The notes below the pieces were generated by a model, which was not told the origin of the DNA, made no database searches, and saw only the letters and a program-made list of their open reading frames with translations. The position numbers and the translations under genes are program-made. 64,000 nucleotides of DNA from Sphingobacteriales bacterium 44-61 (lineage in GTDB: Bacteria; Bacteroidota; Bacteroidia; Chitinophagales; Chitinophagaceae): NCBI GenBank assembly GCA_001898405.1, contig MKTW01000016.1, positions 62,001 to 126,000 on the forward strand, in the 5' to 3' direction. Below, in pieces: positions 1 to 64,000 of this stretch; position 1 is the first letter of the stretch, and the number at the start of each line of letters is the position of its first letter.

Positions 1-1426
1 CTGCACTGACCCCACCTTTTTGTTCAATAATAAGGTTGACTGCCCGGCAAAGGCTTTCATCGTCCACGCCTACGGCCACTATATTGTGGCTATCGTGTGC
101 AACGGAAGAAGCCAGCGCACCTGTTTTTAAACCGATATTCTTAATAAATGATTTTGCTACCGGCGCGTTGCTATACCGGTTCACGACTACTATCTTGAGT
201 ATATCCCTTTCTGTATCGCTTACCCACCTGCCATTTTCAATTTTCCCTTTTTCTTCCAGTTTATTCGTGATCAATTGCCCGTCGAGGGCTTCTATTACAG
301 GGATCGTAGAAGCTGAGTGTGGATTAGTGAAAGGAGGAGTATTGCCGGTGGCGCTGATTGCAAAATCATCCGGCTTCAGCTTGTCACAGGAAAAATTATT
401 GACTATACCGGCTTTCTGCTTTTTGATCAACGATTTTCCGTTCTCAGCTACCAGTTCACCATTGATATAGGTCTTCAGTACGTTGAATTTCTCCAGGTCT
501 TTTACAACAATGAAATCAGCGGGGTCACCCACTCTTAGTAAACCACAATCGAGCTTATAGTGCAGCACCGGATTTACGCAGGCTGCTTTAAGTATCTTGA
601 AAAGATCGATGCCTTTTGCCAATGCCCTTTCACAAAGCTGGTTGATATGACCTAACACCAGGCTGTCCGGATGTTTATCATCACTGCAAAACATGATCTG
701 GTCAGCATGATCATGCAGTAAGTTAACCAACGCTTCAAAGTTCCGCGCAGCGCTTCCTTCCCGGATCAGTATTTTCATTCCATACCGCAGTTTGTCCATC
801 GCTTCTTCTGCTGTAAAGCATTCATGATCGGTGGATATGCCGGCATCAATATATTGTTTTGCTTCATTGCCTCTCAATCCTGGAGCATGACCATCAACAG
901 GTTTGCCAAGGCGATGGGCCGAAGCTATTTTTTTCATTACCTCCTCATCCTTGAAGAGTACGCCAGGGAAATTCATCATCTCACTGAGATAGCGGATATC
1001 ATCACGTTGCAATAGTTTTTCTACATCAGTGGAATCGAGGCTGGCGCCTGCTGTTTCAAACACCGTAGCCGGCACGCAACTGGGGGCGCCAAAATTGAAT
1101 TTGAAAGGAACGGTGCGGCCATTTTCAATCATGAATTCCACACCCTGCATACCGCATACATTGGCGATCTCATGTGGGTCGCTGATAGTGCCAACAGTGC
1201 CATGGACCACTGCCAGACGCGCAAATTCAGAAGGAACAAGCATGGAGCTTTCGATATGTACATGACTGTCTATAAAACCGGGAAGGATATAGCCGGGAGT
1301 CTGTAACCCGGAGTCAGCAACTTCTTCAATAGATGCAATCCTTCCATTTTCGACAGTAATTTTAGCCGGATAGATCTTTTCCTGGTGAACGTCTGCAAGG
1401 TTAGCGGTTATGGAAAAAGAAGACAT
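1..1426 (-). CDS. ade: Adenine deaminase, C-terminus beyond window
   Basis: Converts adenine to hypoxanthine and ammonia in purine salvage (cytosolic amidohydrolase). About 475 codons are present from the ATG at 1424-1426; the frame is still open at base 1, so the C-terminus is missing. Visible motifs are the metal-binding HVHIESSM segment near residue 55, [14 protein letters not shown] about 25 residues later, CSDDKHPDS near residue 230, and [14 protein letters not shown] near the truncated end, all typical of Ade. The N-terminal residues form the small beta domain of this superfamily. It is followed on the same strand by the desaturase, with no sign of a functional link. Confidence 0.93.
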
Positions 1427-1492
1427 AGCTGGTTGTTTGAACAGCTAAGATAAGCTATGCAATAAAAGGAGCCGGAGAAAAGAGCAGCTTCG

Positions 1493-2587
1493 TTATGCCT
1501 GTTTTACTTTGAGGGAAGCATTTGCCTTGTCGGCATGCGCTGTGTAAACGGCAGGGACATTTATCTTTCTCGTCCTCTCTTTCATGGTATCTATTGCTTC
1601 TGCTTCGCTGGCAAACATGCCATTGATGTTGACAAGGTTGGCAGCCAGTTTATCATATCGCTTACCCATCAGCCAAACAAAAATGTGGAGATAGTGGATG
1701 CCATCAAAGACCAGCACTTTGCGTTGGGCAAAATTGTCTTTGTTTTTCATGAACTCTACAGGGATCTCTGTGTAGTGAAGAGCGGGACGAAGATGGTGAA
1801 CAGCATGGTAACCATCATTCCAGCAGATCTGGTTGTATTTCGTGTTGATGCAATTGATCGTGTTTTCTTCAGGGTCAGCAGGGTCAACAAAAGCATGTTG
1901 AGCCCAGTTGCCCAGCATCATCACAATACGGGCGAATACGAAAGGTATAATGAATATCCAGAGCGTGGCTTTAAGATTTACAAAGCACATACCTACGCAG
2001 AAAAGATAAAAAGATATTTCACCATAGCTGAGACGCATGTAAAACTTCTTTCTTTTTTTAGTGAAGAGATACATGAACGTGTCACGGAAACCCAGGAAAA
2101 GAAAACGGGTCACATACGCTATAAAACCCCTGAGACTGTCGCGGCGGTAAGCCAGTGTGCTGCTGGCATCATCAGGCATATTGTTCTCTACATGGTGCAT
2201 GGCCATGTGGTGAACAAAATAGGTTTCCGGTGTATGGCCAAAAAATGGACAGACGCCCCAGATCACCCAATGATAGATCCAGGTGTATGGTTTTTTAAAC
2301 AGCTTACGGTGACTGATGCAATGCAACATAAGGCCAAAGCGGCCTTTGAAATACATCTGGGAAATATAGAAATAAGGAATATAAGCCAGCCACCAGTACC
2401 ATCCCTGCAGCAATGGAGTGTACAATATTATAGCAGTGGGGATGACAAACAGATGAATATTGGTAAGCAGATGAATGAAAGGAAGGTCCCTCTTGTCGTT
2501 GATGTAACGCAGCCAGAAACGTTCATATGCAGTGTATTTTTCTTTTGCTACGTATACCGGATCGGTGATGGTGGTCAGGGCCTTCAT
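1493..2587 (-). CDS. Membrane fatty-acid desaturase family protein
   Basis: Integral membrane di-iron desaturase that would introduce a double bond into an acyl chain; substrate and position cannot be told from sequence. Three histidine clusters are visible: LHCISHR, HHMAMHH and GYHAVHH. They sit between hydrophobic segments (around residues 45-90, 100-125, 150-165 and 190-235). I start at the ATG at 2585-2587 (MKALTT); a TTG nine codons upstream keeps the frame open but has no support. About 364 aa. The C-terminal 40 residues are polar and probably cytosolic. Confidence 0.88.
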   Translation of the reverse strand: MKALTTITDPVYVAKEKYTAYERFWLRYINDKRDLPFIHLLTNIHLFVIPTAIILYTPLLQGWYWWLAYIPYFYISQMYFKGRFGLMLHCISHRKLFKKPYTWIYHWVIWGVCPFFGHTPETYFVHHMAMHHVENNMPDDASSTLAYRRDSLRGFIAYVTRFLFLGFRDTFMYLFTKKRKKFYMRLSYGEISFYLFCVGMCFVNLKATLWIFIIPFVFARIVMMLGNWAQHAFVDPADPEENTINCINTKYNQICWNDGYHAVHHLRPALHYTEIPVEFMKNKDNFAQRKVLVFDGIHYLHIFVWLMGKRYDKLAANLVNINGMFASEAEAIDTMKERTRKINVPAVYTAHADKANASLKVKQA

Positions 2588-3101
2588 TGAATATTTATTC
2601 GGTTTTGATGGCAAGTGCCGTGAGCCTTGGAAATAGTCTGCTGGTATTCAACATATTACTGATTTAACGGCACAAGTGGGCGTGAAAATACATCTTTCCC
2701 ACAACTTGCAATGCTATATTATTTTAAGGGATATAAGCTCTAAACGCAGGATAGACGTGGATGTTACGTGATTGGAGGAGTTTATTTTGATAAAATCCCT
2801 TTTGCGAAATAGGATAATTCCGGGCAGGCTATAGGGAAATTTTGTAATGTTAGCAGGGGAGATCTGCCTCGTGAAAGCGCCGCACAGATTACCTGATGAT
2901 TTTTCATCGGTATGGTTGTAGTTCTCCTATGTGGATAAGAAGCGTTTGGCACGACTACTGCAAGTTAGGACTAACCAAATCCGAAACTTATGAAGACAAC
3001 AATCAGCGTGAATGTGCTCATGATCTTGTTGTACTATTTCCTGTTGCAGTTGATCCTTCCGTTTTGACTGCCACAGGTGCCGGGAAGCCTGCCTGCATCG
3101 T
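2588..3101. other. Intergenic region, 0.5 kb
   Basis: Lies between the desaturase start and the trmD stop. I find no convincing long gene and no recognisable structured RNA. It holds one possible 25-codon hydrophobic reading frame (2990-3067, listed separately). The region upstream of the desaturase presumably contains its promoter, but no TAnnTTTG box at a normal distance is evident. Confidence 0.5.
2990..3067 (+). CDS. Possible 25-aa hydrophobic small protein
   Basis: An ATG at 2990 opens a 25-codon frame ending in TGA. It encodes a short lysine-containing N-terminus, then a nearly continuous hydrophobic stretch (LMILLYYFLLQLILPF), as in single-pass small membrane proteins or a bare signal sequence. 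It lies in an otherwise empty interval and reads opposite to its neighbours. There is no exact -7 box close upstream and no homologue I can name, so this may be chance. Confidence 0.2.
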   Translation: MKTTISVNVLMILLYYFLLQLILPF

Positions 3102-3779
3102 TTATTCTTCCAGCAAATCAGGTCTTCTTTCTTTTGTACGCAACACTGATTGCTCATGCCGCCATTCTTCGATCTTTTTATGGTCGCCGCTCATGAGAAT
3201 GTCGGGGACCTTCCAGCCACGGAAATCGACCGGGCGGGTGTAAACAGGCGGAGCAAGCAGGTTATCCTGGAATGAATCGAACAGTGCGGATGTTTCATCA
3301 TTCAAAACGCCGGGCAGCAAACGGCCAATACTGTCGACCAACACAGCAGCAGGCAACTCGCCGCCGCTCAGCACGTAATCACCAATAGATATTTCTTTGG
3401 TAACATAGTTTGTTCTTATCCTTTCATCAATGCCTTTATAATGCCCGCAGATCATTAGCAGGTTACCTTTCAGTGAGAGGGAATTGGAGATCTTCTGGTT
3501 AAGTCTTTCACCATCGGGAGTGAGATAAATGATCTCATCATATTTTCTTTCAGCCGATAATTCTTCAATGGCTTTGGCCAGCGGTTCACACATCATCACC
3601 ATGCCGGCTCCTCCGCCATACTGGTAATCATCGATCATGCCGTATTCATTCACTGCCCATTTGCGCAAAGGGTGCACAACAACAGTGAGCAGGCCTTTGT
3701 CCTGTGCCCGTTTCATAATGCTATGTTCAAATGGGCTTTGCAGCAGTTCCGGTAAAACGGAAAGAATATCTATTCGCAT
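3102..3779 (-). CDS. trmD: tRNA (guanine-N1)-methyltransferase
   Basis: SPOUT-family methyltransferase that makes m1G37 in tRNAs reading CNN/CCN codons, preventing +1 frameshifting. Motifs: [13 protein letters not shown] start, [22 protein letters not shown], and the trefoil-knot segment [15 protein letters not shown] followed by [11 protein letters not shown]. The ATG at 3777-3779 gives about 225 aa, the family length; an upstream in-frame extension has no support. Unlike the classical rpsP-rimM-trmD order, trmD lies about 7 kb from rimM/rpsP here. A TATCTTTG box ends 4 nt before the start codon. Confidence 0.96.
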
Positions 3780-3783
3780 GCGG

Positions 3784-3791
3784 CAAAGATA
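3784..3791 (-). promoter_or_regulatory. -7 promoter box for trmD (TATCTTTG)
   Basis: Exact match to the Bacteroidota -7 consensus TAnnTTTG on the minus strand, ending 4 nt before the trmD ATG and just after the stop codon of the upstream S4-protein gene. No clear -33 TTG is visible. If used, the transcript would be essentially leaderless. Confidence 0.6.
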
Positions 3792-3795
3792 AGGC

Positions 3796-4179
3796 TCAGT
3801 CACCCAGGAATTCATCCAGGTCTCTCCGTTCCCGTTTGGTGGGCCGGCCGATCTTGCTTTGCCGTTTGCCGGTATGAAAACTGGCGGCCTGGTATTGCAA
3901 CCGCTGCAATTCTTCAGCTGGAGTGATGTCGAGATAATATTTGATTGCTTCTGAATAAGCTACCCGGTTATATAAAAGTTCTGTTACCTTGATCCTCCAC
4001 CGCTTGGCCTCTGTTTTAACTTCGTATTCATCACCAACACTTACCTGCCTGGAAGCCTTGGCCTGTGATCCATCAAATTTTATTTTGCCTGAATCGCAGG
4101 CGGCGGCAGCCATACTCCTCGTTTTAAAGAGACGGATCGCCCACAGGTATTTATCCAAACGGAGTTTTTCCTTTTCCAT
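3796..4179 (-). CDS. S4-domain RNA-binding protein, Hsp15/HslR-like
   Basis: Small (127 aa) basic protein with an N-terminal S4 RNA-binding domain ([19 protein letters not shown], residues about 6-65) and a lysine/arginine-rich C-terminus, the layout of Hsp15 (HslR). In E. coli Hsp15 binds free 50S subunits carrying nascent chains; I infer a similar ribosome-linked role. The ATG is at 4177-4179, with a TAACTTTG box ending 5 nt upstream. trmD follows on the same strand 16 nt after the stop. Confidence 0.85.
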
Positions 4180-4184
4180 TGAAG

Positions 4185-4192
4185 CAAAGTTA
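4185..4192 (-). promoter_or_regulatory. -7 promoter box for the Hsp15-like gene (TAACTTTG)
   Basis: Exact TAnnTTTG on the minus strand, with 5 nt between the box and the ATG. A TTTG lies further upstream, but at 14 nt rather than the usual 19-21 nt spacing. Confidence 0.6.
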
Positions 4193-4234
4193 AAGCGAAT
4201 AGCTCACAAAGGAATATTGGTATGTGCAATACTC

Positions 4235-4303
4235 CTCCCACTAAGACAACAAAGAGCACAAAGAAATTATTATTCTTTGTGCTCTTTGTTGTCTTAGTGG
4301 GAG
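4235..4303. repeat. Palindromic repeat, 31-bp perfect arms (copy 1 of 3)
   Basis: Left arm 4235-4265 and right arm 4273-4303 are perfect reverse complements, separated by 7 nt. The arm carries a 9-bp periodic ACAAAGAnC-like unit. The same roughly 30-bp arm recurs at 13005-13124 and 17800-17890. It lies between two minus-strand genes, so as RNA it would form a very stable hairpin upstream of the M20 peptidase terminus. Confidence 0.9.
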
Positions 4304-4330
4304 AAAAATCAACCCTCTGTGGGAAACCAA

Positions 4331-5695
4331 TTAATTTTCAGCGAAATATTTATGGAAATAAGGGATCGTTTCAATTCCCTTATAATAATTCTCGATATTA
4401 TACTTTTCATTCGGGCTGTGCAGGTTATCATTATCCAACCCAAAACCCATAAAGACGATCTTAATGCCCAGTTCTTTTTCAAGGATGGAACAGATGGGGA
4501 TGCTGCCTCCGCCACGTACAGGGATCGGTGCTTTGCCAAAGGTGGTTTCCACTGCCTTCGCTGCTGCTTTATATCCTTTACTGTCGATCGGCGTCATATA
4601 GGGCTCACCTCCATGGTGCAACTCTGCTTTTACTGTAACGGATGGTGGAGCAATGGATTTGAAATAGTTCAATAAGAGCTCCGTCATTTTATCGGATGAT
4701 TGATTGGGTACCAGGCGGGCTGAGATCTTCGCGTATGCTTTGGAAGGCAATACAGTTTTAGCACCTTCGCCGGTATAGCCTCCCCAGATACCATTCAATT
4801 CAAGGGTAGGGCGGATGCCTGTTCTTTCATAAGTGGTATATCCTTTTTCGCCCCAGAGCTCTTTTACACCCAGTTCATCTTTATATTCCTTTTCATCGTA
4901 AGGGGCTTTATTCAACAGTTCCCTTTCCTCTTTAGTAGCAACTGCCACATCATCATAAAAACCGGGAATGGTGATATGATTGTTCTCATCATGGCAGGAA
5001 GCGATCATTTTAGCAAGAATGGTAATAGGATTGGCAACAGCACCGCCATAAGTGCCGCTATGCAGATCGCGGTTGGCACCTGTTACTTCCACCTGGATAT
5101 AACTAAGTCCGCGCACACCTGTATCAAGCGAAGGATTTTCCATACTCAGCATAGAGCTGTCGCTGATCAGGATCACGTCTGCTTTGAGCAGGGATTTATG
5201 GGCGGCTACAAATTTGCCCAGGTTGGGTGAGCCTACTTCTTCTTCTCCTTCGATCAGGAATTTGATATTCGTGGTAAGCGTATTGGTCTTTACCTGTGTT
5301 TCCAGTGCTTTCACATGCATAAAGAACTGGCCTTTATCATCGGCAGAGCCGCGGGCAAATACTTTACCGTCCTTGATCACCGGATCAAACGGATCGTTGT
5401 GCCAAAGCTCCAGCGGCTCAGCAGGCTGCACATCATAGTGGCCATACACCAGCACCGTAGGTTTGGAAGGATCAATGATCTTTTCCCCGTAAACCACCGG
5501 ATGCCCTTCCGTAGGCATCACTTCTGCTTTATCACATCCTGCTGCGAGCAGGCTTTTCTTTACAGCTTCTGCACATTTTAACATGTCTGCCTTGTGTTCG
5601 CTTTTGGCGCTTACAGAAGGGATCCGCAGGAGGTCAAGCATCTCATCCAGGAAGCGGGCTTTATTTTTTTCCTGGTAATCTTTCCAAATTTGCAT
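4331..5695 (-). CDS. M20 family dipeptidase (CNDP-like)
   Basis: Zinc-dependent cytosolic metallopeptidase of about 454 aa that would hydrolyse dipeptides or related amides. Motifs: VLVYGHYDVQP (first metal His/Asp), ARGSADDKG (bridging Asp), LIEGEEEVGS (catalytic Glu and metal Glu), a lid/dimerisation domain in the middle (roughly 190-330), and LDNDNLHSPNEKYN with the C-terminal metal His. I start at the ATG 5693-5695 (MQIWKDYQ); the frame extends 47 codons upstream, but that part looks non-coding. No operon partner is evident. Confidence 0.92.
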   Translation of the reverse strand: MQIWKDYQEKNKARFLDEMLDLLRIPSVSAKSEHKADMLKCAEAVKKSLLAAGCDKAEVMPTEGHPVVYGEKIIDPSKPTVLVYGHYDVQPAEPLELWHNDPFDPVIKDGKVFARGSADDKGQFFMHVKALETQVKTNTLTTNIKFLIEGEEEVGSPNLGKFVAAHKSLLKADVILISDSSMLSMENPSLDTGVRGLSYIQVEVTGANRDLHSGTYGGAVANPITILAKMIASCHDENNHITIPGFYDDVAVATKEERELLNKAPYDEKEYKDELGVKELWGEKGYTTYERTGIRPTLELNGIWGGYTGEGAKTVLPSKAYAKISARLVPNQSSDKMTELLLNYFKSIAPPSVTVKAELHHGGEPYMTPIDSKGYKAAAKAVETTFGKAPIPVRGGGSIPICSILEKELGIKIVFMGFGLDNDNLHSPNEKYNIENYYKGIETIPYFHKYFAEN

Positions 5696-5764
5696 AGCAA
5701 TATATTTTAAGTAAGTAAAATCAGGGAACGAATATAGCGTGTTTGGTTGATTCACTAAGGGATG

Positions 5765-5785
5765 GCCGGAATGCTGCCTTCCGGC
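5765..5785. terminator. Inverted repeat downstream of the EamA gene
   Basis: GCCGGAA and TTCCGGC form a 7-bp stem with a 7-nt loop, just downstream (minus strand) of the EamA transporter. There is no strong T-run, so this is at best a weak or factor-dependent terminator. Confidence 0.35.
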
Positions 5786-5810
5786 ACTTCGCCATGCCGG
5801 AGACGTGCTA

Positions 5811-6740
5811 TCATAACTTATTTTTTTCTTTCGCAAAACTTACCAGTATCACTCCGCCAAGTATTACTGCCAGCGCAATGAGCTGTTTGGGGTTGATGGT
5901 TTCATTAAGGATCAGTGAGCCAAGGAATACGGCTACAACAGGGTTCACATAAGCATAAGTGCCTACAATAGAAGGAGGCCTTACGCTTAACAGCCATACA
6001 TAAGCCATATATCCCACGAGCGATCCCATTGTAATGAGATATAACAAAGCCAGCAGCGAACCGGATGAGATAGCGCCAAAATCCAGGTGGTGATGCTCGC
6101 CGGTAATAAATCCTGCTACGAACGACATAAGACCTGCTGCCATCATCTGGAATGCAGCTTTCATGCCTGTGGAAGCCATCACCGGTTTGTATTTTGAATA
6201 AAGCGACCCGATTGACCAGCAAATGGTGCCGACCATCAATATCGCTATGCTGAAAAGTTTGATCTTATCTCCGGAGAAGTCGATTGATTTCTTATCGGCG
6301 AATAAAAGCATCACGCCAATGAACCCGATAGCAAGTCCGGCCATGATCCATTTATTGGAGAAATTGTATTTCCATCCCTGTTTGTCGAACAGTACAAACC
6401 AAAGCGGGACTGTAGCAACGATGATGGCTGCCAGCCCTGTGGGAATATATTGTTCCACCCAGGCCAGGGAGCCTGTTCCGCAAAACAGCATCAGCACGCC
6501 ACTGAGTGAAATGCGGGAAATGGAGCCGGTGTCGGGTGTGGATTCGCCACGGAGGCGGGAGTAGAGATACATGATGAGTCCTGCAATAAAAAAGCGTGCA
6601 CCTGCCATCAACAAAGGAGGGATATCTTTTATAGCAATGGCGATAGCAATATAAGTAGAGCCCCAGATAATATAGATGGCAGCAAATGCTGCAATGATAA
6701 GCGCTTTGGAAGGTTGTCTTAACGTAAGTGCCGGTTGCAT
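5811..6740 (-). CDS. EamA/DMT-family transporter
   Basis: Ten-helix inner-membrane drug/metabolite transporter of 309 aa with two EamA repeats (about residues 12-145 and 160-305). The first repeat begins AAIYIIWGSTYIAIAIAI, the classic WGS motif, and the second ends NPVVAVFLGSLILNE. Such proteins often export amino acids or other metabolites. The gene starts 2 nt after the stop of an Lrp/AsnC regulator, so the pair is one operon and amino-acid export under Lrp control is a reasonable inference. The substrate is unknown. Confidence 0.9.
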   Translation of the reverse strand: MQPALTLRQPSKALIIAAFAAIYIIWGSTYIAIAIAIKDIPPLLMAGARFFIAGLIMYLYSRLRGESTPDTGSISRISLSGVLMLFCGTGSLAWVEQYIPTGLAAIIVATVPLWFVLFDKQGWKYNFSNKWIMAGLAIGFIGVMLLFADKKSIDFSGDKIKLFSIAILMVGTICWSIGSLYSKYKPVMASTGMKAAFQMMAAGLMSFVAGFITGEHHHLDFGAISSGSLLALLYLITMGSLVGYMAYVWLLSVRPPSIVGTYAYVNPVVAVFLGSLILNETINPKQLIALAVILGGVILVSFAKEKNKL

Positions 6741-6742
6741 GT

Positions 6743-7213
6743 TCAGAGTTCTTTAGGAATAGGTAAATGATTGGTTTCTTTCCGGGTTTCGAGAACGATG
6801 GTGGTTTTGGTTGATGTAAGGCCTGGTATTTTGCTGAATTTATCACGCATCAGTTGCACCAGCGATTGCGGATCGCGGGCCCTTACTTTTACGAGATAGC
6901 AATCTTCACCGGCAATATGATGAAGCTCCAGCACTTCAGGCAGTTTAACCAGTTGCTTTGCCACCGCTATATTGCCGGGGCCTTCACTGCTTTTGATAAA
7001 AATAAAAGCAAGCAATTTGAGATCAATACTGTTGGGCTGAATGCGGATCGTTTGCCCGGTGATCACTCCTTTCTGTTTTAGTTTCTTCACTCTTTCCAGC
7101 ACAGCAGAAGGAGCCATGCCGATCTTTTTGGCCAGTTCAGCGTTAGGAAGTGTAGCATCTTCCTGTAAATAGGTTAGAATAGCGAGATCAATAGAATCCA
7201 GTGTAGATGACAT
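6743..7213 (-). CDS. Lrp/AsnC family transcriptional regulator
   Basis: 156-aa feast/famine regulator. N-terminal helix-turn-helix at about residues 5-55 (AELAKKIGMAPSAVLERVKKL), then a RAM ligand-binding domain (about 65-145) with the conserved HHIAGEDCYLVKVRARD segment. It would bind an amino acid and multimerise on DNA. It is first in a two-gene operon with the EamA transporter. Two similar 15-bp imperfect palindromes lie just upstream of the start (7217-7262), suggesting autoregulation. Confidence 0.93.
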   Translation of the reverse strand: MSSTLDSIDLAILTYLQEDATLPNAELAKKIGMAPSAVLERVKKLKQKGVITGQTIRIQPNSIDLKLLAFIFIKSSEGPGNIAVAKQLVKLPEVLELHHIAGEDCYLVKVRARDPQSLVQLMRDKFSKIPGLTSTKTTIVLETRKETNHLPIPKEL

Positions 7214-7216
7214 AAA

Positions 7217-7262
7217 CAGAATATTGTTCTGTAAATTTATGTACTTACTGAATAATATTCTG
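7217..7262 (-). promoter_or_regulatory. Putative paired Lrp operator
   Basis: CAGAATATTGTTCTG at 7217-7231 and, on the opposite strand, CAGAATATTATTCAG at 7248-7262. Both are near-palindromes of one pattern, with centres 31 bp apart (three helical turns). They sit immediately upstream of the Lrp-type gene, the usual position for autoregulatory sites of this family. Confidence 0.55.
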
Positions 7263-7281
7263 TAAAATTATTTTAAACAGA

Positions 7282-8439
7282 TTATGATTTTTTTCGCAAT
7301 GAACTGGCTTTTGAAACCAGGCTGCTGCCAAACTGGTTCTTGATATTATCTACTGCCTTGTAAAGGTTCAGCTTGCCTGTATTGTTATCAAACAGGCTCA
7401 TCTGCATAGTGAAGGGAATAAGCTGGCTGAAGCGTACGCCCAGCAAGCGTACCGGCCTGTTTTTTTGATAAGATTTATTGAAGAGGTCTTTAACCTTTGC
7501 GATCAATTGGTCATCGAGTGCTGTATAATCAATGGTTTCCTGACGTGAGGTGGTCTCAAAATCTGAATAGCGGATCTTGACCGTAACACAGCCGGTCAGT
7601 TTTTCATCTTCCCGGAGATCATAAGCGGTCTTTTCAGTGAGCCGTACCAGTTCTCCATGCAGAAAACTTATATCGGCGTAGTCCGAATTAAATGTGTTCT
7701 CATGGCTCATGCTTTTCTGTTCCCATCCTGTTTCAATATCTGCCGTGCCCCGGCCATGTGCTTTATTCCAGAGTGATTCGCCCCATTTGCCTGCATATCT
7801 TTCCATGATCTCTTTGGGCGTTCTGGCGATATCTTCAATGGTATAGATGCCAAAGGTTTTCAATTGCTGCTCTGTTTGTTTACCAACACCGTTGATCTTT
7901 TCAATACCCAATGGCCAGAGAAAATCGGTTTCCCTTCCATGGGGCACTTCCAGGAAGCCATTGGGTTTGGCTTCGTTGGTGGCCATTTTGCTGATGAACT
8001 TGGCAGAAGAAAGACCGCAGGAGATCGGCAGGCCGGTTTCTTTAATGATAAATTCACGGAGCTCGCGCGTGTATTGGCTTACACCAAAAAATTTATCCAT
8101 GCCTGTCATATCGCAATAGAACTCATCAATGGATGCTTTTTCAAAAAGGGGAACTTTCGATTGAATGATCTCCGTGACCCATCGGGAATATTTGCTGTAT
8201 TCACCACGGCTGCTGCCGGTAACAACAGCATGCGGGCAGAGCTGCAGCGCCTTTTTCATGGGCATAGCCGACTGGATGCCGTATTTGCGGGCTTCATAAC
8301 TGCAAGCCGCTACCACTCCTCTTTCATATCCTCCCACCAGCACGGGTTTGCCTTTAAGGGATGGATTATTGAGGATCTCGACCGACACAAAAAAGGAATC
8401 GAGGTCGAAATGGGCAATATAGCGTTTGGGCTCCTGCAA
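7282..8439 (-). CDS. dinB: DNA polymerase IV (Y-family)
   Basis: Translesion DNA polymerase of 385 aa. Catalytic motifs are HFDLDSFFVSVE near the N-terminus and SIDEFYCDMT near residue 105. The palm/fingers are followed by the helix-hairpin-helix thumb (GIEKINGVGKQT, about 178) and the little-finger domain (about 240-350). The C-terminus ends with a basic tail. No ATG lies between the upstream non-coding sequence and the first catalytic Asp; the only sensible start is TTG at 8437-8439. A TAACTTTG box ends 5 nt before it, the same spacing as at other starts here. Confidence 0.93.
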   Translation of the reverse strand: MQEPKRYIAHFDLDSFFVSVEILNNPSLKGKPVLVGGYERGVVAACSYEARKYGIQSAMPMKKALQLCPHAVVTGSSRGEYSKYSRWVTEIIQSKVPLFEKASIDEFYCDMTGMDKFFGVSQYTRELREFIIKETGLPISCGLSSAKFISKMATNEAKPNGFLEVPHGRETDFLWPLGIEKINGVGKQTEQQLKTFGIYTIEDIARTPKEIMERYAGKWGESLWNKAHGRGTADIETGWEQKSMSHENTFNSDYADISFLHGELVRLTEKTAYDLREDEKLTGCVTVKIRYSDFETTSRQETIDYTALDDQLIAKVKDLFNKSYQKNRPVRLLGVRFSQLIPFTMQMSLFDNNTGKLNLYKAVDNIKNQFGSSLVSKASSLRKKS

Positions 8440-8444
8440 GAGGA

Positions 8445-8452
8445 CAAAGTTA
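8445..8452 (-). promoter_or_regulatory. -7 promoter box for dinB (TAACTTTG)
   Basis: Exact TAnnTTTG on the minus strand, 5 nt before the TTG start codon of dinB. It supports that start and implies a leaderless or nearly leaderless message. Confidence 0.6.
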
Positions 8453-8486
8453 GTTAACTTATGCGGGTAGTTGGGGTGAGTGTTGT

Positions 8487-8507
8487 TCGTTGGCCATCGG
8501 CCATTCG
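8487..8507. repeat. GGCCATCGGCC-type intergenic repeat
   Basis: Short motif TTGGCCATCGGCCATT in the dinB/hypothetical divergent spacer. The same wording recurs near 44300, 47460 and 47530. Confidence 0.5.
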
Positions 8508-8559
8508 AATCATCGAACTATTATTTGCCCTGACTAACACAAGGTTACAACTTCCTGAG

Positions 8560-8567
8560 TATATTTG
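8560..8567 (+). promoter_or_regulatory. -7 promoter box (TATATTTG) for the 158-aa protein
   Basis: Exact TAnnTTTG on the plus strand, ending 4 nt before the ATG at 8572. This selects that ATG over an upstream in-frame start. Confidence 0.55.
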
Positions 8568-8571
8568 GTTT

Positions 8572-9048
8572 ATGGAATGGGAATGGCTAAAAACCGGTAT
8601 CGGACCACTCAAAGACCTGCTGACTTTCCTGAACAAGGAAAGCAAGACCAATGATGTATTAAAGAAACAGGTGATCCGTGAACTGCGGAACAACCTGAAT
8701 ATTTTTCACAACGGCTTCCTGAATAATGTGAAGCCCGATGTGCTGGTGGAAATGCTGAGCAATGAAGCCGTGAAAGAAGCGATCAAAAACAATTTCCGTT
8801 TCAGGAAACTGAAGCCGGGAAGCATAGAGCCATACCATGTGTATGACGACCGTAATAAAAAATATATAGGGTGGAATGCAGAAAAACTGATGGATAAGAT
8901 AGATGAGAAGATAGAAGAACTGCGGAACATCAAAAAAATGAATAGCAACAGCTTCGAGAATGTGAGGAATAATATTTCCCTGATGCTGAGCAATCTTTAT
9001 TACCGCATGAAACTACTGGCTGATTTTATACGATCTGATGTTAAGTAA
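8572..9048 (+). CDS. Hypothetical helical protein, 158 aa
   Basis: I do not recognise the family. The frame opens further upstream, but the ATG at 8572 (MEWEWLKTG) is preferred because a TATATTTG box ends 4 nt before it and the upstream part overlaps a repeat. The protein is rich in Lys, Asn, Glu and Leu, looks almost entirely alpha-helical, and has no membrane segment or signal peptide. It stands 9 nt ahead of a Crp/Fnr regulator on the same strand, so the two may be co-transcribed. Confidence 0.7.
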   Translation: MEWEWLKTGIGPLKDLLTFLNKESKTNDVLKKQVIRELRNNLNIFHNGFLNNVKPDVLVEMLSNEAVKEAIKNNFRFRKLKPGSIEPYHVYDDRNKKYIGWNAEKLMDKIDEKIEELRNIKKMNSNSFENVRNNISLMLSNLYYRMKLLADFIRSDVK

Positions 9049-9057
9049 ACGACTTAC

Positions 9058-9636
9058 ATGCCCCTTCAACAATTACAGCAATTTGTTTCCCTTATATATC
9101 CCCTTAAAGAAAAGGAATGGAATGCTTTTGCAGCTATCTGGTCGCCATTAGAATGCAGGCGCAAGACTATACTGACGGCTGCGGGTGAAACAGAAAGGCA
9201 TCTCTATTTTGTTTTGGAAGGAGTGCAAAGAGCATTCTATATTGGCGATGATAATAAAGAAGCAACGCTCGTGTTTACTTATCCTCCTTCTTTTGCCGGT
9301 GTGGCTGATTCTTTTCTTACACAAACGCCATCCCATTATTTTTTTGAAACACTTACGGCGAGCCGGTTCCTCCGTACCAGTTACCGCCAGGCAGAGGAAC
9401 TGATGCAGCAATATCCGAACATACAAAGAATGGTCCTTAATGTAACAGCGTTGGCATTAAAAGGTGTATTGGTGCGGCAGGCAGAACTTCAGTGTTTCAG
9501 CGCGGAAGAAAAATTCAGGACCCTGCTCAAACGAAGCCCGCATGTGCTTCAGCTTATTCCGCATAAATACCTGGCTTCTTATTTAGGAATCGATCCGGCC
9601 ACTTTCAGCAAGCTCTTAGGAAGTAAGAAGATCTGA
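9058..9636 (+). CDS. Crp/Fnr family transcriptional regulator
   Basis: 192-aa protein with an N-terminal cyclic-nucleotide-binding-like beta-roll (about residues 25-120, including AAGETERHLYFVLEGVQRAF) and a C-terminal helix-turn-helix (HKYLASYLGIDPATFSKLLG). No Fnr-type cysteine cluster is visible, so this is not an oxygen-sensing Fnr; the effector is unknown. A perfect 9-bp inverted repeat sits directly downstream, before the DinB_2 gene, suggesting that gene as a target. Confidence 0.88.
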   Translation: MPLQQLQQFVSLIYPLKEKEWNAFAAIWSPLECRRKTILTAAGETERHLYFVLEGVQRAFYIGDDNKEATLVFTYPPSFAGVADSFLTQTPSHYFFETLTASRFLRTSYRQAEELMQQYPNIQRMVLNVTALALKGVLVRQAELQCFSAEEKFRTLLKRSPHVLQLIPHKYLASYLGIDPATFSKLLGSKKI

Positions 9637-9642
9637 TTTTCT

Positions 9643-9692
9643 AAAATCTTGATATTTCCCAAGATTTTCCAGTACCCGTCTTTCTAGCTTTG
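9643..9692 (+). promoter_or_regulatory. Inverted repeat and -7 box upstream of the DinB_2 gene
   Basis: AAAATCTTG (9643-9651) and CAAGATTTT (9660-9668) form a perfect 9-bp inverted repeat with an 8-nt spacer. A TAGCTTTG box follows at 9685-9692, 16 nt before the ATG at 9709. The repeat covers the expected -33 region, as an operator for the neighbouring Crp/Fnr protein would. A hairpin terminator is less likely because no T-run continues past the stem. Confidence 0.5.
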
Positions 9693-9708
9693 TCCTAAAT
9701 TTAAAAAC

Positions 9709-10302
9709 ATGAAATCTTTTGATAGTCTTTCATTGCTGGAGCAATTGCAGGCTGATACCAGGCAGTTGATCGCCACTGCTACATTTTTAAAGAATGAAGA
9801 TCCCAGTATTTTGCTTGAGCAGCCGGGTGCCGGCAGATGGAGTGTGATACAGGTGCTGGAACACCTGAACAGCTACGGTGTATATTATTTACCGGCATTA
9901 AAAAATGGCCTGATGAATGGAGATGCTGCCGTGAATATTTTTCGTTCCGGCTGGCTGGGAAATTATTTTACACAGCTTATGCTGCCTAAAGAAGGCAGGG
10001 TAAAAAATAAAATGAAAGCGCCGAAAGACCATCGTCCGGCTTTTCATGTAGACGCGCAACCTGTGATAGAAACATTTTTGCAACAACAGCATCAGTTGCT
10101 GGAATTGCTGGAACTGGCCAAACAAAAGAATATAGGCATACGCATTCCTACTTCACTGACAAAACTGATCCGTTTAAAAGCAGGAGATACTTTCCGTTTC
10201 TTTATTGCACATGAGCAGAGGCATTTTGTGCAGATAGAAAACACTTTGGCAGAAGTGCGGAACACTACAGGTAAATTTCAAGTAGCCCATCAGGCAGGCT
10301 AA
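9709..10302 (+). CDS. DinB_2 superfamily protein
   Basis: 197-aa four-helix-bundle protein of the DinB/YfiT-like superfamily, which are putative metal-dependent thiol S-transferases or hydrolases. Candidate metal-binding histidines are in QVLEHLNSYG (near 50) and AHEQRHFVQIE (near 165); RWSVIQVLEHL is the typical first-helix signature. It is unrelated to the polymerase dinB. Its last 38 nt overlap the 3' end of rimM on the opposite strand. Role unknown; the upstream Crp/Fnr regulator may control it. Confidence 0.82.
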   Translation: MKSFDSLSLLEQLQADTRQLIATATFLKNEDPSILLEQPGAGRWSVIQVLEHLNSYGVYYLPALKNGLMNGDAAVNIFRSGWLGNYFTQLMLPKEGRVKNKMKAPKDHRPAFHVDAQPVIETFLQQQHQLLELLELAKQKNIGIRIPTSLTKLIRLKAGDTFRFFIAHEQRHFVQIENTLAEVRNTTGKFQVAHQAG

Positions 10303-10780
10303 CGCTGACCTGTTTTTTCTTATGATCGATCTTTTGGATGGTTTGTTCATTGAGCGGGATCAGCACTTCTTTCTGATTGATCTCGATGCGGCATAATAAC
10401 TGGTGAGGCTGTTCTATCACTTCCAGCACTTCGCTCAGCGGTTTATTATCATTAATGATGGTATACCCGAGAATGCTGGCTGGTGCTGACTTGGCAGCCA
10501 GCTTTTTAAAATCAGGTTCGGGGATCCAGATCTCTTTTTGTGTAAGTTTCATGGCTGCTTCGCGGGTGTCAACACCTTCCAGTTTCAGGTACACTTCCTC
10601 TTCTGTTTTTATTTTAGTGGTTTCAATGAACCAGGGAATAAAGGATTGTTTTTTCTCTTCGATAAAGATTGCCTGCAAACCTTTCAGGGATGTTTTTTTA
10701 CCGAGAGTATGTTTCAGTACCAGTTCACCTTTCAATCCGAAAACAGCGACGAGCTTTCCTATTTTGTAGTATTCAGCCAT
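10265..10780 (-). CDS. rimM: 16S rRNA processing protein RimM
   Basis: 171-aa ribosome-assembly factor that binds S19 and helps mature the 30S head. N-terminal RimM beta-barrel (YYKIGKLVAVFGLKGELVLKH) and C-terminal PRC-barrel (about 95-165). The ATG is at 10778-10780. It lies downstream of rpsP on the same strand but separated by 192 nt with a terminator, so it probably also has its own transcription start. Confidence 0.94.
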   Translation of the reverse strand: MAEYYKIGKLVAVFGLKGELVLKHTLGKKTSLKGLQAIFIEEKKQSFIPWFIETTKIKTEEEVYLKLEGVDTREAAMKLTQKEIWIPEPDFKKLAAKSAPASILGYTIINDNKPLSEVLEVIEQPHQLLCRIEINQKEVLIPLNEQTIQKIDHKKKQVSVSLPDGLLEIYL

Positions 10781-10891
10781 TAAAGTTTAAAGGTTTAAAG
10801 GTCCGATAGTTTAAGGTAAAAGTTTAGGATTGGTCAGTTTAAGTTTTAAGCTTTTAAATTGTAAACTATTAAACTGCCGGGCTTTGTCAAA

Positions 10892-10920
10892 AGAAAAAGG
10901 CGACATTGTTAAATGTCGCC
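10892..10920 (-). terminator. Rho-independent terminator after rpsP
   Basis: On the minus strand, GGCGACAT - 6-nt loop - ATGTCGCC is followed by a run of T. It sits 53 nt beyond the rpsP stop codon and separates rpsP from rimM. The neighbouring 10783-10870 is A/T-rich with repeated TTTAAAGG/AGTTTAA words. Confidence 0.85.
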
Positions 10921-10972
10921 TCATGAACTTTCAGGATCGGATTTCTTCCCCGGTTTAATAGGGAATCAATAT

Positions 10973-11416
10973 TTATCCTTCACTTCCGCTGCCTTCAGCC
11001 CTTTTTTCAGGTCTGCGACCTGGCATAGGGCGACGGCTTCTTCTTTGGCGGGAAGCTTCTTCCTGGCGTTTTCTCACCTGGGCGTCATGTTCTGCGCTCC
11101 ATTTGGTGAATTTTTCCATAGCAGTAGCGTCATCAAACAGACCCAGTTTTACACCTCTTAACAGGTGTTTCAGGTACAACACGCCTTTAAAGCTCAGGAT
11201 ACGGCGAACGGTGTCTGTAGGAGTAGCACCTTTGCTCAGCCATTCGAGCGCTTTCTGACGGTCCAGTTGAATTGTAGCCGGAACAGTCAGGGGATTGTAA
11301 GTACCTAATTTCTGGATGAATTTACCATCACGCGGGCTGCGTGAGTCTGCCACTACGATGAAGTAGAAGGGTCTTTTCTTTGACCCGTGGCGTTGCAGTC
11401 GGATTTTTGCTGACAT
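10973..11416 (-). CDS. rpsP: 30S ribosomal protein S16
   Basis: Canonical S16 core in the first 80 residues ([39 protein letters not shown]), then a long charged C-terminal extension (about 60 residues, rich in Arg, Glu and Gly), as is common in Bacteroidota. 147 aa. The leader contains a small perfect hairpin, CCGGTA-GA-TACCGG (11459-11472). Confidence 0.96.
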
Positions 11417-11572
11417 TAAATAGACATTTAACAGCGTTAAACAATAATTGTTAAAAAACCGGTAGATACCGGAGAGCGAAGGTAACGAACTGATGCCGAA
11501 ATCCCAAGGGGACTTTTGATGAGCGGTGTTAAATTATTTAGGCGTTGTCCCTTGCCCGATATTTACGGATTC

Positions 11573-11603
11573 TCGGTCAACGGGCAACGAAAAACGATCA
11601 ACG
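11573..11603. repeat. GTTGACC-type intergenic repeat
   Basis: CTCGGTCAACGGGCAACG followed by another GATCAACG, between rpsP and ffh. On the minus strand this reads as the CGTTGACCG words seen at 44263 and 61300. Confidence 0.4.
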
Positions 11604-12923
11604 TTTCATGCCCGGCATCATCTTCCCAAACATGTTCATCTTGTTCATTCCCTTCATCATATCACGCATCTGATCGAATTGCTTCATGAAGGCATTTACT
11701 TCGCTAAGGTCTTTGCCGGCGCCTTTGGCAATGCGTTTGCGGCGGCTGCCGTCTATCAGGTCAGGGTTGCTTCTTTCTTCGGGGGTCATGGAATTGATCA
11801 TGGCTTCTATGCCTTTGAAAGAGTCATCGTTCACATCCAGGTCTTTGATCTTGCTGCCGACACCCGGGATCATTCCCAGGAGATCTTTCATATTACCCAT
11901 TTTCTTGATCTGTTCCAACTGCATTTTGAAATCGGCAAAATCGAATTTATTCTTGCGGATCTTGCTTTCCAGCTTTTTCGCCTGCTCTTCATTGAATTGC
12001 TCCTGTGCTTTTTCCACGAGGCTGGTGATATCACCCATGCCGAGGATACGCTGGGCCATCCGCTCAGGGTAGAAAACATCCAGTGTTTCCATTTTTTCGC
12101 CACTGCTGACGAATTTGATGGGTTTATTCACCGTATACTTGATGGAAAGCGCGGCACCACCACGGGTATCACCATCGAGTTTGGTCAATACAACACCACT
12201 GAAATCCAGGCGGTCATTAAAAGCTTTGGCAGTGTTCACGGCATCCTGGCCGGTCATGCTGTCTACTACAAACAGTATCTCCTGCGGATTGACTGCATTG
12301 CGGATATTCGCCACCTCTGTCATCATCGCTTCGTCAATGGCGAGACGGCCTGCTGTATCTATGATCAGTACATTCTTGTTCTTGCTCTTCGCTTCTTTCA
12401 CGGCATTTTGTGCAATGGCTACTGCGTCTTTATTCTCTGGTTCAAGATGCACGTCCACGCCGATCTGCTCGCCAAGCACCCTTAATTGCTCCATCGCTGC
12501 AGGACGGTAAATATCTGCCGCTACCAGCATGGGTGTAAACCCTTTTTTGTTTTTCAGGTAATTGGCCAGCTTGCCGCTGAAAGTGGTTTTACCGCTACCC
12601 TGGAGGCCAGCAATGAGGATAACGGCAGGATTGCCCTTGGCATTAAAGCCGGCTTCAGCCCCGCCCATCAATTCAGTGAGCTCATCCTTCACGATCTTGG
12701 TCATCAACTGGCCGGGGCTGATGGCGTTGATCACTTTTTCGCCCATGGCCTTGTCCTTGATCTTATCGGTAAATTCCTTGGCAATCTTATAGTTAACGTC
12801 GGCATCCACCAGCGCACGGCGGATATCCTTTACGGTAGATGCAATATTGATCTCAGTGATCCTTCCCTGGCCTTTAAGGTTTTTAAAGGCGCTCTCCAGT
12901 TTTTCCTGTAAGTTGTTGAACAT
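11598..12923 (-). CDS. ffh: Signal recognition particle protein Ffh (SRP54)
   Basis: GTPase of the SRP that binds signal sequences of nascent membrane proteins and targets them to FtsY/SecYEG. N domain 1-90; G domain with GLQGSGKTT (about 107), ADIYRPAA, DTAGR and TKLDGDTRGG. The C-terminal M domain contains GMIPGVG, the RNA-binding GSRRKRIAKGAG and a methionine-rich end (MMKGMNKMNMFGKMMPGMKR). 441 aa, family length. A TAATTTTG box lies about 19 nt upstream of the ATG. Confidence 0.97.
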   Translation of the reverse strand: MFNNLQEKLESAFKNLKGQGRITEINIASTVKDIRRALVDADVNYKIAKEFTDKIKDKAMGEKVINAISPGQLMTKIVKDELTELMGGAEAGFNAKGNPAVILIAGLQGSGKTTFSGKLANYLKNKKGFTPMLVAADIYRPAAMEQLRVLGEQIGVDVHLEPENKDAVAIAQNAVKEAKSKNKNVLIIDTAGRLAIDEAMMTEVANIRNAVNPQEILFVVDSMTGQDAVNTAKAFNDRLDFSGVVLTKLDGDTRGGAALSIKYTVNKPIKFVSSGEKMETLDVFYPERMAQRILGMGDITSLVEKAQEQFNEEQAKKLESKIRKNKFDFADFKMQLEQIKKMGNMKDLLGMIPGVGSKIKDLDVNDDSFKGIEAMINSMTPEERSNPDLIDGSRRKRIAKGAGKDLSEVNAFMKQFDQMRDMMKGMNKMNMFGKMMPGMKR

Positions 12924-13272
12924 AGTCTGTCAAATAAGGCTGCAAAATTAAGGTTTTTGGTTGGCGTAGAAGTATCGGTGATAGTTCATCTTCAGCAATC
13001 AGGTTTTCCCACAAAGACGACAAAGACCACAAAGAAATATTTTTTGCCTATACCGGTAAAATCATAGAGTGAAAAAGACACCGCGGTAGCAATTCCTTGT
13101 GGTTTTTGTCGTCTTTGTGGGAAAGAATTCAAACAGAGTCAATACTATAACAATAAAAATAAAAGGCTTCAAACATTCAAAGGGATCCGTTGGATAGCAA
13201 CGTTTAACCTTTAAATTTTTGAAACCTTTAGTAAAACCGCCGGAGCGGGAAATAGTGTAAAGTTTTATTTCA
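12924..13272. other. Intergenic region between sigma factor and ffh
   Basis: About 350 nt without a gene. It holds the ffh promoter (TAATTTTG on the minus strand near 12943-12950), the second copy of the palindromic repeat (13005-13124), and an A/T-rich stretch downstream of the sigma-factor stop. Confidence 0.6.
13005..13124. repeat. Palindromic repeat (copy 2 of 3), imperfect arms
   Basis: Left arm 13005-13037 (TTTCCC then ACAAAGACG, ACAAAGACC, ACAAAGAAA) and right arm 13092-13124 are reverse complements apart from a few mismatches, with 54 nt between. The internal 9-bp unit is clearest here. It is the same family as 4235-4303 and 17800-17890. Confidence 0.85.
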
Positions 13273-14139
13273 TTAGCCTAAATAGGTTCTTAACAGTTTA
13301 CAACGGTTAGTGGTCCTCAGTTTGGTAATGGCTTTATCCTTAATCTGGCGAACCCTTTCCCGTGTGAGGTTGAATTTTTCCCCGATATCTTCCAGGCTCA
13401 TGGGGTGGTCAACGCCGATGCCGAAGAAATAGCAGATCACCTCTTTCTGTCTCTCGGTCAGGGTTTTCAATGAGCGGTCGATCTCGGTTTTCAATGATTC
13501 CTTATGGTCCAGATCGCCGTCTGTTTTTTCTGCATTGGGATTTTCCAGTACATCGATCAATGTGCTGTCTTCTCCTTCAGAAAGCGGCGTATCCATGCTT
13601 ACATGCCGGGCTGAGATACCCAGTGTGGCAGACACTTCATCCAGGTCCATCTGCAGCATTTCTGCGAGCTCTTCTGCTGAAGGTTCCCTTTCAAACTGTT
13701 GTTCCAGTGTGGAATAGGCTTTCTGGATCCGGTTGGTAAGCCCTACCTTATTAAGCGGCAGCCTTACAATACGGGATTGTTCGGCCAGCGCCTGGAGGAT
13801 GCTTTGACGGATCCACCATACGGCATAAGAAATGAACTTGAACCCCCTGGTTTCATCAAAACGCTGAGCTGCTTTGATAAGGCCTACATTGCCTTCATTG
13901 ATCAGGTCTGGTAAGGATAATCCCTGGTTCTGATACTGTTTTGCAACGGAAACAACGAAACGAAGATTGGCTTTGGTCAGGCGGTCGAGGGAGCGTTGAT
14001 CACCTTGTCTGATCAGAGAAGCGAGTCGTACTTCTTCTTCAGGGGTGATCAGTTCTACTTTGCCAATTTCCTGGAGGTATTTTTCCAGGCTTTGAGATTC
14101 ACGATTCGTAATTGACTTCGTGATCTTCAATTGACGCAT
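13273..14139 (-). CDS. rpoD: Primary RNA polymerase sigma factor (sigma-70, Bacteroidota type)
   Basis: Directs RNA polymerase to TAnnTTTG/TTG promoters in this phylum. 288 aa, lacking the large region 1.1 and non-conserved insert of E. coli sigma70. Visible are region 1.2 ([21 protein letters not shown]), region 2 ([35 protein letters not shown]), region 3, and region 4 ([33 protein letters not shown]). I start at the ATG 14137-14139 ([10 protein letters not shown]); an ATG two codons upstream is equally possible. Confidence 0.95.
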
Positions 14140-14145
14140 ACTCAT

Positions 14146-14447
14146 AGGTGTTGGTATTTAGATGGTTATTTTAAGGATGATGCGAATTCTGGTTTTGGTT
14201 TAGTTAGCCTTATAAAACACCCATCACGGTCTTTCATTTCTGCACAAGGAATTGGATATTAGGGCAATTTAAGGTTTACCTTAATATATGCCAAATAAAT
14301 CTTTAGAATATCTTAACGTTTTTCTATATGTTTTTATTTTATGTCTTGTTGTTGTTTTCCAAAACCCAGAAAAATAAACTGCAAATAATTTTGCGAGGCC
14401 GATTTATTTTTTATTATTGCAGCCCTGAGTGATTTAATCAATTGACG
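14146..14447. other. Divergent promoter region (sigma factor / START gene)
   Basis: About 300 nt, A/T-rich. On the plus strand a TAATTTTG box is at 14386-14393 and a weaker TATTATTG at 14412-14419, both ahead of the START-like gene. I see no clear minus-strand TAnnTTTG box for the sigma gene. Confidence 0.5.
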
Positions 14448-14825
14448 ATGAGTAAGCAATTATATACGCTGGAATTTCCCGTAAGGTGTTCGCCTTCTAT
14501 ATTATATGAGTTCTTATCTACCCCGGCCGGTTTAGGAGAATGGTTTGCTGACAAAGTGGATGAAAGAGACAATGTCTTTTACTTTGGATGGAATGGTTCT
14601 TTTGACAAAGCAGAAGTAGTGGAAAGCGAAGAAGATCGCTTTATCCGCTTCCGTTGGCTGGAAGGGCCCAAGAACGAATATTTTGAGTTTGGTATCGAAA
14701 AATCAGAGATCACCAATCAGACCATTCTTGTGGTAAAAGATTTTGCCGAGAAAAAGGACATCAAGGACCAGAGCTTGCTGTGGGACCACCAGGTGAAAGA
14801 TCTGTTTCACCGGCTTGGAAACTAA
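14448..14825 (+). CDS. START-like/AHSA1-type domain protein
   Basis: 125-aa soluble protein with the SRPBCC fold expected from YTLEFPVRCSPSILYEFLST, LGEWFADKV and a long C-terminal helix. Such proteins bind hydrophobic ligands or act as small co-chaperone-like factors; no specific function is known for this one. The ATG at 14448 is preferred over a TTG two codons upstream. It is divergent from the primary sigma factor, an arrangement I believe is common in this phylum. Confidence 0.8.
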   Translation: MSKQLYTLEFPVRCSPSILYEFLSTPAGLGEWFADKVDERDNVFYFGWNGSFDKAEVVESEEDRFIRFRWLEGPKNEYFEFGIEKSEITNQTILVVKDFAEKKDIKDQSLLWDHQVKDLFHRLGN

Positions 14826-14835
14826 TACTGCTTTA

Positions 14836-14871
14836 AAAGTTGAAGGTTCAAACATCAAACCTTTCAACTTT
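14836..14871. terminator. Bidirectional hairpin between convergent genes
   Basis: AAAGTTGAAGGTT (14836-14848) pairs with AACCTTTCAACTTT (14858-14871) with a one-base bulge. It lies right after the START gene and overlaps the last codons of the opposing gene, so it probably serves as a shared terminator. Confidence 0.55.
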
Positions 14872-15477
14872 CTTCAACTGTATCAGCAAACGATAAGCAT
14901 CCAGTAATTTTTCTTCAATGGTATCCCAATCATCAAGGGATATTTTTTTTGCCAGCTTTATAAAAGGATGGGATTGTAAATGCTGCGTGAATTGAACAAT
15001 GTCCAGTTCATGCAGAGGTTTATAATTCTCTTCCCCAAAATGATGGTCCCATTGGGAAGAGTTATAACTGATATAAAAATCTTCGCTTAGCAACTGATCA
15101 AATGCAGCTATCAGCGAAGGCACATATTTTTCTTTATACATACCGGACAACTGCAGGGTGCAACTGAAGAAATGCCCCCACCAGAACATGGTGCGTACGG
15201 CAAATATGTTTTCCTTTTCAAAATAACGTGGCTGGTCAAGCATCAGGTAAGGAAGCCCCAGGTAGTTTTCTCCACGGGAGATCTTGGCGGAGACTGTCAG
15301 CACCTCCGGCGGAAGAAAGCTGCCGGCTTGCTGCAACAACTCCTGTTGGCGCTGCTGTAAAATGCCCAGTGATCCCTTTATTTTTTCCAGGATGCCATTC
15401 TTTGTTAAAAGCCATTCATAATTGGTGACCAATTGCTGCTCAAACGGCGAAAGCTGTATTTTTGAGGAATCATTCAT
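14848..15477 (-). CDS. Hypothetical protein, 209 aa
   Basis: I do not recognise the family. The protein is soluble with no signal peptide: an N-terminal helical part with Gln-rich LQQRQQELLQQAG (about 40-52), a middle with aromatic residues (FAVRTMFWWGHFFSCTLQLS, about 92-111) and a helical C-terminus. It is convergent with the START-like gene. The start ATG is at 15475-15477, 40 nt from the divergent LptF-like gene. Confidence 0.75.
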   Translation of the reverse strand: MNDSSKIQLSPFEQQLVTNYEWLLTKNGILEKIKGSLGILQQRQQELLQQAGSFLPPEVLTVSAKISRGENYLGLPYLMLDQPRYFEKENIFAVRTMFWWGHFFSCTLQLSGMYKEKYVPSLIAAFDQLLSEDFYISYNSSQWDHHFGEENYKPLHELDIVQFTQHLQSHPFIKLAKKISLDDWDTIEEKLLDAYRLLIQLKKVERFDV

Positions 15478-15517
15478 TCATCAAAAGTAATCATTCACCC
15501 CTCCAGGGATTTCGCCG

Positions 15518-16966
15518 ATGTTCAAAAAACTGGATAAGCTGATCATTAAAGCCTTTATTGGCCCTTTCATTGCTACATTCTTCATCACATTGCTGGTGTT
15601 GGTGATGCAGTTTTTCTGGCTGTATATTGATGATTTTGTAGGAAAAGGATTGGGCGTGGATGTGGTGTTGAAATTTATCTGGTATCAAAGTGCTGTGCTG
15701 GTGCCGCTGGCCCTGCCGCTGGCCGTATTGCTTTCTTCATTGATGACGTTTGGCAACCTGGGTGAAAGCTTTGAACTGGTCGCCATCAAATCAGCAGGTA
15801 TATCACTGCTGCGGTTTATGCGGCCATTGTTTATCATTTCCGTCTTTATCAGTGGCATTGCTTTTTTGTTTTCCAATTATATCATCCCCGTAGCCTTCCT
15901 GAAATCAAGGACCATGCTTTCCGATATCGTATGGGCCAAACCGGCCTTCGATTTAAAAGAAGGTGTTTTTTATGACCGTCTCAACGGGTTTGCCATCAAG
16001 GTCGGTGAAAAGGAAAAGAATGACAGTATTATCAGGGATGTGATCGTATACGAACAGCAGCAAAATGGCCAGCAGGATAATTTCATCATCGCAAAAAGCG
16101 GTGTAATGCGCGTATCGCCTAACAAGCGCTACCTTGAATTCAATCTCAAAGACGGTTGGCGTTACCAGGAAAAAGGGAATGCGACCGGCTCTGCAAAGAC
16201 CGATTATATCAGGCTGGGATTTAAAGAATATAATAAGCAGTTTGATATGAGCGCCCTGCAGATCAACTGGACAGCTGATACTACCAATAAGAACAACGAA
16301 AAGTTCTATAGCATGCGGCAGCTGAACAAGGCTATCGATTCATTGAAAAAAGATAATCAGCTGGTCCGCAACAGTCTTGAAAAAGGCTTGTATGCCACTT
16401 TTCTTTTTAATAAATATCTAGACAGTACTACTCAGAAGAAGGCAAAAGAAGACAGCCTTTTTATACAGGCCAAAACGATGGACCAGTTGTTGCCCGATTC
16501 AGCACGCAGCAATGTCAGCCACCAGGCTATTGGCGAAGCTGCATCCATGAGTTCTTCGCTTGCAGCGGCAGATATGAATATGCAGGAGCGGGAAAAACAA
16601 TACAGAAAGCATGAAATTGAATGGCACCGGAAGATCGTTCTTTCTGTTTCCTGCCTGGTATTGTTCCTGATCGGTGCACCGCTGGGCTCCATTATCCGCA
16701 AAGGAGGATTGGGCACGCCATTGATCGCAGCCATCAGTTTCTTTATGGTATTTTATTTCTCCACCACCGTAGGGGAGAAATTTGCGAAGGAAGGAAGCTG
16801 GAATACATTTTCAGGAATGTGGCTGGCTATTTTTGTGCTGGTGCCGGTCGGCTTATTCCTGACATATAAAGCCATGCGCGATTCACAATTGTTCAATAAG
16901 GAAGCATATTACAGGCTTTTCAAAATGATCGGAGGCTTTTTCCGGGGCCTGGCTCGTTCCAACTAA
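15518..16966 (+). CDS. LptF/LptG family permease
   Basis: Inner-membrane permease of the lipopolysaccharide export complex (LptB2FG), which extracts LPS from the inner membrane. 482 aa; TM helices at about 12-40, 55-80, 98-122 near the N-terminus and about 370-395, 400-420, 428-450 near the C-terminus, with a large periplasmic beta-jellyroll region between (about 125-360). Typical motifs: FIGPFIATFFITLLVLVMQF and GAPLGSIIRKGGLG. The periplasmic domain includes a long helical insert. LptF and LptG cannot be told apart here. Confidence 0.9.
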   Translation: MFKKLDKLIIKAFIGPFIATFFITLLVLVMQFFWLYIDDFVGKGLGVDVVLKFIWYQSAVLVPLALPLAVLLSSLMTFGNLGESFELVAIKSAGISLLRFMRPLFIISVFISGIAFLFSNYIIPVAFLKSRTMLSDIVWAKPAFDLKEGVFYDRLNGFAIKVGEKEKNDSIIRDVIVYEQQQNGQQDNFIIAKSGVMRVSPNKRYLEFNLKDGWRYQEKGNATGSAKTDYIRLGFKEYNKQFDMSALQINWTADTTNKNNEKFYSMRQLNKAIDSLKKDNQLVRNSLEKGLYATFLFNKYLDSTTQKKAKEDSLFIQAKTMDQLLPDSARSNVSHQAIGEAASMSSSLAAADMNMQEREKQYRKHEIEWHRKIVLSVSCLVLFLIGAPLGSIIRKGGLGTPLIAAISFFMVFYFSTTVGEKFAKEGSWNTFSGMWLAIFVLVPVGLFLTYKAMRDSQLFNKEAYYRLFKMIGGFFRGLARSN

Positions 16967-16978
16967 AAAATAATTCAA

Positions 16979-17734
16979 ATGCAAAACACTTCTACTACAC
17001 GGCGGACCTTTTTAGCAGAGTCTGCCAAAACTGTGCTGGCCGTGGGCGCCGGTATGGTGGCTACAGGTTCACTGCTGCAATCCTGCGGGATCTTTAAAAA
17101 AGGACAGGGTTCCAATATGCATACAGATTTTTCGCAAACAGAATTGCCTTATGCCTATAATGGCCTGGAAAGGGCAATTGATGTGCAAACAATGGAGATA
17201 CATTATACCAAACATGCAGCCGCTTACGCAACCAATCTTCGCGAAGCAGCAGTGGCTGAAGGTGTAGACATGAAAAAGCCATTGGAAGACGTGTTGGAAA
17301 AAATATCCAAATATTCCGCCAAGATGAGGAACAACGCCGGTGGGCATTATAATCATGAACTGTTCTGGAAAAGCCTTTCGCCTGATGGTGGCGGCAAACC
17401 CCAGGGAACGCTTTTAAAAGCGATCGAACAAAGCTTTAATTCATTCGATAGTTTTAAAACACAAATGGCCGATGCAGGAAAAAACCGTTTTGGCAGTGGC
17501 TGGGCCTGGTTGTATGTAGACAAGGATAAAAAACTGCTGATCGGTTCAACACCCAACCAGGATAATCCGCTGATGAACCTAAGTGATATCAAAGGTTTCC
17601 CGTTGCTGGGGCTTGATGTATGGGAGCATGCTTATTACCTGCGTTATCAAAACAGGAGAGCTGATTACATCAATGCATGGTGGAGCGTAGTGAACTGGAA
17701 ATATGTGCAACAGCGTCTTGATTCGCAGGTATGA
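16979..17734 (+). CDS. Fe/Mn superoxide dismutase, exported lipoprotein form
   Basis: Dismutates superoxide to peroxide and oxygen. The SOD fold starts near residue 50 (ELPYAYNGLERAID); metal ligands are His in MEIHYTKH, His in GGHYNHELFW, and Asp/His in LDVWEHAYYLRY. Unusually, residues 1-37 form an export signal: twin arginines in TTRRTFL, a hydrophobic stretch, and a lipobox-like LLQSC with Cys36. I infer Tat export and lipid anchoring in the envelope. 251 aa. It is 12 nt after the LptF-like gene, so possibly the same transcript. Confidence 0.92.
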   Translation: MQNTSTTRRTFLAESAKTVLAVGAGMVATGSLLQSCGIFKKGQGSNMHTDFSQTELPYAYNGLERAIDVQTMEIHYTKHAAAYATNLREAAVAEGVDMKKPLEDVLEKISKYSAKMRNNAGGHYNHELFWKSLSPDGGGKPQGTLLKAIEQSFNSFDSFKTQMADAGKNRFGSGWAWLYVDKDKKLLIGSTPNQDNPLMNLSDIKGFPLLGLDVWEHAYYLRYQNRRADYINAWWSVVNWKYVQQRLDSQV

Positions 17735-17799
17735 CAGCCCAACCGGGATATTTGCTGCCCGCAAGGAATGATTGAGGTAGGGCTAAAGAAAACTATAAT

Positions 17800-17890
17800 C
17801 TCCCCCGAAGACAACAAAGAGCACAAAGAAATAATAAAAGTAAGAAACCTGAAGACTTATTCTTTGTGCTCTTTGTTGTCTTCGGGGGAG
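17800..17890. repeat. Palindromic repeat, 31-bp perfect arms (copy 3 of 3)
   Basis: Left arm 17800-17830 and right arm 17860-17890 are perfect reverse complements with a 29-nt centre. The arm shares AAGACAACAAAGAGCACAAA with copy 1, while its terminal bases (CTCCCCCG) differ from copy 1 (CTCCCACT); the change is mirrored in both arms. Confidence 0.9.
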
Positions 17891-17905
17891 TCCAAAACTT
17901 AATTA

Positions 17906-17913
17906 TACTTTTA
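17906..17913 (+). promoter_or_regulatory. Near-consensus -7 box (TACTTTTA) for the CDF gene
   Basis: TAnnTTTA (last base differs from consensus), 4 nt before the TTG start at 17918 and directly beyond the palindromic repeat. The same TATACTTTTA wording precedes the ABC ATPase start near 40665. Confidence 0.4.
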
Positions 17914-17917
17914 CGCC

Positions 17918-18916
17918 TTGGAAACAGCCAATCAAAATCTTCGTGTGCAAAAATGGGTGGCCGGCATCTCCGTGATACTGCTGGCAATAAAATTCATTGC
18001 CTATTTCTCCACGCTTTCTGTTTCGATACTCACCGATGCACTGGAAAGCATCGTGAATGTGGTGGCAGGTGCCATCGGGCTTTACAGCTTGTATGTGGCG
18101 GCCAAGCCGCGCGACAGTGATCATCCTTATGGCCATGGCAAAGCTGAATTCCTTTCAGCTGCAGTGGAGGGCACACTGATCGGCATTGCAGGATTGGTTA
18201 TTTTGTATAAAGCCATTCTCAGTCTTATCCATCCTGTTGAATTGAAGAAGATAGATATGGGTATCTGGCTGGTAGCAGCCACTGCTCTTGTCAATTACCT
18301 GGTGGGTATCTATTGCGAGCGGATCGGTAAGAAAAATGATTCAATGGCTTTGCAGGCGAGCGGCAAGCATTTGCAAAGCGATACCTTATCAACGCTGGGG
18401 ATCATCGCAGGCCTGGTGCTTTTATACTTTACCGGCTGGAACTGGGTAGATGGGGTGGTGGCGATCCTTTTCGGCGGTTTTATCATTTTTATGGGCTACC
18501 GCATATTAAGGAGCTCCATTGCAGGCATCATGGATGAGGCCGATAGGAAATTGTTGTCGCGGCTGGTGGAATTGCTGAATGCCAACCGGCGCACCAACTG
18601 GATTGATATCCATAATCTCCGCGTTATTAAATATGGCAGCATTTTACATATTGATTGCCACCTCACTGTGCCCTGGTACCTGAATGTGCATGAAGCCCAC
18701 AGGGAAATTGATGCATTAACAGAATTGGTGAGAAAGGAATTTGGCCAAAGCGTCGAATTTTTTGTGCATTCAGACGGCTGCCTGCCTTTTTCCTGCCCGA
18801 TCTGCGATAAGATGGAATGTACCGTGCGAAAGCATAATTTTGAAAAAAAGATCAGGTGGACCCTGGATAATATCCTGAAAAACGAAAAGCATAATCTTGG
18901 ATCACAGGAAGAATAA
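17918..18916 (+). CDS. Cation diffusion facilitator (CDF) metal exporter
   Basis: Proton-coupled divalent-metal exporter of 332 aa with about six TM helices in residues 12-205 and a C-terminal cytosolic ferredoxin-like domain. Signature segments: ILTDALESIVNVVAG in TM2, HPYGHGKAEFLSA after TM2, and HLQSDTLST in TM5 with the HxxxD metal pair. The C-terminal domain ends with an unusual Cys-rich segment, CLPFSCPICDKMEC. There is no ATG; an in-frame stop at 17900-17902 leaves TTG at 17918 as the best start. Confidence 0.9.
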   Translation: METANQNLRVQKWVAGISVILLAIKFIAYFSTLSVSILTDALESIVNVVAGAIGLYSLYVAAKPRDSDHPYGHGKAEFLSAAVEGTLIGIAGLVILYKAILSLIHPVELKKIDMGIWLVAATALVNYLVGIYCERIGKKNDSMALQASGKHLQSDTLSTLGIIAGLVLLYFTGWNWVDGVVAILFGGFIIFMGYRILRSSIAGIMDEADRKLLSRLVELLNANRRTNWIDIHNLRVIKYGSILHIDCHLTVPWYLNVHEAHREIDALTELVRKEFGQSVEFFVHSDGCLPFSCPICDKMECTVRKHNFEKKIRWTLDNILKNEKHNLGSQEE

Positions 18917-18962
18917 AGAATTAAAGGATCGAAAAGTTTAAAATTTAATACCTTATATAACA

Positions 18963-19358
18963 ATGAAGACAATAACAAAATGGATAAAAGACGAGGAGTT
19001 TGAAAGTGAGCATGAAGGGAACCGGATAAAAGTGGATGGAAATAAAAAAAACGGCCATGGCCCTAAAGCCTTATTATTGTCGGGCCTGGCAGGATGCTCA
19101 GGCATTGATGTAACAGGCATTTTACGTAAAATGAAAGTGGAGTTCTCTGATCTTTCCATTGAAGTGGAAGCGGATCAAACCGAAGAGAACCCTAAAGTGT
19201 TTAAAGATATACAGATCACTTACCGCCTTAAAACCGCTGCGGAAAACCTGGAGAAAGTAAAAAAAGCGATCGATCTGTCGCTTGATAAATATTGCGGCGT
19301 AGCAGCCATGTTAAAGAAGAACTCGGCAATTGGCTATACCGTACAAATTTTGAACTAA
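18963..19358 (+). CDS. OsmC family protein
   Basis: 131-aa OsmC/Ohr-fold protein; family members reduce organic hydroperoxides or handle reactive sulfur compounds using two cysteines. The two candidate cysteines are in LAGCSGIDV (near 45) and DKYCGVAAML (near 110). It lies 4 nt before the Rrf2 regulator and upstream of sulfate-assimilation genes, so a thiol or sulfur-related role is plausible. Confidence 0.87.
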   Translation: MKTITKWIKDEEFESEHEGNRIKVDGNKKNGHGPKALLLSGLAGCSGIDVTGILRKMKVEFSDLSIEVEADQTEENPKVFKDIQITYRLKTAAENLEKVKKAIDLSLDKYCGVAAMLKKNSAIGYTVQILN

Positions 19359-19362
19359 GATT

Positions 19363-19773
19363 ATGCTTTCAAAAAAATCACAGTACGCATTTAAGGCATT
19401 GGGTTACCTCACGGAGAAATATACGGAGGGGCCTATCCTGATCTCCGAGATCGCAAAGAAGAAAAAGATCCCATTGAAATTCCTGGAGAATATCCTGCTG
19501 GAATTAAAGAAAGCGGATATCCTGGACAGTAAGAAAGGGAAAGGAGGGGGATATTTTTTAAAGAAAAGCCCTGAAAAAGTGAAAGTGGCTACCATTATCC
19601 GGCTGGTGAATGGTCCTATCTCGATGATTCCCTGTGTGAGCCTGTATTTTTATGAGCGATGTAAAAACTGTAATGAAAAGCATTGTGGCCTCCATGAGAT
19701 GATGACGGAGGTACGTGATGCAACATTGAGTATCGTTGAGAACAGGACCCTTGTAGACCTGGTTGATTATTGA
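19363..19773 (+). CDS. Rrf2 family transcriptional regulator, candidate sulfur regulator
   Basis: 136-aa winged-helix regulator of the IscR/NsrR/CymR family. Helix-turn-helix at about 25-50 (ISEIAKKKKIPLKFLENILL), wing KKGKGGGYFLKK, and a cysteine set PC-VSLYFYER-CKNC-NEKHC (about residues 90-108) like the Fe-S-binding cysteines of IscR-type members. It is co-transcribed with OsmC and placed just before the peroxiredoxin-cys operon. An inverted repeat with matched promoter geometry precedes that operon and the TonB receptor, so I infer this protein controls them, sensing Fe-S status or cysteine. Confidence 0.9.
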   Translation: MLSKKSQYAFKALGYLTEKYTEGPILISEIAKKKKIPLKFLENILLELKKADILDSKKGKGGGYFLKKSPEKVKVATIIRLVNGPISMIPCVSLYFYERCKNCNEKHCGLHEMMTEVRDATLSIVENRTLVDLVDY

Positions 19774-19861
19774 TCCCTCCCTTGTAAATTCTACCCGCCG
19801 CACGTAGATTACGACATGCTGATCTAACATCCGTTAGCTCAGAAAAACCAATTACATAAAA

Positions 19862-19906
19862 ATTAGTCCACAAAGTTTGTGGAGTATTCATTTACCCTTA
19901 TTTTTG
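19862..19906 (+). promoter_or_regulatory. Operator and promoter of the peroxiredoxin-cys operon
   Basis: Operator ATTAGTCCA-N9-TGGAGTATT at 19862-19888. A TTTG (-33) at 19876-19879 lies inside the spacer, and exactly 19 nt after it comes the -7 box TATTTTTG at 19899-19906. The ATG follows at 19929. The same operator-promoter geometry recurs at 29241-29285. Confidence 0.75.
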
Positions 19907-19928
19907 TTAACCATTTAAAATTTGTTTT

Positions 19929-20564
19929 ATGTCATTACGTTTAGGGGATGCCGCCCCCAACTTTAAAGCGCAAACAACTGCAGGTGAAATCGATTTTTAT
20001 GAATACTTAGGCAATGGCTGGGGTGTTTTATTTTCACATCCTGCTGATTACACTCCCGTGTGTACTACTGAACTGGGTAAAACGGCCCTGTTGGGAAGTG
20101 AATTTGCCAGGCGCAATGTGAAAGTGCTGGCCGTAAGTGTTGACCCTCTCGATAAGCATGAAGGCTGGGTAAAAGATATCAATGAAACGCAGAACACGAC
20201 GGTTAATTTCCCTATCATAGCCGATGCAGACAGGAATGTGGCAACACTGTATGATATGATACATCCCAATGCATCAGCAACAGCAACTGTCCGTTCTTTA
20301 TTTGTTATAGGACCGGATAAAGCAGTAAAACTGATCATTACTTATCCTGCATCCACAGGACGGAACTTTACAGAAGTATTGCGTGTGATCGACTCATTGC
20401 AGCTTACAGCCAATCACAGTGTGGCAACTCCGGCCAACTGGACACATGGCGAAGACGTGATCATCGTTCCTTCCGTATCTACAGAAGATGCGATTAAAAA
20501 ATTCCCTAAAGGTGTTAAAGTGGTAAAACCTTACCTGCGCTATACACCTCAGCCTGATCTATAG
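19929..20564 (+). CDS. Peroxiredoxin (1-Cys, Prx6 type)
   Basis: 211-aa thiol peroxidase reducing peroxides. The peroxidatic Cys lies in HPADYTPVCTTELG (about residues 38-51); the Prx6-type layout is shown by the conserved VLAVSVDPLDKHEGWVKDI and a C-terminal domain after residue 165 (NWTHGEDVIIVP). No obvious resolving Cys is present. It is first in the sulfate-assimilation operon, 6 nt before cysH, which suggests protection during sulfur or redox stress. Confidence 0.93.
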   Translation: MSLRLGDAAPNFKAQTTAGEIDFYEYLGNGWGVLFSHPADYTPVCTTELGKTALLGSEFARRNVKVLAVSVDPLDKHEGWVKDINETQNTTVNFPIIADADRNVATLYDMIHPNASATATVRSLFVIGPDKAVKLIITYPASTGRNFTEVLRVIDSLQLTANHSVATPANWTHGEDVIIVPSVSTEDAIKKFPKGVKVVKPYLRYTPQPDL

Positions 20565-20570
20565 TAGTTG

Positions 20571-21287
20571 ATGTTGACGAAAGAACAGATACAAAATTTG
20601 GAAGAATATTCTTTGCCGGAGGCCATCGCGTTCATTGCTGCGTTGTTCCCCGGCAAAGTTGTTTTTTCATCATCCCTGGGGCAGGAAGACCAGGTGATCA
20701 CCGATGTGATCTTCCGGAATACCCTTCCTGTTAAGATCTTTACGATCGATACCGGCCGGTTGTTCAATGAAACATATGAACTGCTTGACCGGATAGAAGC
20801 CCGCTACAAAAACAGGATCCATGTTTATTTCCCTGAAGCAACCGATGTGGAAGAACTGGTAAATACAAAGGGAGTAAACAGTTTTTATGAATCAGTGGAC
20901 AACCGCAAAGCGTGTTGTCATATAAGAAAAGTAAAGCCGCTCAACAGAGCACTGGAAGGTGCTGCAGTCTGGATCACCGGCCTGCGGGCTGAGCAATCGG
21001 GCAACCGCCAGCAGATGCCAATGATCGAATGGATGGAAGACAGGCAACTGTATAAGTTCAACCCTTTGATCAGGTGGAGCTATGACGAAATGCTGGCCTA
21101 CCTGCGTGAGTTCAATGTGCCTTACAGCCCTTTACATGATAAAGGATTTGTCAGTATTGGTTGCGCTCCCTGCACCAGGGCCATTGAGCCCGGTGAAGAT
21201 GCACGCGCCGGCCGCTGGTGGTGGGAAACATCACATAAGGAATGCGGATTGCATTCCACAGCCGGTAACCTGTTAGTTAATAAATAG
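20571..21287 (+). CDS. cysH: Phosphoadenylyl/adenylyl-sulfate reductase (APS-reductase type)
   Basis: Reduces activated sulfate to sulfite with thioredoxin. PP-loop-like FSSSLGQEDQVI near the N-terminus; KACCHIRKVKPL and GCAPCTR supply the CC...CxxC cysteines of the [4Fe-4S] cluster of APS reductases; the catalytic Cys is in SHKECGLH near the C-terminus. With no APS kinase (cysC) nearby, I infer it uses APS. ATG at 20571 (a TTG immediately before it is not needed). 238 aa. Confidence 0.94.
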   Translation: MLTKEQIQNLEEYSLPEAIAFIAALFPGKVVFSSSLGQEDQVITDVIFRNTLPVKIFTIDTGRLFNETYELLDRIEARYKNRIHVYFPEATDVEELVNTKGVNSFYESVDNRKACCHIRKVKPLNRALEGAAVWITGLRAEQSGNRQQMPMIEWMEDRQLYKFNPLIRWSYDEMLAYLREFNVPYSPLHDKGFVSIGCAPCTRAIEPGEDARAGRWWWETSHKECGLHSTAGNLLVNK

Positions 21288-21301
21288 AAGAAATGTAGCG
21301 T

Positions 21302-22210
21302 ATGAGTAAGTATCATCTGGATTACCTGGAACAACTGGAAGCTGAGAGCATTCATATTTTCCGTGAAATAGCCGCACAGTTTGAAAAACCTGCTCTGCTG
21401 TTCAGCGGTGGGAAAGATTCCATTACACTGGTCCATCTTGCAAAAAAGGCATTTGCACCCGGACGGATACCTTTTCCGCTGGTCCATATTGACACAGGCC
21501 ATAATTTTCCTGAAGCGCTGGCTTACCGTGATCAGCTGGCGGAGGAGGTAAAAGCTGACCTCGTTGTGCGAAAAGTGGAAGACACGATAAAGCAAAGGGA
21601 TCTTACAGAACCCAAAGGGAAATTTGCCAGCCGCAACTGGCTTCAAACCTATACCCTGCTGGATACCATTGAGGAATTTGGCTTTGATGCCTGTATTGGT
21701 GGTGCAAGACGTGATGAAGAAAAAGCAAGGGCCAAGGAAAGGATCTTTTCCGTACGTGATGAATTCGGACAATGGAACCCTAAACTGCAACGGCCTGAAT
21801 TATGGGGCATCTACAATGGCCGGATCCATAAAGGAGAAAATGTGCGGGTGTTCCCGATCAGCAACTGGACAGAACTGGATATCTGGAATTATATCCGTAA
21901 AGAAAATATCGGCCTTCCATCCATTTACTTCTCACATGAGCGCGAAGTGATCGCTCATGAAGGTCAGTTGATCGCCGTGTCAGGCTTTATACAGGTGGAT
22001 GATACAGACACAGTCATAAAGAAGAGAGTACGTTACAGAACGGTAGGCGATATGACCTGTACCGCTGCTGTAGAATCAGCTGCAGCAACACTGGATGAAG
22101 TGATCAATGAAATTACTGCTGCCCGTATCAGCGAAAGAGGTGAAACAAGAATTGATGATAAGGTGACGGAAGCAGCAATGGAAGACAGGAAAAAGAATGG
22201 ATACTTCTAA
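21302..22210 (+). CDS. cysD: Sulfate adenylyltransferase subunit 2
   Basis: Catalytic ATP sulfurylase subunit that makes APS from sulfate and ATP, working with the GTPase CysN. PP-loop LLFSGGKDSITL (about 32-43), HIDTGHNFPEAL, GGARRDEEKARAKER, and WTELDIWNYI are standard. 302 aa, family length. 14 nt after cysH and 10 nt before cysN. Confidence 0.97.
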   Translation: MSKYHLDYLEQLEAESIHIFREIAAQFEKPALLFSGGKDSITLVHLAKKAFAPGRIPFPLVHIDTGHNFPEALAYRDQLAEEVKADLVVRKVEDTIKQRDLTEPKGKFASRNWLQTYTLLDTIEEFGFDACIGGARRDEEKARAKERIFSVRDEFGQWNPKLQRPELWGIYNGRIHKGENVRVFPISNWTELDIWNYIRKENIGLPSIYFSHEREVIAHEGQLIAVSGFIQVDDTDTVIKKRVRYRTVGDMTCTAAVESAAATLDEVINEITAARISERGETRIDDKVTEAAMEDRKKNGYF

Positions 22211-22220
22211 AAATTAAAAC

Positions 22221-23462
22221 ATGGATCTATTAAGGTTTATTACAGCAGGTAGTGTAGATGATGGGAAGAGTACCCTTATTGGCCGTCTGCTGTACGACAG
22301 CAAGAATATATTGGTTGACCAACTGGAAGCGCTGGAAAAGCAAACAAGGAATAAAGAAGCTGGCGTGATAGACCTGGCTTTGCTGACCGATGGATTGCGT
22401 GCAGAGCGTGAGCAGGGAATTACAATTGATGTGGCTTACCGGTATTTTTCAACACCTCAAAGGAAATTCATTATTGCCGATGCGCCTGGCCATGTGCAGT
22501 ATACGCGCAATATGATCACAGGAGCTTCCAATGCCAATCTTATTATTATCCTGGTAGATGCCCGGCAGGGAGTGGTAGAGCAAACCCGTCGCCACTCCAT
22601 TATTGCTTCACTTCTCAAAATACCACATGTGGTAGTAGCAGTGAATAAAATGGACCTGGTTGAATACTCACAGGATGTATACAATAATATATTGATCGAT
22701 TATGCGGAAGTAGCAAAGCAGCTCGGATTAAAGGATGTGACCTATATTCCCATCAGTGCATTGAATGGAGATAATATTGTTGACAGATCATCGGTCATTG
22801 ACTGGTATGAAGGAAAGCCTTTATTGCAGTTGCTCGAAGAAGTAGAGATCGGCCGGGATATCAATCATGCAGATGCCCGTTTCCAGGTGCAACTGGTGAT
22901 CCGCCCGCAAACAACCGATCTGCATGATTACCGTGGTTATGCAGGAAAAGTGGCCAGTGGTGTGTACAGGAAAGGTGATAAAGTAACTGTTTTGCCGGCA
23001 AATATTGAAACAAGCATCAGCAAGTTGGAAATAGGCGGCGAAGAGAAAGAAGAAGTGTTTGCCCCGCAAAGCGTGATCATTCACCTGGCAGATGATATTG
23101 ATATCAGCCGTGGTGATTCAATAGTGAAAACAGATGACCAACCACAGGTTGCCAATGAACTGGAAGTATTGCTATGCTGGCTCGATGAAAAGCCTTTACA
23201 ACCAGGCAATAAATATTACCTGCAACACAATAGCCGTTTGCTGAGGGCTGTAGTGAAACAGGTGGAATATAAACTGGATGTAAACACCTTGCAACAGCTG
23301 CCGGTGGAAGCAGGTGTGAAACTGAATGAAGTGGTGAAAGCGACCATTAAAACAGCTTCACCGCTGGTGTATGACAGCTATGCCAAGAACCAGGCTGATG
23401 GCAGTGCAATATTGGTGGATGAAACAAGCAATAACACAGTAGCAGCGGTATTGCTGCAATAA
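22221..23462 (+). CDS. cysN: Sulfate adenylyltransferase subunit 1 (GTPase)
   Basis: EF-Tu-like GTPase that couples GTP hydrolysis to APS synthesis by CysD. G1 AGSVDDGKSTLIG, switch region EREQGITIDVAYRYF, G3 DAPGHVQYTRNM, G4 VNKMDL, then two beta-barrel domains (about 215-410). 413 aa and no fused APS kinase domain at the C-terminus, consistent with an APS-reductase pathway. Confidence 0.96.
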   Translation: MDLLRFITAGSVDDGKSTLIGRLLYDSKNILVDQLEALEKQTRNKEAGVIDLALLTDGLRAEREQGITIDVAYRYFSTPQRKFIIADAPGHVQYTRNMITGASNANLIIILVDARQGVVEQTRRHSIIASLLKIPHVVVAVNKMDLVEYSQDVYNNILIDYAEVAKQLGLKDVTYIPISALNGDNIVDRSSVIDWYEGKPLLQLLEEVEIGRDINHADARFQVQLVIRPQTTDLHDYRGYAGKVASGVYRKGDKVTVLPANIETSISKLEIGGEEKEEVFAPQSVIIHLADDIDISRGDSIVKTDDQPQVANELEVLLCWLDEKPLQPGNKYYLQHNSRLLRAVVKQVEYKLDVNTLQQLPVEAGVKLNEVVKATIKTASPLVYDSYAKNQADGSAILVDETSNNTVAAVLLQ

Positions 23463-23475
23463 ATTTTTTTACCTA

Positions 23476-23502
23476 ATAAATCTACTAAATCGGTAGACTA
23501 TG
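23476..23502. promoter_or_regulatory. Operator-like inverted repeat before cobA
   Basis: ATAAATCTA-N9-TAGACTATG matches ATTAGTCTA-N9-TAGACTAAT at 7 of 9 positions in each half and overlaps the cobA ATG. There is no -33/-7 pair in the geometry seen at the other two sites, so it may be an internal operator or a decayed copy. Confidence 0.4.
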
Positions 23503-24318
23503 AGCCTACAACGTATCAATGGGAAAGTGATCCTGGCAGGTGCCGGACCGGGTGATCCGGAACTTATTTCTGTGAAAGCAGTCCGCTGGTTGCAAAAAGC
23601 GGATATTGTTTTAACTGACCGGCTTGTGAGCCATGAAATACTGAACGAGTATGTAAGCCCGCAGGCAGAGATCATCTGCGTGGGCAAGCAGGGCCGTTAT
23701 GGACTTTCCACTCCGCAGAAAAAGATCAATCAATTGATGATCGAGCATAGCAGGGCGGGAAAAACGGTAGTACGCCTGAAAGGCGGTGATGTATCCGTGT
23801 TTGCCAATATGCTGGATGAATTGCAGGCATTAGTTGAAAATGGGATCTCTTATGAGATCATCCCGGGCATTTCTGCAGCTTTTGGTGCAGCAGCCTATGC
23901 CGGCATTCCCCTTACTGCCCGCAACTACGCCAATGCTGTCCGTTTTCTTACTTACTATAAAACCGATCTGCTGTCGCCGGAATACTGGAATGAACTGGCT
24001 GCAACGGATGATACGCTGGTATTCTATATGTCATCTGGCACATTGGATGATATTGTAGAGAACCTCAAAAGCAGCGGCATCCGCTCAGATAAATTCCTTG
24101 CCGTGGTGGAACAAGCCACAACGCGCCTGCAAAACGTGCATATCTCCAATATTTACCAGCATAAACTGGTATTTGAAGGAAAGGAATTTGCCTCCCCTTC
24201 CTTGCTGATCATTGGTAAAGTGGTGGCATTGCACGAACAGTTTGCCTGGATACGCAACAGCAACAGCCAGGAACAATATTTTGAACCAGTGGAATCGCTG
24301 AGGAAGCAAGCTGTATAA
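23500..24318 (+). CDS. cobA: Uroporphyrinogen-III C-methyltransferase
   Basis: SAM-dependent enzyme making precorrin-2, the first step from uroporphyrinogen III to siroheme, the cofactor of sulfite reductase. Motifs: GAGPGDPELISVKA, VLTDRLVS, GKQGRYGLSTPQ, VVRLKGGDVSVF and the ITRE-like PGISAAFGAAAYAGIPLT. 272 aa. It sits inside the cys operon, and the remaining siroheme steps are encoded two genes downstream. Confidence 0.94.
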   Translation: MSLQRINGKVILAGAGPGDPELISVKAVRWLQKADIVLTDRLVSHEILNEYVSPQAEIICVGKQGRYGLSTPQKKINQLMIEHSRAGKTVVRLKGGDVSVFANMLDELQALVENGISYEIIPGISAAFGAAAYAGIPLTARNYANAVRFLTYYKTDLLSPEYWNELAATDDTLVFYMSSGTLDDIVENLKSSGIRSDKFLAVVEQATTRLQNVHISNIYQHKLVFEGKEFASPSLLIIGKVVALHEQFAWIRNSNSQEQYFEPVESLRKQAV

Positions 24319-24332
24319 ATCAAAACCATTGT

Positions 24333-26012
24333 ATGCTCCCTGAATCAAAACTGAAATCTTTTTTAGACCTTGTTCACTCCTCTACAAAGGAAGAGCTGAT
24401 CTGGATCAATGGTTATTTGAATGGTCTTGTAGCTAACGGCAACACTGAAATTCCTGCAACGACTACGAAAAGGATCAGTCTTGTATATGGAACAGAAACA
24501 GGAAATGCCAAAAAACTGGCAGCACAACTGGCGGCAGTAGCCAAGAAAAAAGGTGTGAATGCAAAACTGACCGGGCTTGACCAGTACCGGCTGGCTGATC
24601 TTGCAAAAGAAGAATACCTGTTTGTGGTGATCAGTACACAGGGTGAGGGCGAGCCTCCCCTGCCTGCAAAAAAGTTTTACGAATACATTCATGCCAATCA
24701 ATTGCAATTGCCTGATCTGAAATACAGCGTGCTGGCATTAGGTGATACATCTTATCCCCTGTATTGCAAGACCGGTGAAGATGTAGATCAGCAATTGAAC
24801 AGATTTGGTGCCAGGCGTGTGGTGCCATTACAGAAATGTGATGTGGACTATGAAGAAGATGCCATGCAATGGTTTGAAAAAGTGCTGGCATTGTTGGAAA
24901 AGCAAACAACGCCTCCGGCCAGCACACCGGTTACGAAAAAGAAAACAGAAAAGAAATTTTATAACGGTATTATACAGGCTAATGTTAATTTGAATGACCG
25001 TGGTTCCAATAAACAAACCTATCATATTGAAATAGGTACGGATGAGGAGATAGAATACGAACCGGGTGATACTATTGGCATTGTTCCGCGCAACAGACCG
25101 GAAGTGGTTGACCGTATCATTTCCCTTACAGGCATTGATCCCGAATTGGAGATAGAGACAGCCAGGGCAAAAGCACCAGTGCGGGAATTGCTGGCCGGTA
25201 ACCTGAGCATTTGCTATTTACTTACCAGTACGATTAAAAAATATGCTTCTCTCACAGCACAGGAAATTCCTGATACAAGAATGGACCTGGTTGACCTGCT
25301 GCGCATCTATCCCGTAAAAGATGCGGAACAGTTCAAAGATGTGTTACAGCTATTGATACCAATAGCCCCCCGTTTATATTCAGTTGCTTCATCTCCTGAA
25401 GGGCATGGAAGAAATGAGGTGCATATCACCGTTGCGCGTGACCGTTTCCTGGCCCAGGATGAACAACGCTATGGGCTTTGCAGTGAGTTCCTTGGCGATC
25501 AGCCTGTTGGTTCCACTCTTACTTTTTATGTGCACAAGGATAAGAACTTCAAACTGCCCGCAGCGGAAAAAGATATTATCATGATTGGGCCGGGTACGGG
25601 TGTAGCACCTTTCCGTGCTTTCCTGGCAGAACGTGATGCAACAGGTGCAACAGGAAGAAACTGGTTCTTTTTTGGGGAGCAGCATTTTGTAACGGATTTT
25701 CTTTACCAGGTGGAGATGCAGAATTATGTGCAAACAGGTGTGCTCACTCAATTGGACCTTGCATTCTCGAGAGATCAAACAGAGAAGATCTATGTGCAAC
25801 ATCGTATGCAGCAGCAAGCCGCTGAATTGTATAAGTGGATTGAAGGCGGCGCCTCTGTTTATATCAGCGGAACAAAAGATCCGATGAGCAGGGACGTGGA
25901 AACTGCGTTGCTGAAGATCATCAGTGAAGAAGGAGGCTTAAATGCCGATGCTTCAATAAAATATCTCGAACAACTGAAAAAAGAAGGTAGATACAGTAAA
26001 GACGTTTATTAA
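24333..26012 (+). CDS. cysJ: Sulfite reductase [NADPH] flavoprotein subunit
   Basis: Transfers electrons from NADPH via FAD and FMN to the hemoprotein CysI. Flavodoxin domain about 47-190 (LVYGTETGNAKKLA, STQGEGEPPLPAK, LGDTSYPLYC), FAD-binding domain about 205-410 (RLYSVASSPEGHGR), and NADPH domain (MIGPGTGVAPFRAFLAER, FFFGEQHFVTDFLYQ, YISGTKDPM) ending in KDVY with a terminal aromatic. 559 aa, close to family length. Confidence 0.94.
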   Translation: MLPESKLKSFLDLVHSSTKEELIWINGYLNGLVANGNTEIPATTTKRISLVYGTETGNAKKLAAQLAAVAKKKGVNAKLTGLDQYRLADLAKEEYLFVVISTQGEGEPPLPAKKFYEYIHANQLQLPDLKYSVLALGDTSYPLYCKTGEDVDQQLNRFGARRVVPLQKCDVDYEEDAMQWFEKVLALLEKQTTPPASTPVTKKKTEKKFYNGIIQANVNLNDRGSNKQTYHIEIGTDEEIEYEPGDTIGIVPRNRPEVVDRIISLTGIDPELEIETARAKAPVRELLAGNLSICYLLTSTIKKYASLTAQEIPDTRMDLVDLLRIYPVKDAEQFKDVLQLLIPIAPRLYSVASSPEGHGRNEVHITVARDRFLAQDEQRYGLCSEFLGDQPVGSTLTFYVHKDKNFKLPAAEKDIIMIGPGTGVAPFRAFLAERDATGATGRNWFFFGEQHFVTDFLYQVEMQNYVQTGVLTQLDLAFSRDQTEKIYVQHRMQQQAAELYKWIEGGASVYISGTKDPMSRDVETALLKIISEEGGLNADASIKYLEQLKKEGRYSKDVY

Positions 26013-26027
26013 GCATAAATCATAAAA

Positions 26028-27698
26028 ATGAGCGAAGCAAAGAACCTGTCGTCTGTAGAAAGAATAAAAATGGCCAGTGATGGACTGCGGGGCACATTAA
26101 AGCAAAGCCTGCAGGATAATATTACCGGTGCATTGCGCGAAGATGATCAGTCGCTCATAAAATTCCATGGCCTGTATCAGCAGGACGACCGTGACAGGCG
26201 TGAAGAAAGGAGCACCAAAAAACTGGAATGGTTGTATTCCTATATGATCCGTCTCAGGCTGCCCGGTGGCTTTTTAAAACCTGAACAATGGATAGGATTA
26301 CACCATGTTGCAGGAGAACATTCAACCGGCACTATCAAGATCACGACCCGGCAAACGGTGCAATTGCATGGAGTGCTGAAATCTTCCATTAAACCAACGA
26401 TCAAAACATTCAACACCCTGTCATTGGATTCTATCGCCACCTGCGGTGATGTGAACAGGAATGTAATGTGCAGTGCACATCCGGGTCAGTCTGCTTTGCA
26501 TGAAGAGATCTTCAGGTATGCTGATAAGTTAAGCCAGATGGCCCTGCCCAAAACGAGGGCTTATTATGAAATATGGTTGGACAAAGAACAACTGGCAGAA
26601 AAAAAAGAAGATGACCCATTATACCAGGACCGTTACCTGCCAAGAAAATTCAAGATCGCTATTGCCATCCCACCCAACAATGACGTGGATGTGTTCACCA
26701 ATGATGTAGGCCTGATCGCGATCATTGAGAACAATCAGTTGAAAGGATTCAATATTGCAGCAGGTGGCGGCATGGGCGCTACGCATGGTAATCCCCAAAC
26801 CTATCCGCGGTTGGGCAGCTTGCTGGGATTTGTTGATTCGGAAGAGAAATTGTTGAAAGCAGTGTACGGGATCATGACCCTGCAGCGTGATCATGGCAAC
26901 CGCTCCGACAGGAAGCTTGCCCGTTTGAAATATACAATTGACAGATTCGGTGTACCGGCATTTATCGAAGAATTGGAAAAACGGATAGGATTTCAGCTGG
27001 AACCTGCAAAACCTTATACGTTTACCGAAAGAAAAGACCATTATGGCTGGGAACGAAATCACCAGGGCAGATGGTATTATACTGTGTTTGTAGAGAACGG
27101 GCGTGTGCTGGATGATGAAAAGCTTCCGCTTAAGACCGCATTGTTCGAGATCGCTAAAACCGGGAAAGCGAATTTCCGATTCACGGGTAGTCAGAATGTG
27201 ATATTGTCAGACATTGAAGAAAAAGATAAACCGGAGATAGAAGAATTGCTGAGCCGGTTTGGTATTATCGGGCACACAGAACGTTCGGGGAATGTCAGGA
27301 AGAACTCCATCGCTTGTGTGGCTTTCAACACCTGCCCTTTAGCGCTGGCAGAAGCCCAGCGTTACCTCCCTGTTCTCATTTCAAAGATTGAACCGATCCT
27401 GTACAAGTATGCTTTACAGGATGAGGAGATCACCGTTAGGATGACGGGCTGCCCCAATGGCTGTGGCCGTTCTTCTGCAGCGGAAATCGGTTTTATCGGC
27501 ACTTCTTATGGGCAATATAACCTGCATATTGGTGGCGACAGGTTGGGTGAGCGGTTGAATACAAAGTATAAGGAGAACCTTGGTGAAGATGAGATACTGC
27601 AAAGTCTGGATGAATTGCTGGGTGTGTATAAGACAGAAAGAAAACAGGGAGAAACATTTGGTGATTTTTCCTATCGTAAATGGATCAGTAAGAACTAA
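26028..27698 (+). CDS. cysI: Sulfite reductase hemoprotein subunit
   Basis: Six-electron reduction of sulfite to sulfide using siroheme and a [4Fe-4S] cluster. Cluster cysteines are in ACVAFNTCPLALAEA (CX5C) and MTGCPNGCGRSS (CX3C) near residues 428-480; two ferredoxin-like half-domains precede each. HHVAGEHSTGTIKITTRQTV and GDVNRNVMCS are typical siroheme-pocket segments. 556 aa. It follows cysJ by 15 nt. Confidence 0.95.
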   Translation: MSEAKNLSSVERIKMASDGLRGTLKQSLQDNITGALREDDQSLIKFHGLYQQDDRDRREERSTKKLEWLYSYMIRLRLPGGFLKPEQWIGLHHVAGEHSTGTIKITTRQTVQLHGVLKSSIKPTIKTFNTLSLDSIATCGDVNRNVMCSAHPGQSALHEEIFRYADKLSQMALPKTRAYYEIWLDKEQLAEKKEDDPLYQDRYLPRKFKIAIAIPPNNDVDVFTNDVGLIAIIENNQLKGFNIAAGGGMGATHGNPQTYPRLGSLLGFVDSEEKLLKAVYGIMTLQRDHGNRSDRKLARLKYTIDRFGVPAFIEELEKRIGFQLEPAKPYTFTERKDHYGWERNHQGRWYYTVFVENGRVLDDEKLPLKTALFEIAKTGKANFRFTGSQNVILSDIEEKDKPEIEELLSRFGIIGHTERSGNVRKNSIACVAFNTCPLALAEAQRYLPVLISKIEPILYKYALQDEEITVRMTGCPNGCGRSSAAEIGFIGTSYGQYNLHIGGDRLGERLNTKYKENLGEDEILQSLDELLGVYKTERKQGETFGDFSYRKWISKN

Positions 27699-27706
27699 AC
27701 TTAGCT

Positions 27707-29215
27707 ATGGTGAAAAATGTGCAGGTGATAACTACAGCAGATAAGCCTAAACAGGAGGTCAATGACCTGTTCCCTGTTTTTTTGAAACTGGAACATTTAA
27801 GGGTATTGATCATAGGCGGAGGGAAAGTTGGGCTGGAAAAATTGCATGCCATTATCCATAATTCACCTGCAACCGGTGTTACATTGGTGGCTGAAGAAAT
27901 AAGTCATGCCATTAAAACGCTGGCGGAGCATCATTCCAATATCCAATGGCAGGAGCGTTCTTTTGAAGAAACAGATCTGGATGGACAGGACCTGGTGATC
28001 GTTGCAATTGATGATAAAGAAGTAAGCAGGGAGATCCATGCTGCTGCTAAAAGCAGGGATAAACTGGTGAATGTGGCTGATACGCCTGATCTCTGCGATT
28101 TTTACCTGAGCTCTATTGTAAGAAAGGGTAACCTGAAGATAGCGATCTCTACCAATGGGAAATCGCCGACTGCTGCAAAACGCATCAAGGAAGTGTTGCA
28201 GGATGCGTTGCCGGGTGAGCTGGATGAAGTGATCAATAATCTTCACCAGGTACGCAACAAGCTGAATGGAAATTTTGAATATAAAGTAAAAAAACTGAAT
28301 GCACTCACCAAAGTGCTGGTGGAGCCAGATAATTTAGGAGAACGCCGCTGGCGAAAGATTGCCAGCTATTCTGTAGGTATTTTTGCTTTGATGCTGATCG
28401 GGCATTTTATTTTTTCATATATCCCCTTAAAAGTTATTGCAGATGAAACGGTATCATGGTATAAGGGGCTTGATAAAAATTTCCATTGGATGTTGCTGGC
28501 AGGATTCCTGGCGCAGATGGTGGATGGGGCAACGAGTATGGGTTATGGTGTTACGAGTGCCATAGTGCTGATGTCGGCCAATGTAAGCCCTGCTGCGATC
28601 AGTGGCAGCATTCATACAGCGGAAATGTTTGCAAGCGGCGCTTCAGGATATAGTCATTATAAATTCGGGAATGTAAATAAGAAATTGTTCAAGGTGCTGC
28701 TGATCCCCGGAATTATTGGCGCAGTGTTGGGGGCTGTTTTGCTGGTAAAGTTTGGCGAATCGCATATCACCTATATCCGGCCGATCATGGCGGCTTATAC
28801 ATTGGTACTGGGAGTACGGATCTTTATCAATGCTTTCCGTAAGGCAACCGTCAAAAAGAAATTCAAAAGGTATGGATTGCTGGCAGGTGCAGGTGGGTTC
28901 TTTGATTCATTTGGCGGCGGAGGCTGGGGCCCGATCGTTACAGCTACACTGATCACCAAGGGGCGTACACCCCGGTATGTAGTGGGCTCGGTAAGCCTTA
29001 CAGAATTCTTCGTAACCCTGGCAAGTGCTTTTACTTTCTTTACACTTATTGGCTTGCAACACTGGCAGGTGATACTGGCCCTGATCATTGGTGGACTTAT
29101 TGCAGCTCCAATTGCTGCAAGGTTGAATGGAAAGCTGCCAAGAAAAGCTTCTTTTATCCTGCTGGGCATTATCGTTATTGCCTGGAGTTTAAGGATATTG
29201 ATCAAGGCTGTTTAG
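27707..29215 (+). CDS. Fusion: precorrin-2 dehydrogenase/ferrochelatase + TSUP transporter
   Basis: 502 aa with two unrelated halves. Residues about 20-210 match the CysG N-terminal/Met8/SirC module: Rossmann LRVLIIGGGKVGLEKL, VNVADTPDLCDFYL, KIAISTNGKSPTAAKRIKE, which turns precorrin-2 into siroheme. Residues about 222-502 form a TauE/SafE (TSUP) permease: TM helices, LAGFLAQMVDGATSMGYGV, and a second repeat GGFFDSFGGGGWGPIVTATL. TSUP members move sulfite, sulfonates or sulfate. I infer siroheme synthesis plus sulfur-oxyanion transport in one polypeptide. The reading frame is uninterrupted. Confidence 0.9.
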   Translation: MVKNVQVITTADKPKQEVNDLFPVFLKLEHLRVLIIGGGKVGLEKLHAIIHNSPATGVTLVAEEISHAIKTLAEHHSNIQWQERSFEETDLDGQDLVIVAIDDKEVSREIHAAAKSRDKLVNVADTPDLCDFYLSSIVRKGNLKIAISTNGKSPTAAKRIKEVLQDALPGELDEVINNLHQVRNKLNGNFEYKVKKLNALTKVLVEPDNLGERRWRKIASYSVGIFALMLIGHFIFSYIPLKVIADETVSWYKGLDKNFHWMLLAGFLAQMVDGATSMGYGVTSAIVLMSANVSPAAISGSIHTAEMFASGASGYSHYKFGNVNKKLFKVLLIPGIIGAVLGAVLLVKFGESHITYIRPIMAAYTLVLGVRIFINAFRKATVKKKFKRYGLLAGAGGFFDSFGGGGWGPIVTATLITKGRTPRYVVGSVSLTEFFVTLASAFTFFTLIGLQHWQVILALIIGGLIAAPIAARLNGKLPRKASFILLGIIVIAWSLRILIKAV

Positions 29216-29240
29216 TATGGAATATAAAAGAAGAAAAAAT

Positions 29241-29285
29241 ATTAGTCTATAATAATTGTAGACTAATAGAAATAATATATGTTTG
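29241..29285 (+). promoter_or_regulatory. Operator and promoter before the TonB receptor
   Basis: Perfect inverted repeat ATTAGTCTA-N9-TAGACTAAT at 29241-29267. A TTG (-33) at 29256-29258 lies in the spacer; exactly 19 nt later the -7 box TATGTTTG is at 29278-29285. The layout is identical to 19862-19906, down to the 10-nt gap between operator end and -7 box. Confidence 0.75.
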
Positions 29286-29292
29286 CAAACAC

Positions 29293-29316
29293 AGGACATT
29301 CAACTGTCCTTTTTTT
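29293..29316 (+). terminator. Hairpin with T-run upstream of the TonB receptor
   Basis: AGGACA - 6-nt loop - TGTCCT followed by seven T. It would end the cys operon, but it also lies only a few bases after the predicted start of the 29278 promoter, so it could attenuate the TonB-receptor transcript. Confidence 0.7.
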
Positions 29317-29323
29317 AAACCTG

Positions 29324-29350
29324 AATAGTATACTAAAATAGTAGACTAAT
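29324..29350. promoter_or_regulatory. Second operator-like repeat before the TonB receptor
   Basis: AATAGTATA-N9-TAGACTAAT: the right half is identical to the perfect site at 29241, the left half matches 7 of 9. No -33/-7 pair follows at the expected spacing. It is 21 nt before the receptor ATG. Confidence 0.5.
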
Positions 29351-29371
29351 AAATTTAAACCAACAACTGGT

Positions 29372-32356
29372 ATGGGCCGCCAAGCAAATACAACGCTTCT
29401 CAAGGGAGTATCTTCAATCAGGCAAAAGCTTTTTGCCCGTGTTCTGTTCCTCTCTATCCCCCTGTCCTGTACCTGTATCTTTTCCCTTGCGCAGGATGCC
29501 AGCCTGATCGAGATTTCCGGCACTGTTACCGATCAGTTGAACAAGCAACCATTGGCTGATGTAAGCGTACAGGTTAAAGGAACCGTAACAGGTACTATTA
29601 CCAATAAGGATGGGGCTTTCAAATTGCGTACTAAATCCCGGTTGCCTTTTACGCTTACTTTTTCATCTGTTGGTTTTAAAGAGCAGCAACTGGAAGTGAA
29701 CAATCTCGGTGCCAACCTCGAAGTGGCTTTGGTAACCCAAACCATTTTAGGCAATGAAGTAGTGGTAACCGCCTCACGGGTGCAGGAAAGCCTGCTCAAA
29801 TCACCCGTGGCTATAGAAAAGCTAAGTCTCCGTGCGATCAAAGAATCACCCGCACCTACTTTTTATGATGCGCTGGAAAATCTGAAAGGCGTGCAATTGA
29901 CTACTTCAAGCATAACGTTCAAGATCCCCAACACAAGAGGTTTTAATATACCTAATAATTTCCGCTTTGTACAGCTCAATGATGGGGTTGATGTGCAAGC
30001 TGCAACCCTGGGTGTGCCGCTGGGTAATTCCATTGGCCCTTCTGAACTGGATATTGAAAGCGTGGAGATCACCCCGGGAGCGGCTTCCGCTTTATATGGA
30101 ATGAATGCCATCAATGGGCTGGCTAACCTTATTACAAAGAACCCGTTCAAATACCAGGGGCTGAGTGTGTACCAGCGTACAGGTGTAAACCATATTGGTG
30201 AAGGCTCTGCGGGGCAGGGTGCGAAGATACTTACAGAATCTGCAGTCCGCTATGCAAAAGCATTCAACAACAAATTTGCTTTCAAGGTCAATCTTAGTTA
30301 TCTGCGCGGTACCGATTGGAGATCCGATACCAGGACAGACCAGAACCCCAATAACCTCAACACAGCCAATCCTGCCTACCCTGAATTGAACGGCCCGGAA
30401 AATAACCCGGCTTACGATGCCTGGAATAAATATGCGGATGATGCAGGCAGCAATGCTGTTTCCATCAGCGGCATAACTTATAAGAACACACCTAATAATA
30501 CATTTCTTGTACGCCGTACAGGCTATTGGGAAAAAGACCTGGTTGATCCAACTGTCACCAATATTAAAGCAGACGCAGCTTTACATTATCGGTTTTCAAA
30601 AAATGCTGAACTGTCTTATGCGTATCGCTTTGGCCAGATGGATGGGATATTTCAAAGAGGTAATAAGATCCAATTAGATAACCTGCGTGTACAAAACCAT
30701 AAACTGGAACTGAAAGGCGATAATTACCTGGTCAGAACTTACGTGTCTATCGAGAACAGCGGCGATTCTTACAACCTGAAACCGCTGGCAGATAATCTTG
30801 ATCTTACTCATCGCTCCAATGCCAGTTGGCGTGATGCATTCAAATCCTCTCTTCAAAGCACGCTTGGTGCTGATGGCAACAACAGTGATCTCGCAACCGC
30901 CATGCGCATAGCCCGTGCTGCTGCGGATGCCGGGCGTGTGGAACCCGGCACTCCCGGGTTTGATGCTTTAAAGAGAACAATCATCGGCATTAATAACTGG
31001 GACCATAAGAATGCTGTAGCTGGCGCTCCTGAAACCGGTGGTGCATGGCTTCGGCAGTTGAGCCGTACTTACCATATAGATGCACAATGGGACCTTACCC
31101 GCTATGTGAAATGGTTCAACCTCCTGGTGGGTGGCGATCTGAGAATATATGAAGTGATCCCGGACGGAAATAATTTTGTTGATTTCTCCAGGCCGGTAGC
31201 TGAACGCAATAAACCTGTAATGGTTGATGGCAAAGTTCCGGACTCATTGGATTTTGGAAAGAATGTGTATTATAAAAAATATGGCGGCTTTGTGCAGGGT
31301 GCCAAAAACTTTTTTGATGAGAAGCTGAAAGTATCGGTTTCATTACGCCTTGATCAGAATCCTGAATTCAGTCCCAAACTTAATCCACGGATTGCGCTGG
31401 TATACACTGCTGCGCAAAGACATAATTTCCGCGTTTCCTTCCAGAACGGATTCCGTTTTCCCGCCATCTTTGAAGCCATCTCTTTTGTGAACAATGGTAA
31501 TGTAAGACGTGTAGGTGGTCTTTCTTATATCAATGAAGGATTGGGCTATCTTGATAATTCCTATACCCGCAGTTCGGTAGAAACGTTCAATGCTGCTGTG
31601 AATGCAGATGTAAGGAATGGGATGGCTGCCAACGCGGCTGCATTAAAGAACAGGAGCCTGCTTGAAGTAACGGCTTTATCTGAAACAAGACCAGAGCGGA
31701 TCAATTCATTTGAGGCAGGCTATAAAAGCATCCTGCTCGATAACCGCTTGTTGCTTGATTTTGATGCATACATTAATCAATACGATGGATTCCTCGGGCA
31801 GGTGGAAGTGTATGTTCCTGAAGCAGACTCTGTGCAGGTGGGAACAGACCGGGCAGTGACCGATATGCTGGATGCCAACCGCTCTAAACAAACGCGCTAT
31901 CGGGTATACACCAATGCAAAGAATAAGTATACTAACTATGGAGCTGCGTTTGGCGTGACCTATAATTTCGGTAAAACATTTTCCATCTCCGGCAATGTCA
32001 ATTACAATGCGATCTCAAAGAATAAACAGAAGGATGTTTTTGTAACGGGATTTAATACGCCGGAATGGTTCACCAACCTGTCGTTTGGCAACAGGGAAGT
32101 GGTAAAGAATCTGGGGTTCAATATTGTCTGGAGATGGCAGGACGCATTTTACTGGGAAAGTCCATTAGCTAACGGTAATATCTCTGCCTACAATACGATT
32201 GATGCGCAGGTGACCTACAGGATACCTGCGCTGTATTCGACTATTAAAGTGGGAGGAAGCAATGTATTGAACAACCGTTATATACAATATGCAGCTGGTC
32301 CTACGATCGGAGCGCTGTATTATGCTGCGATCACTGTAGACGGGTTGTTGAAATAG
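29372..32356 (+). CDS. TonB-dependent outer-membrane receptor
   Basis: 994-aa outer-membrane beta-barrel transporter. N-terminal signal peptide about 1-41 (hydrophobic FLSIPLSCTCIFSL ending LAQ), a carboxypeptidase-like regulatory domain about 48-120 (ISGTVTDQLNKQPLADVSVQ), a TonB-box-like NEVVVTAS, then a plug (VEITPGAASALYGMNAINGL) and a barrel ending in a short aromatic/hydrophobic strand. No SusD partner follows. Shared operators with the cys operon suggest uptake of a sulfur-containing compound, though the ligand cannot be read from sequence. Confidence 0.92.
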   Translation: MGRQANTTLLKGVSSIRQKLFARVLFLSIPLSCTCIFSLAQDASLIEISGTVTDQLNKQPLADVSVQVKGTVTGTITNKDGAFKLRTKSRLPFTLTFSSVGFKEQQLEVNNLGANLEVALVTQTILGNEVVVTASRVQESLLKSPVAIEKLSLRAIKESPAPTFYDALENLKGVQLTTSSITFKIPNTRGFNIPNNFRFVQLNDGVDVQAATLGVPLGNSIGPSELDIESVEITPGAASALYGMNAINGLANLITKNPFKYQGLSVYQRTGVNHIGEGSAGQGAKILTESAVRYAKAFNNKFAFKVNLSYLRGTDWRSDTRTDQNPNNLNTANPAYPELNGPENNPAYDAWNKYADDAGSNAVSISGITYKNTPNNTFLVRRTGYWEKDLVDPTVTNIKADAALHYRFSKNAELSYAYRFGQMDGIFQRGNKIQLDNLRVQNHKLELKGDNYLVRTYVSIENSGDSYNLKPLADNLDLTHRSNASWRDAFKSSLQSTLGADGNNSDLATAMRIARAAADAGRVEPGTPGFDALKRTIIGINNWDHKNAVAGAPETGGAWLRQLSRTYHIDAQWDLTRYVKWFNLLVGGDLRIYEVIPDGNNFVDFSRPVAERNKPVMVDGKVPDSLDFGKNVYYKKYGGFVQGAKNFFDEKLKVSVSLRLDQNPEFSPKLNPRIALVYTAAQRHNFRVSFQNGFRFPAIFEAISFVNNGNVRRVGGLSYINEGLGYLDNSYTRSSVETFNAAVNADVRNGMAANAAALKNRSLLEVTALSETRPERINSFEAGYKSILLDNRLLLDFDAYINQYDGFLGQVEVYVPEADSVQVGTDRAVTDMLDANRSKQTRYRVYTNAKNKYTNYGAAFGVTYNFGKTFSISGNVNYNAISKNKQKDVFVTGFNTPEWFTNLSFGNREVVKNLGFNIVWRWQDAFYWESPLANGNISAYNTIDAQVTYRIPALYSTIKVGGSNVLNNRYIQYAAGPTIGALYYAAITVDGLLK

Positions 32357-32436
32357 CTAAAGAAGTTTTGCTTATCGTTTTTAGAGCAAACGTTAGAGTA
32401 GTAACGGCGTCCCGGTTCCCCGGGATGCCCTTTATC

Positions 32437-32507
32437 AGCCGTGTGGCCGAGTGGTGAGGTACAGGTTTGCAAAACCTTTAACGTCGGTTCGAATCCGACC
32501 ACGGCGT
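32437..32507 (+). tRNA. tRNA-Cys (GCA)
   Basis: Cloverleaf: acceptor 32437-32443 with 32500-32506, D-arm starting at 32446, anticodon loop TTGCAAA at 32467-32473 (anticodon GCA, 32469-32471), T-stem GTCGG / CCGAC around TTCGAAT, discriminator T at 32507. Position 1 (A) faces G at 72 and the top anticodon-stem pair is C/T, both non-Watson-Crick. No CCA is encoded. It sits between sulfur-uptake and sulfhydrylase genes. Confidence 0.92.
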
Positions 32508-32591
32508 CAATTGAACTTTTTATTATGAGGAATATCATCCATTGGGAAATGGAGTTATTTCCTGTTTCAACTACTCTAAACTTATCAACAA

Positions 32592-33506
32592 ATGAAAAAG
32601 ATCTATTTAAGTGATTCAGGGCCTAAAGTATCTCCCGCTGTGTATGGCTTCTGGAGATGGGAAGACACCAGCGCATCCGGCGCTATTGCTATGGAAAAAG
32701 TGATCAACCTTTGCCTGGAACTTGGCATCAACACTTTTGACCATGCGGATATTTATGGCGGTTATCAATGTGAAGAATTGTTTGGAAATGTAATGAAGCA
32801 ACGTTCGTTCAAACGGGAAGACATTGTTCTGTTTACCAAATGCGGTGTCAATATCCCGCATCCTGTCCGCCCCGATATCCGTGTCAAACATTTTGATACA
32901 TCTGCAGCGCATATCCTGAAAAGTGTTGATAGTTCCCTGCAAAAATTAAAGACCGATTATATTGATATCTTCCTGCTTGACCAGCTTGATCCGCTTTCCA
33001 ACCTGGAAGAAACTGCACTGGCGCTGGAACGGTTGCGCACTTCCGGTAAGATCCGCAATATCGGTGTGGCTAACTTTTCTGTTTTCCAGCATCAGTTGCT
33101 GGCTTCTTATCTCCGTGTACCCATTGTCACCAATCATATTGAACTGAACCTGTTGAATACGACCGCGCTCGACAATGGGCAGATCGATTATATCAAGCAA
33201 CGCTACATGCGCCCTATTGCCGCCGCTCCCCTTGCCGGAGGACGTATCGAAAACGGTACTGACCCTACAGCCTTGCGGGTCAATTACAAATTGGATGAGA
33301 TAGGGAAGAAATATGGTGCTAATGTGGAATCCATCGCTGTAGCATGGCTTATCAAGCTCGGGGCACTTCCCCTTATTGGTACGCTGAAGGAGCAAAGGAT
33401 CCGCAATATCGTAAAGGCTTTCGATATAGATCTTGAGCAACAGGATTGGTATGAGCTGTATAATACTTCCAAAGATGAAGCGCTGAATATCCAGGGAAAT
33501 GAATAA
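32592..33506 (+). CDS. Aldo/keto reductase family protein with altered catalytic His
   Basis: 304-aa TIM-barrel NAD(P)H oxidoreductase, closest in feel to YdhF-like members. Of the catalytic tetrad, Asp50 and Tyr55 (FDHADIYGGY) and Lys83 (LFTKCG) are present, but the His normally in the LLH-x-PD motif is Asp130 (IFLLDQLDPL). Cofactor segments GVANFS and the C-terminal PLIGTLKEQRIRNI are intact. It probably stands alone; metZ follows 40 nt later with its own -7 box. Confidence 0.9.
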   Translation: MKKIYLSDSGPKVSPAVYGFWRWEDTSASGAIAMEKVINLCLELGINTFDHADIYGGYQCEELFGNVMKQRSFKREDIVLFTKCGVNIPHPVRPDIRVKHFDTSAAHILKSVDSSLQKLKTDYIDIFLLDQLDPLSNLEETALALERLRTSGKIRNIGVANFSVFQHQLLASYLRVPIVTNHIELNLLNTTALDNGQIDYIKQRYMRPIAAAPLAGGRIENGTDPTALRVNYKLDEIGKKYGANVESIAVAWLIKLGALPLIGTLKEQRIRNIVKAFDIDLEQQDWYELYNTSKDEALNIQGNE

Positions 33507-33516
33507 CATCTCTCCC

Positions 33517-33524
33517 TATCTTTG
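33517..33524 (+). promoter_or_regulatory. -7 promoter box for metZ (TATCTTTG)
   Basis: Exact TAnnTTTG, 22 nt before the ATG at 33547. No TTG at the right spacing upstream. Its position supports ATG 33547 rather than the upstream in-frame ATG at 33499, which overlaps the previous gene. Confidence 0.5.
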
Positions 33525-33546
33525 CACTTCACAAAAAAGATCTCCA

Positions 33547-34719
33547 ATGTCACAGCGCCCAGAAACGCAGGCTATCCGCTTGCAAACAACCCGTACCGGT
33601 GAAAAAGAGCATGCTACTCCTTTATTCCTGACCAGCAGTTTTATATATGATTCAGCAGAGGAGATGGCTGCTGCTTTTGCAGATGACAGCCTTGATGTGA
33701 ACATCTACTCCCGGTTCTCCAACCCAACCGTGGATGAGTTTATTGCTAAAATAGCCGCGCTTGAAGGCGCAGAAGATGGTATTGCCACCGGCACAGGTAT
33801 GGCAGCTATTTTTTCCACTTTCATGACCTTCCTGGGCAAGGGAGACCATATTGTATCTGCTTCTGCAGTGTTTGGTTCAACCCATACCATTTTGACCAAG
33901 TACCTGCCCAAGTGGGGGATCGAGCACAGCTATTTTGATATGACCAGGCCCGAAACGATCGAGGCTATGATCAAGCCTAATACCAAAATGCTGTATGTGG
34001 AAACTCCTTCCAATCCCGGGCTTGATATTATTGATATTGAAAAGGTAGCTGAGATCTGCAAAAAGCATAAAGTGCTGTTTGTGGTCGACAACTGCTTTGC
34101 CACACCTGCTGTGCAGCAGCCGATAAAATATGGAGCAGACCTTGTACTGCATTCTGCTACCAAGTTTATCGACGGACAGGGCAGGGTATTAGGTGGCGTA
34201 GTGGTTGGAAGAAAAGAATTAGTGAAGCCTCTTTATCTTTTTGTAAGAAATACCGGCCCTTCCATGAGTGCATTCAATGCCTGGGTGCTGACCAAAAGCC
34301 TGGAAACATTATTTGTGCGGATGGATAAACATGCAGAAAACGCATTGAAAATAGCGCAAGGCCTTCAAGGCAATGCTAAAGTAAGCCAGGTAAAATATCC
34401 TTTCCTGGAAACACATCCGCAATATGCTATTGCTAAAAAGCAAATGAGCAATGGTGGTGCTATCGTCACTTTTGAAATAAAAGCCGGTATTGATGGCGGC
34501 AGGAAATTCCTGAATGCACTGAAGATGATCTCCATGACCAATAACCTGGGTGATACCAGGACGATCGCATCACATCCCGCTTCTACCACGCACTCCAAAC
34601 TGACAGAAGAAGAAAGAAATGCAGTAGGAATTACACCAGGCCTGATCCGTGTGTCAGTAGGTTTGGAACATGTGGAAGATATCCTGGAAGATATACGGCA
34701 GGCGCTGGAAAAGAGTTAA
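33547..34719 (+). CDS. metZ: O-succinylhomoserine sulfhydrylase-type PLP enzyme
   Basis: Cys/Met-metabolism PLP enzyme of 390 aa. It would combine an activated homoserine ester with sulfide to give homocysteine, using the sulfide made by the upstream operon. PLP Lys in LHSATKFIDGQGR; YSRFSNPTVDEF, ETPSNPGLDI and the substrate-binding SHPASTTHS are visible. The F-G-rich RxxG contacts fit the MetZ branch better than cystathionine gamma-synthase, but MetB/MetY cannot be fully excluded. Converges with rluA, with only 3 nt between stop codons. Confidence 0.87.
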   Translation: MSQRPETQAIRLQTTRTGEKEHATPLFLTSSFIYDSAEEMAAAFADDSLDVNIYSRFSNPTVDEFIAKIAALEGAEDGIATGTGMAAIFSTFMTFLGKGDHIVSASAVFGSTHTILTKYLPKWGIEHSYFDMTRPETIEAMIKPNTKMLYVETPSNPGLDIIDIEKVAEICKKHKVLFVVDNCFATPAVQQPIKYGADLVLHSATKFIDGQGRVLGGVVVGRKELVKPLYLFVRNTGPSMSAFNAWVLTKSLETLFVRMDKHAENALKIAQGLQGNAKVSQVKYPFLETHPQYAIAKKQMSNGGAIVTFEIKAGIDGGRKFLNALKMISMTNNLGDTRTIASHPASTTHSKLTEEERNAVGITPGLIRVSVGLEHVEDILEDIRQALEKS

Positions 34720-34722
34720 GGG

Positions 34723-35439
34723 TTAAACCTTTTTCCTTTTCTGCAATTGCTGCAAAGTAGCCCGCAGGTCTTTAGGCAGTGGAGCTTCCAGTTCGATCAT
34801 TTCGTTATTCATGTCCCTCAGCTTCAGTTGGAAAGCATGCAGCCCCAGCCTGCCCAGTATTGGCCTTTCTTCCAGCTCATTTTTAGAAAGCTTGAACTTG
34901 CTTTTAAAAGAAGAGAGTAGTATGGGCTTTGCATCCCCATACAATTCATCGCATACAATAGGATGGCCGATCTCTTTTGCATGAACCCTTATCTGGTGGG
35001 TGCGACCTGTATGTATCCGGAACTGTATCCAGGAATAGATGCCAAAGTCCTCCAGCACTTTATAATCAGTTAAGGATTCTTTTCCTTTCTGATGCACCAT
35101 CATCAAACCTTTTTTAAAAGCATGTTCAGCAATGCGTGCATCAATATGCCCTTCTTTTAATACCGGTGAGCCGATCACCAATCCCAGGTAGATCTTTTCT
35201 GTTAACCGTGCTTCAAATTGCTGGGAGAAGTGTTTATGTGCTTCTTCGTTCAATGCAAACAGGATCAGGCCGCTGGTATCTTTATCCAGGCGATGCACAG
35301 TAAATACCTGGCCATACACTTCCTGCAGCATTGTTTTCAATGAAACCTCTTGTCCCATTCTGTCGGGAATTGACAGAAGGCCGGAAGGCTTATTTATTAC
35401 AATAAAATTGTCGTTCTTGAAAATGATCCAATCCTTCAT
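34723..35439 (-). CDS. RluA-family RNA pseudouridine synthase
   Basis: 238-aa enzyme isomerising uridine to pseudouridine in rRNA or tRNA. The catalytic Asp lies in VHRLDKDTSGLILFA (about 48-62); HTGRTHQIRVH and PIVCDELYGD are standard RluA-family motifs. There is no S4 domain, as in RluA/TruC types. Substrate unknown. It is on the same strand as the RsuA/RluB-family gene 21 nt away, so two pseudouridine synthases sit side by side. Confidence 0.92.
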   Translation of the reverse strand: MKDWIIFKNDNFIVINKPSGLLSIPDRMGQEVSLKTMLQEVYGQVFTVHRLDKDTSGLILFALNEEAHKHFSQQFEARLTEKIYLGLVIGSPVLKEGHIDARIAEHAFKKGLMMVHQKGKESLTDYKVLEDFGIYSWIQFRIHTGRTHQIRVHAKEIGHPIVCDELYGDAKPILLSSFKSKFKLSKNELEERPILGRLGLHAFQLKLRDMNNEMIELEAPLPKDLRATLQQLQKRKKV

Positions 35440-35460
35440 GAGAGATACAAATGATATGGC

Positions 35461-36414
35461 TTATTTGCCTTTTCCAAAATGCTTCAGGTCCCTTACTTCT
35501 TTTTCGGTGAGAAAACGGTATTTACCTCTTTCCACATTTTTCTTGGTCAATCCCGCAAATATCACCCGGTCAAGGTTCTTTACATCATAACCTAATGATT
35601 CGAATATGCGGCGTACAATCCGGTTGCGGCCGCTATGGATCTCCACGCCGATCTGTGTTTTATCCTTCAGGTCGGCATAGGCCAGTACATCCACATTTGC
35701 GGGACCATCTTCCAGGTTTACACCTTTCAGGATCTGATCAAAATCCTTTTTATCCAATGGCTTGTTGAGGGTAACTGCATACACTTTCTTGATCTGGTGG
35801 CTGGGGTGTGTAAGCTTTTGCGCAAGTTCTCCATCATTAGTGAGCAACAGCACACCGGATGTATTGCGGTCGAGCCGGCCAACAGGATAAACCCTTTCTT
35901 TTGTAGCACGCTGGATAAGATCAAGCACTGTTTTCCTTTTTTGAGGATCATCAGTGGTGGTGATATAATCCTTGGGTTTATTGAGAAGGATATAGACAAG
36001 GTTTTTGGCAAGGAATGTTTTTTTCCCGTTCACGCTCACCTCATCCAGTGAAGACACTTTATGTCCCGGCTCTGTCACGGTTTCCTTATTCACTTTCACC
36101 ACACCTGTTCTTATCAGATCGGCAGCTTCCCTGCGCCCGCAGACACCTGAGTGCGCAATGTATTTGTTCAGCGGCATGGAGTCAGTGGATTCCTTGCGTT
36201 GAATAACAGGGGCAGGCGCTGTTGTTTTGGCCGGGCCACCCATTTTGCCACGGGTATCAGTTCCGGCTTGTTTGCGTGCTTCCGCTTTTTTCTTTTCGAA
36301 ATATTCTTCGCGTTCCTTTTTGTATTTTCTTTTTTCAGCCTTGAATCCTTCTTTTATGGCTGCATTGCTTTTCTTCTTCGTGAATTTGGAGAATTGATTG
36401 GGCGCTTTTTTCAT
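35461..36414 (-). CDS. RsuA/RluB-family pseudouridine synthase with S4 domain
   Basis: 317 aa. The first 75 residues are a very basic Lys/Glu/Arg-rich, probably disordered extension. An S4 domain follows (LNKYIAHSGVCGRREAADLI, about 82-140), then the catalytic domain with GRLDRNTSGVLLLTNDGEL and RNRIVRRIFESLGY. It likely modifies 23S or 16S rRNA (RluB/RsuA-like). ATG at 36412-36414. It lies between rlmN and the RluA-family gene on one strand: a local rRNA-modification cluster. Confidence 0.93.
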   Translation of the reverse strand: MKKAPNQFSKFTKKKSNAAIKEGFKAEKRKYKKEREEYFEKKKAEARKQAGTDTRGKMGGPAKTTAPAPVIQRKESTDSMPLNKYIAHSGVCGRREAADLIRTGVVKVNKETVTEPGHKVSSLDEVSVNGKKTFLAKNLVYILLNKPKDYITTTDDPQKRKTVLDLIQRATKERVYPVGRLDRNTSGVLLLTNDGELAQKLTHPSHQIKKVYAVTLNKPLDKKDFDQILKGVNLEDGPANVDVLAYADLKDKTQIGVEIHSGRNRIVRRIFESLGYDVKNLDRVIFAGLTKKNVERGKYRFLTEKEVRDLKHFGKGK

Positions 36415-36458
36415 GTCAGGGGTTTGCTGTTTTACAACAGTAATATGAATTGAAAATA

Positions 36459-37511
36459 TTAATGTGCTTCCTTATTAGCCAGTTGTCCGCAGGCAGCGTC
36501 GATGTCTTTGCCACGGCTGCGGCGCAGCCTGGCATTTACCCGGTGTTTTTCCAGGTAATTCATAAATGCTTCCACTTTTTCTTCGGTAGGCTTGGTGAAC
36601 CTGGCAAAATCAATAGGGTTGTATTCAATGATATTGACAAGATCGGCCGGCACCTGGCGGTATATTTTGATCAGTTCATCGGCATCCTGCAGGCTGTCGT
36701 TGAAATTGTTGAACAGGATATATTCAAACGTGATCTCGTTCTTGGTTTGTTTATAAAAATAATTCAGCGCCTCGATCAGCGTCTGGATATTATTGGAATC
36801 ATTGATCGGCATGATCTCATGACGCTTGCGGTCGTTCGCAGCATGCAGGGAAAGAGCGAGTTTGAATTTCACTTTATCATCGCCCAATTGTTTTATCTGC
36901 TTGGCTACACCGGCTGTGGAAACGGTGATCCTTCTCGGGCTCATGCCAAGCCCATCGGGTGAAGTGATCTTATCGATCGCTTTCAGCACATTCTTATAAT
37001 TGAGCAGGGGTTCGCCCATACCCATGAAAACGATATTGGTCAGTTTTTTCCCGTGGATGCGTTCACTTTGCTGGTTGATCAGCACCACTTCATCATAGAT
37101 CTCGTCAAAGCCAAGATTCCTTTTCCGGTCGATATAGCCGGTGGCACAGAATTTACAACTGAGCGAGCAGCCGATCTGGGAAGACACGCAGGCTGTAACT
37201 CTCGTTTCTGTCGGGATCAGCACGCCTTCTACCAGGTGGCCATCATGGGTTTTAAAACGGGATTTTACAGTGCCGTCTGCTGAATATTGTGTAGCGTCGA
37301 TCGTGAGCGCGGGAAGGGTAAACTCTTCTTTGAGCCTGGTGCGCAATTCCTTGCTGAGATTGGTCATGGCATCGATATCCTGTGCCTGTTTCAGCCAGAG
37401 CCATTCATAAACCTGTTTGGCCCTGAACTTTTTCTCCCCCATTTCTTCAAAATAAGCCTCAATATCCTGGAGCGTCAGGTTCCGGATATTTTGCTTTGCT
37501 GCTTTTGCCAT
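36459..37511 (-). CDS. rlmN: Dual-specificity 23S rRNA/tRNA m2A methyltransferase
   Basis: Radical-SAM enzyme methylating C2 of A2503 in 23S rRNA and A37 in some tRNAs. Radical-SAM CxxxCxxC in IGCSLSCKFCATG (about 113-125); FMGMGEPLLNY, LALSLHAANDRKR and the second catalytic Cys near the C-terminus (DIDAACGQL) are all present. ATG at 37509-37511 (MAKAAKQ, 350 aa); the frame stays open 25 codons upstream but a TATCTTTG box ends 4 nt before the chosen start. Confidence 0.96.
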   Translation of the reverse strand: MAKAAKQNIRNLTLQDIEAYFEEMGEKKFRAKQVYEWLWLKQAQDIDAMTNLSKELRTRLKEEFTLPALTIDATQYSADGTVKSRFKTHDGHLVEGVLIPTETRVTACVSSQIGCSLSCKFCATGYIDRKRNLGFDEIYDEVVLINQQSERIHGKKLTNIVFMGMGEPLLNYKNVLKAIDKITSPDGLGMSPRRITVSTAGVAKQIKQLGDDKVKFKLALSLHAANDRKRHEIMPINDSNNIQTLIEALNYFYKQTKNEITFEYILFNNFNDSLQDADELIKIYRQVPADLVNIIEYNPIDFARFTKPTEEKVEAFMNYLEKHRVNARLRRSRGKDIDAACGQLANKEAH

Positions 37512-37515
37512 GCTG

Positions 37516-37523
37516 CAAAGATA
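37516..37523 (-). promoter_or_regulatory. -7 promoter box for rlmN (TATCTTTG)
   Basis: Exact TAnnTTTG on the minus strand, 4 nt before the rlmN ATG, implying a leaderless or near-leaderless transcript. Confidence 0.6.
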
Positions 37524-37590
37524 GTATATTGCGAGGCTATGCCGGGTAGTGTTATAGGGGTACCCCGGTAAAGAATTCAAAATCAAAAAA

Positions 37591-38796
37591 ATGCAAGTGA
37601 ATTCAGCTTATATAATCGACACAGTAAGAACACCGATCGGAAAATATGGAGGAATGCTTTCAGCCTTTCGCCCTGACGACCTGCTGGCGCATGTGATCAG
37701 CGTGCTGGTGGAAAGGAATGCTTCCATTGATGTGAATGCGATTGAAGATGTGATTGCCGGCGCAGCCAACCAGGCAGGTGAAGATAACCGCAATGTGGCG
37801 CGGATGGCAGCCCTGCTGGCCGGCCTGCCCGTTTCTGTAGGAGGCAATACGGTGAACCGGCTTTGCGCTTCCGGGCTCCAAGCCATTATGGATGCAGGCC
37901 GCCAGGTAATGTGCGGGGATGCAGAGCTGATCATCGCGAGCGGTGTTGAAAGCATGACAAGAGCTCCATTTGTGACCGGCAAAGCCACTGCTCCTTTTCA
38001 ACGCAATACAGAAACATTCGATACCACGCTTGGCTGGCGTTTTGTAAATAAAAAACTGGCTTCCATGCATCATCCATTCAGCATGGGTGAAACGGCAGAG
38101 AATGTGGCCAGGCAATGGAATATCTCAAGGGAAGAGCAGGATGCCTTTGCTTTTGCATCGCAGGAAAAATATTTTGCAGCCAAAGCTGCCAATAAATGGG
38201 ATGAAGAAATTACCGGGCTGGAATTATTCCGCGATGGATTGGTAAGCTGGATCGTGAATGATGAACATCCACGCAAAACTTCTATGGAAAAACTGGCAGG
38301 ATTGAAACCTGCTTTTGCAAAAGAAGGAACAGTAACTGCCGGCAATGCAGCGGGTATCAATGATGGGGCTGCTGCCATGTTGCTGGCCAGTGAAGCTGCT
38401 GTGAAAAAATATGGACTTGAGCCAATGGCAAAGATCGTGGCAATGTCGTCAGCGGGCGTAGACCCTGCCATTATGGGCATCGGACCGGTGCCTGCCACAC
38501 AAAAAGTGATGCAGCGTTCAGGATTAAAAACCAGCCAGCTCGGCCTGATCGAATTGAATGAGGCATTCGCTTCACAGTCCATTGCATGCATCCGCGAGTT
38601 GGGATTGGATGAAAAAAAAGTGAATGTAAATGGCGGTGCAATCGCATTGGGGCATCCGTTGGGATGCAGTGGCGTACGGATCTCCACTACATTATTATAT
38701 GAAATGCGAAGAACAGGAGTACAGTATGGCCTGGCAACGATGTGCGTCGGTGTTGGCCAGGGTGCTGCTATTATCTATGAAAATGTTCAGCAATAA
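37591..38796 (+). CDS. Thiolase (acetyl-CoA C-acyltransferase, PcaF-like)
   Basis: 401-aa thiolase. Nucleophilic Cys in NRLCASGLQAI (near 90), His in LNEAFASQS/GGAIALGHPLGCSG, and second catalytic Cys in TMCVGVGQG near the C-terminus. It could act in beta-oxidation, ketoadipate breakdown or acetoacetyl-CoA synthesis; sequence alone does not choose. It converges with a membrane protein whose stop is 10 nt away. Confidence 0.92.
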   Translation: MQVNSAYIIDTVRTPIGKYGGMLSAFRPDDLLAHVISVLVERNASIDVNAIEDVIAGAANQAGEDNRNVARMAALLAGLPVSVGGNTVNRLCASGLQAIMDAGRQVMCGDAELIIASGVESMTRAPFVTGKATAPFQRNTETFDTTLGWRFVNKKLASMHHPFSMGETAENVARQWNISREEQDAFAFASQEKYFAAKAANKWDEEITGLELFRDGLVSWIVNDEHPRKTSMEKLAGLKPAFAKEGTVTAGNAAGINDGAAAMLLASEAAVKKYGLEPMAKIVAMSSAGVDPAIMGIGPVPATQKVMQRSGLKTSQLGLIELNEAFASQSIACIRELGLDEKKVNVNGGAIALGHPLGCSGVRISTTLLYEMRRTGVQYGLATMCVGVGQGAAIIYENVQQ

Positions 38797-38806
38797 AACG
38801 AAAGTT

Positions 38807-40006
38807 TTAATTAGTGTGCAGCTTGTTTAAAAGAGATCTTACAAGCCGGTGATTGGTGATAATGGATAATACTATCAGTACTACTGCGGTCAGCAAGGTG
38901 ACCCAGTGCAATGGAGTTGATAGTTCTTCCCGGTCATACATTACAAAATGGTGGAATGACCACTGCATTAATTGCGTAAAAGCAAGTGCTGCTATTACAA
39001 CTACAATATAAACGGGAACAAAGATCCTCGCTACATTCCTGCTCAGCCAGGAAGGGGAATATCCAAGGGTCAGCAATAATTGCAGGCTGTCTTTACTGCG
39101 TGCGATCACCAGTTGCAGGTAAAAGGAGAATAACATCAGCGCCAGCAACACAACCAGCAAGCCAAAAATTCCCAAACCGCTGAAGATGCCCTGTATCACC
39201 ATCTTGTTTCTTCCCAGCAGGGTTTTATCCTTATTCAACTTATAATTTTTCTGGTCAACAAACTTCAACAGCTCTGTATTGTTGGCATCTTTTGTTTTAA
39301 CGAATACCCTGGATGCCTGCACGTTTGCACCTTTACCGAATGTTTTATTGGACCATAACAGGAAGTTCTTTGGCACTAATACAGAATTAACCCGGTCGCT
39401 GAACGCAACGATCTTACCGGTAAATGTTTCCGTCAGTCCATTTCCTTCGCAGATGATCTGCACGGGAATGCCCATAGCCGTTTCACGCGATATTTGCGGC
39501 AGTCCCTGACCTGGTGCAAATACATTGTAGATCTCAAAAAAATCGGACGAAAGGATGATCGGAATATTGTACTGGCCTTCCTGCCAGGTAAAAGATGGCG
39601 GAAGCGTATCAATAAAATCATTGTCCAGTGTTTCAAGAAACATATCGGTGCTGAATGCCAGCACGCTTCCTGCACTGAGCTTTACCCTGAAATCGTTAGG
39701 CAACAGGGGGGAAACATCTTCAATAAATGGTTGTGCCTTCAGTTCATCCAGTTCTACCTGGCTGAAAAGATTTTTTTCAGGCTGCCCCATTGTTTCATTG
39801 GTAACGGATTTGGTAATGGAAATATAATCAAACCCGTTTTTCCGGATACTGCCTTCTTTCAGCAGTTGCTGGATATTGATGAACATCTGTATGGAACAAA
39901 GCAACAGGAGCACACCAACACCAAGCCCGATATAAGAAAACCAGCGTGAAGCAGCGTTGGTGCCTGTTTGCAGTAAGGGTTGTATAGGTTTGAATGATAC
40001 AGCCAC
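38807..40006 (-). CDS. FtsX-like ABC transporter permease
   Basis: 399 aa with one TM near the N-terminus (about 25-45), a large extracytoplasmic MacB-like domain (about 50-265), and three TM helices at about 275-300, 325-345 and 370-390, the FtsX/LolC topology. It starts at GTG (40004-40006), 9 nt after the ABC ATPase stop, so the pair is one operon. The likely role is a mechanotransmission or lipoprotein/toxin release complex rather than a classic importer; specificity unknown. Confidence 0.8.
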   Translation of the reverse strand: MAVSFKPIQPLLQTGTNAASRWFSYIGLGVGVLLLLCSIQMFINIQQLLKEGSIRKNGFDYISITKSVTNETMGQPEKNLFSQVELDELKAQPFIEDVSPLLPNDFRVKLSAGSVLAFSTDMFLETLDNDFIDTLPPSFTWQEGQYNIPIILSSDFFEIYNVFAPGQGLPQISRETAMGIPVQIICEGNGLTETFTGKIVAFSDRVNSVLVPKNFLLWSNKTFGKGANVQASRVFVKTKDANNTELLKFVDQKNYKLNKDKTLLGRNKMVIQGIFSGLGIFGLLVVLLALMLFSFYLQLVIARSKDSLQLLLTLGYSPSWLSRNVARIFVPVYIVVVIAALAFTQLMQWSFHHFVMYDREELSTPLHWVTLLTAVVLIVLSIITNHRLVRSLLNKLHTN

Positions 40007-40015
40007 AGTAATAAT

Positions 40016-40657
40016 TTATAAATGAAAAAGACGGGTGTAAGGGAAGAACTCAATACGCTCCAGGTCGGCAAGAACAATGGATGCATTGCGGGCTTTAGCC
40101 TCTTCCAGTATCAATTGCATGGCATTCTGTGAATTCCTGTCGTCGAGGTGGCTGAATGGCTCATCCAGCAGCAGAAAATCGAATGGCTGCAGTAAGGCCC
40201 TGATGATAGCTACACGTTGTTGCTCGCCATAAGAACAGGTCTTTGCGAGGGAATTCATTTTTGTGCCGATACCCAAACGTTCTGTCATTTCAAGGACCTT
40301 TTCGGGTGAATGAAAAGGGTTGAGCTGGCGTTTGATCTCCAGGTTTTCTGCAACGGTTTGGTGGGGAAACAGGCGAAGGTCCTGGAACACGATGCTGACA
40401 TGATCTTTGCGCAAAGGAGCCAGTTGTTCTGGGTTCATGTTCCGGATGTCTTGCTGATCATACCGGATCGCTCCATCAAAATCTTTGCGCATGCCATACA
40501 GGAAGTTGATCAGTGAAGACTTGCCGCTTCCTGAAGGAGCAACGATCTTGATGAGCTCTCCTTTTTGCCATACTATTTCTTTACCCCATACTTCAGATGT
40601 TTGGGTACGGCTTTTTTCAAAGTAGACGGGCAATAGATTGCTTATTGTAAGCTGCAT
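40016..40657 (-). CDS. ABC transporter ATP-binding protein, divergent
   Basis: 213-aa nucleotide-binding domain partnering the downstream permease. Walker A is APSGSGKSS, the Q-loop VFQDLRLFPHQTV, Walker B FDFLLLDEPFSHLDD. The signature is CSYGEQQR instead of LSGGQ, and the switch His appears replaced (SIVLADLERIEF where VxxTHD is expected). Hydrolysis may be slow or unusual. A TACTTTTA box ends 4 nt before the ATG. Confidence 0.87.
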   Translation of the reverse strand: MQLTISNLLPVYFEKSRTQTSEVWGKEIVWQKGELIKIVAPSGSGKSSLINFLYGMRKDFDGAIRYDQQDIRNMNPEQLAPLRKDHVSIVFQDLRLFPHQTVAENLEIKRQLNPFHSPEKVLEMTERLGIGTKMNSLAKTCSYGEQQRVAIIRALLQPFDFLLLDEPFSHLDDRNSQNAMQLILEEAKARNASIVLADLERIEFFPYTRLFHL

Positions 40658-40661
40658 GAAT

Positions 40662-40669
40662 TAAAAGTA
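40662..40669 (-). promoter_or_regulatory. Near-consensus -7 box (TACTTTTA) for the ABC pair
   Basis: TAnnTTTA on the minus strand, 4 nt before the ATPase ATG; the same wording and spacing as at the CDF gene. It lies just past the terminator of the preceding gene. Confidence 0.4.
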
Positions 40670-40670
40670 T

Positions 40671-40699
40671 AAAAAAAGCCGCAGACACCCGTCTGCGGC
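40671..40699 (-). terminator. Rho-independent terminator of the DUF4836 gene
   Basis: GCCGCAGAC - 4-nt loop - GTCTGCGGC, followed by seven T on the minus strand, 20 nt after the stop codon. A strong, textbook terminator. Confidence 0.92.
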
Positions 40700-40718
40700 C
40701 TATTGTGTATGTGTTATA

Positions 40719-42347
40719 TCAATTGAATGCTTTGGGAGGTTCTTCTGTTGCGGTAGTTGAATCAACTACATTATAACGGGCGCGTTCTGCATTGCGGATA
40801 GCTACTATTTTATCAGCATACTGATTGAGCTGTTTCAGGCTGTTGGTGCCTTTGTTGATCAGGTTCACATCAAACTGGTAAGAACCGGTGCCGCCTTTAT
40901 AATCTGCATACATCGTTACATCCTGCCATGTCTCTTTGGAAAGCTGCAACACTTTGGATGATGCACTGTCGCGCATTTCTGAATCGATCAGTGTCATAAA
41001 TTTCTGAAGATTGAAAAACACACCTAAAGTATGTCCGCTGATCTTATCTGCATAAGCAGGTTTGTTGTTGCCGGAAAGAAAACCAGAAGTAAGTGCCGGC
41101 GTATTGGAAACAGTCAGCCAGCCTTTTTCTGTTTTAATGTCTGCCATCCCGGAAGGCATTTTGTTCAGGTCTTCACTGAATACATTATAAATCTTGTCGA
41201 ATGATTTCTGATCGTCGATCGCCATTCCAAAAACGTATTGTGGTTCTGATTTGTTAGTGGTGTAGCTGGAAGTTTTTCCTTCATATTCATATTTCACTGT
41301 ATCAACCCTGCTGACAACATCCGTTACAGCAAATGCCAGGTCGCCTTTGAAGGCTTTACCGATATCGTCGAGGCTAAGCCCTTTCTGTCCGAGGAATGCA
41401 TTGGCCAGGCCATCGGCGCCGATCAGTTTGATCATTTCTGTGATAGCGCCAACAGGATAGCTGTACACACCTGCAGCCAGCACGTCACCATTGGGTAGTC
41501 TGCCGGTCAGTTCGCTGCCTGCACCTTTGGAGGAATATTTATTGATCAGTTTGGTCAGCTCTTTACCATAGTATTGTTTACCATTGAGGGTTATCTTACC
41601 ATCATCAAAGCTCAGGGTACCGGTGCTTATATTTCCTTCCATCAGCACATTCATTTTCATCATGTCCATGATGCCCATGGTCATATTGCTGTACAGGTTG
41701 CCTGCATTGAGCCAGAGATGCATATCTCCTTTGCTTTGGATAAGGTCTGCAAATTTGGAATCCGAATCCAGGAGATCTTTTCCTTTCAGCTTATAAATGT
41801 TTTTGGCAAACTCTACCAGGCTGTCTTCCGGAAATCTTCTTGAGCCGCCGTTCATATTCATATTGAATGGGGCATCTGCCACAAACACGAACTTTGATTT
41901 ATTCCAGGTGAGAACTGCATCATTCATGCGAAGTATGCTTAAATCGCCTGATTTTTCAGGAGTGGCTGAACTTTTCCCTGAATGTTTTACCATTTCCTCA
42001 AAAGCTGCCTGGTCTTTTATATCGCCCTGGAAAGAAGCATAGCCTCCACGGCCTCTTCCTGCAAGGAAGAAACAAAAGCCTTTTTCAGTGTTTACGCCAG
42101 AGAGGGAAGGGTCCTGCAGCATTTTACGGGCAAAAGAGTCCGAAGCTTCACGGCTCGCTTGCTGGAACCACTCACTTTTCTTGATCTCTTCCCAGCTGAG
42201 TTTGGAGGATAAGGAACCACTGTTGAAATAAAAGACTACAGCGGCTTCTTTCGGAACTAGCAAGCCGGTTTTGCCACCCTTTTTACAGGATACGGCAAAA
42301 AGTGTCACTGTCACTGCAATGGCAAGTAATAGTGTATTACGTTTCAT
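40719..42347 (-). CDS. DUF4836 family lipoprotein
   Basis: 542 aa. A signal peptide with lipobox LFAVSCKKG (Cys at residue 21) marks it as an envelope lipoprotein. The remainder resembles DUF4836: repeated beta-rich modules, VPKEAAVVFYFNSGSL near the N-terminus, repeated F/LxxDL patterns, and a low-complexity acidic tail. Function unknown; the family is found mainly in Bacteroidota. Monocistronic by context (own terminator; gene upstream is hisS). Confidence 0.85.
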   Translation of the reverse strand: MKRNTLLLAIAVTVTLFAVSCKKGGKTGLLVPKEAAVVFYFNSGSLSSKLSWEEIKKSEWFQQASREASDSFARKMLQDPSLSGVNTEKGFCFFLAGRGRGGYASFQGDIKDQAAFEEMVKHSGKSSATPEKSGDLSILRMNDAVLTWNKSKFVFVADAPFNMNMNGGSRRFPEDSLVEFAKNIYKLKGKDLLDSDSKFADLIQSKGDMHLWLNAGNLYSNMTMGIMDMMKMNVLMEGNISTGTLSFDDGKITLNGKQYYGKELTKLINKYSSKGAGSELTGRLPNGDVLAAGVYSYPVGAITEMIKLIGADGLANAFLGQKGLSLDDIGKAFKGDLAFAVTDVVSRVDTVKYEYEGKTSSYTTNKSEPQYVFGMAIDDQKSFDKIYNVFSEDLNKMPSGMADIKTEKGWLTVSNTPALTSGFLSGNNKPAYADKISGHTLGVFFNLQKFMTLIDSEMRDSASSKVLQLSKETWQDVTMYADYKGGTGSYQFDVNLINKGTNSLKQLNQYADKIVAIRNAERARYNVVDSTTATEEPPKAFN

Positions 42348-42378
42348 AGATTGATGGTTTGAATCATTATTTAGGAGC

Positions 42379-43749
42379 CTAAAGAAAAGAAAAATTCAGC
42401 AGTTCTTCTAGCGGAAGGCTTATTTGTTTTCCATTCCTCAGGTCCTTGACCACACAGGTTTTTTCGGCCAGTTCCTTTGTTCCGATGATGACGATATAGG
42501 GAATATTCTTCTTTTCGGCGTATTTGAATTGCTTGTCAAATTTGCTGTTTTCATGGTACAATTCTGCCCTGGTGTTCCCTGCGCGTAACTGTTGCAGCAG
42601 GGTAAAAGCTGTCTTGCTTTCCTGCTCTCCCAGGTTGAAAAACAGGACCTGGCTGCCCATTTGCACATCTGCCGGGAAAAGCTGCAGTTCATCCATTACA
42701 TCATATATCCTGTCTACACCAAATGAGATGCCCACACCAGGTATCCCTGGTACGCCAAAGAGGCCAGTGAGATCATCATAACGGCCGCCTCCGCCGACAC
42801 TGCCCATTTGTACGTTGCGGGCCTTTACTTCGAAGATGATGCCGGTGTAGTAATTGAGCCCCCGTGCCAGGGTAAAATCGATCAGCAATGGGGGGGCCTG
42901 CATAGAGGGGTCGAAGTAGTCCAGCACAGTTTCCAGTTCCCGGATGCCGGCCTCACCTGTTTCGGTTTTGCCCAGTAATTCTTTTACCCGGGCCAGTTTT
43001 TCCCTGTTCGTTCCGGTTATTTCGAGGTATTGGCGGATAATGCTGACCTGCTGTTGATCAAGCCCTTTTTCGGAGAGCTCGGCTTCTACTTTTGCCAGTC
43101 CTATTTTGTCGAGTTTGTCGATGGCCACGGTAATGGCGGTCATCTTATCCGGCCCGCCGCACACTTCTGCCAGGGCGGCCAGTATCTTGCGGTTATTGAT
43201 TTTAATATCAACAGGAACACCCAGTTGGTTGAATACTTCTGCATAAAGGGTTGCCAGTTCCACTTCATTGAGGAGGGAAGTGCTGCCCACCACATCGGCA
43301 TCACATTGATAAAACTCGCGGTAGCGGCCTTTTTGCGGCTTGTCTGCCCGCCACACCGGTTGTATCTGGTACCTTTTAAAAGGAAAACTGAGCTGGCCCT
43401 GGTTCATAGCCACATAGCGTGCAAAGGGAATGGTAAGATCGTATTTGAGCGCTCTTTCGGTGATGGCTTTTGTGTTGCGGCCCTGCAATATTTTTTCAAA
43501 TTCCTCCCTGGCCAGTTGTTCTTTTTTATCAAGGCCATTGTTCAATATTTTGAAAATAAGTTTGTCGCCTTCCTCTCCGTATTTGCCCATCAGGGTTTCC
43601 AGGTTTTCCATGGCAGGAGTTTCCAGCGGTTGAAAGCCATATAATTCAAATGCGGTACGGATGGTAGTAAAGATATATTGCCGTTTACGGACGATATCAG
43701 GTCCAAAATCACGGGTGCCCTGTGGTAAGCTAACAGTAGGTTTTGCCAT
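42379..43749 (-). CDS. hisS: Histidyl-tRNA synthetase
   Basis: Class II aminoacyl-tRNA synthetase, 456 aa. Motif 1 region ETPAMENLETLMGKYGEEG, motif 2 QPVWRADKPQKGRYREFYQC, the His-specific ARGLNYYTGIIFE, and motif 3 GVGISFGVDRIYDV, with a C-terminal anticodon-binding domain (about 355-450). Its ATG overlaps the stop codon of the phosphatase gene as TAATG, indicating translational coupling. Confidence 0.97.
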   Translation of the reverse strand: MAKPTVSLPQGTRDFGPDIVRKRQYIFTTIRTAFELYGFQPLETPAMENLETLMGKYGEEGDKLIFKILNNGLDKKEQLAREEFEKILQGRNTKAITERALKYDLTIPFARYVAMNQGQLSFPFKRYQIQPVWRADKPQKGRYREFYQCDADVVGSTSLLNEVELATLYAEVFNQLGVPVDIKINNRKILAALAEVCGGPDKMTAITVAIDKLDKIGLAKVEAELSEKGLDQQQVSIIRQYLEITGTNREKLARVKELLGKTETGEAGIRELETVLDYFDPSMQAPPLLIDFTLARGLNYYTGIIFEVKARNVQMGSVGGGGRYDDLTGLFGVPGIPGVGISFGVDRIYDVMDELQLFPADVQMGSQVLFFNLGEQESKTAFTLLQQLRAGNTRAELYHENSKFDKQFKYAEKKNIPYIVIIGTKELAEKTCVVKDLRNGKQISLPLEELLNFSFL

Positions 43750-44243
43750 TATTTATATTGAAGAGTTGTGTCGGCCGGGAGCTGACTGGTTGTATATTTT
43801 TCGATGATCGCATCGCAGGCTTCGGCGATCATTTTGTACACATCATGGTAGCCTGGTTCGGGCCCATACCAGGGATCGGGCACGTCCATGTCTTTTCCAG
43901 GGTATAATTCATTCATCAGCAGGTCTGTTTTGACGGGGTCATACTTGCTTTTGGCGATATGCCTGATCTCATTCAATACGTCGCCTGCGAGCGCATAGAT
44001 CTTGTCATAAACCTCAAAATCAGCAGCAATGAATTTCCTGGATCGCTGATGGGTGATATCGATGCCATTGAGACGGGCTATTTTCTGGGAAAGATGATGG
44101 GGGGCTTCTCCATTATGATAACCATTGGTGCCGGCGCTTTCCACACTCCAGTTGAGCCCTGCGGCAAATGCCTTCTGCTGTAAAATGCCTTCAGCCAGCG
44201 GGCTGCGGCAAATATTACCGAGGCAGACCATTAAAATTTTCAT
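43749..44243 (-). CDS. Low-molecular-weight protein-tyrosine phosphatase
   Basis: 164-aa cytosolic phosphatase. The P-loop CLGNICRSP (CX5RS) is at residues 7-15 and the general-acid DPWYG near 128-132; both are intact. ATG at 44241-44243; a long upstream extension of the frame runs into a repeat and is rejected. The stop codon overlaps the hisS start. A TATCTTTG box ends 5 nt before the ATG. Targets unknown; in many bacteria such enzymes regulate polysaccharide kinases. Confidence 0.94.
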   Translation of the reverse strand: MKILMVCLGNICRSPLAEGILQQKAFAAGLNWSVESAGTNGYHNGEAPHHLSQKIARLNGIDITHQRSRKFIAADFEVYDKIYALAGDVLNEIRHIAKSKYDPVKTDLLMNELYPGKDMDVPDPWYGPEPGYHDVYKMIAEACDAIIEKYTTSQLPADTTLQYK

Positions 44244-44248
44244 GACGG

Positions 44249-44256
44249 CAAAGATA
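44249..44256 (-). promoter_or_regulatory. -7 promoter box for the phosphatase-hisS operon (TATCTTTG)
   Basis: Exact TAnnTTTG on the minus strand, 5 nt before the phosphatase ATG; GTTGACC repeats occupy the -33 region. Confidence 0.6.
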
Positions 44257-44262
44257 AGTATT

Positions 44263-44309
44263 CGTTGACCGTTGACGGTTGACCGTTGACCGAACAGCCA
44301 TCGGCCATC
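44263..44309. repeat. GTTGACCG tandem and GGCCATCGGCC-type repeat
   Basis: CGTTGACCGTTGACGG then TTGACCGTTGACCG, four near-tandem copies of a 7-bp GTTGACC/G word, followed by GCCATCGGCCATC. Members of this word family recur at 8487, 11573, 47454-47557 and 61300. Confidence 0.6.
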
Positions 44310-44409
44310 AAATTTTAAGCTAACAACCGTTATGGATTTTACCCTTTTGTTGCATCTCAATTTTATCCGGGGAGAAAAGTAAAAATTCGATAATTTGCCC
44401 GTTCTCAAA

Positions 44410-44661
44410 ATGATTGACATGCTTGAAGAATATGAAAAGAAGAGAAAAAAACAGGTATCTTCCATGCGCTCAATACTGGATTACGGTATTGGAGTGTTGA
44501 TAGCGATACTGGGGTTATTCCTTTTTTTCCGGAATTATTTAAATATTTCCTTCAACGAACAATTTCCGCCGGATATATGGGACAAGGTATTCGGTGGTGT
44601 TTGTGTCATATATGGGAGCTGGCGGATATACCGGGGATATAAGAAAAATTATTTTAAATGA
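44410..44661 (+). CDS. Small two-TM membrane protein, hypothetical
   Basis: 83 aa from the ATG at 44410 (a second Met three codons later is possible). A charged N-terminus (EEYEKKRKKQ) is followed by two hydrophobic helices at about 25-45 and 60-75 and a basic end. Its last four bases overlap the next start (ATGA), so it is translationally coupled to the PstS-like lipoprotein. Function unknown. Confidence 0.7.
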   Translation: MIDMLEEYEKKRKKQVSSMRSILDYGIGVLIAILGLFLFFRNYLNISFNEQFPPDIWDKVFGGVCVIYGSWRIYRGYKKNYFK

Positions 44662-45596
44662 AAGGGTATAGAAGCAGCAGCTTTTGGATCTGGCTGGCAG
44701 GTGTTTCCGGTTTTTTGATGATGATGGCGGGTTGCCAGTCGTATGAAAAACAAAAAGCGCAGTTACCAGACACCGAAAGCAGGGGAAGAATTCTGATCAG
44801 TGCGGATGAATCGTTTAAACCTATCATTGATGCACAGATACAGGTATATGAATCCAATAACCCGGGAACAACGATTGCTGTGCAATACAAACCTGAAGCA
44901 GCCTGTCTGCAAGACCTGTTGACCGACAGTGTGAGGATGATTATTGCAACGCGTAAAGCCAGTATTTCCGAAGAGAGATTGATGGTCGATTCCATTAAAG
45001 TGGGACCAACCCAGGCTGTTGTGGCCAGGGATGCGATCGCAGTAATAGTTCATCCGGATGCGCCTGATTCATTGTTCACTATGGATGAATTGAAAGAGGT
45101 GCTGACAGGGAAATTTAAGAAAAATTTAATCCCGGTCTTTGACGGTGTTCAGGCAACCAGCACGGTTCGGTTTATCGTCGATTCAGTATTGCACAATGAT
45201 TCTTTGACACCGAAAGCAATGGCCGCTACTACCAGTCAGGATGTGATCAATTATGTGGCCGGCCATCCGGATGCAGTAGGGTTTATAGGCGTAAGCTGGA
45301 TCGGGAATAAGGATGATGCTGATCAATTGAGTTTTCTTAAGAAGGTCAAAATAGCGCAGTTAGAGAGTACAGATGTTCCGGGCAGTTATGTTTTACCTGT
45401 GCAGCTAAATATTTACATGAGACGTTACCCTATGGTACGTGATTTGGTATATATCCTGAAAGAAAAGCACAGAGGACTGGGAAATGGATTTGCAGATTTT
45501 ATGAGTGGAAATATCGGTCAGCTTATTTTCCGGAGAGCTTACCTGGTACCAGCTCAAAAAAAATTTATTCTCCGGCCCGTACAACTCAGGGAATGA
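44658..45596 (+). CDS. PstS-like substrate-binding lipoprotein
   Basis: 312 aa. Signal peptide with lipobox MMMAGC (Cys at about 26), then a periplasmic-binding fold: RILISADESFKPIIDAQIQVY, TEEQxL-like FTMDELKEVLTG and VGFIGVSW as in phosphate-binding proteins. No PstCAB permease genes are nearby, so phosphate import is unlikely; I infer a sensor or accessory role. ATGA overlaps link it to both neighbours. Confidence 0.82.
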   Translation: MKGYRSSSFWIWLAGVSGFLMMMAGCQSYEKQKAQLPDTESRGRILISADESFKPIIDAQIQVYESNNPGTTIAVQYKPEAACLQDLLTDSVRMIIATRKASISEERLMVDSIKVGPTQAVVARDAIAVIVHPDAPDSLFTMDELKEVLTGKFKKNLIPVFDGVQATSTVRFIVDSVLHNDSLTPKAMAATTSQDVINYVAGHPDAVGFIGVSWIGNKDDADQLSFLKKVKIAQLESTDVPGSYVLPVQLNIYMRRYPMVRDLVYILKEKHRGLGNGFADFMSGNIGQLIFRRAYLVPAQKKFILRPVQLRE

Positions 45597-45640
45597 ACAA
45601 AGTAGTTATATTTACAACTCTTAAAAAAGTGAAAAGTAAC

Positions 45641-47401
45641 ATGAAGAAAATTTCAATCACATTTTTGGTGACGGCATTGCTGGCATTCGGTGGTGTGGCG
45701 GTAGGCCAGTCTCTGCAAGAGGGCATTAATGATCTTTATGCGGAACGTTTCAAGAGTGCGCAATCAACGTTTGAGAAATTGGTTGCTGCAAATCCAAATA
45801 ATATTGATGCCGTTTACTGGCTGGGCCAAACTTTTATCGAAGCCGATAATGTGCCTGCTGCCAAAGATGTATACGACAAAGCATTGCTGGCTAGTGCGAA
45901 TGCTCCATTGGTGATTGTGGGAAGAGGCCAGGTTGACCTGATCGAGAACAAGATCAGCGAAGCCCGTCAGCGCTTTGAAGCTGCCATTACAATGACACGC
46001 GGGAAAAAAGGAGATGATCCTGTAATCCTGAATGCAGTGGGCCGTGCGATCACTGATACTTACACAGACAAGGAAAAGAAAGGCGATATCAACTATGCAA
46101 TAGAAAAACTGGAAGCTGCTGCCCTTCGCGATCCGAAGAATGCAGAGATCTTCCTTAACCTCGGTAATGCTTACCGTAAAGCAAGGCCCGGTGAAGGTGG
46201 CGGTAAAGCTTTCGAGAATTATAAAAAGGCCAATGAAGTGAACCCCAACTTTGCAGCGCCTTATTATCGCCTGGCACAGTTGTTCAACTCACAACGCAAC
46301 TGGGACCTGTATGAGCAATACCTGAATGATGCGATCAATAAAGATCCCCGTTTTGCACCTGCATACTATGACCTGTATTATTATAAATTAGGAAAAAGGG
46401 ATTTCAATGCTGCTGAAACGTATGCCAAGAAATACATTGAAACAACCGATCCTGATCCGCAAAACGATTACCTGCGTGTGCAAACGCTGTGGGCCAAAAA
46501 AGATTTTGACCAGGCAATTGCCGGTGCTAAAAACCTGATCGCACAAGCGGGTGCTAAAACCAAGCCGATCGTGTACAGGTTGATCGCAGATAGCTATGTG
46601 CAGAAAAAAGATACAGCTGCAGGTAAACAGTATATCGATGATCTGTTTGCCAAAGCAAAACCAGATGATCTGAATGCAAATGACTACAGGCTGAAAGCAG
46701 ATATTTATTCTACCATTCCTGGCATGGAAGATTCACTGTTTGCCATTTATGTACAAGGTGTGGCAGCAGATACGGTACTTGATAATAAGATCGAGCTGCT
46801 GAAAAAAGGTATTGAGTATTTCAGGGCTAAAGCTGCTGCTGATAAATCCAAATCCTACCTGCGTGAAAAAGAAGGTGATCTTGCAACCATGCTGGTTGAC
46901 CTGAAGCCCAAACCTACCATCAACGAAATGTTTGATGTAGGCCGTGCTTATTATTTCGGCGGGGCTAACCTGAAATCATATGACGCATTTACCAAGTTCT
47001 CAGAAAAATATCCTGAAGAAGTGTATGGCTGGGAATGGAAATTTAATAATTCCCGGATCATTGATTCAACCAAAAAAGACAGCATTGCAGTTCCTGATGC
47101 CATGAAGCTGCTGGAATTTGCAGAAAAAGATACAGCGAAATATAAAAAGCAATATCTGAGTGCTGCCGGCTTCCTGGTAGAATACTATGCTAACGTGGCA
47201 AAAGACGGAGCAAAAGCAATGGAATATGTGAAAAAGATGCTGGTGCTGGACCCGAACAATGAAAGCCTGAAAAACATCCAAAAGCAATTGGAGAAATCTG
47301 CCAGCCAGCCCGGCGGTGGACCAAGAAGCTCCAATAACCAACCCAAAACAGGCTCCTCCGGAAAGACGGATTCCGGGAAGCGGGAGAGTACGAATGTTTA
47401 A
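45641..47401 (+). CDS. Exported TPR-repeat protein
   Basis: 586 aa from the ATG at 45641 (MKKISITFLVTALLAF signal peptide, cleavage after about residue 23). An upstream ATG at 45593 overlaps the previous stop and could also be used. Repeated helix pairs of TPR type are visible: EKLVAANPNNIDAVYWLGQT, EIFLNLGNAYRKA, AAPYYRLAQLFNSQ, plus more divergent copies to about 560; the tail is Gly/Ser/Lys-rich and disordered. A periplasmic scaffolding protein, partner unknown; co-transcribed with the PstS-like lipoprotein. Confidence 0.82.
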   Translation: MKKISITFLVTALLAFGGVAVGQSLQEGINDLYAERFKSAQSTFEKLVAANPNNIDAVYWLGQTFIEADNVPAAKDVYDKALLASANAPLVIVGRGQVDLIENKISEARQRFEAAITMTRGKKGDDPVILNAVGRAITDTYTDKEKKGDINYAIEKLEAAALRDPKNAEIFLNLGNAYRKARPGEGGGKAFENYKKANEVNPNFAAPYYRLAQLFNSQRNWDLYEQYLNDAINKDPRFAPAYYDLYYYKLGKRDFNAAETYAKKYIETTDPDPQNDYLRVQTLWAKKDFDQAIAGAKNLIAQAGAKTKPIVYRLIADSYVQKKDTAAGKQYIDDLFAKAKPDDLNANDYRLKADIYSTIPGMEDSLFAIYVQGVAADTVLDNKIELLKKGIEYFRAKAAADKSKSYLREKEGDLATMLVDLKPKPTINEMFDVGRAYYFGGANLKSYDAFTKFSEKYPEEVYGWEWKFNNSRIIDSTKKDSIAVPDAMKLLEFAEKDTAKYKKQYLSAAGFLVEYYANVAKDGAKAMEYVKKMLVLDPNNESLKNIQKQLEKSASQPGGGPRSSNNQPKTGSSGKTDSGKRESTNV

Positions 47402-47426
47402 CGCAAATGTAATCTTGATAAGAGAG

Positions 47427-47452
47427 GCCCCTTTTTCGAAAGGGGCTTTTTT
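47427..47452 (+). terminator. Rho-independent terminator after the TPR gene
   Basis: GCCCCTTT - TTCG tetraloop - AAAGGGGC followed by six T, 25 nt past the stop codon. It separates this group from the nuo operon. Confidence 0.93.
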
Positions 47453-47453
47453 G

Positions 47454-47557
47454 TTGGCCGGTGGCCGATATCCAAATTGTTATTTGTTGTTCTGAAACAA
47501 GAAGGATAAGCTTGCCATCCGTTTCTTCGGCCATCGGCCAATGAACATCGGCCATCA
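47454..47557. repeat. GGCC(A)TCGGCC-type repeats
   Basis: GGCCGGTGGCCGAT at the left and CGGCCATCGGCCAATG plus ATCGGCCATC at the right of a 100-nt spacer. Same words as at 8487 and 44300. Confidence 0.5.
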
Positions 47558-47614
47558 ACCTTCCAACCTTTCACTTCGAATATTATTGTAGTAGGATAAT
47601 TGATGTTGCTACCT

Positions 47615-47622
47615 TATTTTTG
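47615..47622 (+). promoter_or_regulatory. -7 promoter box for the nuo operon (TATTTTTG)
   Basis: Exact TAnnTTTG, 18 nt before the nuoA ATG, downstream of the preceding terminator. No consensus -33 TTG at 19-21 nt. Confidence 0.6.
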
Positions 47623-47640
47623 CCATTAGGCTTGAAAATT

Positions 47641-48036
47641 ATGATCCATCTCCTCCAGATTAATCCTTCCGCTTCTGATGCGGGTTCCTATTTACCAGTA
47701 GCTTTACAGGTCATTTTCGCTGTAGGTCTGGTCGTATTGCTGATGATAGTGACACACCTGCTCGGACCCAAAAGGAAAACAAGCGACAAATTGCAAAATT
47801 TTGCCAGCGGTATCGAAACGCACGGCGATGCCCGTCAACCAATGGCCATCAAATACTTTCTCACAGCAATCTTATTCGTTCTTTTTGATGTAGAAGTGAT
47901 CTTCTTCTATCCTTACGCCGTCAACTTCAAAGAATTGGGATGGAGCGGTTTCTGGGCAGTACTGATGTTCGTAGGGTTTTTCCTTTGCGGATTCACTTAT
48001 ATTATTAAAAAAGGCGCTTTGAAATGGGAGGAGTGA
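47641..48036 (+). CDS. nuoA: NADH:quinone oxidoreductase subunit A
   Basis: Membrane subunit of complex I, 131 aa with three TM helices (about 17-38, 70-93, 98-120) and the typical KYFLTAILFVLFDVEVIF, FYPYAV segment. Start ATG at 47641; a TTG seven codons upstream overlaps the -7 box and is rejected. First gene of the nuoA-N operon. Confidence 0.95.
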   Translation: MIHLLQINPSASDAGSYLPVALQVIFAVGLVVLLMIVTHLLGPKRKTSDKLQNFASGIETHGDARQPMAIKYFLTAILFVLFDVEVIFFYPYAVNFKELGWSGFWAVLMFVGFFLCGFTYIIKKGALKWEE

Positions 48037-48101
48037 TCTGCTGAAAAGCTGTCCTAACTTTGCAGAACAGGCGCCGGGGCAGGATTGTTGTAGAAGTATT
48101 A

Positions 48102-48147
48102 GCGGCATTCGTGTATTCGCGGTATTCGCAATCCGTGTAATCCGCGA
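48102..48147. repeat. ATTCG/ATCCG tandem-like repeat in the nuoA-nuoB spacer
   Basis: GCGGCATTCGTGTATTCGCG, GTATTCGCA and ATCCGTGTAATCCGCG repeat a TATTCGCG/AATCCGTG word with roughly 9-12 nt periodicity in the 164-nt gap. A TAACTTTG box at 48055-48062 precedes it and could be an internal promoter. Confidence 0.5.
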
Positions 48148-48200
48148 CTGACAAATGCCACTTGTGTTTATTGTATCATTCGCGTAATTAGTATTTTAAT

Positions 48201-48785
48201 ATGTCACGTCCAGTATCATATAACATTAAAGAAAAAAAACTCGTCGAGGATATCAGCATGGCTGAAATGCCTGAAGGCCACCAGGGCGAGGGATTTTTCG
48301 CTACAACGCTTAACAGCGTTATCGGTCTGGCAAGAAAAAATTCTATCTGGCCCCTGCCTTTTGCCACTTCCTGCTGCGGTATTGAATTTATGGCTACAAT
48401 GGGAGCCCACTATGATCTCGCCCGCTTCGGCAGCGAACGTGTAGGATTTTCCCCCCGCCAGTGTGATCTGCTGATGGTAATGGGTACCATTTCCAAAAAA
48501 ATGGGTCCTGTAGTAAAACAGGTATACCTGCAAATGGCGGAACCCCGCTGGGTAATGGCTGTAGGCGCCTGCGCTTCCAGCGGTGGCGTATTCGATACAT
48601 ACAGCGTACTGCAGGGAATAGACCAGGTAGTGCCTGTTGACGTTTACGTTCCCGGTTGCCCTCCCCGCCCTGAAGCGATCCTTGATGGTGTTATACGCAT
48701 CCAGCAATTGGTAGGAAAAGAAAGCCTCAGGCGGAGAAACAGCGAAGGATATAAAGCATTACTGGAAAGTTACGGAATACAATAA
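48201..48785 (+). CDS. nuoB: NADH:quinone oxidoreductase subunit B
   Basis: Carries the N2 [4Fe-4S] cluster that hands electrons to quinone. Cluster cysteines in TSCCGIEFM, GACASSGG and YVPGCPPRPEA. 194 aa. Peripheral arm of complex I. Confidence 0.97.
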   Translation: MSRPVSYNIKEKKLVEDISMAEMPEGHQGEGFFATTLNSVIGLARKNSIWPLPFATSCCGIEFMATMGAHYDLARFGSERVGFSPRQCDLLMVMGTISKKMGPVVKQVYLQMAEPRWVMAVGACASSGGVFDTYSVLQGIDQVVPVDVYVPGCPPRPEAILDGVIRIQQLVGKESLRRRNSEGYKALLESYGIQ

Positions 48786-48833
48786 GCAAGCAAAGGTCAG
48801 AAGCAATGCTTTTGGCTTTTAATTTTCGACTTT

Positions 48834-49424
48834 ATGGCATTGACCAACGAGCATATCAAACAAAGGTTGATAGAAAAATTCGACACACAGGTTAGCAGTT
48901 TTGAAGAGCCTTACGGCATGCTGACATTTGAAGCGCCCAAAGACATGAACCTGAAAGTGCTGAACTTCCTGTACGATGATGCAGAATTGAAGTTCCGCTT
49001 TATGACCGATCTTACTGCTGTACATTACCCCGACCAGCCCGGCCGCGAACTGGCTGTAGTATATCACCTTCACAACCTGGAAGACAATATCCGCATACGG
49101 TTTAAAGTATTCACAGACTCTAACAAACCTGATGTGTATACGGCTACAGCCTTATTCTCTGCAGCCAACTGGATGGAAAGGGAAACCTATGATTTCTATG
49201 GTGTCAACTTTGTCGGCCATCCCAACCTGAAACGCATACTCAACGTGGATGAAATGGACTATTTCCCGCTGAGAAAACAATACCCGCTCGAAGATCAGAG
49301 TCGCGTGGATAAGGACGATGAAATGTTTGGCCGCGGAGGCGCCATCGGCTTTGGTACAGAGAAAACCGATCATGGAACGATCACCGAACTGGAAAAAGGG
49401 GATGTGGGAGAAGAGATTGTATAA
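48834..49424 (+). CDS. nuoC: NADH:quinone oxidoreductase subunit C
   Basis: 196 aa, 30-kDa-type subunit: DLTAVHYPDQPGRELAVVYH and the signature WMERETYDFYGVNFVGHPNLKRI. Separate from nuoD, unlike E. coli where C and D are fused. The C-terminal 35 residues are an acidic extension. Confidence 0.96.
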   Translation: MALTNEHIKQRLIEKFDTQVSSFEEPYGMLTFEAPKDMNLKVLNFLYDDAELKFRFMTDLTAVHYPDQPGRELAVVYHLHNLEDNIRIRFKVFTDSNKPDVYTATALFSAANWMERETYDFYGVNFVGHPNLKRILNVDEMDYFPLRKQYPLEDQSRVDKDDEMFGRGGAIGFGTEKTDHGTITELEKGDVGEEIV

Positions 49425-49447
49425 GTTGTCAAGATAATTTGTAAATC

Positions 49448-50671
49448 ATGTCAGAACAACATATAAAATTACCGGAAGGTAGTATTGAGAAAACAACCAC
49501 CACGCTTAACCTGGGGCCAACGCACCCGGCTACTCATGGTGTGATGCAGAATATACTGGAGCTGGATGGAGAACGTATCGTGTCTGCCGAGCAGACCATC
49601 GGTTATATCCACCGGGCTTTTGAAAAAATTGCGGAACGCCGCAACCTTTACCAGATCACTCCACTCACAGACAGGTTGAACTATTGTTCTTCTCCCATTA
49701 ATAATATGGGATGGCACCTGACCTGCGAAAAATTGCTGGGCGTGAAAACGCCGAAACGCGTGGATTACCTGCGCGTGATCATTATGGAGCTTGCACGCAT
49801 CTCCGACCACCTGATCTGTAATTCTATCGTGGGAGTTGACAGTGGTGCCTACACCGGCTTCCTTTATGTGATGCAATACCGTGAGCTGATCTATGAGATC
49901 TATGAAGAGATCTGTGGATCAAGGCTCACTACCAATATCGGCCGCATCGGCGGATTTGAAAGAAACTTCAACGATATAGCGTTCACCAAGATCCAGAAAT
50001 TCCTGGATGAATATCCCAGGGTATTGAAAGAATTCGAGAACCTGTTTACCCGCAACAGGATATTCATGGAGCGTACGATCGGTGCCGGAGCTATCAGTGC
50101 AGAAAGAGCGCTTAATTACGGGTTCACCGGACCCAATCTCCGCGCCGCCGGTGTGGATTATGACGTCCGCATCCATTCCCCTTACAGCAGCTACGAAGAT
50201 TTTCAATTTGAGATACCTGTTGGAACAACAGGAGATTGCTACGACAGGTTCCTGGTAAGAAACCAGGAAATGTGGCAGTCACTCAGCATCGTCGAACAGG
50301 CTTTCCGGAAAGTACAGGAATTCAAAGGCGCTGAAGCAGAAGTGTATCATGCAGATGTGCCCGAATACTATCTGCCTGAAAAGAAAGATGTATACACCAA
50401 AATGGAAGCCCTGATCTGGCATTTCAAGATCATCATGGGTGAGATCGATATGCCGGCCGGTGAAGTGTATAATTCCGTGGAAGGTGCAAATGGTGAGCTG
50501 GGATTTTATCTGATCAGTGATGGAGGAAGAGCTCCCTACAGATTGCATTTCCGCAGGCCCTGCTTCATTTATTACCAGGCTTATGAAGAACTGACCAAAG
50601 GTGCCATGCTCAGCGATGCGATCATTGTAATGAGCAGCCTGAACCTTATTGCCGGTGAAATGGATGCGTAG
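49448..50671 (+). CDS. nuoD: NADH:quinone oxidoreductase subunit D
   Basis: 49-kDa subunit forming the quinone site with NuoB; 407 aa. NLGPTHPATHGVMQ near residue 21, GYIHRAFEKIAERRNLYQIT, and the C-terminal GRAPYRLHFRRPCFIYYQAY are diagnostic. Confidence 0.97.
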   Translation: MSEQHIKLPEGSIEKTTTTLNLGPTHPATHGVMQNILELDGERIVSAEQTIGYIHRAFEKIAERRNLYQITPLTDRLNYCSSPINNMGWHLTCEKLLGVKTPKRVDYLRVIIMELARISDHLICNSIVGVDSGAYTGFLYVMQYRELIYEIYEEICGSRLTTNIGRIGGFERNFNDIAFTKIQKFLDEYPRVLKEFENLFTRNRIFMERTIGAGAISAERALNYGFTGPNLRAAGVDYDVRIHSPYSSYEDFQFEIPVGTTGDCYDRFLVRNQEMWQSLSIVEQAFRKVQEFKGAEAEVYHADVPEYYLPEKKDVYTKMEALIWHFKIIMGEIDMPAGEVYNSVEGANGELGFYLISDGGRAPYRLHFRRPCFIYYQAYEELTKGAMLSDAIIVMSSLNLIAGEMDA

Positions 50672-50691
50672 TAAAGAAGAATTAAAGAATT

Positions 50692-51192
50692 ATGATACAG
50701 TTTTCAGATAGTAAACTAAAAGAAGTAGAGAAGATCATTGCACGTTATCCGCAAGGAAAACAAAAGAGTGCCGTGATCCCCGTGCTTCATCTGGCACAGC
50801 AGGAATTTGGCGGCTGGCTCGATGTGCCGGTGATGGACTATGTAGCGTCTTTGCTCAGTATTACTCCTATCGAAGTATATGAAGTGGCTACCTTTTACAG
50901 CATGTTCAACCTGAAACCGGTAGGACGTTATATGTTTGAAGTTTGCCAGACTGGCCCCTGCATGATCAGCGGGGCAGATAATATCATCGACTATATCGGT
51001 AAGAAACTCGGCATCAAACCAGGTGAAACCACTTCCGATGGCATGTTCACGTTGAAAACGGTGGAATGCCTTGGAGCTTGCGGTTATGCTCCGATGATGC
51101 AGATGGGAAAACATTATAAAGAACACCTGACGCCGCAACGCGTGGATGAGATCGTTGACGAATGCAGGAGAAATGCGGCTTCAAATAACTAA
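50692..51192 (+). CDS. nuoE: NADH:quinone oxidoreductase subunit E
   Basis: 166-aa thioredoxin-like subunit binding a [2Fe-2S] cluster (N1a): CQTGPCM and ECLGACGYAPMM hold the four cysteines. NADH-dehydrogenase module with NuoF and NuoG. Confidence 0.96.
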   Translation: MIQFSDSKLKEVEKIIARYPQGKQKSAVIPVLHLAQQEFGGWLDVPVMDYVASLLSITPIEVYEVATFYSMFNLKPVGRYMFEVCQTGPCMISGADNIIDYIGKKLGIKPGETTSDGMFTLKTVECLGACGYAPMMQMGKHYKEHLTPQRVDEIVDECRRNAASNN

Positions 51193-51247
51193 AGCAAAAC
51201 AGCATGACCTGTTTTACTTTCAATTTTGACTTTTGAATTTACAATAG

Positions 51248-52603
51248 ATGGGAAGAAAACTTTTATTGGAAAAAGCACACGTAGAGAACATCAGGCATTT
51301 TGATGTTTACCGTCGTGAAGGAGGCTACCGCAGCGTGGAGAAAGCGTTGAAGACAATGAATCCTGATGCGGTAACAGAAGAGGTGAAGAAAAGTGGATTG
51401 CGCGGCCGCGGTGGTGCAGGCTTTCCTGCAGGTATGAAATGGAGCTTCCTTGCAAAACCTGAAGGAGTGCCCCGCTACCTGGTAGTGAATGCAGATGAAT
51501 CAGAGCCCGGTACATTCAAAGACCGTTACCTGATGGAGTTCCTTCCGCATATTCTGATCGAAGGAATGATCGTGGCATCCTATGCTTTGGGAAGTAACCG
51601 TTCTTATATCTATATCCGTGGTGAATACTGGTGGATCGTAGACATCCTGGAACAGGCGATCGAAGAAGCCAGGAACAATGGCTTCCTCGGCAAGAATATT
51701 CTTGGATCAGGATTTGACTGCGACATTTTTGTACATCGCGGAGCAGGCGCTTATATCTGTGGTGAAGAAACGGCGCTGATCGAATCGCTGGAAGGAAAAA
51801 GAGGGAATCCCCGGATCAAACCTCCATTCCCTGCGATCAAAGGTGTATGGGATTGCCCTACCGTGGTAAACAATGTGGAAACGATCTCTGCCGTTGTGCC
51901 TATTATCAATGAAGGTGGTGAGGAATATGCTAAAATAGGTGTGGGCAAATCAACCGGCACCAAACTCATATCTGCTTGCGGCAATATCAACAAGCCCGGC
52001 GTATATGAGATAGATATGACCATCAGCGTGGAAGAGTTTATCTACAGTGATGAATACTGCGGTGGTGTTGCGAATGGAAAGAGATTGAAAGCCTGTATCC
52101 CCGGCGGTTCATCCGTTCCCATCCTTCCTGCAAATCTTTTACTGAAAACAGCAAAGGGTGAAACCCGCATGATGAACTATGAAAGCCTTAGCGATGGAGG
52201 TTTTGCAACCGGCACAATGATGGGCTCCGGTGGTTTCATTGTACTGGATGAAGACCAGTGCGTGGTAAAACATACTTATACACTCGCCCGTTTCTACCGT
52301 CATGAAAGCTGCGGACAATGCTCCCCCTGCCGTGAAGGAACAGGCTGGATGGAAAAACTGTTGCTGCGTTTAGACAGGGGACAGGGCAAGATGAGTGATA
52401 TAGACCTGTTGTGGGATATACAGCGTAAAATAGAAGGCAATACAATTTGCCCATTGGGTGATGCGGCTGCATGGCCTGTAGCTGCAGCGATCAGGCATTT
52501 CAGGGATGAGTTTGAATGGCATGTGCTGAACCCGGAAGAATGCACCCGCAGGAATTACGGTCTTGCACATTATGCAGACCCATTGGAAGTAACTGTTGCT
52601 TAG
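51248..52603 (+). CDS. nuoF: NADH:quinone oxidoreductase subunit F
   Basis: NADH- and FMN-binding subunit, 451 aa. GLRGRGGAGFPAGMKW, NADESEPGTFKDR and CGEETALIESLEGKRGNPR form the nucleotide sites; SCGQCSPCREGTGW with NTICPLGDAA carries the N3 [4Fe-4S] cluster. Confidence 0.97.
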   Translation: MGRKLLLEKAHVENIRHFDVYRREGGYRSVEKALKTMNPDAVTEEVKKSGLRGRGGAGFPAGMKWSFLAKPEGVPRYLVVNADESEPGTFKDRYLMEFLPHILIEGMIVASYALGSNRSYIYIRGEYWWIVDILEQAIEEARNNGFLGKNILGSGFDCDIFVHRGAGAYICGEETALIESLEGKRGNPRIKPPFPAIKGVWDCPTVVNNVETISAVVPIINEGGEEYAKIGVGKSTGTKLISACGNINKPGVYEIDMTISVEEFIYSDEYCGGVANGKRLKACIPGGSSVPILPANLLLKTAKGETRMMNYESLSDGGFATGTMMGSGGFIVLDEDQCVVKHTYTLARFYRHESCGQCSPCREGTGWMEKLLLRLDRGQGKMSDIDLLWDIQRKIEGNTICPLGDAAAWPVAAAIRHFRDEFEWHVLNPEECTRRNYGLAHYADPLEVTVA

Positions 52604-52650
52604 ATGAGTTCGAAACAAATGATTTTAATGTTGACTTTTGAATTATAACA

Positions 52651-53763
52651 ATGGCTGACGAAAAACAATTATTCAAAGTAACCATAGACAACATCACTGT
52701 TGAAGTGGAGCCGGGAACAACCATTCTCATGGCTGCCCGCCAGATCGGTGGTGATGTTACGCCTCCGGCAATGTGCTTCTACAGCAAATTGCAGGGCAGT
52801 GGCGGTAAATGCCGCACCTGCCTCGTGGAAGTAAGCAAAGGCTCAGAAAAAGATCCCCGCCCGATGCCAAAGCTGGTGGCAAGCTGCCGCACTACTGTGA
52901 TGGATGGAATGGAAGTGAAGAATATCACCAGCGATAAAGTGATGGATGCAAGAGCCGGGGTGGTTGAATTCCTTTTGCTGAATCATCCGCTCGATTGCCC
53001 TATCTGCGACCAGGCCGGTGAATGTCATTTGCAGGACCTGAGCTATGAGCATGGCAAGGAAGGAACACGCTATGAATTCTCCCGCCGCACATTTGAAAAA
53101 GAAGATTTCGGTCCTTATATACAGTTGCACATGACAAGGTGCATTCTTTGCTACCGCTGCACCTATGTGGCAGCACAACTGACCGATAGCCGTGTGCATG
53201 GCGTGCTTGACCGCGGCGATCATGCAGAGATCTCAACTTATATCTCCAAAGCGATCACCAACGATTTCAGTGGCAATATGATCGATGTTTGCCCTGTTGG
53301 AGCATTGACCGATAAAACATTCCGGTTCAAGAACAGGGTATGGTTTACCAAACCTGTGCAGGCACACCGCGATTGCGATAAATGCTGCGGAAAAGTAACG
53401 CTCTGGAACCGTGGTGATGAAGTGCTGCGTGTAACTGCAAGAAAGGATGAATGGGGTGAAGTGGAAAGCTATGATGGCAAACCCGGCTGGATCTGCAACA
53501 CCTGCCGTTTCGATAAAAAGAAACTGAGCGATTGGGTGATTGAAGGACCTACAAACGTGAACCGTCACTCTGTGATCTCTACCAATCATTATGTGAATGG
53601 AAAGGTGCCGCAGGAAACTATTGCTGAAGTAATGGGAGGCCGTCAGCCCAAACTGCTGATGGATATCCATGATGTGAGTGATGTGAATGATCCTTCGGTT
53701 GACCTGAGCGTGATACCAGGGCCGGCAACGGGTGCAACTTTTAATAACAAAAAGCAACAATAG
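52651..53763 (+). CDS. nuoG: NADH:quinone oxidoreductase subunit G, short form
   Basis: 370 aa with the N-terminal Fe-S part only: [2Fe-2S] cysteines in GKCRTCLVEV, His/Cys cluster in HPLDCPICDQAGECHLQDLS, and [4Fe-4S] cysteines in RCILCYRCTYVA and IDVCPVGAL. More cysteines follow (CDKCCGKV, WICNTCRF). The large molybdopterin-oxidoreductase-like C-terminal domain of E. coli NuoG (about 900 aa) is absent; the following gene starts directly, so this is not a break. Confidence 0.94.
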   Translation: MADEKQLFKVTIDNITVEVEPGTTILMAARQIGGDVTPPAMCFYSKLQGSGGKCRTCLVEVSKGSEKDPRPMPKLVASCRTTVMDGMEVKNITSDKVMDARAGVVEFLLLNHPLDCPICDQAGECHLQDLSYEHGKEGTRYEFSRRTFEKEDFGPYIQLHMTRCILCYRCTYVAAQLTDSRVHGVLDRGDHAEISTYISKAITNDFSGNMIDVCPVGALTDKTFRFKNRVWFTKPVQAHRDCDKCCGKVTLWNRGDEVLRVTARKDEWGEVESYDGKPGWICNTCRFDKKKLSDWVIEGPTNVNRHSVISTNHYVNGKVPQETIAEVMGGRQPKLLMDIHDVSDVNDPSVDLSVIPGPATGATFNNKKQQ

Positions 53764-53768
53764 CGGAC

Positions 53769-54818
53769 ATGTATTTACTGGCAATTGACTGGTTTTTTAT
53801 ACTGGAAAAATTTTTACTGATCGGCCTGATCGTGACCCTGTCGATGGTAGTGGCGATGTATGCTACTTATGGGGAAAGGAAAGTGGCTGCATGGTTGCAG
53901 GACCGTATCGGCCCTAACCGCGCAGGTCCTTTTGGTATTCTTCAGCCGCTGGCCGATGGTGGTAAATTGTTTTTTAAAGAAGAGATCATTCCATTGATCT
54001 CCTCCAAGTTCCTGTTCATACTTGGTCCCTGCCTGGCAATGATCACTGCTTTGCTCACCAGTGCAGTAATTCCCTGGAGCACTCCCCTTCATTTGTTTGA
54101 TAAGGATATTCCGCTGCAGGTGGCAGATATCAATATCGGGATCCTTTACATTTTCGGTGTGGTGAGCCTGGGTGTGTATGGCATTATGATCGGTGGCTGG
54201 GCTTCGAATAATAAATTCTCCCTGCTGGCTGCGGTCCGTGGTGCTTCCCAGATGGTGTCTTACGAGTTGCCGATGGGCCTTGCCCTGATCGCTGTATTGA
54301 TGCTTGCAGGAGATCTGCGGATGAGCGTGATCGTGAATAACCAGATAGAGCATTACTGGCATATCGTTTATCAGCCAATAGGTTTCATCATCTTTTTTGT
54401 ATGCGCACTGGCAGAATGTAACCGTACACCGTTTGACCTTCCTGAGGCAGAGAACGAATTGAACTTTGGTTACCACCAGGAATATTCGTCCATGAAACTG
54501 GGCTTTTATCTTTTTGCTGAATACATTAACATGTTTATCAGCGGTGTGGTAATGTCGACATTGTATTTCGGTGGATATGATATACCGTTTGTGAACGAAG
54601 CAAACTGGGACATCAACCAGAACCTGCTGGCGATTATCGGCTTTGCGGTGTTGCTGGCAAAAGCATTCTTCTTCGTATTCGTGTTTATGTGGATACGCTG
54701 GACGATCCCGAGATTCCGTTATGACCAGCTGATGAAGCTGGGCTGGAGAACGCTGATACCGCTGGCATTGCTGAACATGGTGTTGACAGCAGCTATTGTA
54801 TTGTGGTTTAAAAAGTGA
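53769..54818 (+). CDS. nuoH: NADH:quinone oxidoreductase subunit H
   Basis: Membrane subunit at the quinone-chamber junction; 349 aa, about eight TM helices. ERKVAAWLQDRIGPNRAGP and LAECNRTPFDLPEAENEL are diagnostic. It starts 5 nt after nuoG. Confidence 0.97.
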   Translation: MYLLAIDWFFILEKFLLIGLIVTLSMVVAMYATYGERKVAAWLQDRIGPNRAGPFGILQPLADGGKLFFKEEIIPLISSKFLFILGPCLAMITALLTSAVIPWSTPLHLFDKDIPLQVADINIGILYIFGVVSLGVYGIMIGGWASNNKFSLLAAVRGASQMVSYELPMGLALIAVLMLAGDLRMSVIVNNQIEHYWHIVYQPIGFIIFFVCALAECNRTPFDLPEAENELNFGYHQEYSSMKLGFYLFAEYINMFISGVVMSTLYFGGYDIPFVNEANWDINQNLLAIIGFAVLLAKAFFFVFVFMWIRWTIPRFRYDQLMKLGWRTLIPLALLNMVLTAAIVLWFKK

Positions 54819-54904
54819 TAAAGAGTAAGCGCAACAGAATTCGTGTTGCTAAGAACATAAATATATATTTGCGAAAATTTAAAATCTCCTTTGGGAGGTA
54901 GATT

Positions 54905-55447
54905 ATGCAGTTAACACAAAGAGCAAAACAGGTAGAACGTAAGCCGATGACGCTGTTGGAGAAGATATACCTGTGGAATATTGCAAAAGGTATGCTGATC
55001 ACCATCCGCCACCTGTTCAAGCGCAAGGCTACGATCAAATATCCCGAAGAGACAAGATCTTTTTCTAAAGTATTTCGTGGAGTGCAGATCCTGAACAGGG
55101 ATGAAGAGGGCCGTGAAAGATGTACAGCCTGCGGCTTATGTGCCGTGGCCTGTCCTGCTGAAGCGATTACGATGGAAGCCGCCGAGCGTCAGCCTGGTGA
55201 AGAGCATCTGTACAGGGAAGAAAAATATGCAGCAAAATATGAGATCAATATGCTGCGTTGCATTTTCTGCGGTTATTGCGAAGAGGCCTGCCCGAAAGAT
55301 GCTATTTACCTGACGCAAACTTTTGCGCCGGCCAACTATGGCCGCCAGGGGTTTATTTATAAAAAAGAAGACTTACTGATCCCTGATCCGAAAGAAGATC
55401 CGGAAGGATATCAGAAAGCATTGGGAGAGAAAAGCAGTAAAGCATAA
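54905..55447 (+). CDS. nuoI: NADH:quinone oxidoreductase subunit I
   Basis: 180-aa ferredoxin-like subunit with two [4Fe-4S] sites: CTACGLCAVACPAEAI and CIFCGYCEEACPKDAI. Links the NuoE/F/G module to NuoB. The N-terminal amphipathic part (about 1-40) contacts the membrane. A purine-rich GGGAGG occurs 9 nt upstream of the ATG, one of few SD-like sequences here. Confidence 0.97.
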   Translation: MQLTQRAKQVERKPMTLLEKIYLWNIAKGMLITIRHLFKRKATIKYPEETRSFSKVFRGVQILNRDEEGRERCTACGLCAVACPAEAITMEAAERQPGEEHLYREEKYAAKYEINMLRCIFCGYCEEACPKDAIYLTQTFAPANYGRQGFIYKKEDLLIPDPKEDPEGYQKALGEKSSKA

Positions 55448-55515
55448 GCGCGGATAGTTAAATGGTTTAAAAACGAAAAGGCTTAAGCGATAGCTCAGCC
55501 AACAGCTTAGAGAAG

Positions 55516-56016
55516 ATGATTATACAAGTACTTTTTTGGTTCCTTTCCGTAATGGCATTGTTCGGGGCTATGATGGTGATCACCAGCAAGAATCCCGTGT
55601 ACAGCGTATTGTGGCTGATCCTTACGTTTTTTGCTATCTCCGGACATTATATATTATTGAACGCACAATTCCTGGCAGTGGTGAACATCATCGTTTATGC
55701 AGGAGCGATCATGGTATTATTCCTTTTTGTGATAATGCTGATGAACCTGAATCAAACGATAGAGCCGAAGAAGAACCGCTGGCTGAAATTTGCCGGTGCC
55801 ATATCAGGTGGCTGTCTCTTGCTGGTGCTCGTTGCAGCGCTCCGCAATACAGAGATCAAGAGCCAGACCGCTATGGTGAATACAGGAGATATCGGACTCA
55901 TCAAAAATTTAGGAAAAGAATTATTCAGCACTTATGTAGTGCCGTTTGAGATAAGCAGTATTTTATTCCTGAGCGCTATGGTAGGAGCTGTAGTGATCGG
56001 AAAAAAAGATTCATAA
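55516..56016 (+). CDS. nuoJ: NADH:quinone oxidoreductase subunit J
   Basis: 166-aa membrane subunit with five TM helices; [20 protein letters not shown] and [19 protein letters not shown] are characteristic. 5 nt from nuoK. Confidence 0.95.
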
Positions 56017-56020
56017 GACC

Positions 56021-56347
56021 ATGCCAATTAATTATTACATATTCCTGGCCATTGCCCTGTTTTGTATCGGGGTTGTTGGTGTACTGACACGCCGTAATGC
56101 GATCATCATTTTTATGTGTGTAGAATTAATGTTGAACGCAGTGAATTTATTACTGGTCGCATTTTCAAAAATGCACCATGCTGTGCCAGGGGCTGCAGCC
56201 AATGCGGGCACTGATGGCCAGCTATTCGTATTCTTTATTATGGTGGTAGCTGCTGCCGAAGTGAGCGTAGGGTTGGCTATCATCGTGATGATGTACAGGA
56301 ATATCCACTCAGTGGATGTGAACTTCCTGAACAGGTTGAAACACTGA
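56021..56347 (+). CDS. nuoK: NADH:quinone oxidoreductase subunit K
   Basis: 108-aa three-TM MrpC-like subunit; [20 protein letters not shown] with the conserved Glu, and [19 protein letters not shown] with the second Glu, belong to the proton channel. Confidence 0.96.
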
Positions 56348-56450
56348 TCTGCTTGATGATCAAATAAATTAAGCAGTGCTGTATATAAATATTTACCAAT
56401 AAACAGAAACTTCAAAACTCCGCCATGGCGGGTGCTGGAGGGGCTTCTTT

Positions 56451-58352
56451 ATGAACAACGTTTTACATTTGGCTTATTTAGTTCCGCTTTTCCCCTTGCT
56501 GGGATTCCTGATCAACGGACTGGGAAGAAAATCCCTGCCCAAATCCCTGATCGGTATCATCGGCAGCGGAACTGTGCTGGCTTCTTTTGTGGTGAGTGTA
56601 TGGATCTTCTTCCAGGTGAAAGGTGGTAATACCTATGTGGCCAACTATTTCGATTTTATTTCTGCCGGCAAGCTTAGCATACCTTTTGCTTTCCAGATCG
56701 ACCAGCTTTCTTCCTTATTCCTGCTGATCATTACCGGCGTTGGTTTCCTGATACATGTTTATTCCACTTCTTACATGCACGAAGAGAAACCGGAACACTA
56801 CGGAAGATACTTTGCCTATCTCAACCTGTTCGTTTTCTCCATGCTTTTGCTGGTAATGGGCGCTAACTATGTGGTGATGTTTATCGGATGGGAAGGTGTT
56901 GGTTTGTGTTCCTACCTGCTTATCGGCTTCTGGTTTAAGAAAACTGAATACAACAAGGCAGCCAATAAGGCTTTTATCATGAACCGTATTGGAGACCTTG
57001 CTTTCCTGATCGCGATCTTCTGGCTGGTATGGAGGCTCGACTCTGTTTCCTACGGCGATGTATTTGCCAATGTTTCCAAACTGAGCAATACAGATATCAT
57101 TGCCATTACGCTGCTGCTTTTTGTAGGCGCCACTGGTAAGAGTGCGCAGATCCCTTTATATACCTGGTTGCCCGATGCGATGGCAGGCCCTACGCCTGTT
57201 TCAGCATTGATCCACGCCGCAACGATGGTAACAGCCGGCATCTACATGATCGCCCGCAGCAATATCTTATATTCTTTAGCCCCTCTTACGCTGAATGTGA
57301 TCGCTATTATCGGTATTGCCACAGCTTTGCTGGCAGCCAGCATTGCATTGAAGCAAAATGATATCAAGAAAGTGCTGGCTTATTCAACCGTGAGCCAGTT
57401 GGGATATATGTTCCTTGCATTAGGAACCGGTTCTTATGTAGCCGCTGTTTTCCACGTAATGACACACGCTTTCTTCAAAGCCCTCTTGTTCCTTGGCAGC
57501 GGCAGCGTGATCCATGCAATGGGCGGTGAGCAGGATATCCGTAAAATGGGTGGCCTGTCGAAATACATGAAGATCACCAATATCACTTTCCTGATAGGAT
57601 GTTTGGCCATTGCTGGTATTCCCGGCTTATCCGGTTTCTTCTCCAAAGATGAAATACTGGCTGGTGCATTTGGTAAATCGCCTGTGCTGTATGCAGTGGG
57701 ATTGTTTACTGCATTGCTCACAGCTTTTTATATGTTCCGCCTCTACGCTACTACTTTCCGCGGAAGCTTCAGGGGAACGCATGAGCAGGAGCATCACCTG
57801 CACGAAAGCCCGGCAGCGATCACTATTCCGCTGATCATCCTGGCTATTCTTTCCGTGATCGGTGGTTATGTAGGCGTTCCTGAATTCCTTGCGCATGGTG
57901 CACATTCACTCAATACATTCTTACAACCCATATTTGCGGCATCGCAACCACACCTGCCTGTGCATGAAGTATCTCATTCAACCGAATGGGTGCTGACCGG
58001 TGTTTCAACAGCGCTGATCCTGATCGTGGTAATATTTGCCTGGACCAGGTTCAGCAAAAAGCCGGATACGGAAGAAGCAACAGGTTTTGGAAAAGTGCTG
58101 GCCAACAAATGGTATGTGGATGAACTGTATGATGCAGCCGTGGTGAGGCCATTGCATAAGCTGGGAGGTTTCCTCGATAATATGCTGGAGAAGCCTGTGA
58201 TCGATGGAGTAGTGAATGGTGTAGGCAAACTGGTGAACTATGGAAGCCGCCAATTGCGCTTATTGCAAAGCGGGCAGGTAGGAAGCTATGTGCTGCTGAT
58301 GGTATTGGGTATGTTAGTGATTTTTGTGGTGCAGTTTTTCCTTCGGAAATAA
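56451..58352 (+). CDS. nuoL: NADH:quinone oxidoreductase subunit L
   Basis: 633-aa antiporter-like proton-pumping subunit with about 14-16 TM helices and a long C-terminal lateral helix region. MFIGWEGVGLCSYLLIGFW, LPDAMAGPTPVSALIHAATM and STVSQLGYMFLALG hold the key Glu, Lys and His residues. Confidence 0.97.
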   Translation: MNNVLHLAYLVPLFPLLGFLINGLGRKSLPKSLIGIIGSGTVLASFVVSVWIFFQVKGGNTYVANYFDFISAGKLSIPFAFQIDQLSSLFLLIITGVGFLIHVYSTSYMHEEKPEHYGRYFAYLNLFVFSMLLLVMGANYVVMFIGWEGVGLCSYLLIGFWFKKTEYNKAANKAFIMNRIGDLAFLIAIFWLVWRLDSVSYGDVFANVSKLSNTDIIAITLLLFVGATGKSAQIPLYTWLPDAMAGPTPVSALIHAATMVTAGIYMIARSNILYSLAPLTLNVIAIIGIATALLAASIALKQNDIKKVLAYSTVSQLGYMFLALGTGSYVAAVFHVMTHAFFKALLFLGSGSVIHAMGGEQDIRKMGGLSKYMKITNITFLIGCLAIAGIPGLSGFFSKDEILAGAFGKSPVLYAVGLFTALLTAFYMFRLYATTFRGSFRGTHEQEHHLHESPAAITIPLIILAILSVIGGYVGVPEFLAHGAHSLNTFLQPIFAASQPHLPVHEVSHSTEWVLTGVSTALILIVVIFAWTRFSKKPDTEEATGFGKVLANKWYVDELYDAAVVRPLHKLGGFLDNMLEKPVIDGVVNGVGKLVNYGSRQLRLLQSGQVGSYVLLMVLGMLVIFVVQFFLRK

Positions 58353-58367
58353 TAATGCAGGAAAGGG

Positions 58368-58430
58368 TCCCGGCTCAAAGGCCGGGATGACAAATAAATA
58401 ATTATTAAACAGAAACCCTGCAAAGCAGGG
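58368..58430. repeat. Two hairpins in the nuoL-nuoM spacer
   Basis: TCCCGGC - 6 nt - GCCGGGA (58368-58387) and CCCTGC-AAA-GCAGGG (58416-58430). The second ends 10 nt before the nuoM ATG and could limit ribosome access. No T-run follows either stem. Confidence 0.6.
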
Positions 58431-58440
58431 GACAGGAATT

Positions 58441-59916
58441 ATGATTGCAGTTTTATTGATATTGATTCCGCTGTTGACTGGGTTAGCGGCTTTCTTTTTC
58501 AGGAATGAAAAAGCAGTGCGTTCATGGGCCCTTTTTTCATCTGTAGCAACACTGGCGGTTTCTTTACTGGGATTGACCGTGTTCAAGGACGCAAAATATC
58601 TTTTCCATGAATGTGAATGGATGCAGGGATTGGGCAGCAGCTTTGCGGTAGGTCTTGATGGAATGGGCCAGGTGCTTTGTCTTTTAACAGCAGTAGCTTA
58701 CCCTATCATCTTCCTGTCTACCTGGAACTCTTCTTATAAGAGAGCGCATAATTTCTTTGCACTAATGTTGCTGGCGCAGGCAGGATTGATGGGTGTGTTC
58801 CTGGCCATGGACGCCCTGCTGTTTTATTTCTTCTGGGAACTGGCGTTGATCCCTGTTTACTTCCTTTGTTCTCAATGGGGTGGGGAAAGAAGGATCCAGG
58901 TCACCTTCAAATTCTTTGTTTACACATTTCTGGGTTCTGTGCTGATGCTGATCGGCATCCTGTATGTGTATTCACATACTGCCGACCAGTCATTTGCCAT
59001 CAGCTCTTTTTATAAAGCAGACCTGCCTTACAATTCGCAGAGCTGGTTGTTCTGGTTATTCTTTATCGCTTTTGCGATCAAGATGCCGATCTTTCCTTTC
59101 CATACCTGGCAGCCTGATACATATGAGCAATCGCCTACCGCCACTACAATGGTGCTGAGCGGTATCATGGTGAAAATGGGTGTGCTGGGATTGCTTCGCT
59201 GGTTGCTGCCGGTATTGCCGATCGCTTCTTATTCTTATGGCGACACAGTTTCCAGGTTGGCTATCATCGGAATGATCTATGCCTCGCTGATCGCCATCCG
59301 CCAGGATGATATGAAGAGGCTGATCGCTTATTCATCTATTGCGCATATCGGTTTAATGTGCCTGACTATCTTTTCCGAAAATAAAATAGGTTTCCAGGGT
59401 GTGATGATCCAGATGTTCAACCACGGGGTGAACATTATCGGATTGTGGATCATGGTTGAGCTGATCGAGCGCCAGTTTGGTACCCGCAAATTGTCTGAGT
59501 TGGGTGGACTGGCGCAGAAAGCGCCAACGATGGCCATTTTCTTCGTGATCATTGCACTGGCTAATATTGCATTGCCGCTTACCAATGCTTTTGTTGGGGA
59601 GTTCCTGATGTTTACCGGCGTGTTCACTTCTACCGTTACCAAATACAATATCCTGTTTACTGTACTTGCTGCTACCTGTATCATTTTTGCAGCAGTGTAT
59701 ACGCTGAACATGGTGCGCAAAATATTTTATGGCGAAGCGAATGCTTTAACGGCAAACGCAAAAGATATCAGCCTGAATGAAAAACTGGCGCTGGGTGTGA
59801 TAGTGATACTGATTTGCTGGATGGGTGTGTATCCCAAACCAATGCTTGATTTAACAAACGACATTAGCGATTCGATTTTAAAAATATCAGATGTGCATCA
59901 TCTGTTAAAGAAGTAA
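58441..59916 (+). CDS. nuoM: NADH:quinone oxidoreductase subunit M
   Basis: 491-aa antiporter-like proton-pumping subunit, about 14 TM helices. LLFYFFWELALIPVYFL with the key Glu, IKMPIFPFHTWQPD and LIAYSSIAHIGLMCL are diagnostic. Confidence 0.97.
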   Translation: MIAVLLILIPLLTGLAAFFFRNEKAVRSWALFSSVATLAVSLLGLTVFKDAKYLFHECEWMQGLGSSFAVGLDGMGQVLCLLTAVAYPIIFLSTWNSSYKRAHNFFALMLLAQAGLMGVFLAMDALLFYFFWELALIPVYFLCSQWGGERRIQVTFKFFVYTFLGSVLMLIGILYVYSHTADQSFAISSFYKADLPYNSQSWLFWLFFIAFAIKMPIFPFHTWQPDTYEQSPTATTMVLSGIMVKMGVLGLLRWLLPVLPIASYSYGDTVSRLAIIGMIYASLIAIRQDDMKRLIAYSSIAHIGLMCLTIFSENKIGFQGVMIQMFNHGVNIIGLWIMVELIERQFGTRKLSELGGLAQKAPTMAIFFVIIALANIALPLTNAFVGEFLMFTGVFTSTVTKYNILFTVLAATCIIFAAVYTLNMVRKIFYGEANALTANAKDISLNEKLALGVIVILICWMGVYPKPMLDLTNDISDSILKISDVHHLLKK

Positions 59917-59925
59917 GAGAAAGGT

Positions 59926-61296
59926 ATGAACGCATTAATATTATCGGCAGTTTTAGGAGTGGTCATGATGTTCAGCAGCGTTTTGCTAAAGCAAAAAAGC
60001 GCTGTGCGTGGCATAGCCATCACCGGCCTGGCCGTGTTGCTGCTTGTTAACATCCTTGAATCACGCGGCATTTCTTTTTTTAAAATCGATGTATCGGGCA
60101 TGATGCATTTCGATCGTTTTGCCCTGCTGTCGATATCTATTGCTTTGTTTGCTACCCTGGTCTTTTTTATCCTGTCGGCCAAAGACATGGAAAAAATAGG
60201 TGCTGACTATGGAGAATATTTCGCATTGATTTTTTTTATCACTTGCGGCATCATCCTCGTTGCTTCATTTAAATCATTGCTGATATTGTTCCTGGGTATT
60301 GAGATCATTTCCATTCCGCTATATATCCTTACAGGAGCTGATAAAAGAAACCTTAAAAGCAATGAAGCTTCGCTGAAATACTTCCTGATGGGTGCTTTCT
60401 CTACCGGCCTTATGCTGATGGGTATTGCATTGCTCTATGGGGCTTCCGGCACTTTTGACGTAGAGCGTATGAGAGAGATGATCGCTGCTCCGGGTGTGTT
60501 ATCAGTAGCAGGCATGTTGCTGTTGCTTTTCTCCATGTCGTTCAAAGTTTCTGCAGCGCCATTCCATTTCTGGACACCGGATGTGTATGACGGGGCTCCC
60601 ACTGCATTCACTTCTTTTATGGCTACTATTGTGAAAGCAGCAGTGTTCATTGGGTTCATCCGTTTGTTTGACGAAACCTTTGGGATATCACAGGAAAAAT
60701 GGCAGATCTGGTTTGCAGTTATTGCGGCCGCCACTTTATTTATTGGCAATATCACAGCGGTGTTCCAGCAGAGTGTGAAGAGGATGCTGGCCTATTCCAG
60801 TATTTCCCAGGCAGGTTTTATGCTGCTGAGCCTTTATGCAATGAACGTTTCTGCTAAAGAAGGTATTTTATTATATGCAGCAGCCTACAGCCTTGCTACG
60901 ATCGGCATATTTGCCGTATTGAATAAGCTTAATGATTATACGTTCGAGGGCTTTAATGGCCTCGCCAGGCAGCAACCGGTGATCGCTGCAGCAATGGTGA
61001 TCTTCCTTTTATCACTGGCAGGTATTCCGCTGACAGCAGGCTTTCTTGCAAAATTCTTTATGCTCAAAGCTGTGATCGCAACAGGCAGCGGCCTCTGGCT
61101 GGTGATCTTTGCAGTGGTGATGGCAGCTGTAAGCGTATATTACTATTTCCGGGTTATCCAGGCCATGTATTTCAAGGAAGGTAATGCTACGATCGCTGCT
61201 TCCGGCGGTTTTAAATGGTCGCTGGTAGGACTGGCAGCCTTGATCATTTTACTCGGAATTTTCCCTAACTTATTGATTTACTGGCTATATTTTTAG
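59926..61296 (+). CDS. nuoN: NADH:quinone oxidoreductase subunit N
   Basis: 456-aa antiporter-like subunit, last gene of the operon, 9 nt after nuoM. LGIEIISIPLYILTG, FHFWTPDVYDGAPTAFTSFM and MLAYSSISQAGFMLL are typical. Confidence 0.97.
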   Translation: MNALILSAVLGVVMMFSSVLLKQKSAVRGIAITGLAVLLLVNILESRGISFFKIDVSGMMHFDRFALLSISIALFATLVFFILSAKDMEKIGADYGEYFALIFFITCGIILVASFKSLLILFLGIEIISIPLYILTGADKRNLKSNEASLKYFLMGAFSTGLMLMGIALLYGASGTFDVERMREMIAAPGVLSVAGMLLLLFSMSFKVSAAPFHFWTPDVYDGAPTAFTSFMATIVKAAVFIGFIRLFDETFGISQEKWQIWFAVIAAATLFIGNITAVFQQSVKRMLAYSSISQAGFMLLSLYAMNVSAKEGILLYAAAYSLATIGIFAVLNKLNDYTFEGFNGLARQQPVIAAAMVIFLLSLAGIPLTAGFLAKFFMLKAVIATGSGLWLVIFAVVMAAVSVYYYFRVIQAMYFKEGNATIAASGGFKWSLVGLAALIILLGIFPNLLIYWLYF

Positions 61297-61299
61297 GTA

Positions 61300-61330
61300 T
61301 TGACCGTTGCTCGTTGACCGAATGACCGAT
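61300..61330. repeat. GTTGACCG-type repeat after nuoN
   Basis: TTGACCGTTGCTCGTTGACC and AATGACCGATAG, resembling the 44263 repeat, just past the nuoN stop; no T-run terminator seen in the 158-nt gap. Confidence 0.45.
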
Positions 61331-61454
61331 AGCTGTAAGACGTTAATACGCAAGTCGGAACCGGTAGCTCCTTCTCCATTGTCACCCCTCAGGCTCCCCC
61401 GAAATTGTTCACGCCTGATCGGTTTTCTTCATTAATTTCGGGCAAGCCCTTAAT

Positions 61455-62732
61455 ATGAACTTCTACGACGTTTTTTCGCTGGCCTTCCGCACTGTTCGTA
61501 ATAACCGGTTACGGACTGGCTTAACTGTTGCCATCATTGCTTTTGGTATTATGGCATTGATCGGTATCATCACTGCCATTAAGGCCATGAACCAGAAATT
61601 CTCCGAAAGTTTTTCCACGATGGGGGCGAATGCTTTCACTGTACGTTTTAAAGAAAGAAATATCCGCTTCGGTGGGGGTGGGGGTGATGTTAAGTTGTCA
61701 AAGAAAACAAACCGGAAAGAAAAGAAATCAAATCTGGGGAAGAAGATCGATAAGAAGGAAGCGGAGCTTTTTGTAAACACCTATCATTTTCCGGCGATCA
61801 CCAGCATTTCCATTTTTGGGAACAGGAATGCTATTGCTTCTTATGAAGAAAAGAAAACAAGTCCCAATCTTACATTGATGGGAGGAGATGAAAATTATTT
61901 ATTGCTGAATGGCTTTACAATGGCTGCGGGAAGGAATATCAATCATGCTGAAGTGGAATCTGGTGCCAACGTTTGCATGCTGGGATATGATGTGGCAAAA
62001 AAATTATTTGGCGAAGAAAGGATCGAAACTGCTCCCAATGCTACGATCCGGGTGAATAATATTCCCTACCGGGTGTTAGGCGTAATGGCCAGCCGTGGCG
62101 CTTCCATGGGATTTAGCCGTGATAATGTAATAATTACGAGCTATACCAACATGGACAGAGTATTTCCGTCGTCTAACTCCTATGTTATGGCGGTGATGAC
62201 CAATGATATCCGCCAGGTAAATATAGCGATGGGGGAGGCTGAAGCTGTGTTCCGCCCCATCCGGAAACTCACCACTACAGAGGAGAACAACTTTGTGTTG
62301 GAGAGAAGCGACAGCGTGGCTGAAACGGCGATGAACAGCCTGGGCTTTTTGACCATCTCTGCAACAGTGATCGGTTTTATAACCCTGATCGGTGCAGCTA
62401 TCGGGCTGATGAATATAATGCTGGTATCTGTTTCTGAAAGGACCAAAGAAGTGGGGCTGGTGAAAGCGATCGGAGGGAAGAGCAAGATGGTGAGACGGCA
62501 ATTTTTGCTGGAAGCAATTATTATTAGTGTAATGGGTGCACTGTTCGGCATCGTATTAGGGGTGATCGTAGGTAATTTGTTTTCATTGGTATTAAATACT
62601 GGTTTTGTGGTTCCCTGGGATTGGGTGTTCATGGGTATTCTTATCTGTAGCCTTGTAGGATTGGTGGCGGGATTGTACCCGGCACTGAAGGCAGGAAGAT
62701 TGAATCCTATTGAGGCATTGCGATATGAATAA
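61455..62732 (+). CDS. MacB/FtsX-type ABC transporter permease
   Basis: 425 aa: TM helix about 20-42, a MacB-like extracytoplasmic domain about 50-275, and three TM helices about 290-320, 345-370 and 385-410. The segment LMNIMLVSVSERTKEVGLVK and C-terminal LYPALKAGRLNPIEALRYE are hallmarks. A Gly run (GGGGG) and Lys-rich stretch occur near 75-100. The partner ATPase is not adjacent; role likely export of lipoproteins or small molecules. Confidence 0.9.
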   Translation: MNFYDVFSLAFRTVRNNRLRTGLTVAIIAFGIMALIGIITAIKAMNQKFSESFSTMGANAFTVRFKERNIRFGGGGGDVKLSKKTNRKEKKSNLGKKIDKKEAELFVNTYHFPAITSISIFGNRNAIASYEEKKTSPNLTLMGGDENYLLLNGFTMAAGRNINHAEVESGANVCMLGYDVAKKLFGEERIETAPNATIRVNNIPYRVLGVMASRGASMGFSRDNVIITSYTNMDRVFPSSNSYVMAVMTNDIRQVNIAMGEAEAVFRPIRKLTTTEENNFVLERSDSVAETAMNSLGFLTISATVIGFITLIGAAIGLMNIMLVSVSERTKEVGLVKAIGGKSKMVRRQFLLEAIIISVMGALFGIVLGVIVGNLFSLVLNTGFVVPWDWVFMGILICSLVGLVAGLYPALKAGRLNPIEALRYE

Positions 62733-62935
62733 ACAAATGTCTGTTCTGTATTATAAGAATGTTATGGCATTAATTTCTTCACAGGAACTTGTTATTCAGT
62801 TAAAAAATTTCTTACCTTGACCCCCCTGCTTTGAAAAAATCATTGTCAGGTAGACTTTTGTATAAACTTTTTCAGTAGAATTGTAGCCTTAAACTAAGGC
62901 TCATTTAACATTTAAAAACACTAAAAATTAAGATC

Positions 62936-63796
62936 ATGGCTGAGACTAAACCAACTGCCTCCGCATCGGTTAAGGCTACTTCTGTTCAACCTAAAAAGAG
63001 CGGCAATGCTATTTCCTGGATTGCACCTATCGTTTGTATTGTGGCCGGTTATTTAATCTGGCGTTTTGTTCTCGGCGCTGCAAGCGGATTTAATAACCCA
63101 GCTACAGATGGATGGTTCTGGCCCGAGCATAAACATCCTAAAGATGCGTTGCACAGAATCTATGAAGGTGGTATCATCGTTCCCCTGCTGATCGGTATGC
63201 TGCTGATGGTAATCGTGTTCTCTATTGAAAGGTTCCTGACTATCAGCAAAGCGCTGGGCAATGGTTCTATTTCTGATTTCGTTCGTAAAGTACAGTATCA
63301 CCTGGCTAACCGCAATGTGGATGCTGCACTGGCAGAATGCGACAAACAACGTGGTTCAGTAGCTAACGTAATGAAAGCCGGTTTGCGTCGTTACAAAGAA
63401 ATGATCAATGAAACTGGTCTTGACACAGAACAAAAAGTATTATCTATCCAGAAAGAAGTAGAAGAAGCGACAGCACTGGAACTGCCTATGTTGCAGAAAA
63501 ACCTGGTATTCCTGTCTACTATTACTTCAGTAGGTACACTCGTAGCCCTGCTCGGTACGGTAATCGGTATGATCAAATCATTTGCTGCACTGGGTGATAC
63601 CGGTGGTGGTGGTGATTCAAGTGCACTGGCGGTTGGTATCTCCGAAGCCCTGTATAACACAGCATTAGGTATCGGTACTTCTGCCCTGGCCCTGATCATG
63701 TACAACATTTTTACTACTAAGATTGACTCTATCACATACGGTATTGATGAATCTGGTTTCACACTCACACAAAGCTTTGCTTCCCTGTACAAATAA
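62936..63796 (+). CDS. exbB: ExbB/TolQ/MotA proton-channel protein
   Basis: Inner-membrane motor subunit that uses proton motive force to energise TonB (or Tol). 286 aa: TM helices about 28-46, 80-102, 188-214 and 228-252; the conserved LVALLGTVIGMIKSFAALG is diagnostic. ExbD follows after 57 nt, so this is the usual exbB-exbD start of a TonB energising operon, matching the TonB receptor in this window. Confidence 0.93.
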   Translation: MAETKPTASASVKATSVQPKKSGNAISWIAPIVCIVAGYLIWRFVLGAASGFNNPATDGWFWPEHKHPKDALHRIYEGGIIVPLLIGMLLMVIVFSIERFLTISKALGNGSISDFVRKVQYHLANRNVDAALAECDKQRGSVANVMKAGLRRYKEMINETGLDTEQKVLSIQKEVEEATALELPMLQKNLVFLSTITSVGTLVALLGTVIGMIKSFAALGDTGGGGDSSALAVGISEALYNTALGIGTSALALIMYNIFTTKIDSITYGIDESGFTLTQSFASLYK

Positions 63797-63853
63797 TCAG
63801 GAGCAGTTTTGTGGATTTTCACCAATCGTTCATCTAATACTAAAATGTAAGAA

Positions 63854-64000
63854 ATGCCAAGTGTTAAAATACCCCGGAAAAGCACGGATACGGATATGAC
63901 GCCCTTCGTGGACATCGCCTTCCTGATCCTGTCCTTTTTCATCATGGCAACAAAGTTTAAACCAGAGGAACCTGTAAAAGTTGAAACTCCTAATTCCGTT
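63854..64000 (+). CDS. exbD: ExbD/TolR biopolymer transport protein, N-terminus only
   Basis: The first 49 codons are present before the window ends: MPSVKIPRKSTDTDMTPFVD, then a TM helix IAFLILSFFIMATKF with the proton-carrying Asp (VD) just before it. Partner of the preceding ExbB; the rest of the gene lies outside. Confidence 0.93.
   Translation, partial: MPSVKIPRKSTDTDMTPFVDIAFLILSFFIMATKFKPEEPVKVETPNSV

Follow-up and report, generated by a model that had tools for sequence, protein, structure and literature searches.

The 64-kb stretch of DNA analysed here (the window) carries the gene of an Rrf2-family regulator, an operon of peroxiredoxin and cys genes and the gene of a TonB-dependent receptor, a gene content that the first-pass annotation had already assigned and that Pfam and NCBIfam domains bear out. 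These genes are accompanied by two promoters and by four inverted repeats, referred to as operators. The operator scores given below refer to a 31-bp matrix; 44 distinct sites in the best 80 of 541 Rrf2 loci went into it, and the window sites were left out.

19363..19773, + strand: Rrf2-family regulator, 136 aa (PF02082, 113.2 bits, cut-off 30; TIGR00738, 113.4 bits, cut-off 73.3)
19862..19888 (core 19865-19885), + strand: operator 1, covers the -33 TTG; matrix score 22.8; kept in relatives
19899..19906, + strand: cys operon promoter, -7 box TATTTTTG, 13 nt past the operator 1 core
19929..29215, + strand: operon of peroxiredoxin, cysH, cysD, cysN, cobA, cysJ, cysI and a siroheme synthase N-domain-TauE/SafE fusion
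23476..23502 (core 23479-23499), + strand: operator 2, 1 mismatch; matrix score 20.8
29241..29267 (core 29244-29264), + strand: operator 3, covers the -33 TTG; matrix score 22.1
29278..29285, + strand: receptor promoter, -7 box TATGTTTG, at an offset equal to that of operator 1
29293..29317, + strand: terminator-like hairpin and U run, starting about 3 nt past where the receptor transcript is expected to begin
29324..29350 (core 29327-29347), + strand: operator 4; matrix score 26.3
29372..32356, + strand: TonB-dependent receptor, 994 aa (PF13715, PF07715, PF00593)

The four inverted repeats, two of which had been called weaker copies with at least seven of nine matches per half, were all found by direct reading where the first-pass annotation had placed them. 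Operator 1 reads ATTAGTCCA-CAAAGTTTG-TGGAGTATT, operator 3, a perfect inverted repeat, reads ATTAGTCTA-TAATAATTG-TAGACTAAT, and operator 4 reads AATAGTATA-CTAAAATAG-TAGACTAAT, with half matches of 7/9 and 9/9; operator 2 has 7/9 in both halves. The repeat had been written as ATTAGTCYA-N9-TRGACTAAT, and while the repeat itself stands, this form does not: it is better described by the half-site AGTCYAC and a spacer of 7 nt, that is, AGTCYAC-N7-GTRGACT. An N7 spacer agrees with Rrf2-DNA complexes, in which the central 7 bp are without base-specific contacts according to PMC9338935. Both promoters have the composition originally described, with a -33 TTG at the end of the spacer and a TAnnTTTG box, the -7 consensus given in PMC9723704: TTG at 19877-19879 and TATTTTTG for the cys operon, and TTG at 29256-29258 and TATGTTTG for the receptor. 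Operators 2 and 4 are without this canonical geometry; the former ends at the cobA ATG (23500) and has no canonically placed -7 box, and the latter lies 83 bp after operator 3, between the receptor promoter and the receptor ATG. The hairpin at 29293..29317 is statistically weak, because the number of hairpins in this region equals that in shuffles (13 vs 13.0).

The domain scores of the regulator place it in the Rrf2 superfamily, and it falls under every equivalog cut-off shown by NCBIfam (IscR, CymR, suf_reg, RirA and NsrR). The Rrf2 wing motif, given as Lx3Gx6Gx2GGx2L in PMC9338935, can be recognized by eye (L48, G59, G62-G63 and L66), with D52 at the position of its first glycine, where the consensus of 39 sequences has G. 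By sequence, the nearest solved structures are T. potens IscR 4cic, 7zpn and CymR 2y75, and by fold the nearest is CymR 2y75 (TM 0.81, predicted structure); the structure model has a pLDDT of 83.9 overall and of 59-67 in the cysteine stretch, and is uninformative on a bound cluster. The cysteines are arranged as C91-x8-C100-x2-C103-x4-C108-x2-H111; 74 of 75 distinct relatives have all four, the 75th being truncated, and H111 is present in 68. The last Cys-x2-His is like that of IscR. As most members of the family have three conserved cysteines, according to PMC9973013, and the clade of the window Rrf2 has four, these four likely hold a cluster, the sequence being compatible with different cluster types or with zinc instead.

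The window Rrf2 combines traits of two kinds of known regulators. CymR of Bacillus and Staphylococcus has the same Rrf2 fold, being the best structure match, and sulfur assimilation genes as targets, and here too operators lie before sulfur assimilation genes. Unlike CymR, the window Rrf2 has TonB receptors in its predicted regulon, and it scores 67.2 bits with the CymR model NF047409, against a cut-off of 195; moreover, CymR lacks an Fe-S cluster and relies on a thiol-lyase partner, as stated in PMC9338935, whereas the window Rrf2 has its four conserved cysteines. The cluster-binding proteins IscR, RisR, RirA and NsrR do have cysteines in the corresponding stretch, but regulate Fe-S, iron or NO genes, whereas the window Rrf2 is encoded beside sulfur genes; its scores with the IscR model TIGR02010 (76.6 bits vs a cut-off of 207.55) and the NsrR model NF008240 (34.9 vs 182) are low, and its gene precedes the cys operon, in contrast to IscR, and lies outside an isc/suf operon. 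CysB of enterobacteria controls cys genes as well, but is a LysR-type protein with an unrelated site. In the open-access PMC literature, no described Rrf2 sulfur regulator of Bacteroidota was found. Since CymR-like targets are combined with IscR-like cysteines, the system offers a way to learn how signals change among Rrf2 proteins. The signal itself could differ while operator and repressor stay the same, and could come from a partner protein, as in the CysK-CymR pair, or from a direct thiol or persulfide reaction of the cysteines, with no Fe-S cluster involved. The close fold match to CymR (cluster-free according to PMC9338935) and the OsmC and peroxiredoxin genes that flank rrf2 would suit such a mechanism, but the cysteines, conserved in nearly all relatives, are spaced like cluster ligands, and we regard it as somewhat unlikely.

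The position of the operator relative to the promoter is fixed. A TAnnTTTG box with at least 5/6 matches stands at offset 13 after the operator core in 46 of 50 distinct sites (6/50 at the next best offset), and 48 of the 50 have TTG at core index 11 or 12, the other 2 having the mirror CAA. With the operator in fixed phase over the -33 TTG, a bound protein would be expected to keep RNA polymerase away, and the placement over the -33 element fits repression; at three loci (L263, L269 and L270), the operator lies just past the -7 box instead of over the -33. Alternatively, Rrf2 might read the site without being a simple repressor, by activating transcription or by forming loops between paired operators. 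Such pairs are seen at the receptor and, with a distance of 80 bp each, in the relative G001 and in three flavobacterial loci, and operators 2 and 4 (at 23476 and 29324) lie off the -33; yet an operator at a constant place over the TTG is what is expected of a blocker, and activation or looping appears unlikely to us.

For a view of conservation, species genomes were scanned with the Rrf2 protein, and the best 80 of 541 confirmed loci (65-95% identical; 1.5 Mb in total) were compared, which belong to Chitinophagaceae, other Chitinophagales or unplaced metagenome bins, Chryseobacterium and Kaistella. When up to 2 mismatches are allowed, the N7 spacer gives 73 matches in these best 80 of 541 loci, as against 0-7 for each of 15 other spacers (0 to 15). 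The first-pass annotation had conceded that its reading would fall if the motif were not conserved at orthologous cys operons, and it is conserved: among the same best 80 of 541 loci, 55 have a sulfur gene as the next gene (no more than 2 kb away), and 54 of these carry the operator in the 500 nt downstream of rrf2, whereas none of the 25 remaining loci does. This split is an internal contrast, because the matrix was drawn from the same loci, whereas the spacer test is independent of the matrix. The next recognized gene in these 54 loci, among the best 80 of 541, codes for a peroxiredoxin (10), CysH (19) or a TauE-type protein (25). In L095, a peroxiredoxin gene adjoins rrf2 and the operator is absent; in L172, where the Rrf2 reading is cut short, the sulfur genes are farther away. 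No sulfur gene is present in the stretch examined, in some cases a short contig, at 24 of these 80 close loci (best 80 of 541), and the Rrf2 protein may therefore do other work there.

A scan of related genomes was the check proposed together with the original claim. Of 59 relatives compared, 36 belong to the same family, and 21 of these have an Rrf2 that is at least 57% identical (close Rrf2). Within the family, cysH is found in 21/21 genomes with a close Rrf2 vs 4/15 without (p 2e-6, Fisher), and two or more sites with no more than 1 mismatch in 14/21 vs 1/15 (p 4e-4, Fisher); the direction is consistent, but both p-values are too small, because the genomes share ancestry. For 16 of the 21 family genomes that possess a close Rrf2, the 1.5 kb upstream of cysH contain a site with a matrix score higher than in any of 40 shuffles. 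In the other five (G007, G009, G010, G025 and G026), no site above shuffles is found in this 1.5 kb, and two of them, G009 and G010, have a sulfur cluster with its own second Rrf2, 54 and 51% identical, respectively. Of the four genomes with cysH and without a close Rrf2, G005, G015 and G027 have no site upstream of cysH, and G024 has one.

The last case bears on the question of which protein reads the operator, since a real operator might serve another regulator, be it one of two further Rrf2 proteins encoded in the same genome or an unlinked factor. In G024, a 300-contig assembly, no Rrf2 was found at E 0.001. However, sites with at most 1 mismatch track close rrf2 relatives, with 79 in the 21 genomes that have one vs 14 in the 38 that do not; G005 and G027, which possess cysH and other Rrf2 proteins (27-30% identical), lack the operator before cysH; and the two further Rrf2 genes of the genome sit in contexts of their own, one after sufS/sufE/FeS_assembly_P genes and the other beside a COX1-family gene. 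Another reader is thus very unlikely, and we infer binding by the window Rrf2.

The association extends to more distant genomes. At a threshold of 1e-30, Rrf2 matches are present in 36 of 198 genomes from the phylum, 25 of which also have cysH; within the class, the numbers are 34 and 23, and rrf2 and cysH are no more than 6 kb apart in 19 of the 23. The 450 nt downstream of 23 rrf2 genes whose products are 47-56% identical contain 15 copies of the relaxed repeat YCTAY-N7-RTAGR, spread over 11 loci, while 15 other spacers together give 1 match; the motif is absent from this stretch in 12/23. The cysteine pattern is also present in distant Rrf2 proteins, most of those inspected having one extra residue before the last cysteine. 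The apparent lack of cysH in 11 of the 34 class genomes with Rrf2 is partly a threshold effect; in L262, L263 and L266, three of those examined, a diverged PAPS-reductase domain protein (Pfam) is encoded after rrf2.

In the window alone, the pattern as first proposed, with up to 3 mismatches, has 3 matches vs 0.25 expected, and this is only moderately unusual, because 2 of 100 shuffles reach at least 3. In the whole genome, it matches 9 places, 4 of them with 0-2 mismatches, three in the window and one on C17 (matrix score 2.4). Loose matches are meaningless, because the pattern read backwards gives more of them (39 vs 9, and 502 vs 189 for a 3-mismatch core); as its composition differs, this control was rejected as a baseline in favour of genomes without a close Rrf2. 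Whole-genome searches sharpened the pattern beyond this moderate evidence: AGTCYAC-N7-GTRGACT with at most 1 mismatch is found at 6 places in the 5.58-Mb genome, 4 of which lie in one 9.5-kb locus of the window, and the matrix, built on sites of other species, gives the four window operators 20.8-26.3, with 0.6 for the next best place in the 64 kb and 10.6 as the top score over 30 window shuffles. Chance, or a mere resemblance of promoter sequences, for which the shuffle count in the window could be cited, has a negligible probability, as it is refuted by the spacer tests, the gap in matrix scores and the split among the best 80 of 541 loci.

Taken with the enrichment of TonB receptors described below, conservation, geometry and the link with rrf2 presence support the original proposal that Rrf2 controls both the cys operon and the receptor. 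We consider it highly likely that sulfur genes stand under an Rrf2 operator-promoter module, and the Rrf2 protein and its matching DNA site very probably switch the sulfate-using genes and the outer-membrane uptake gene together. In the proposed model, the protein encoded at 19363-19773 is the local sulfur regulator and is predicted to sit as a dimer on AGTCYAC-N7-GTRGACT. At the cys operon and the receptor, the right half-site overlies the -33 TTG of the standard Bacteroidota promoter, and the bound dimer would keep RNA polymerase off. Upon sulfur shortage, Rrf2 would be released, and sulfate reduction, siroheme synthesis and uptake by the TonB receptor would rise jointly; the four cysteines most likely carry an iron-sulfur cluster, whose state would report the cysteine supply. 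With a protein, a site of 27 bp and a list of targets named for sulfur control in a large environmental bacterial group, these bacteria gain a testable sulfur control system, and TonB receptors of unnamed cargo get a strong lead, namely sulfur compounds.

Candidate members of the regulon were surveyed in the relatives, mainly through sites with at most 1 mismatch. By BLAST, TonB receptors make up 16 of 69 site-adjacent genes vs 7 of 297 other genes (p 4e-8, Fisher, a value that kinship makes too small). In five genomes, a site precedes a gene of the fatty-acid-hydroxylase family; its distance from the ATG is 9-15 nt in four of them, including the genome studied here, and 223 nt in the fifth. 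Further site-bearing genes, counted with one representative annotated per cluster, encode NirA-like reductase (five loci), PAPS reductase (three), PhyH (three), Cupin_8 (eight) and ResA-like proteins (three), and G035 has a site flanked by a type 2A encapsulin gene and cysM. Single sites are doubtful, because about 0.4 per genome occur without a close Rrf2 and several matches fall inside genes. It is possible, and we put it forward tentatively, that a four-cysteine, cluster-binding Rrf2 clade is the ancestral sulfur-status sensor of this Bacteroidota class, in which one operator type would set sulfate reduction, TonB-dependent uptake of organic sulfur, sulfur-freeing oxygenases, encapsulin-based sulfur storage and a membrane-lipid hydroxylase, with the state of an Fe-S cluster as the cysteine readout.

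Some candidates were rejected. A link to sulfonolipids was dropped, as the aminotransferase at the second Chryseobacterium site, a suspected cysteate acyltransferase, is a glycine C-acetyltransferase (NCBIfam 675.8 bits, cut-off 493), and the cysteine synthase of L183 scores 188.6 as a cysteate synthase, against a cut-off of 600, and lies above the cut-off of CysM. The GntP/FAD-oxidase site (L057) has a matrix score of 10.4, at the shuffle limit. The OAH sulfhydrylase-metX-hom operon on C20 (L058) is unproven as a target, its site having 2 mismatches and a matrix score of 7.3, below the best window shuffle; this site was seen in no other genome, and there is a SAM riboswitch upstream.

In the window, a terminator-like hairpin followed by a U run (29293-29317) starts about 3 nt past the expected transcript start of the TonB-dependent receptor promoter, and the receptor gene itself is immediately followed by a tRNA gene:

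32437-32507, tRNA gene

A genome of the same genus (G001, locus L212) has no receptor gene between the putative operator pair and the tRNA (9704-9994), and nevertheless keeps the operators, the hairpin and the flanking genes. Its hairpin and U run (about 9753-9773) lie at the equivalent position between the two operators, with letters that differ from those of the window hairpin. Putative operator pairs with a spacing of about 80-83 bp are found in the window (29241/29324), in L212 (9704/9784) and in loci L263, L269 and L270, at different genes and in different families, and this pairing may reflect looping or cooperative binding.

Putative operators are also located within cys operons, just 5' of the internal genes cobA or cysD (window 23479; L060 6913; L114 15130), and the internal gene that they precede varies between species. 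In the window's own genome, a SAM riboswitch (L058 4737-4853, 77.8 bits) lies upstream of an OAH sulfhydrylase-metX-homoserine dehydrogenase operon, with a weak operator match between the two.

SrpI-type (2A) encapsulins have a role in sulfur storage, and a putative operator between a gene for such an encapsulin and cysM (L183 6204) is in line with this function. Sulfur control of a lipid enzyme would be unexpected; in four genomes, a putative operator is found 9-15 nt 5' of the ATG of a fatty-acid-hydroxylase-family gene:

L055 4817, operator before the fatty-acid-hydroxylase-family gene
L187 4010, operator before the same type of gene
L189 4031, as above
L211 4017, as above
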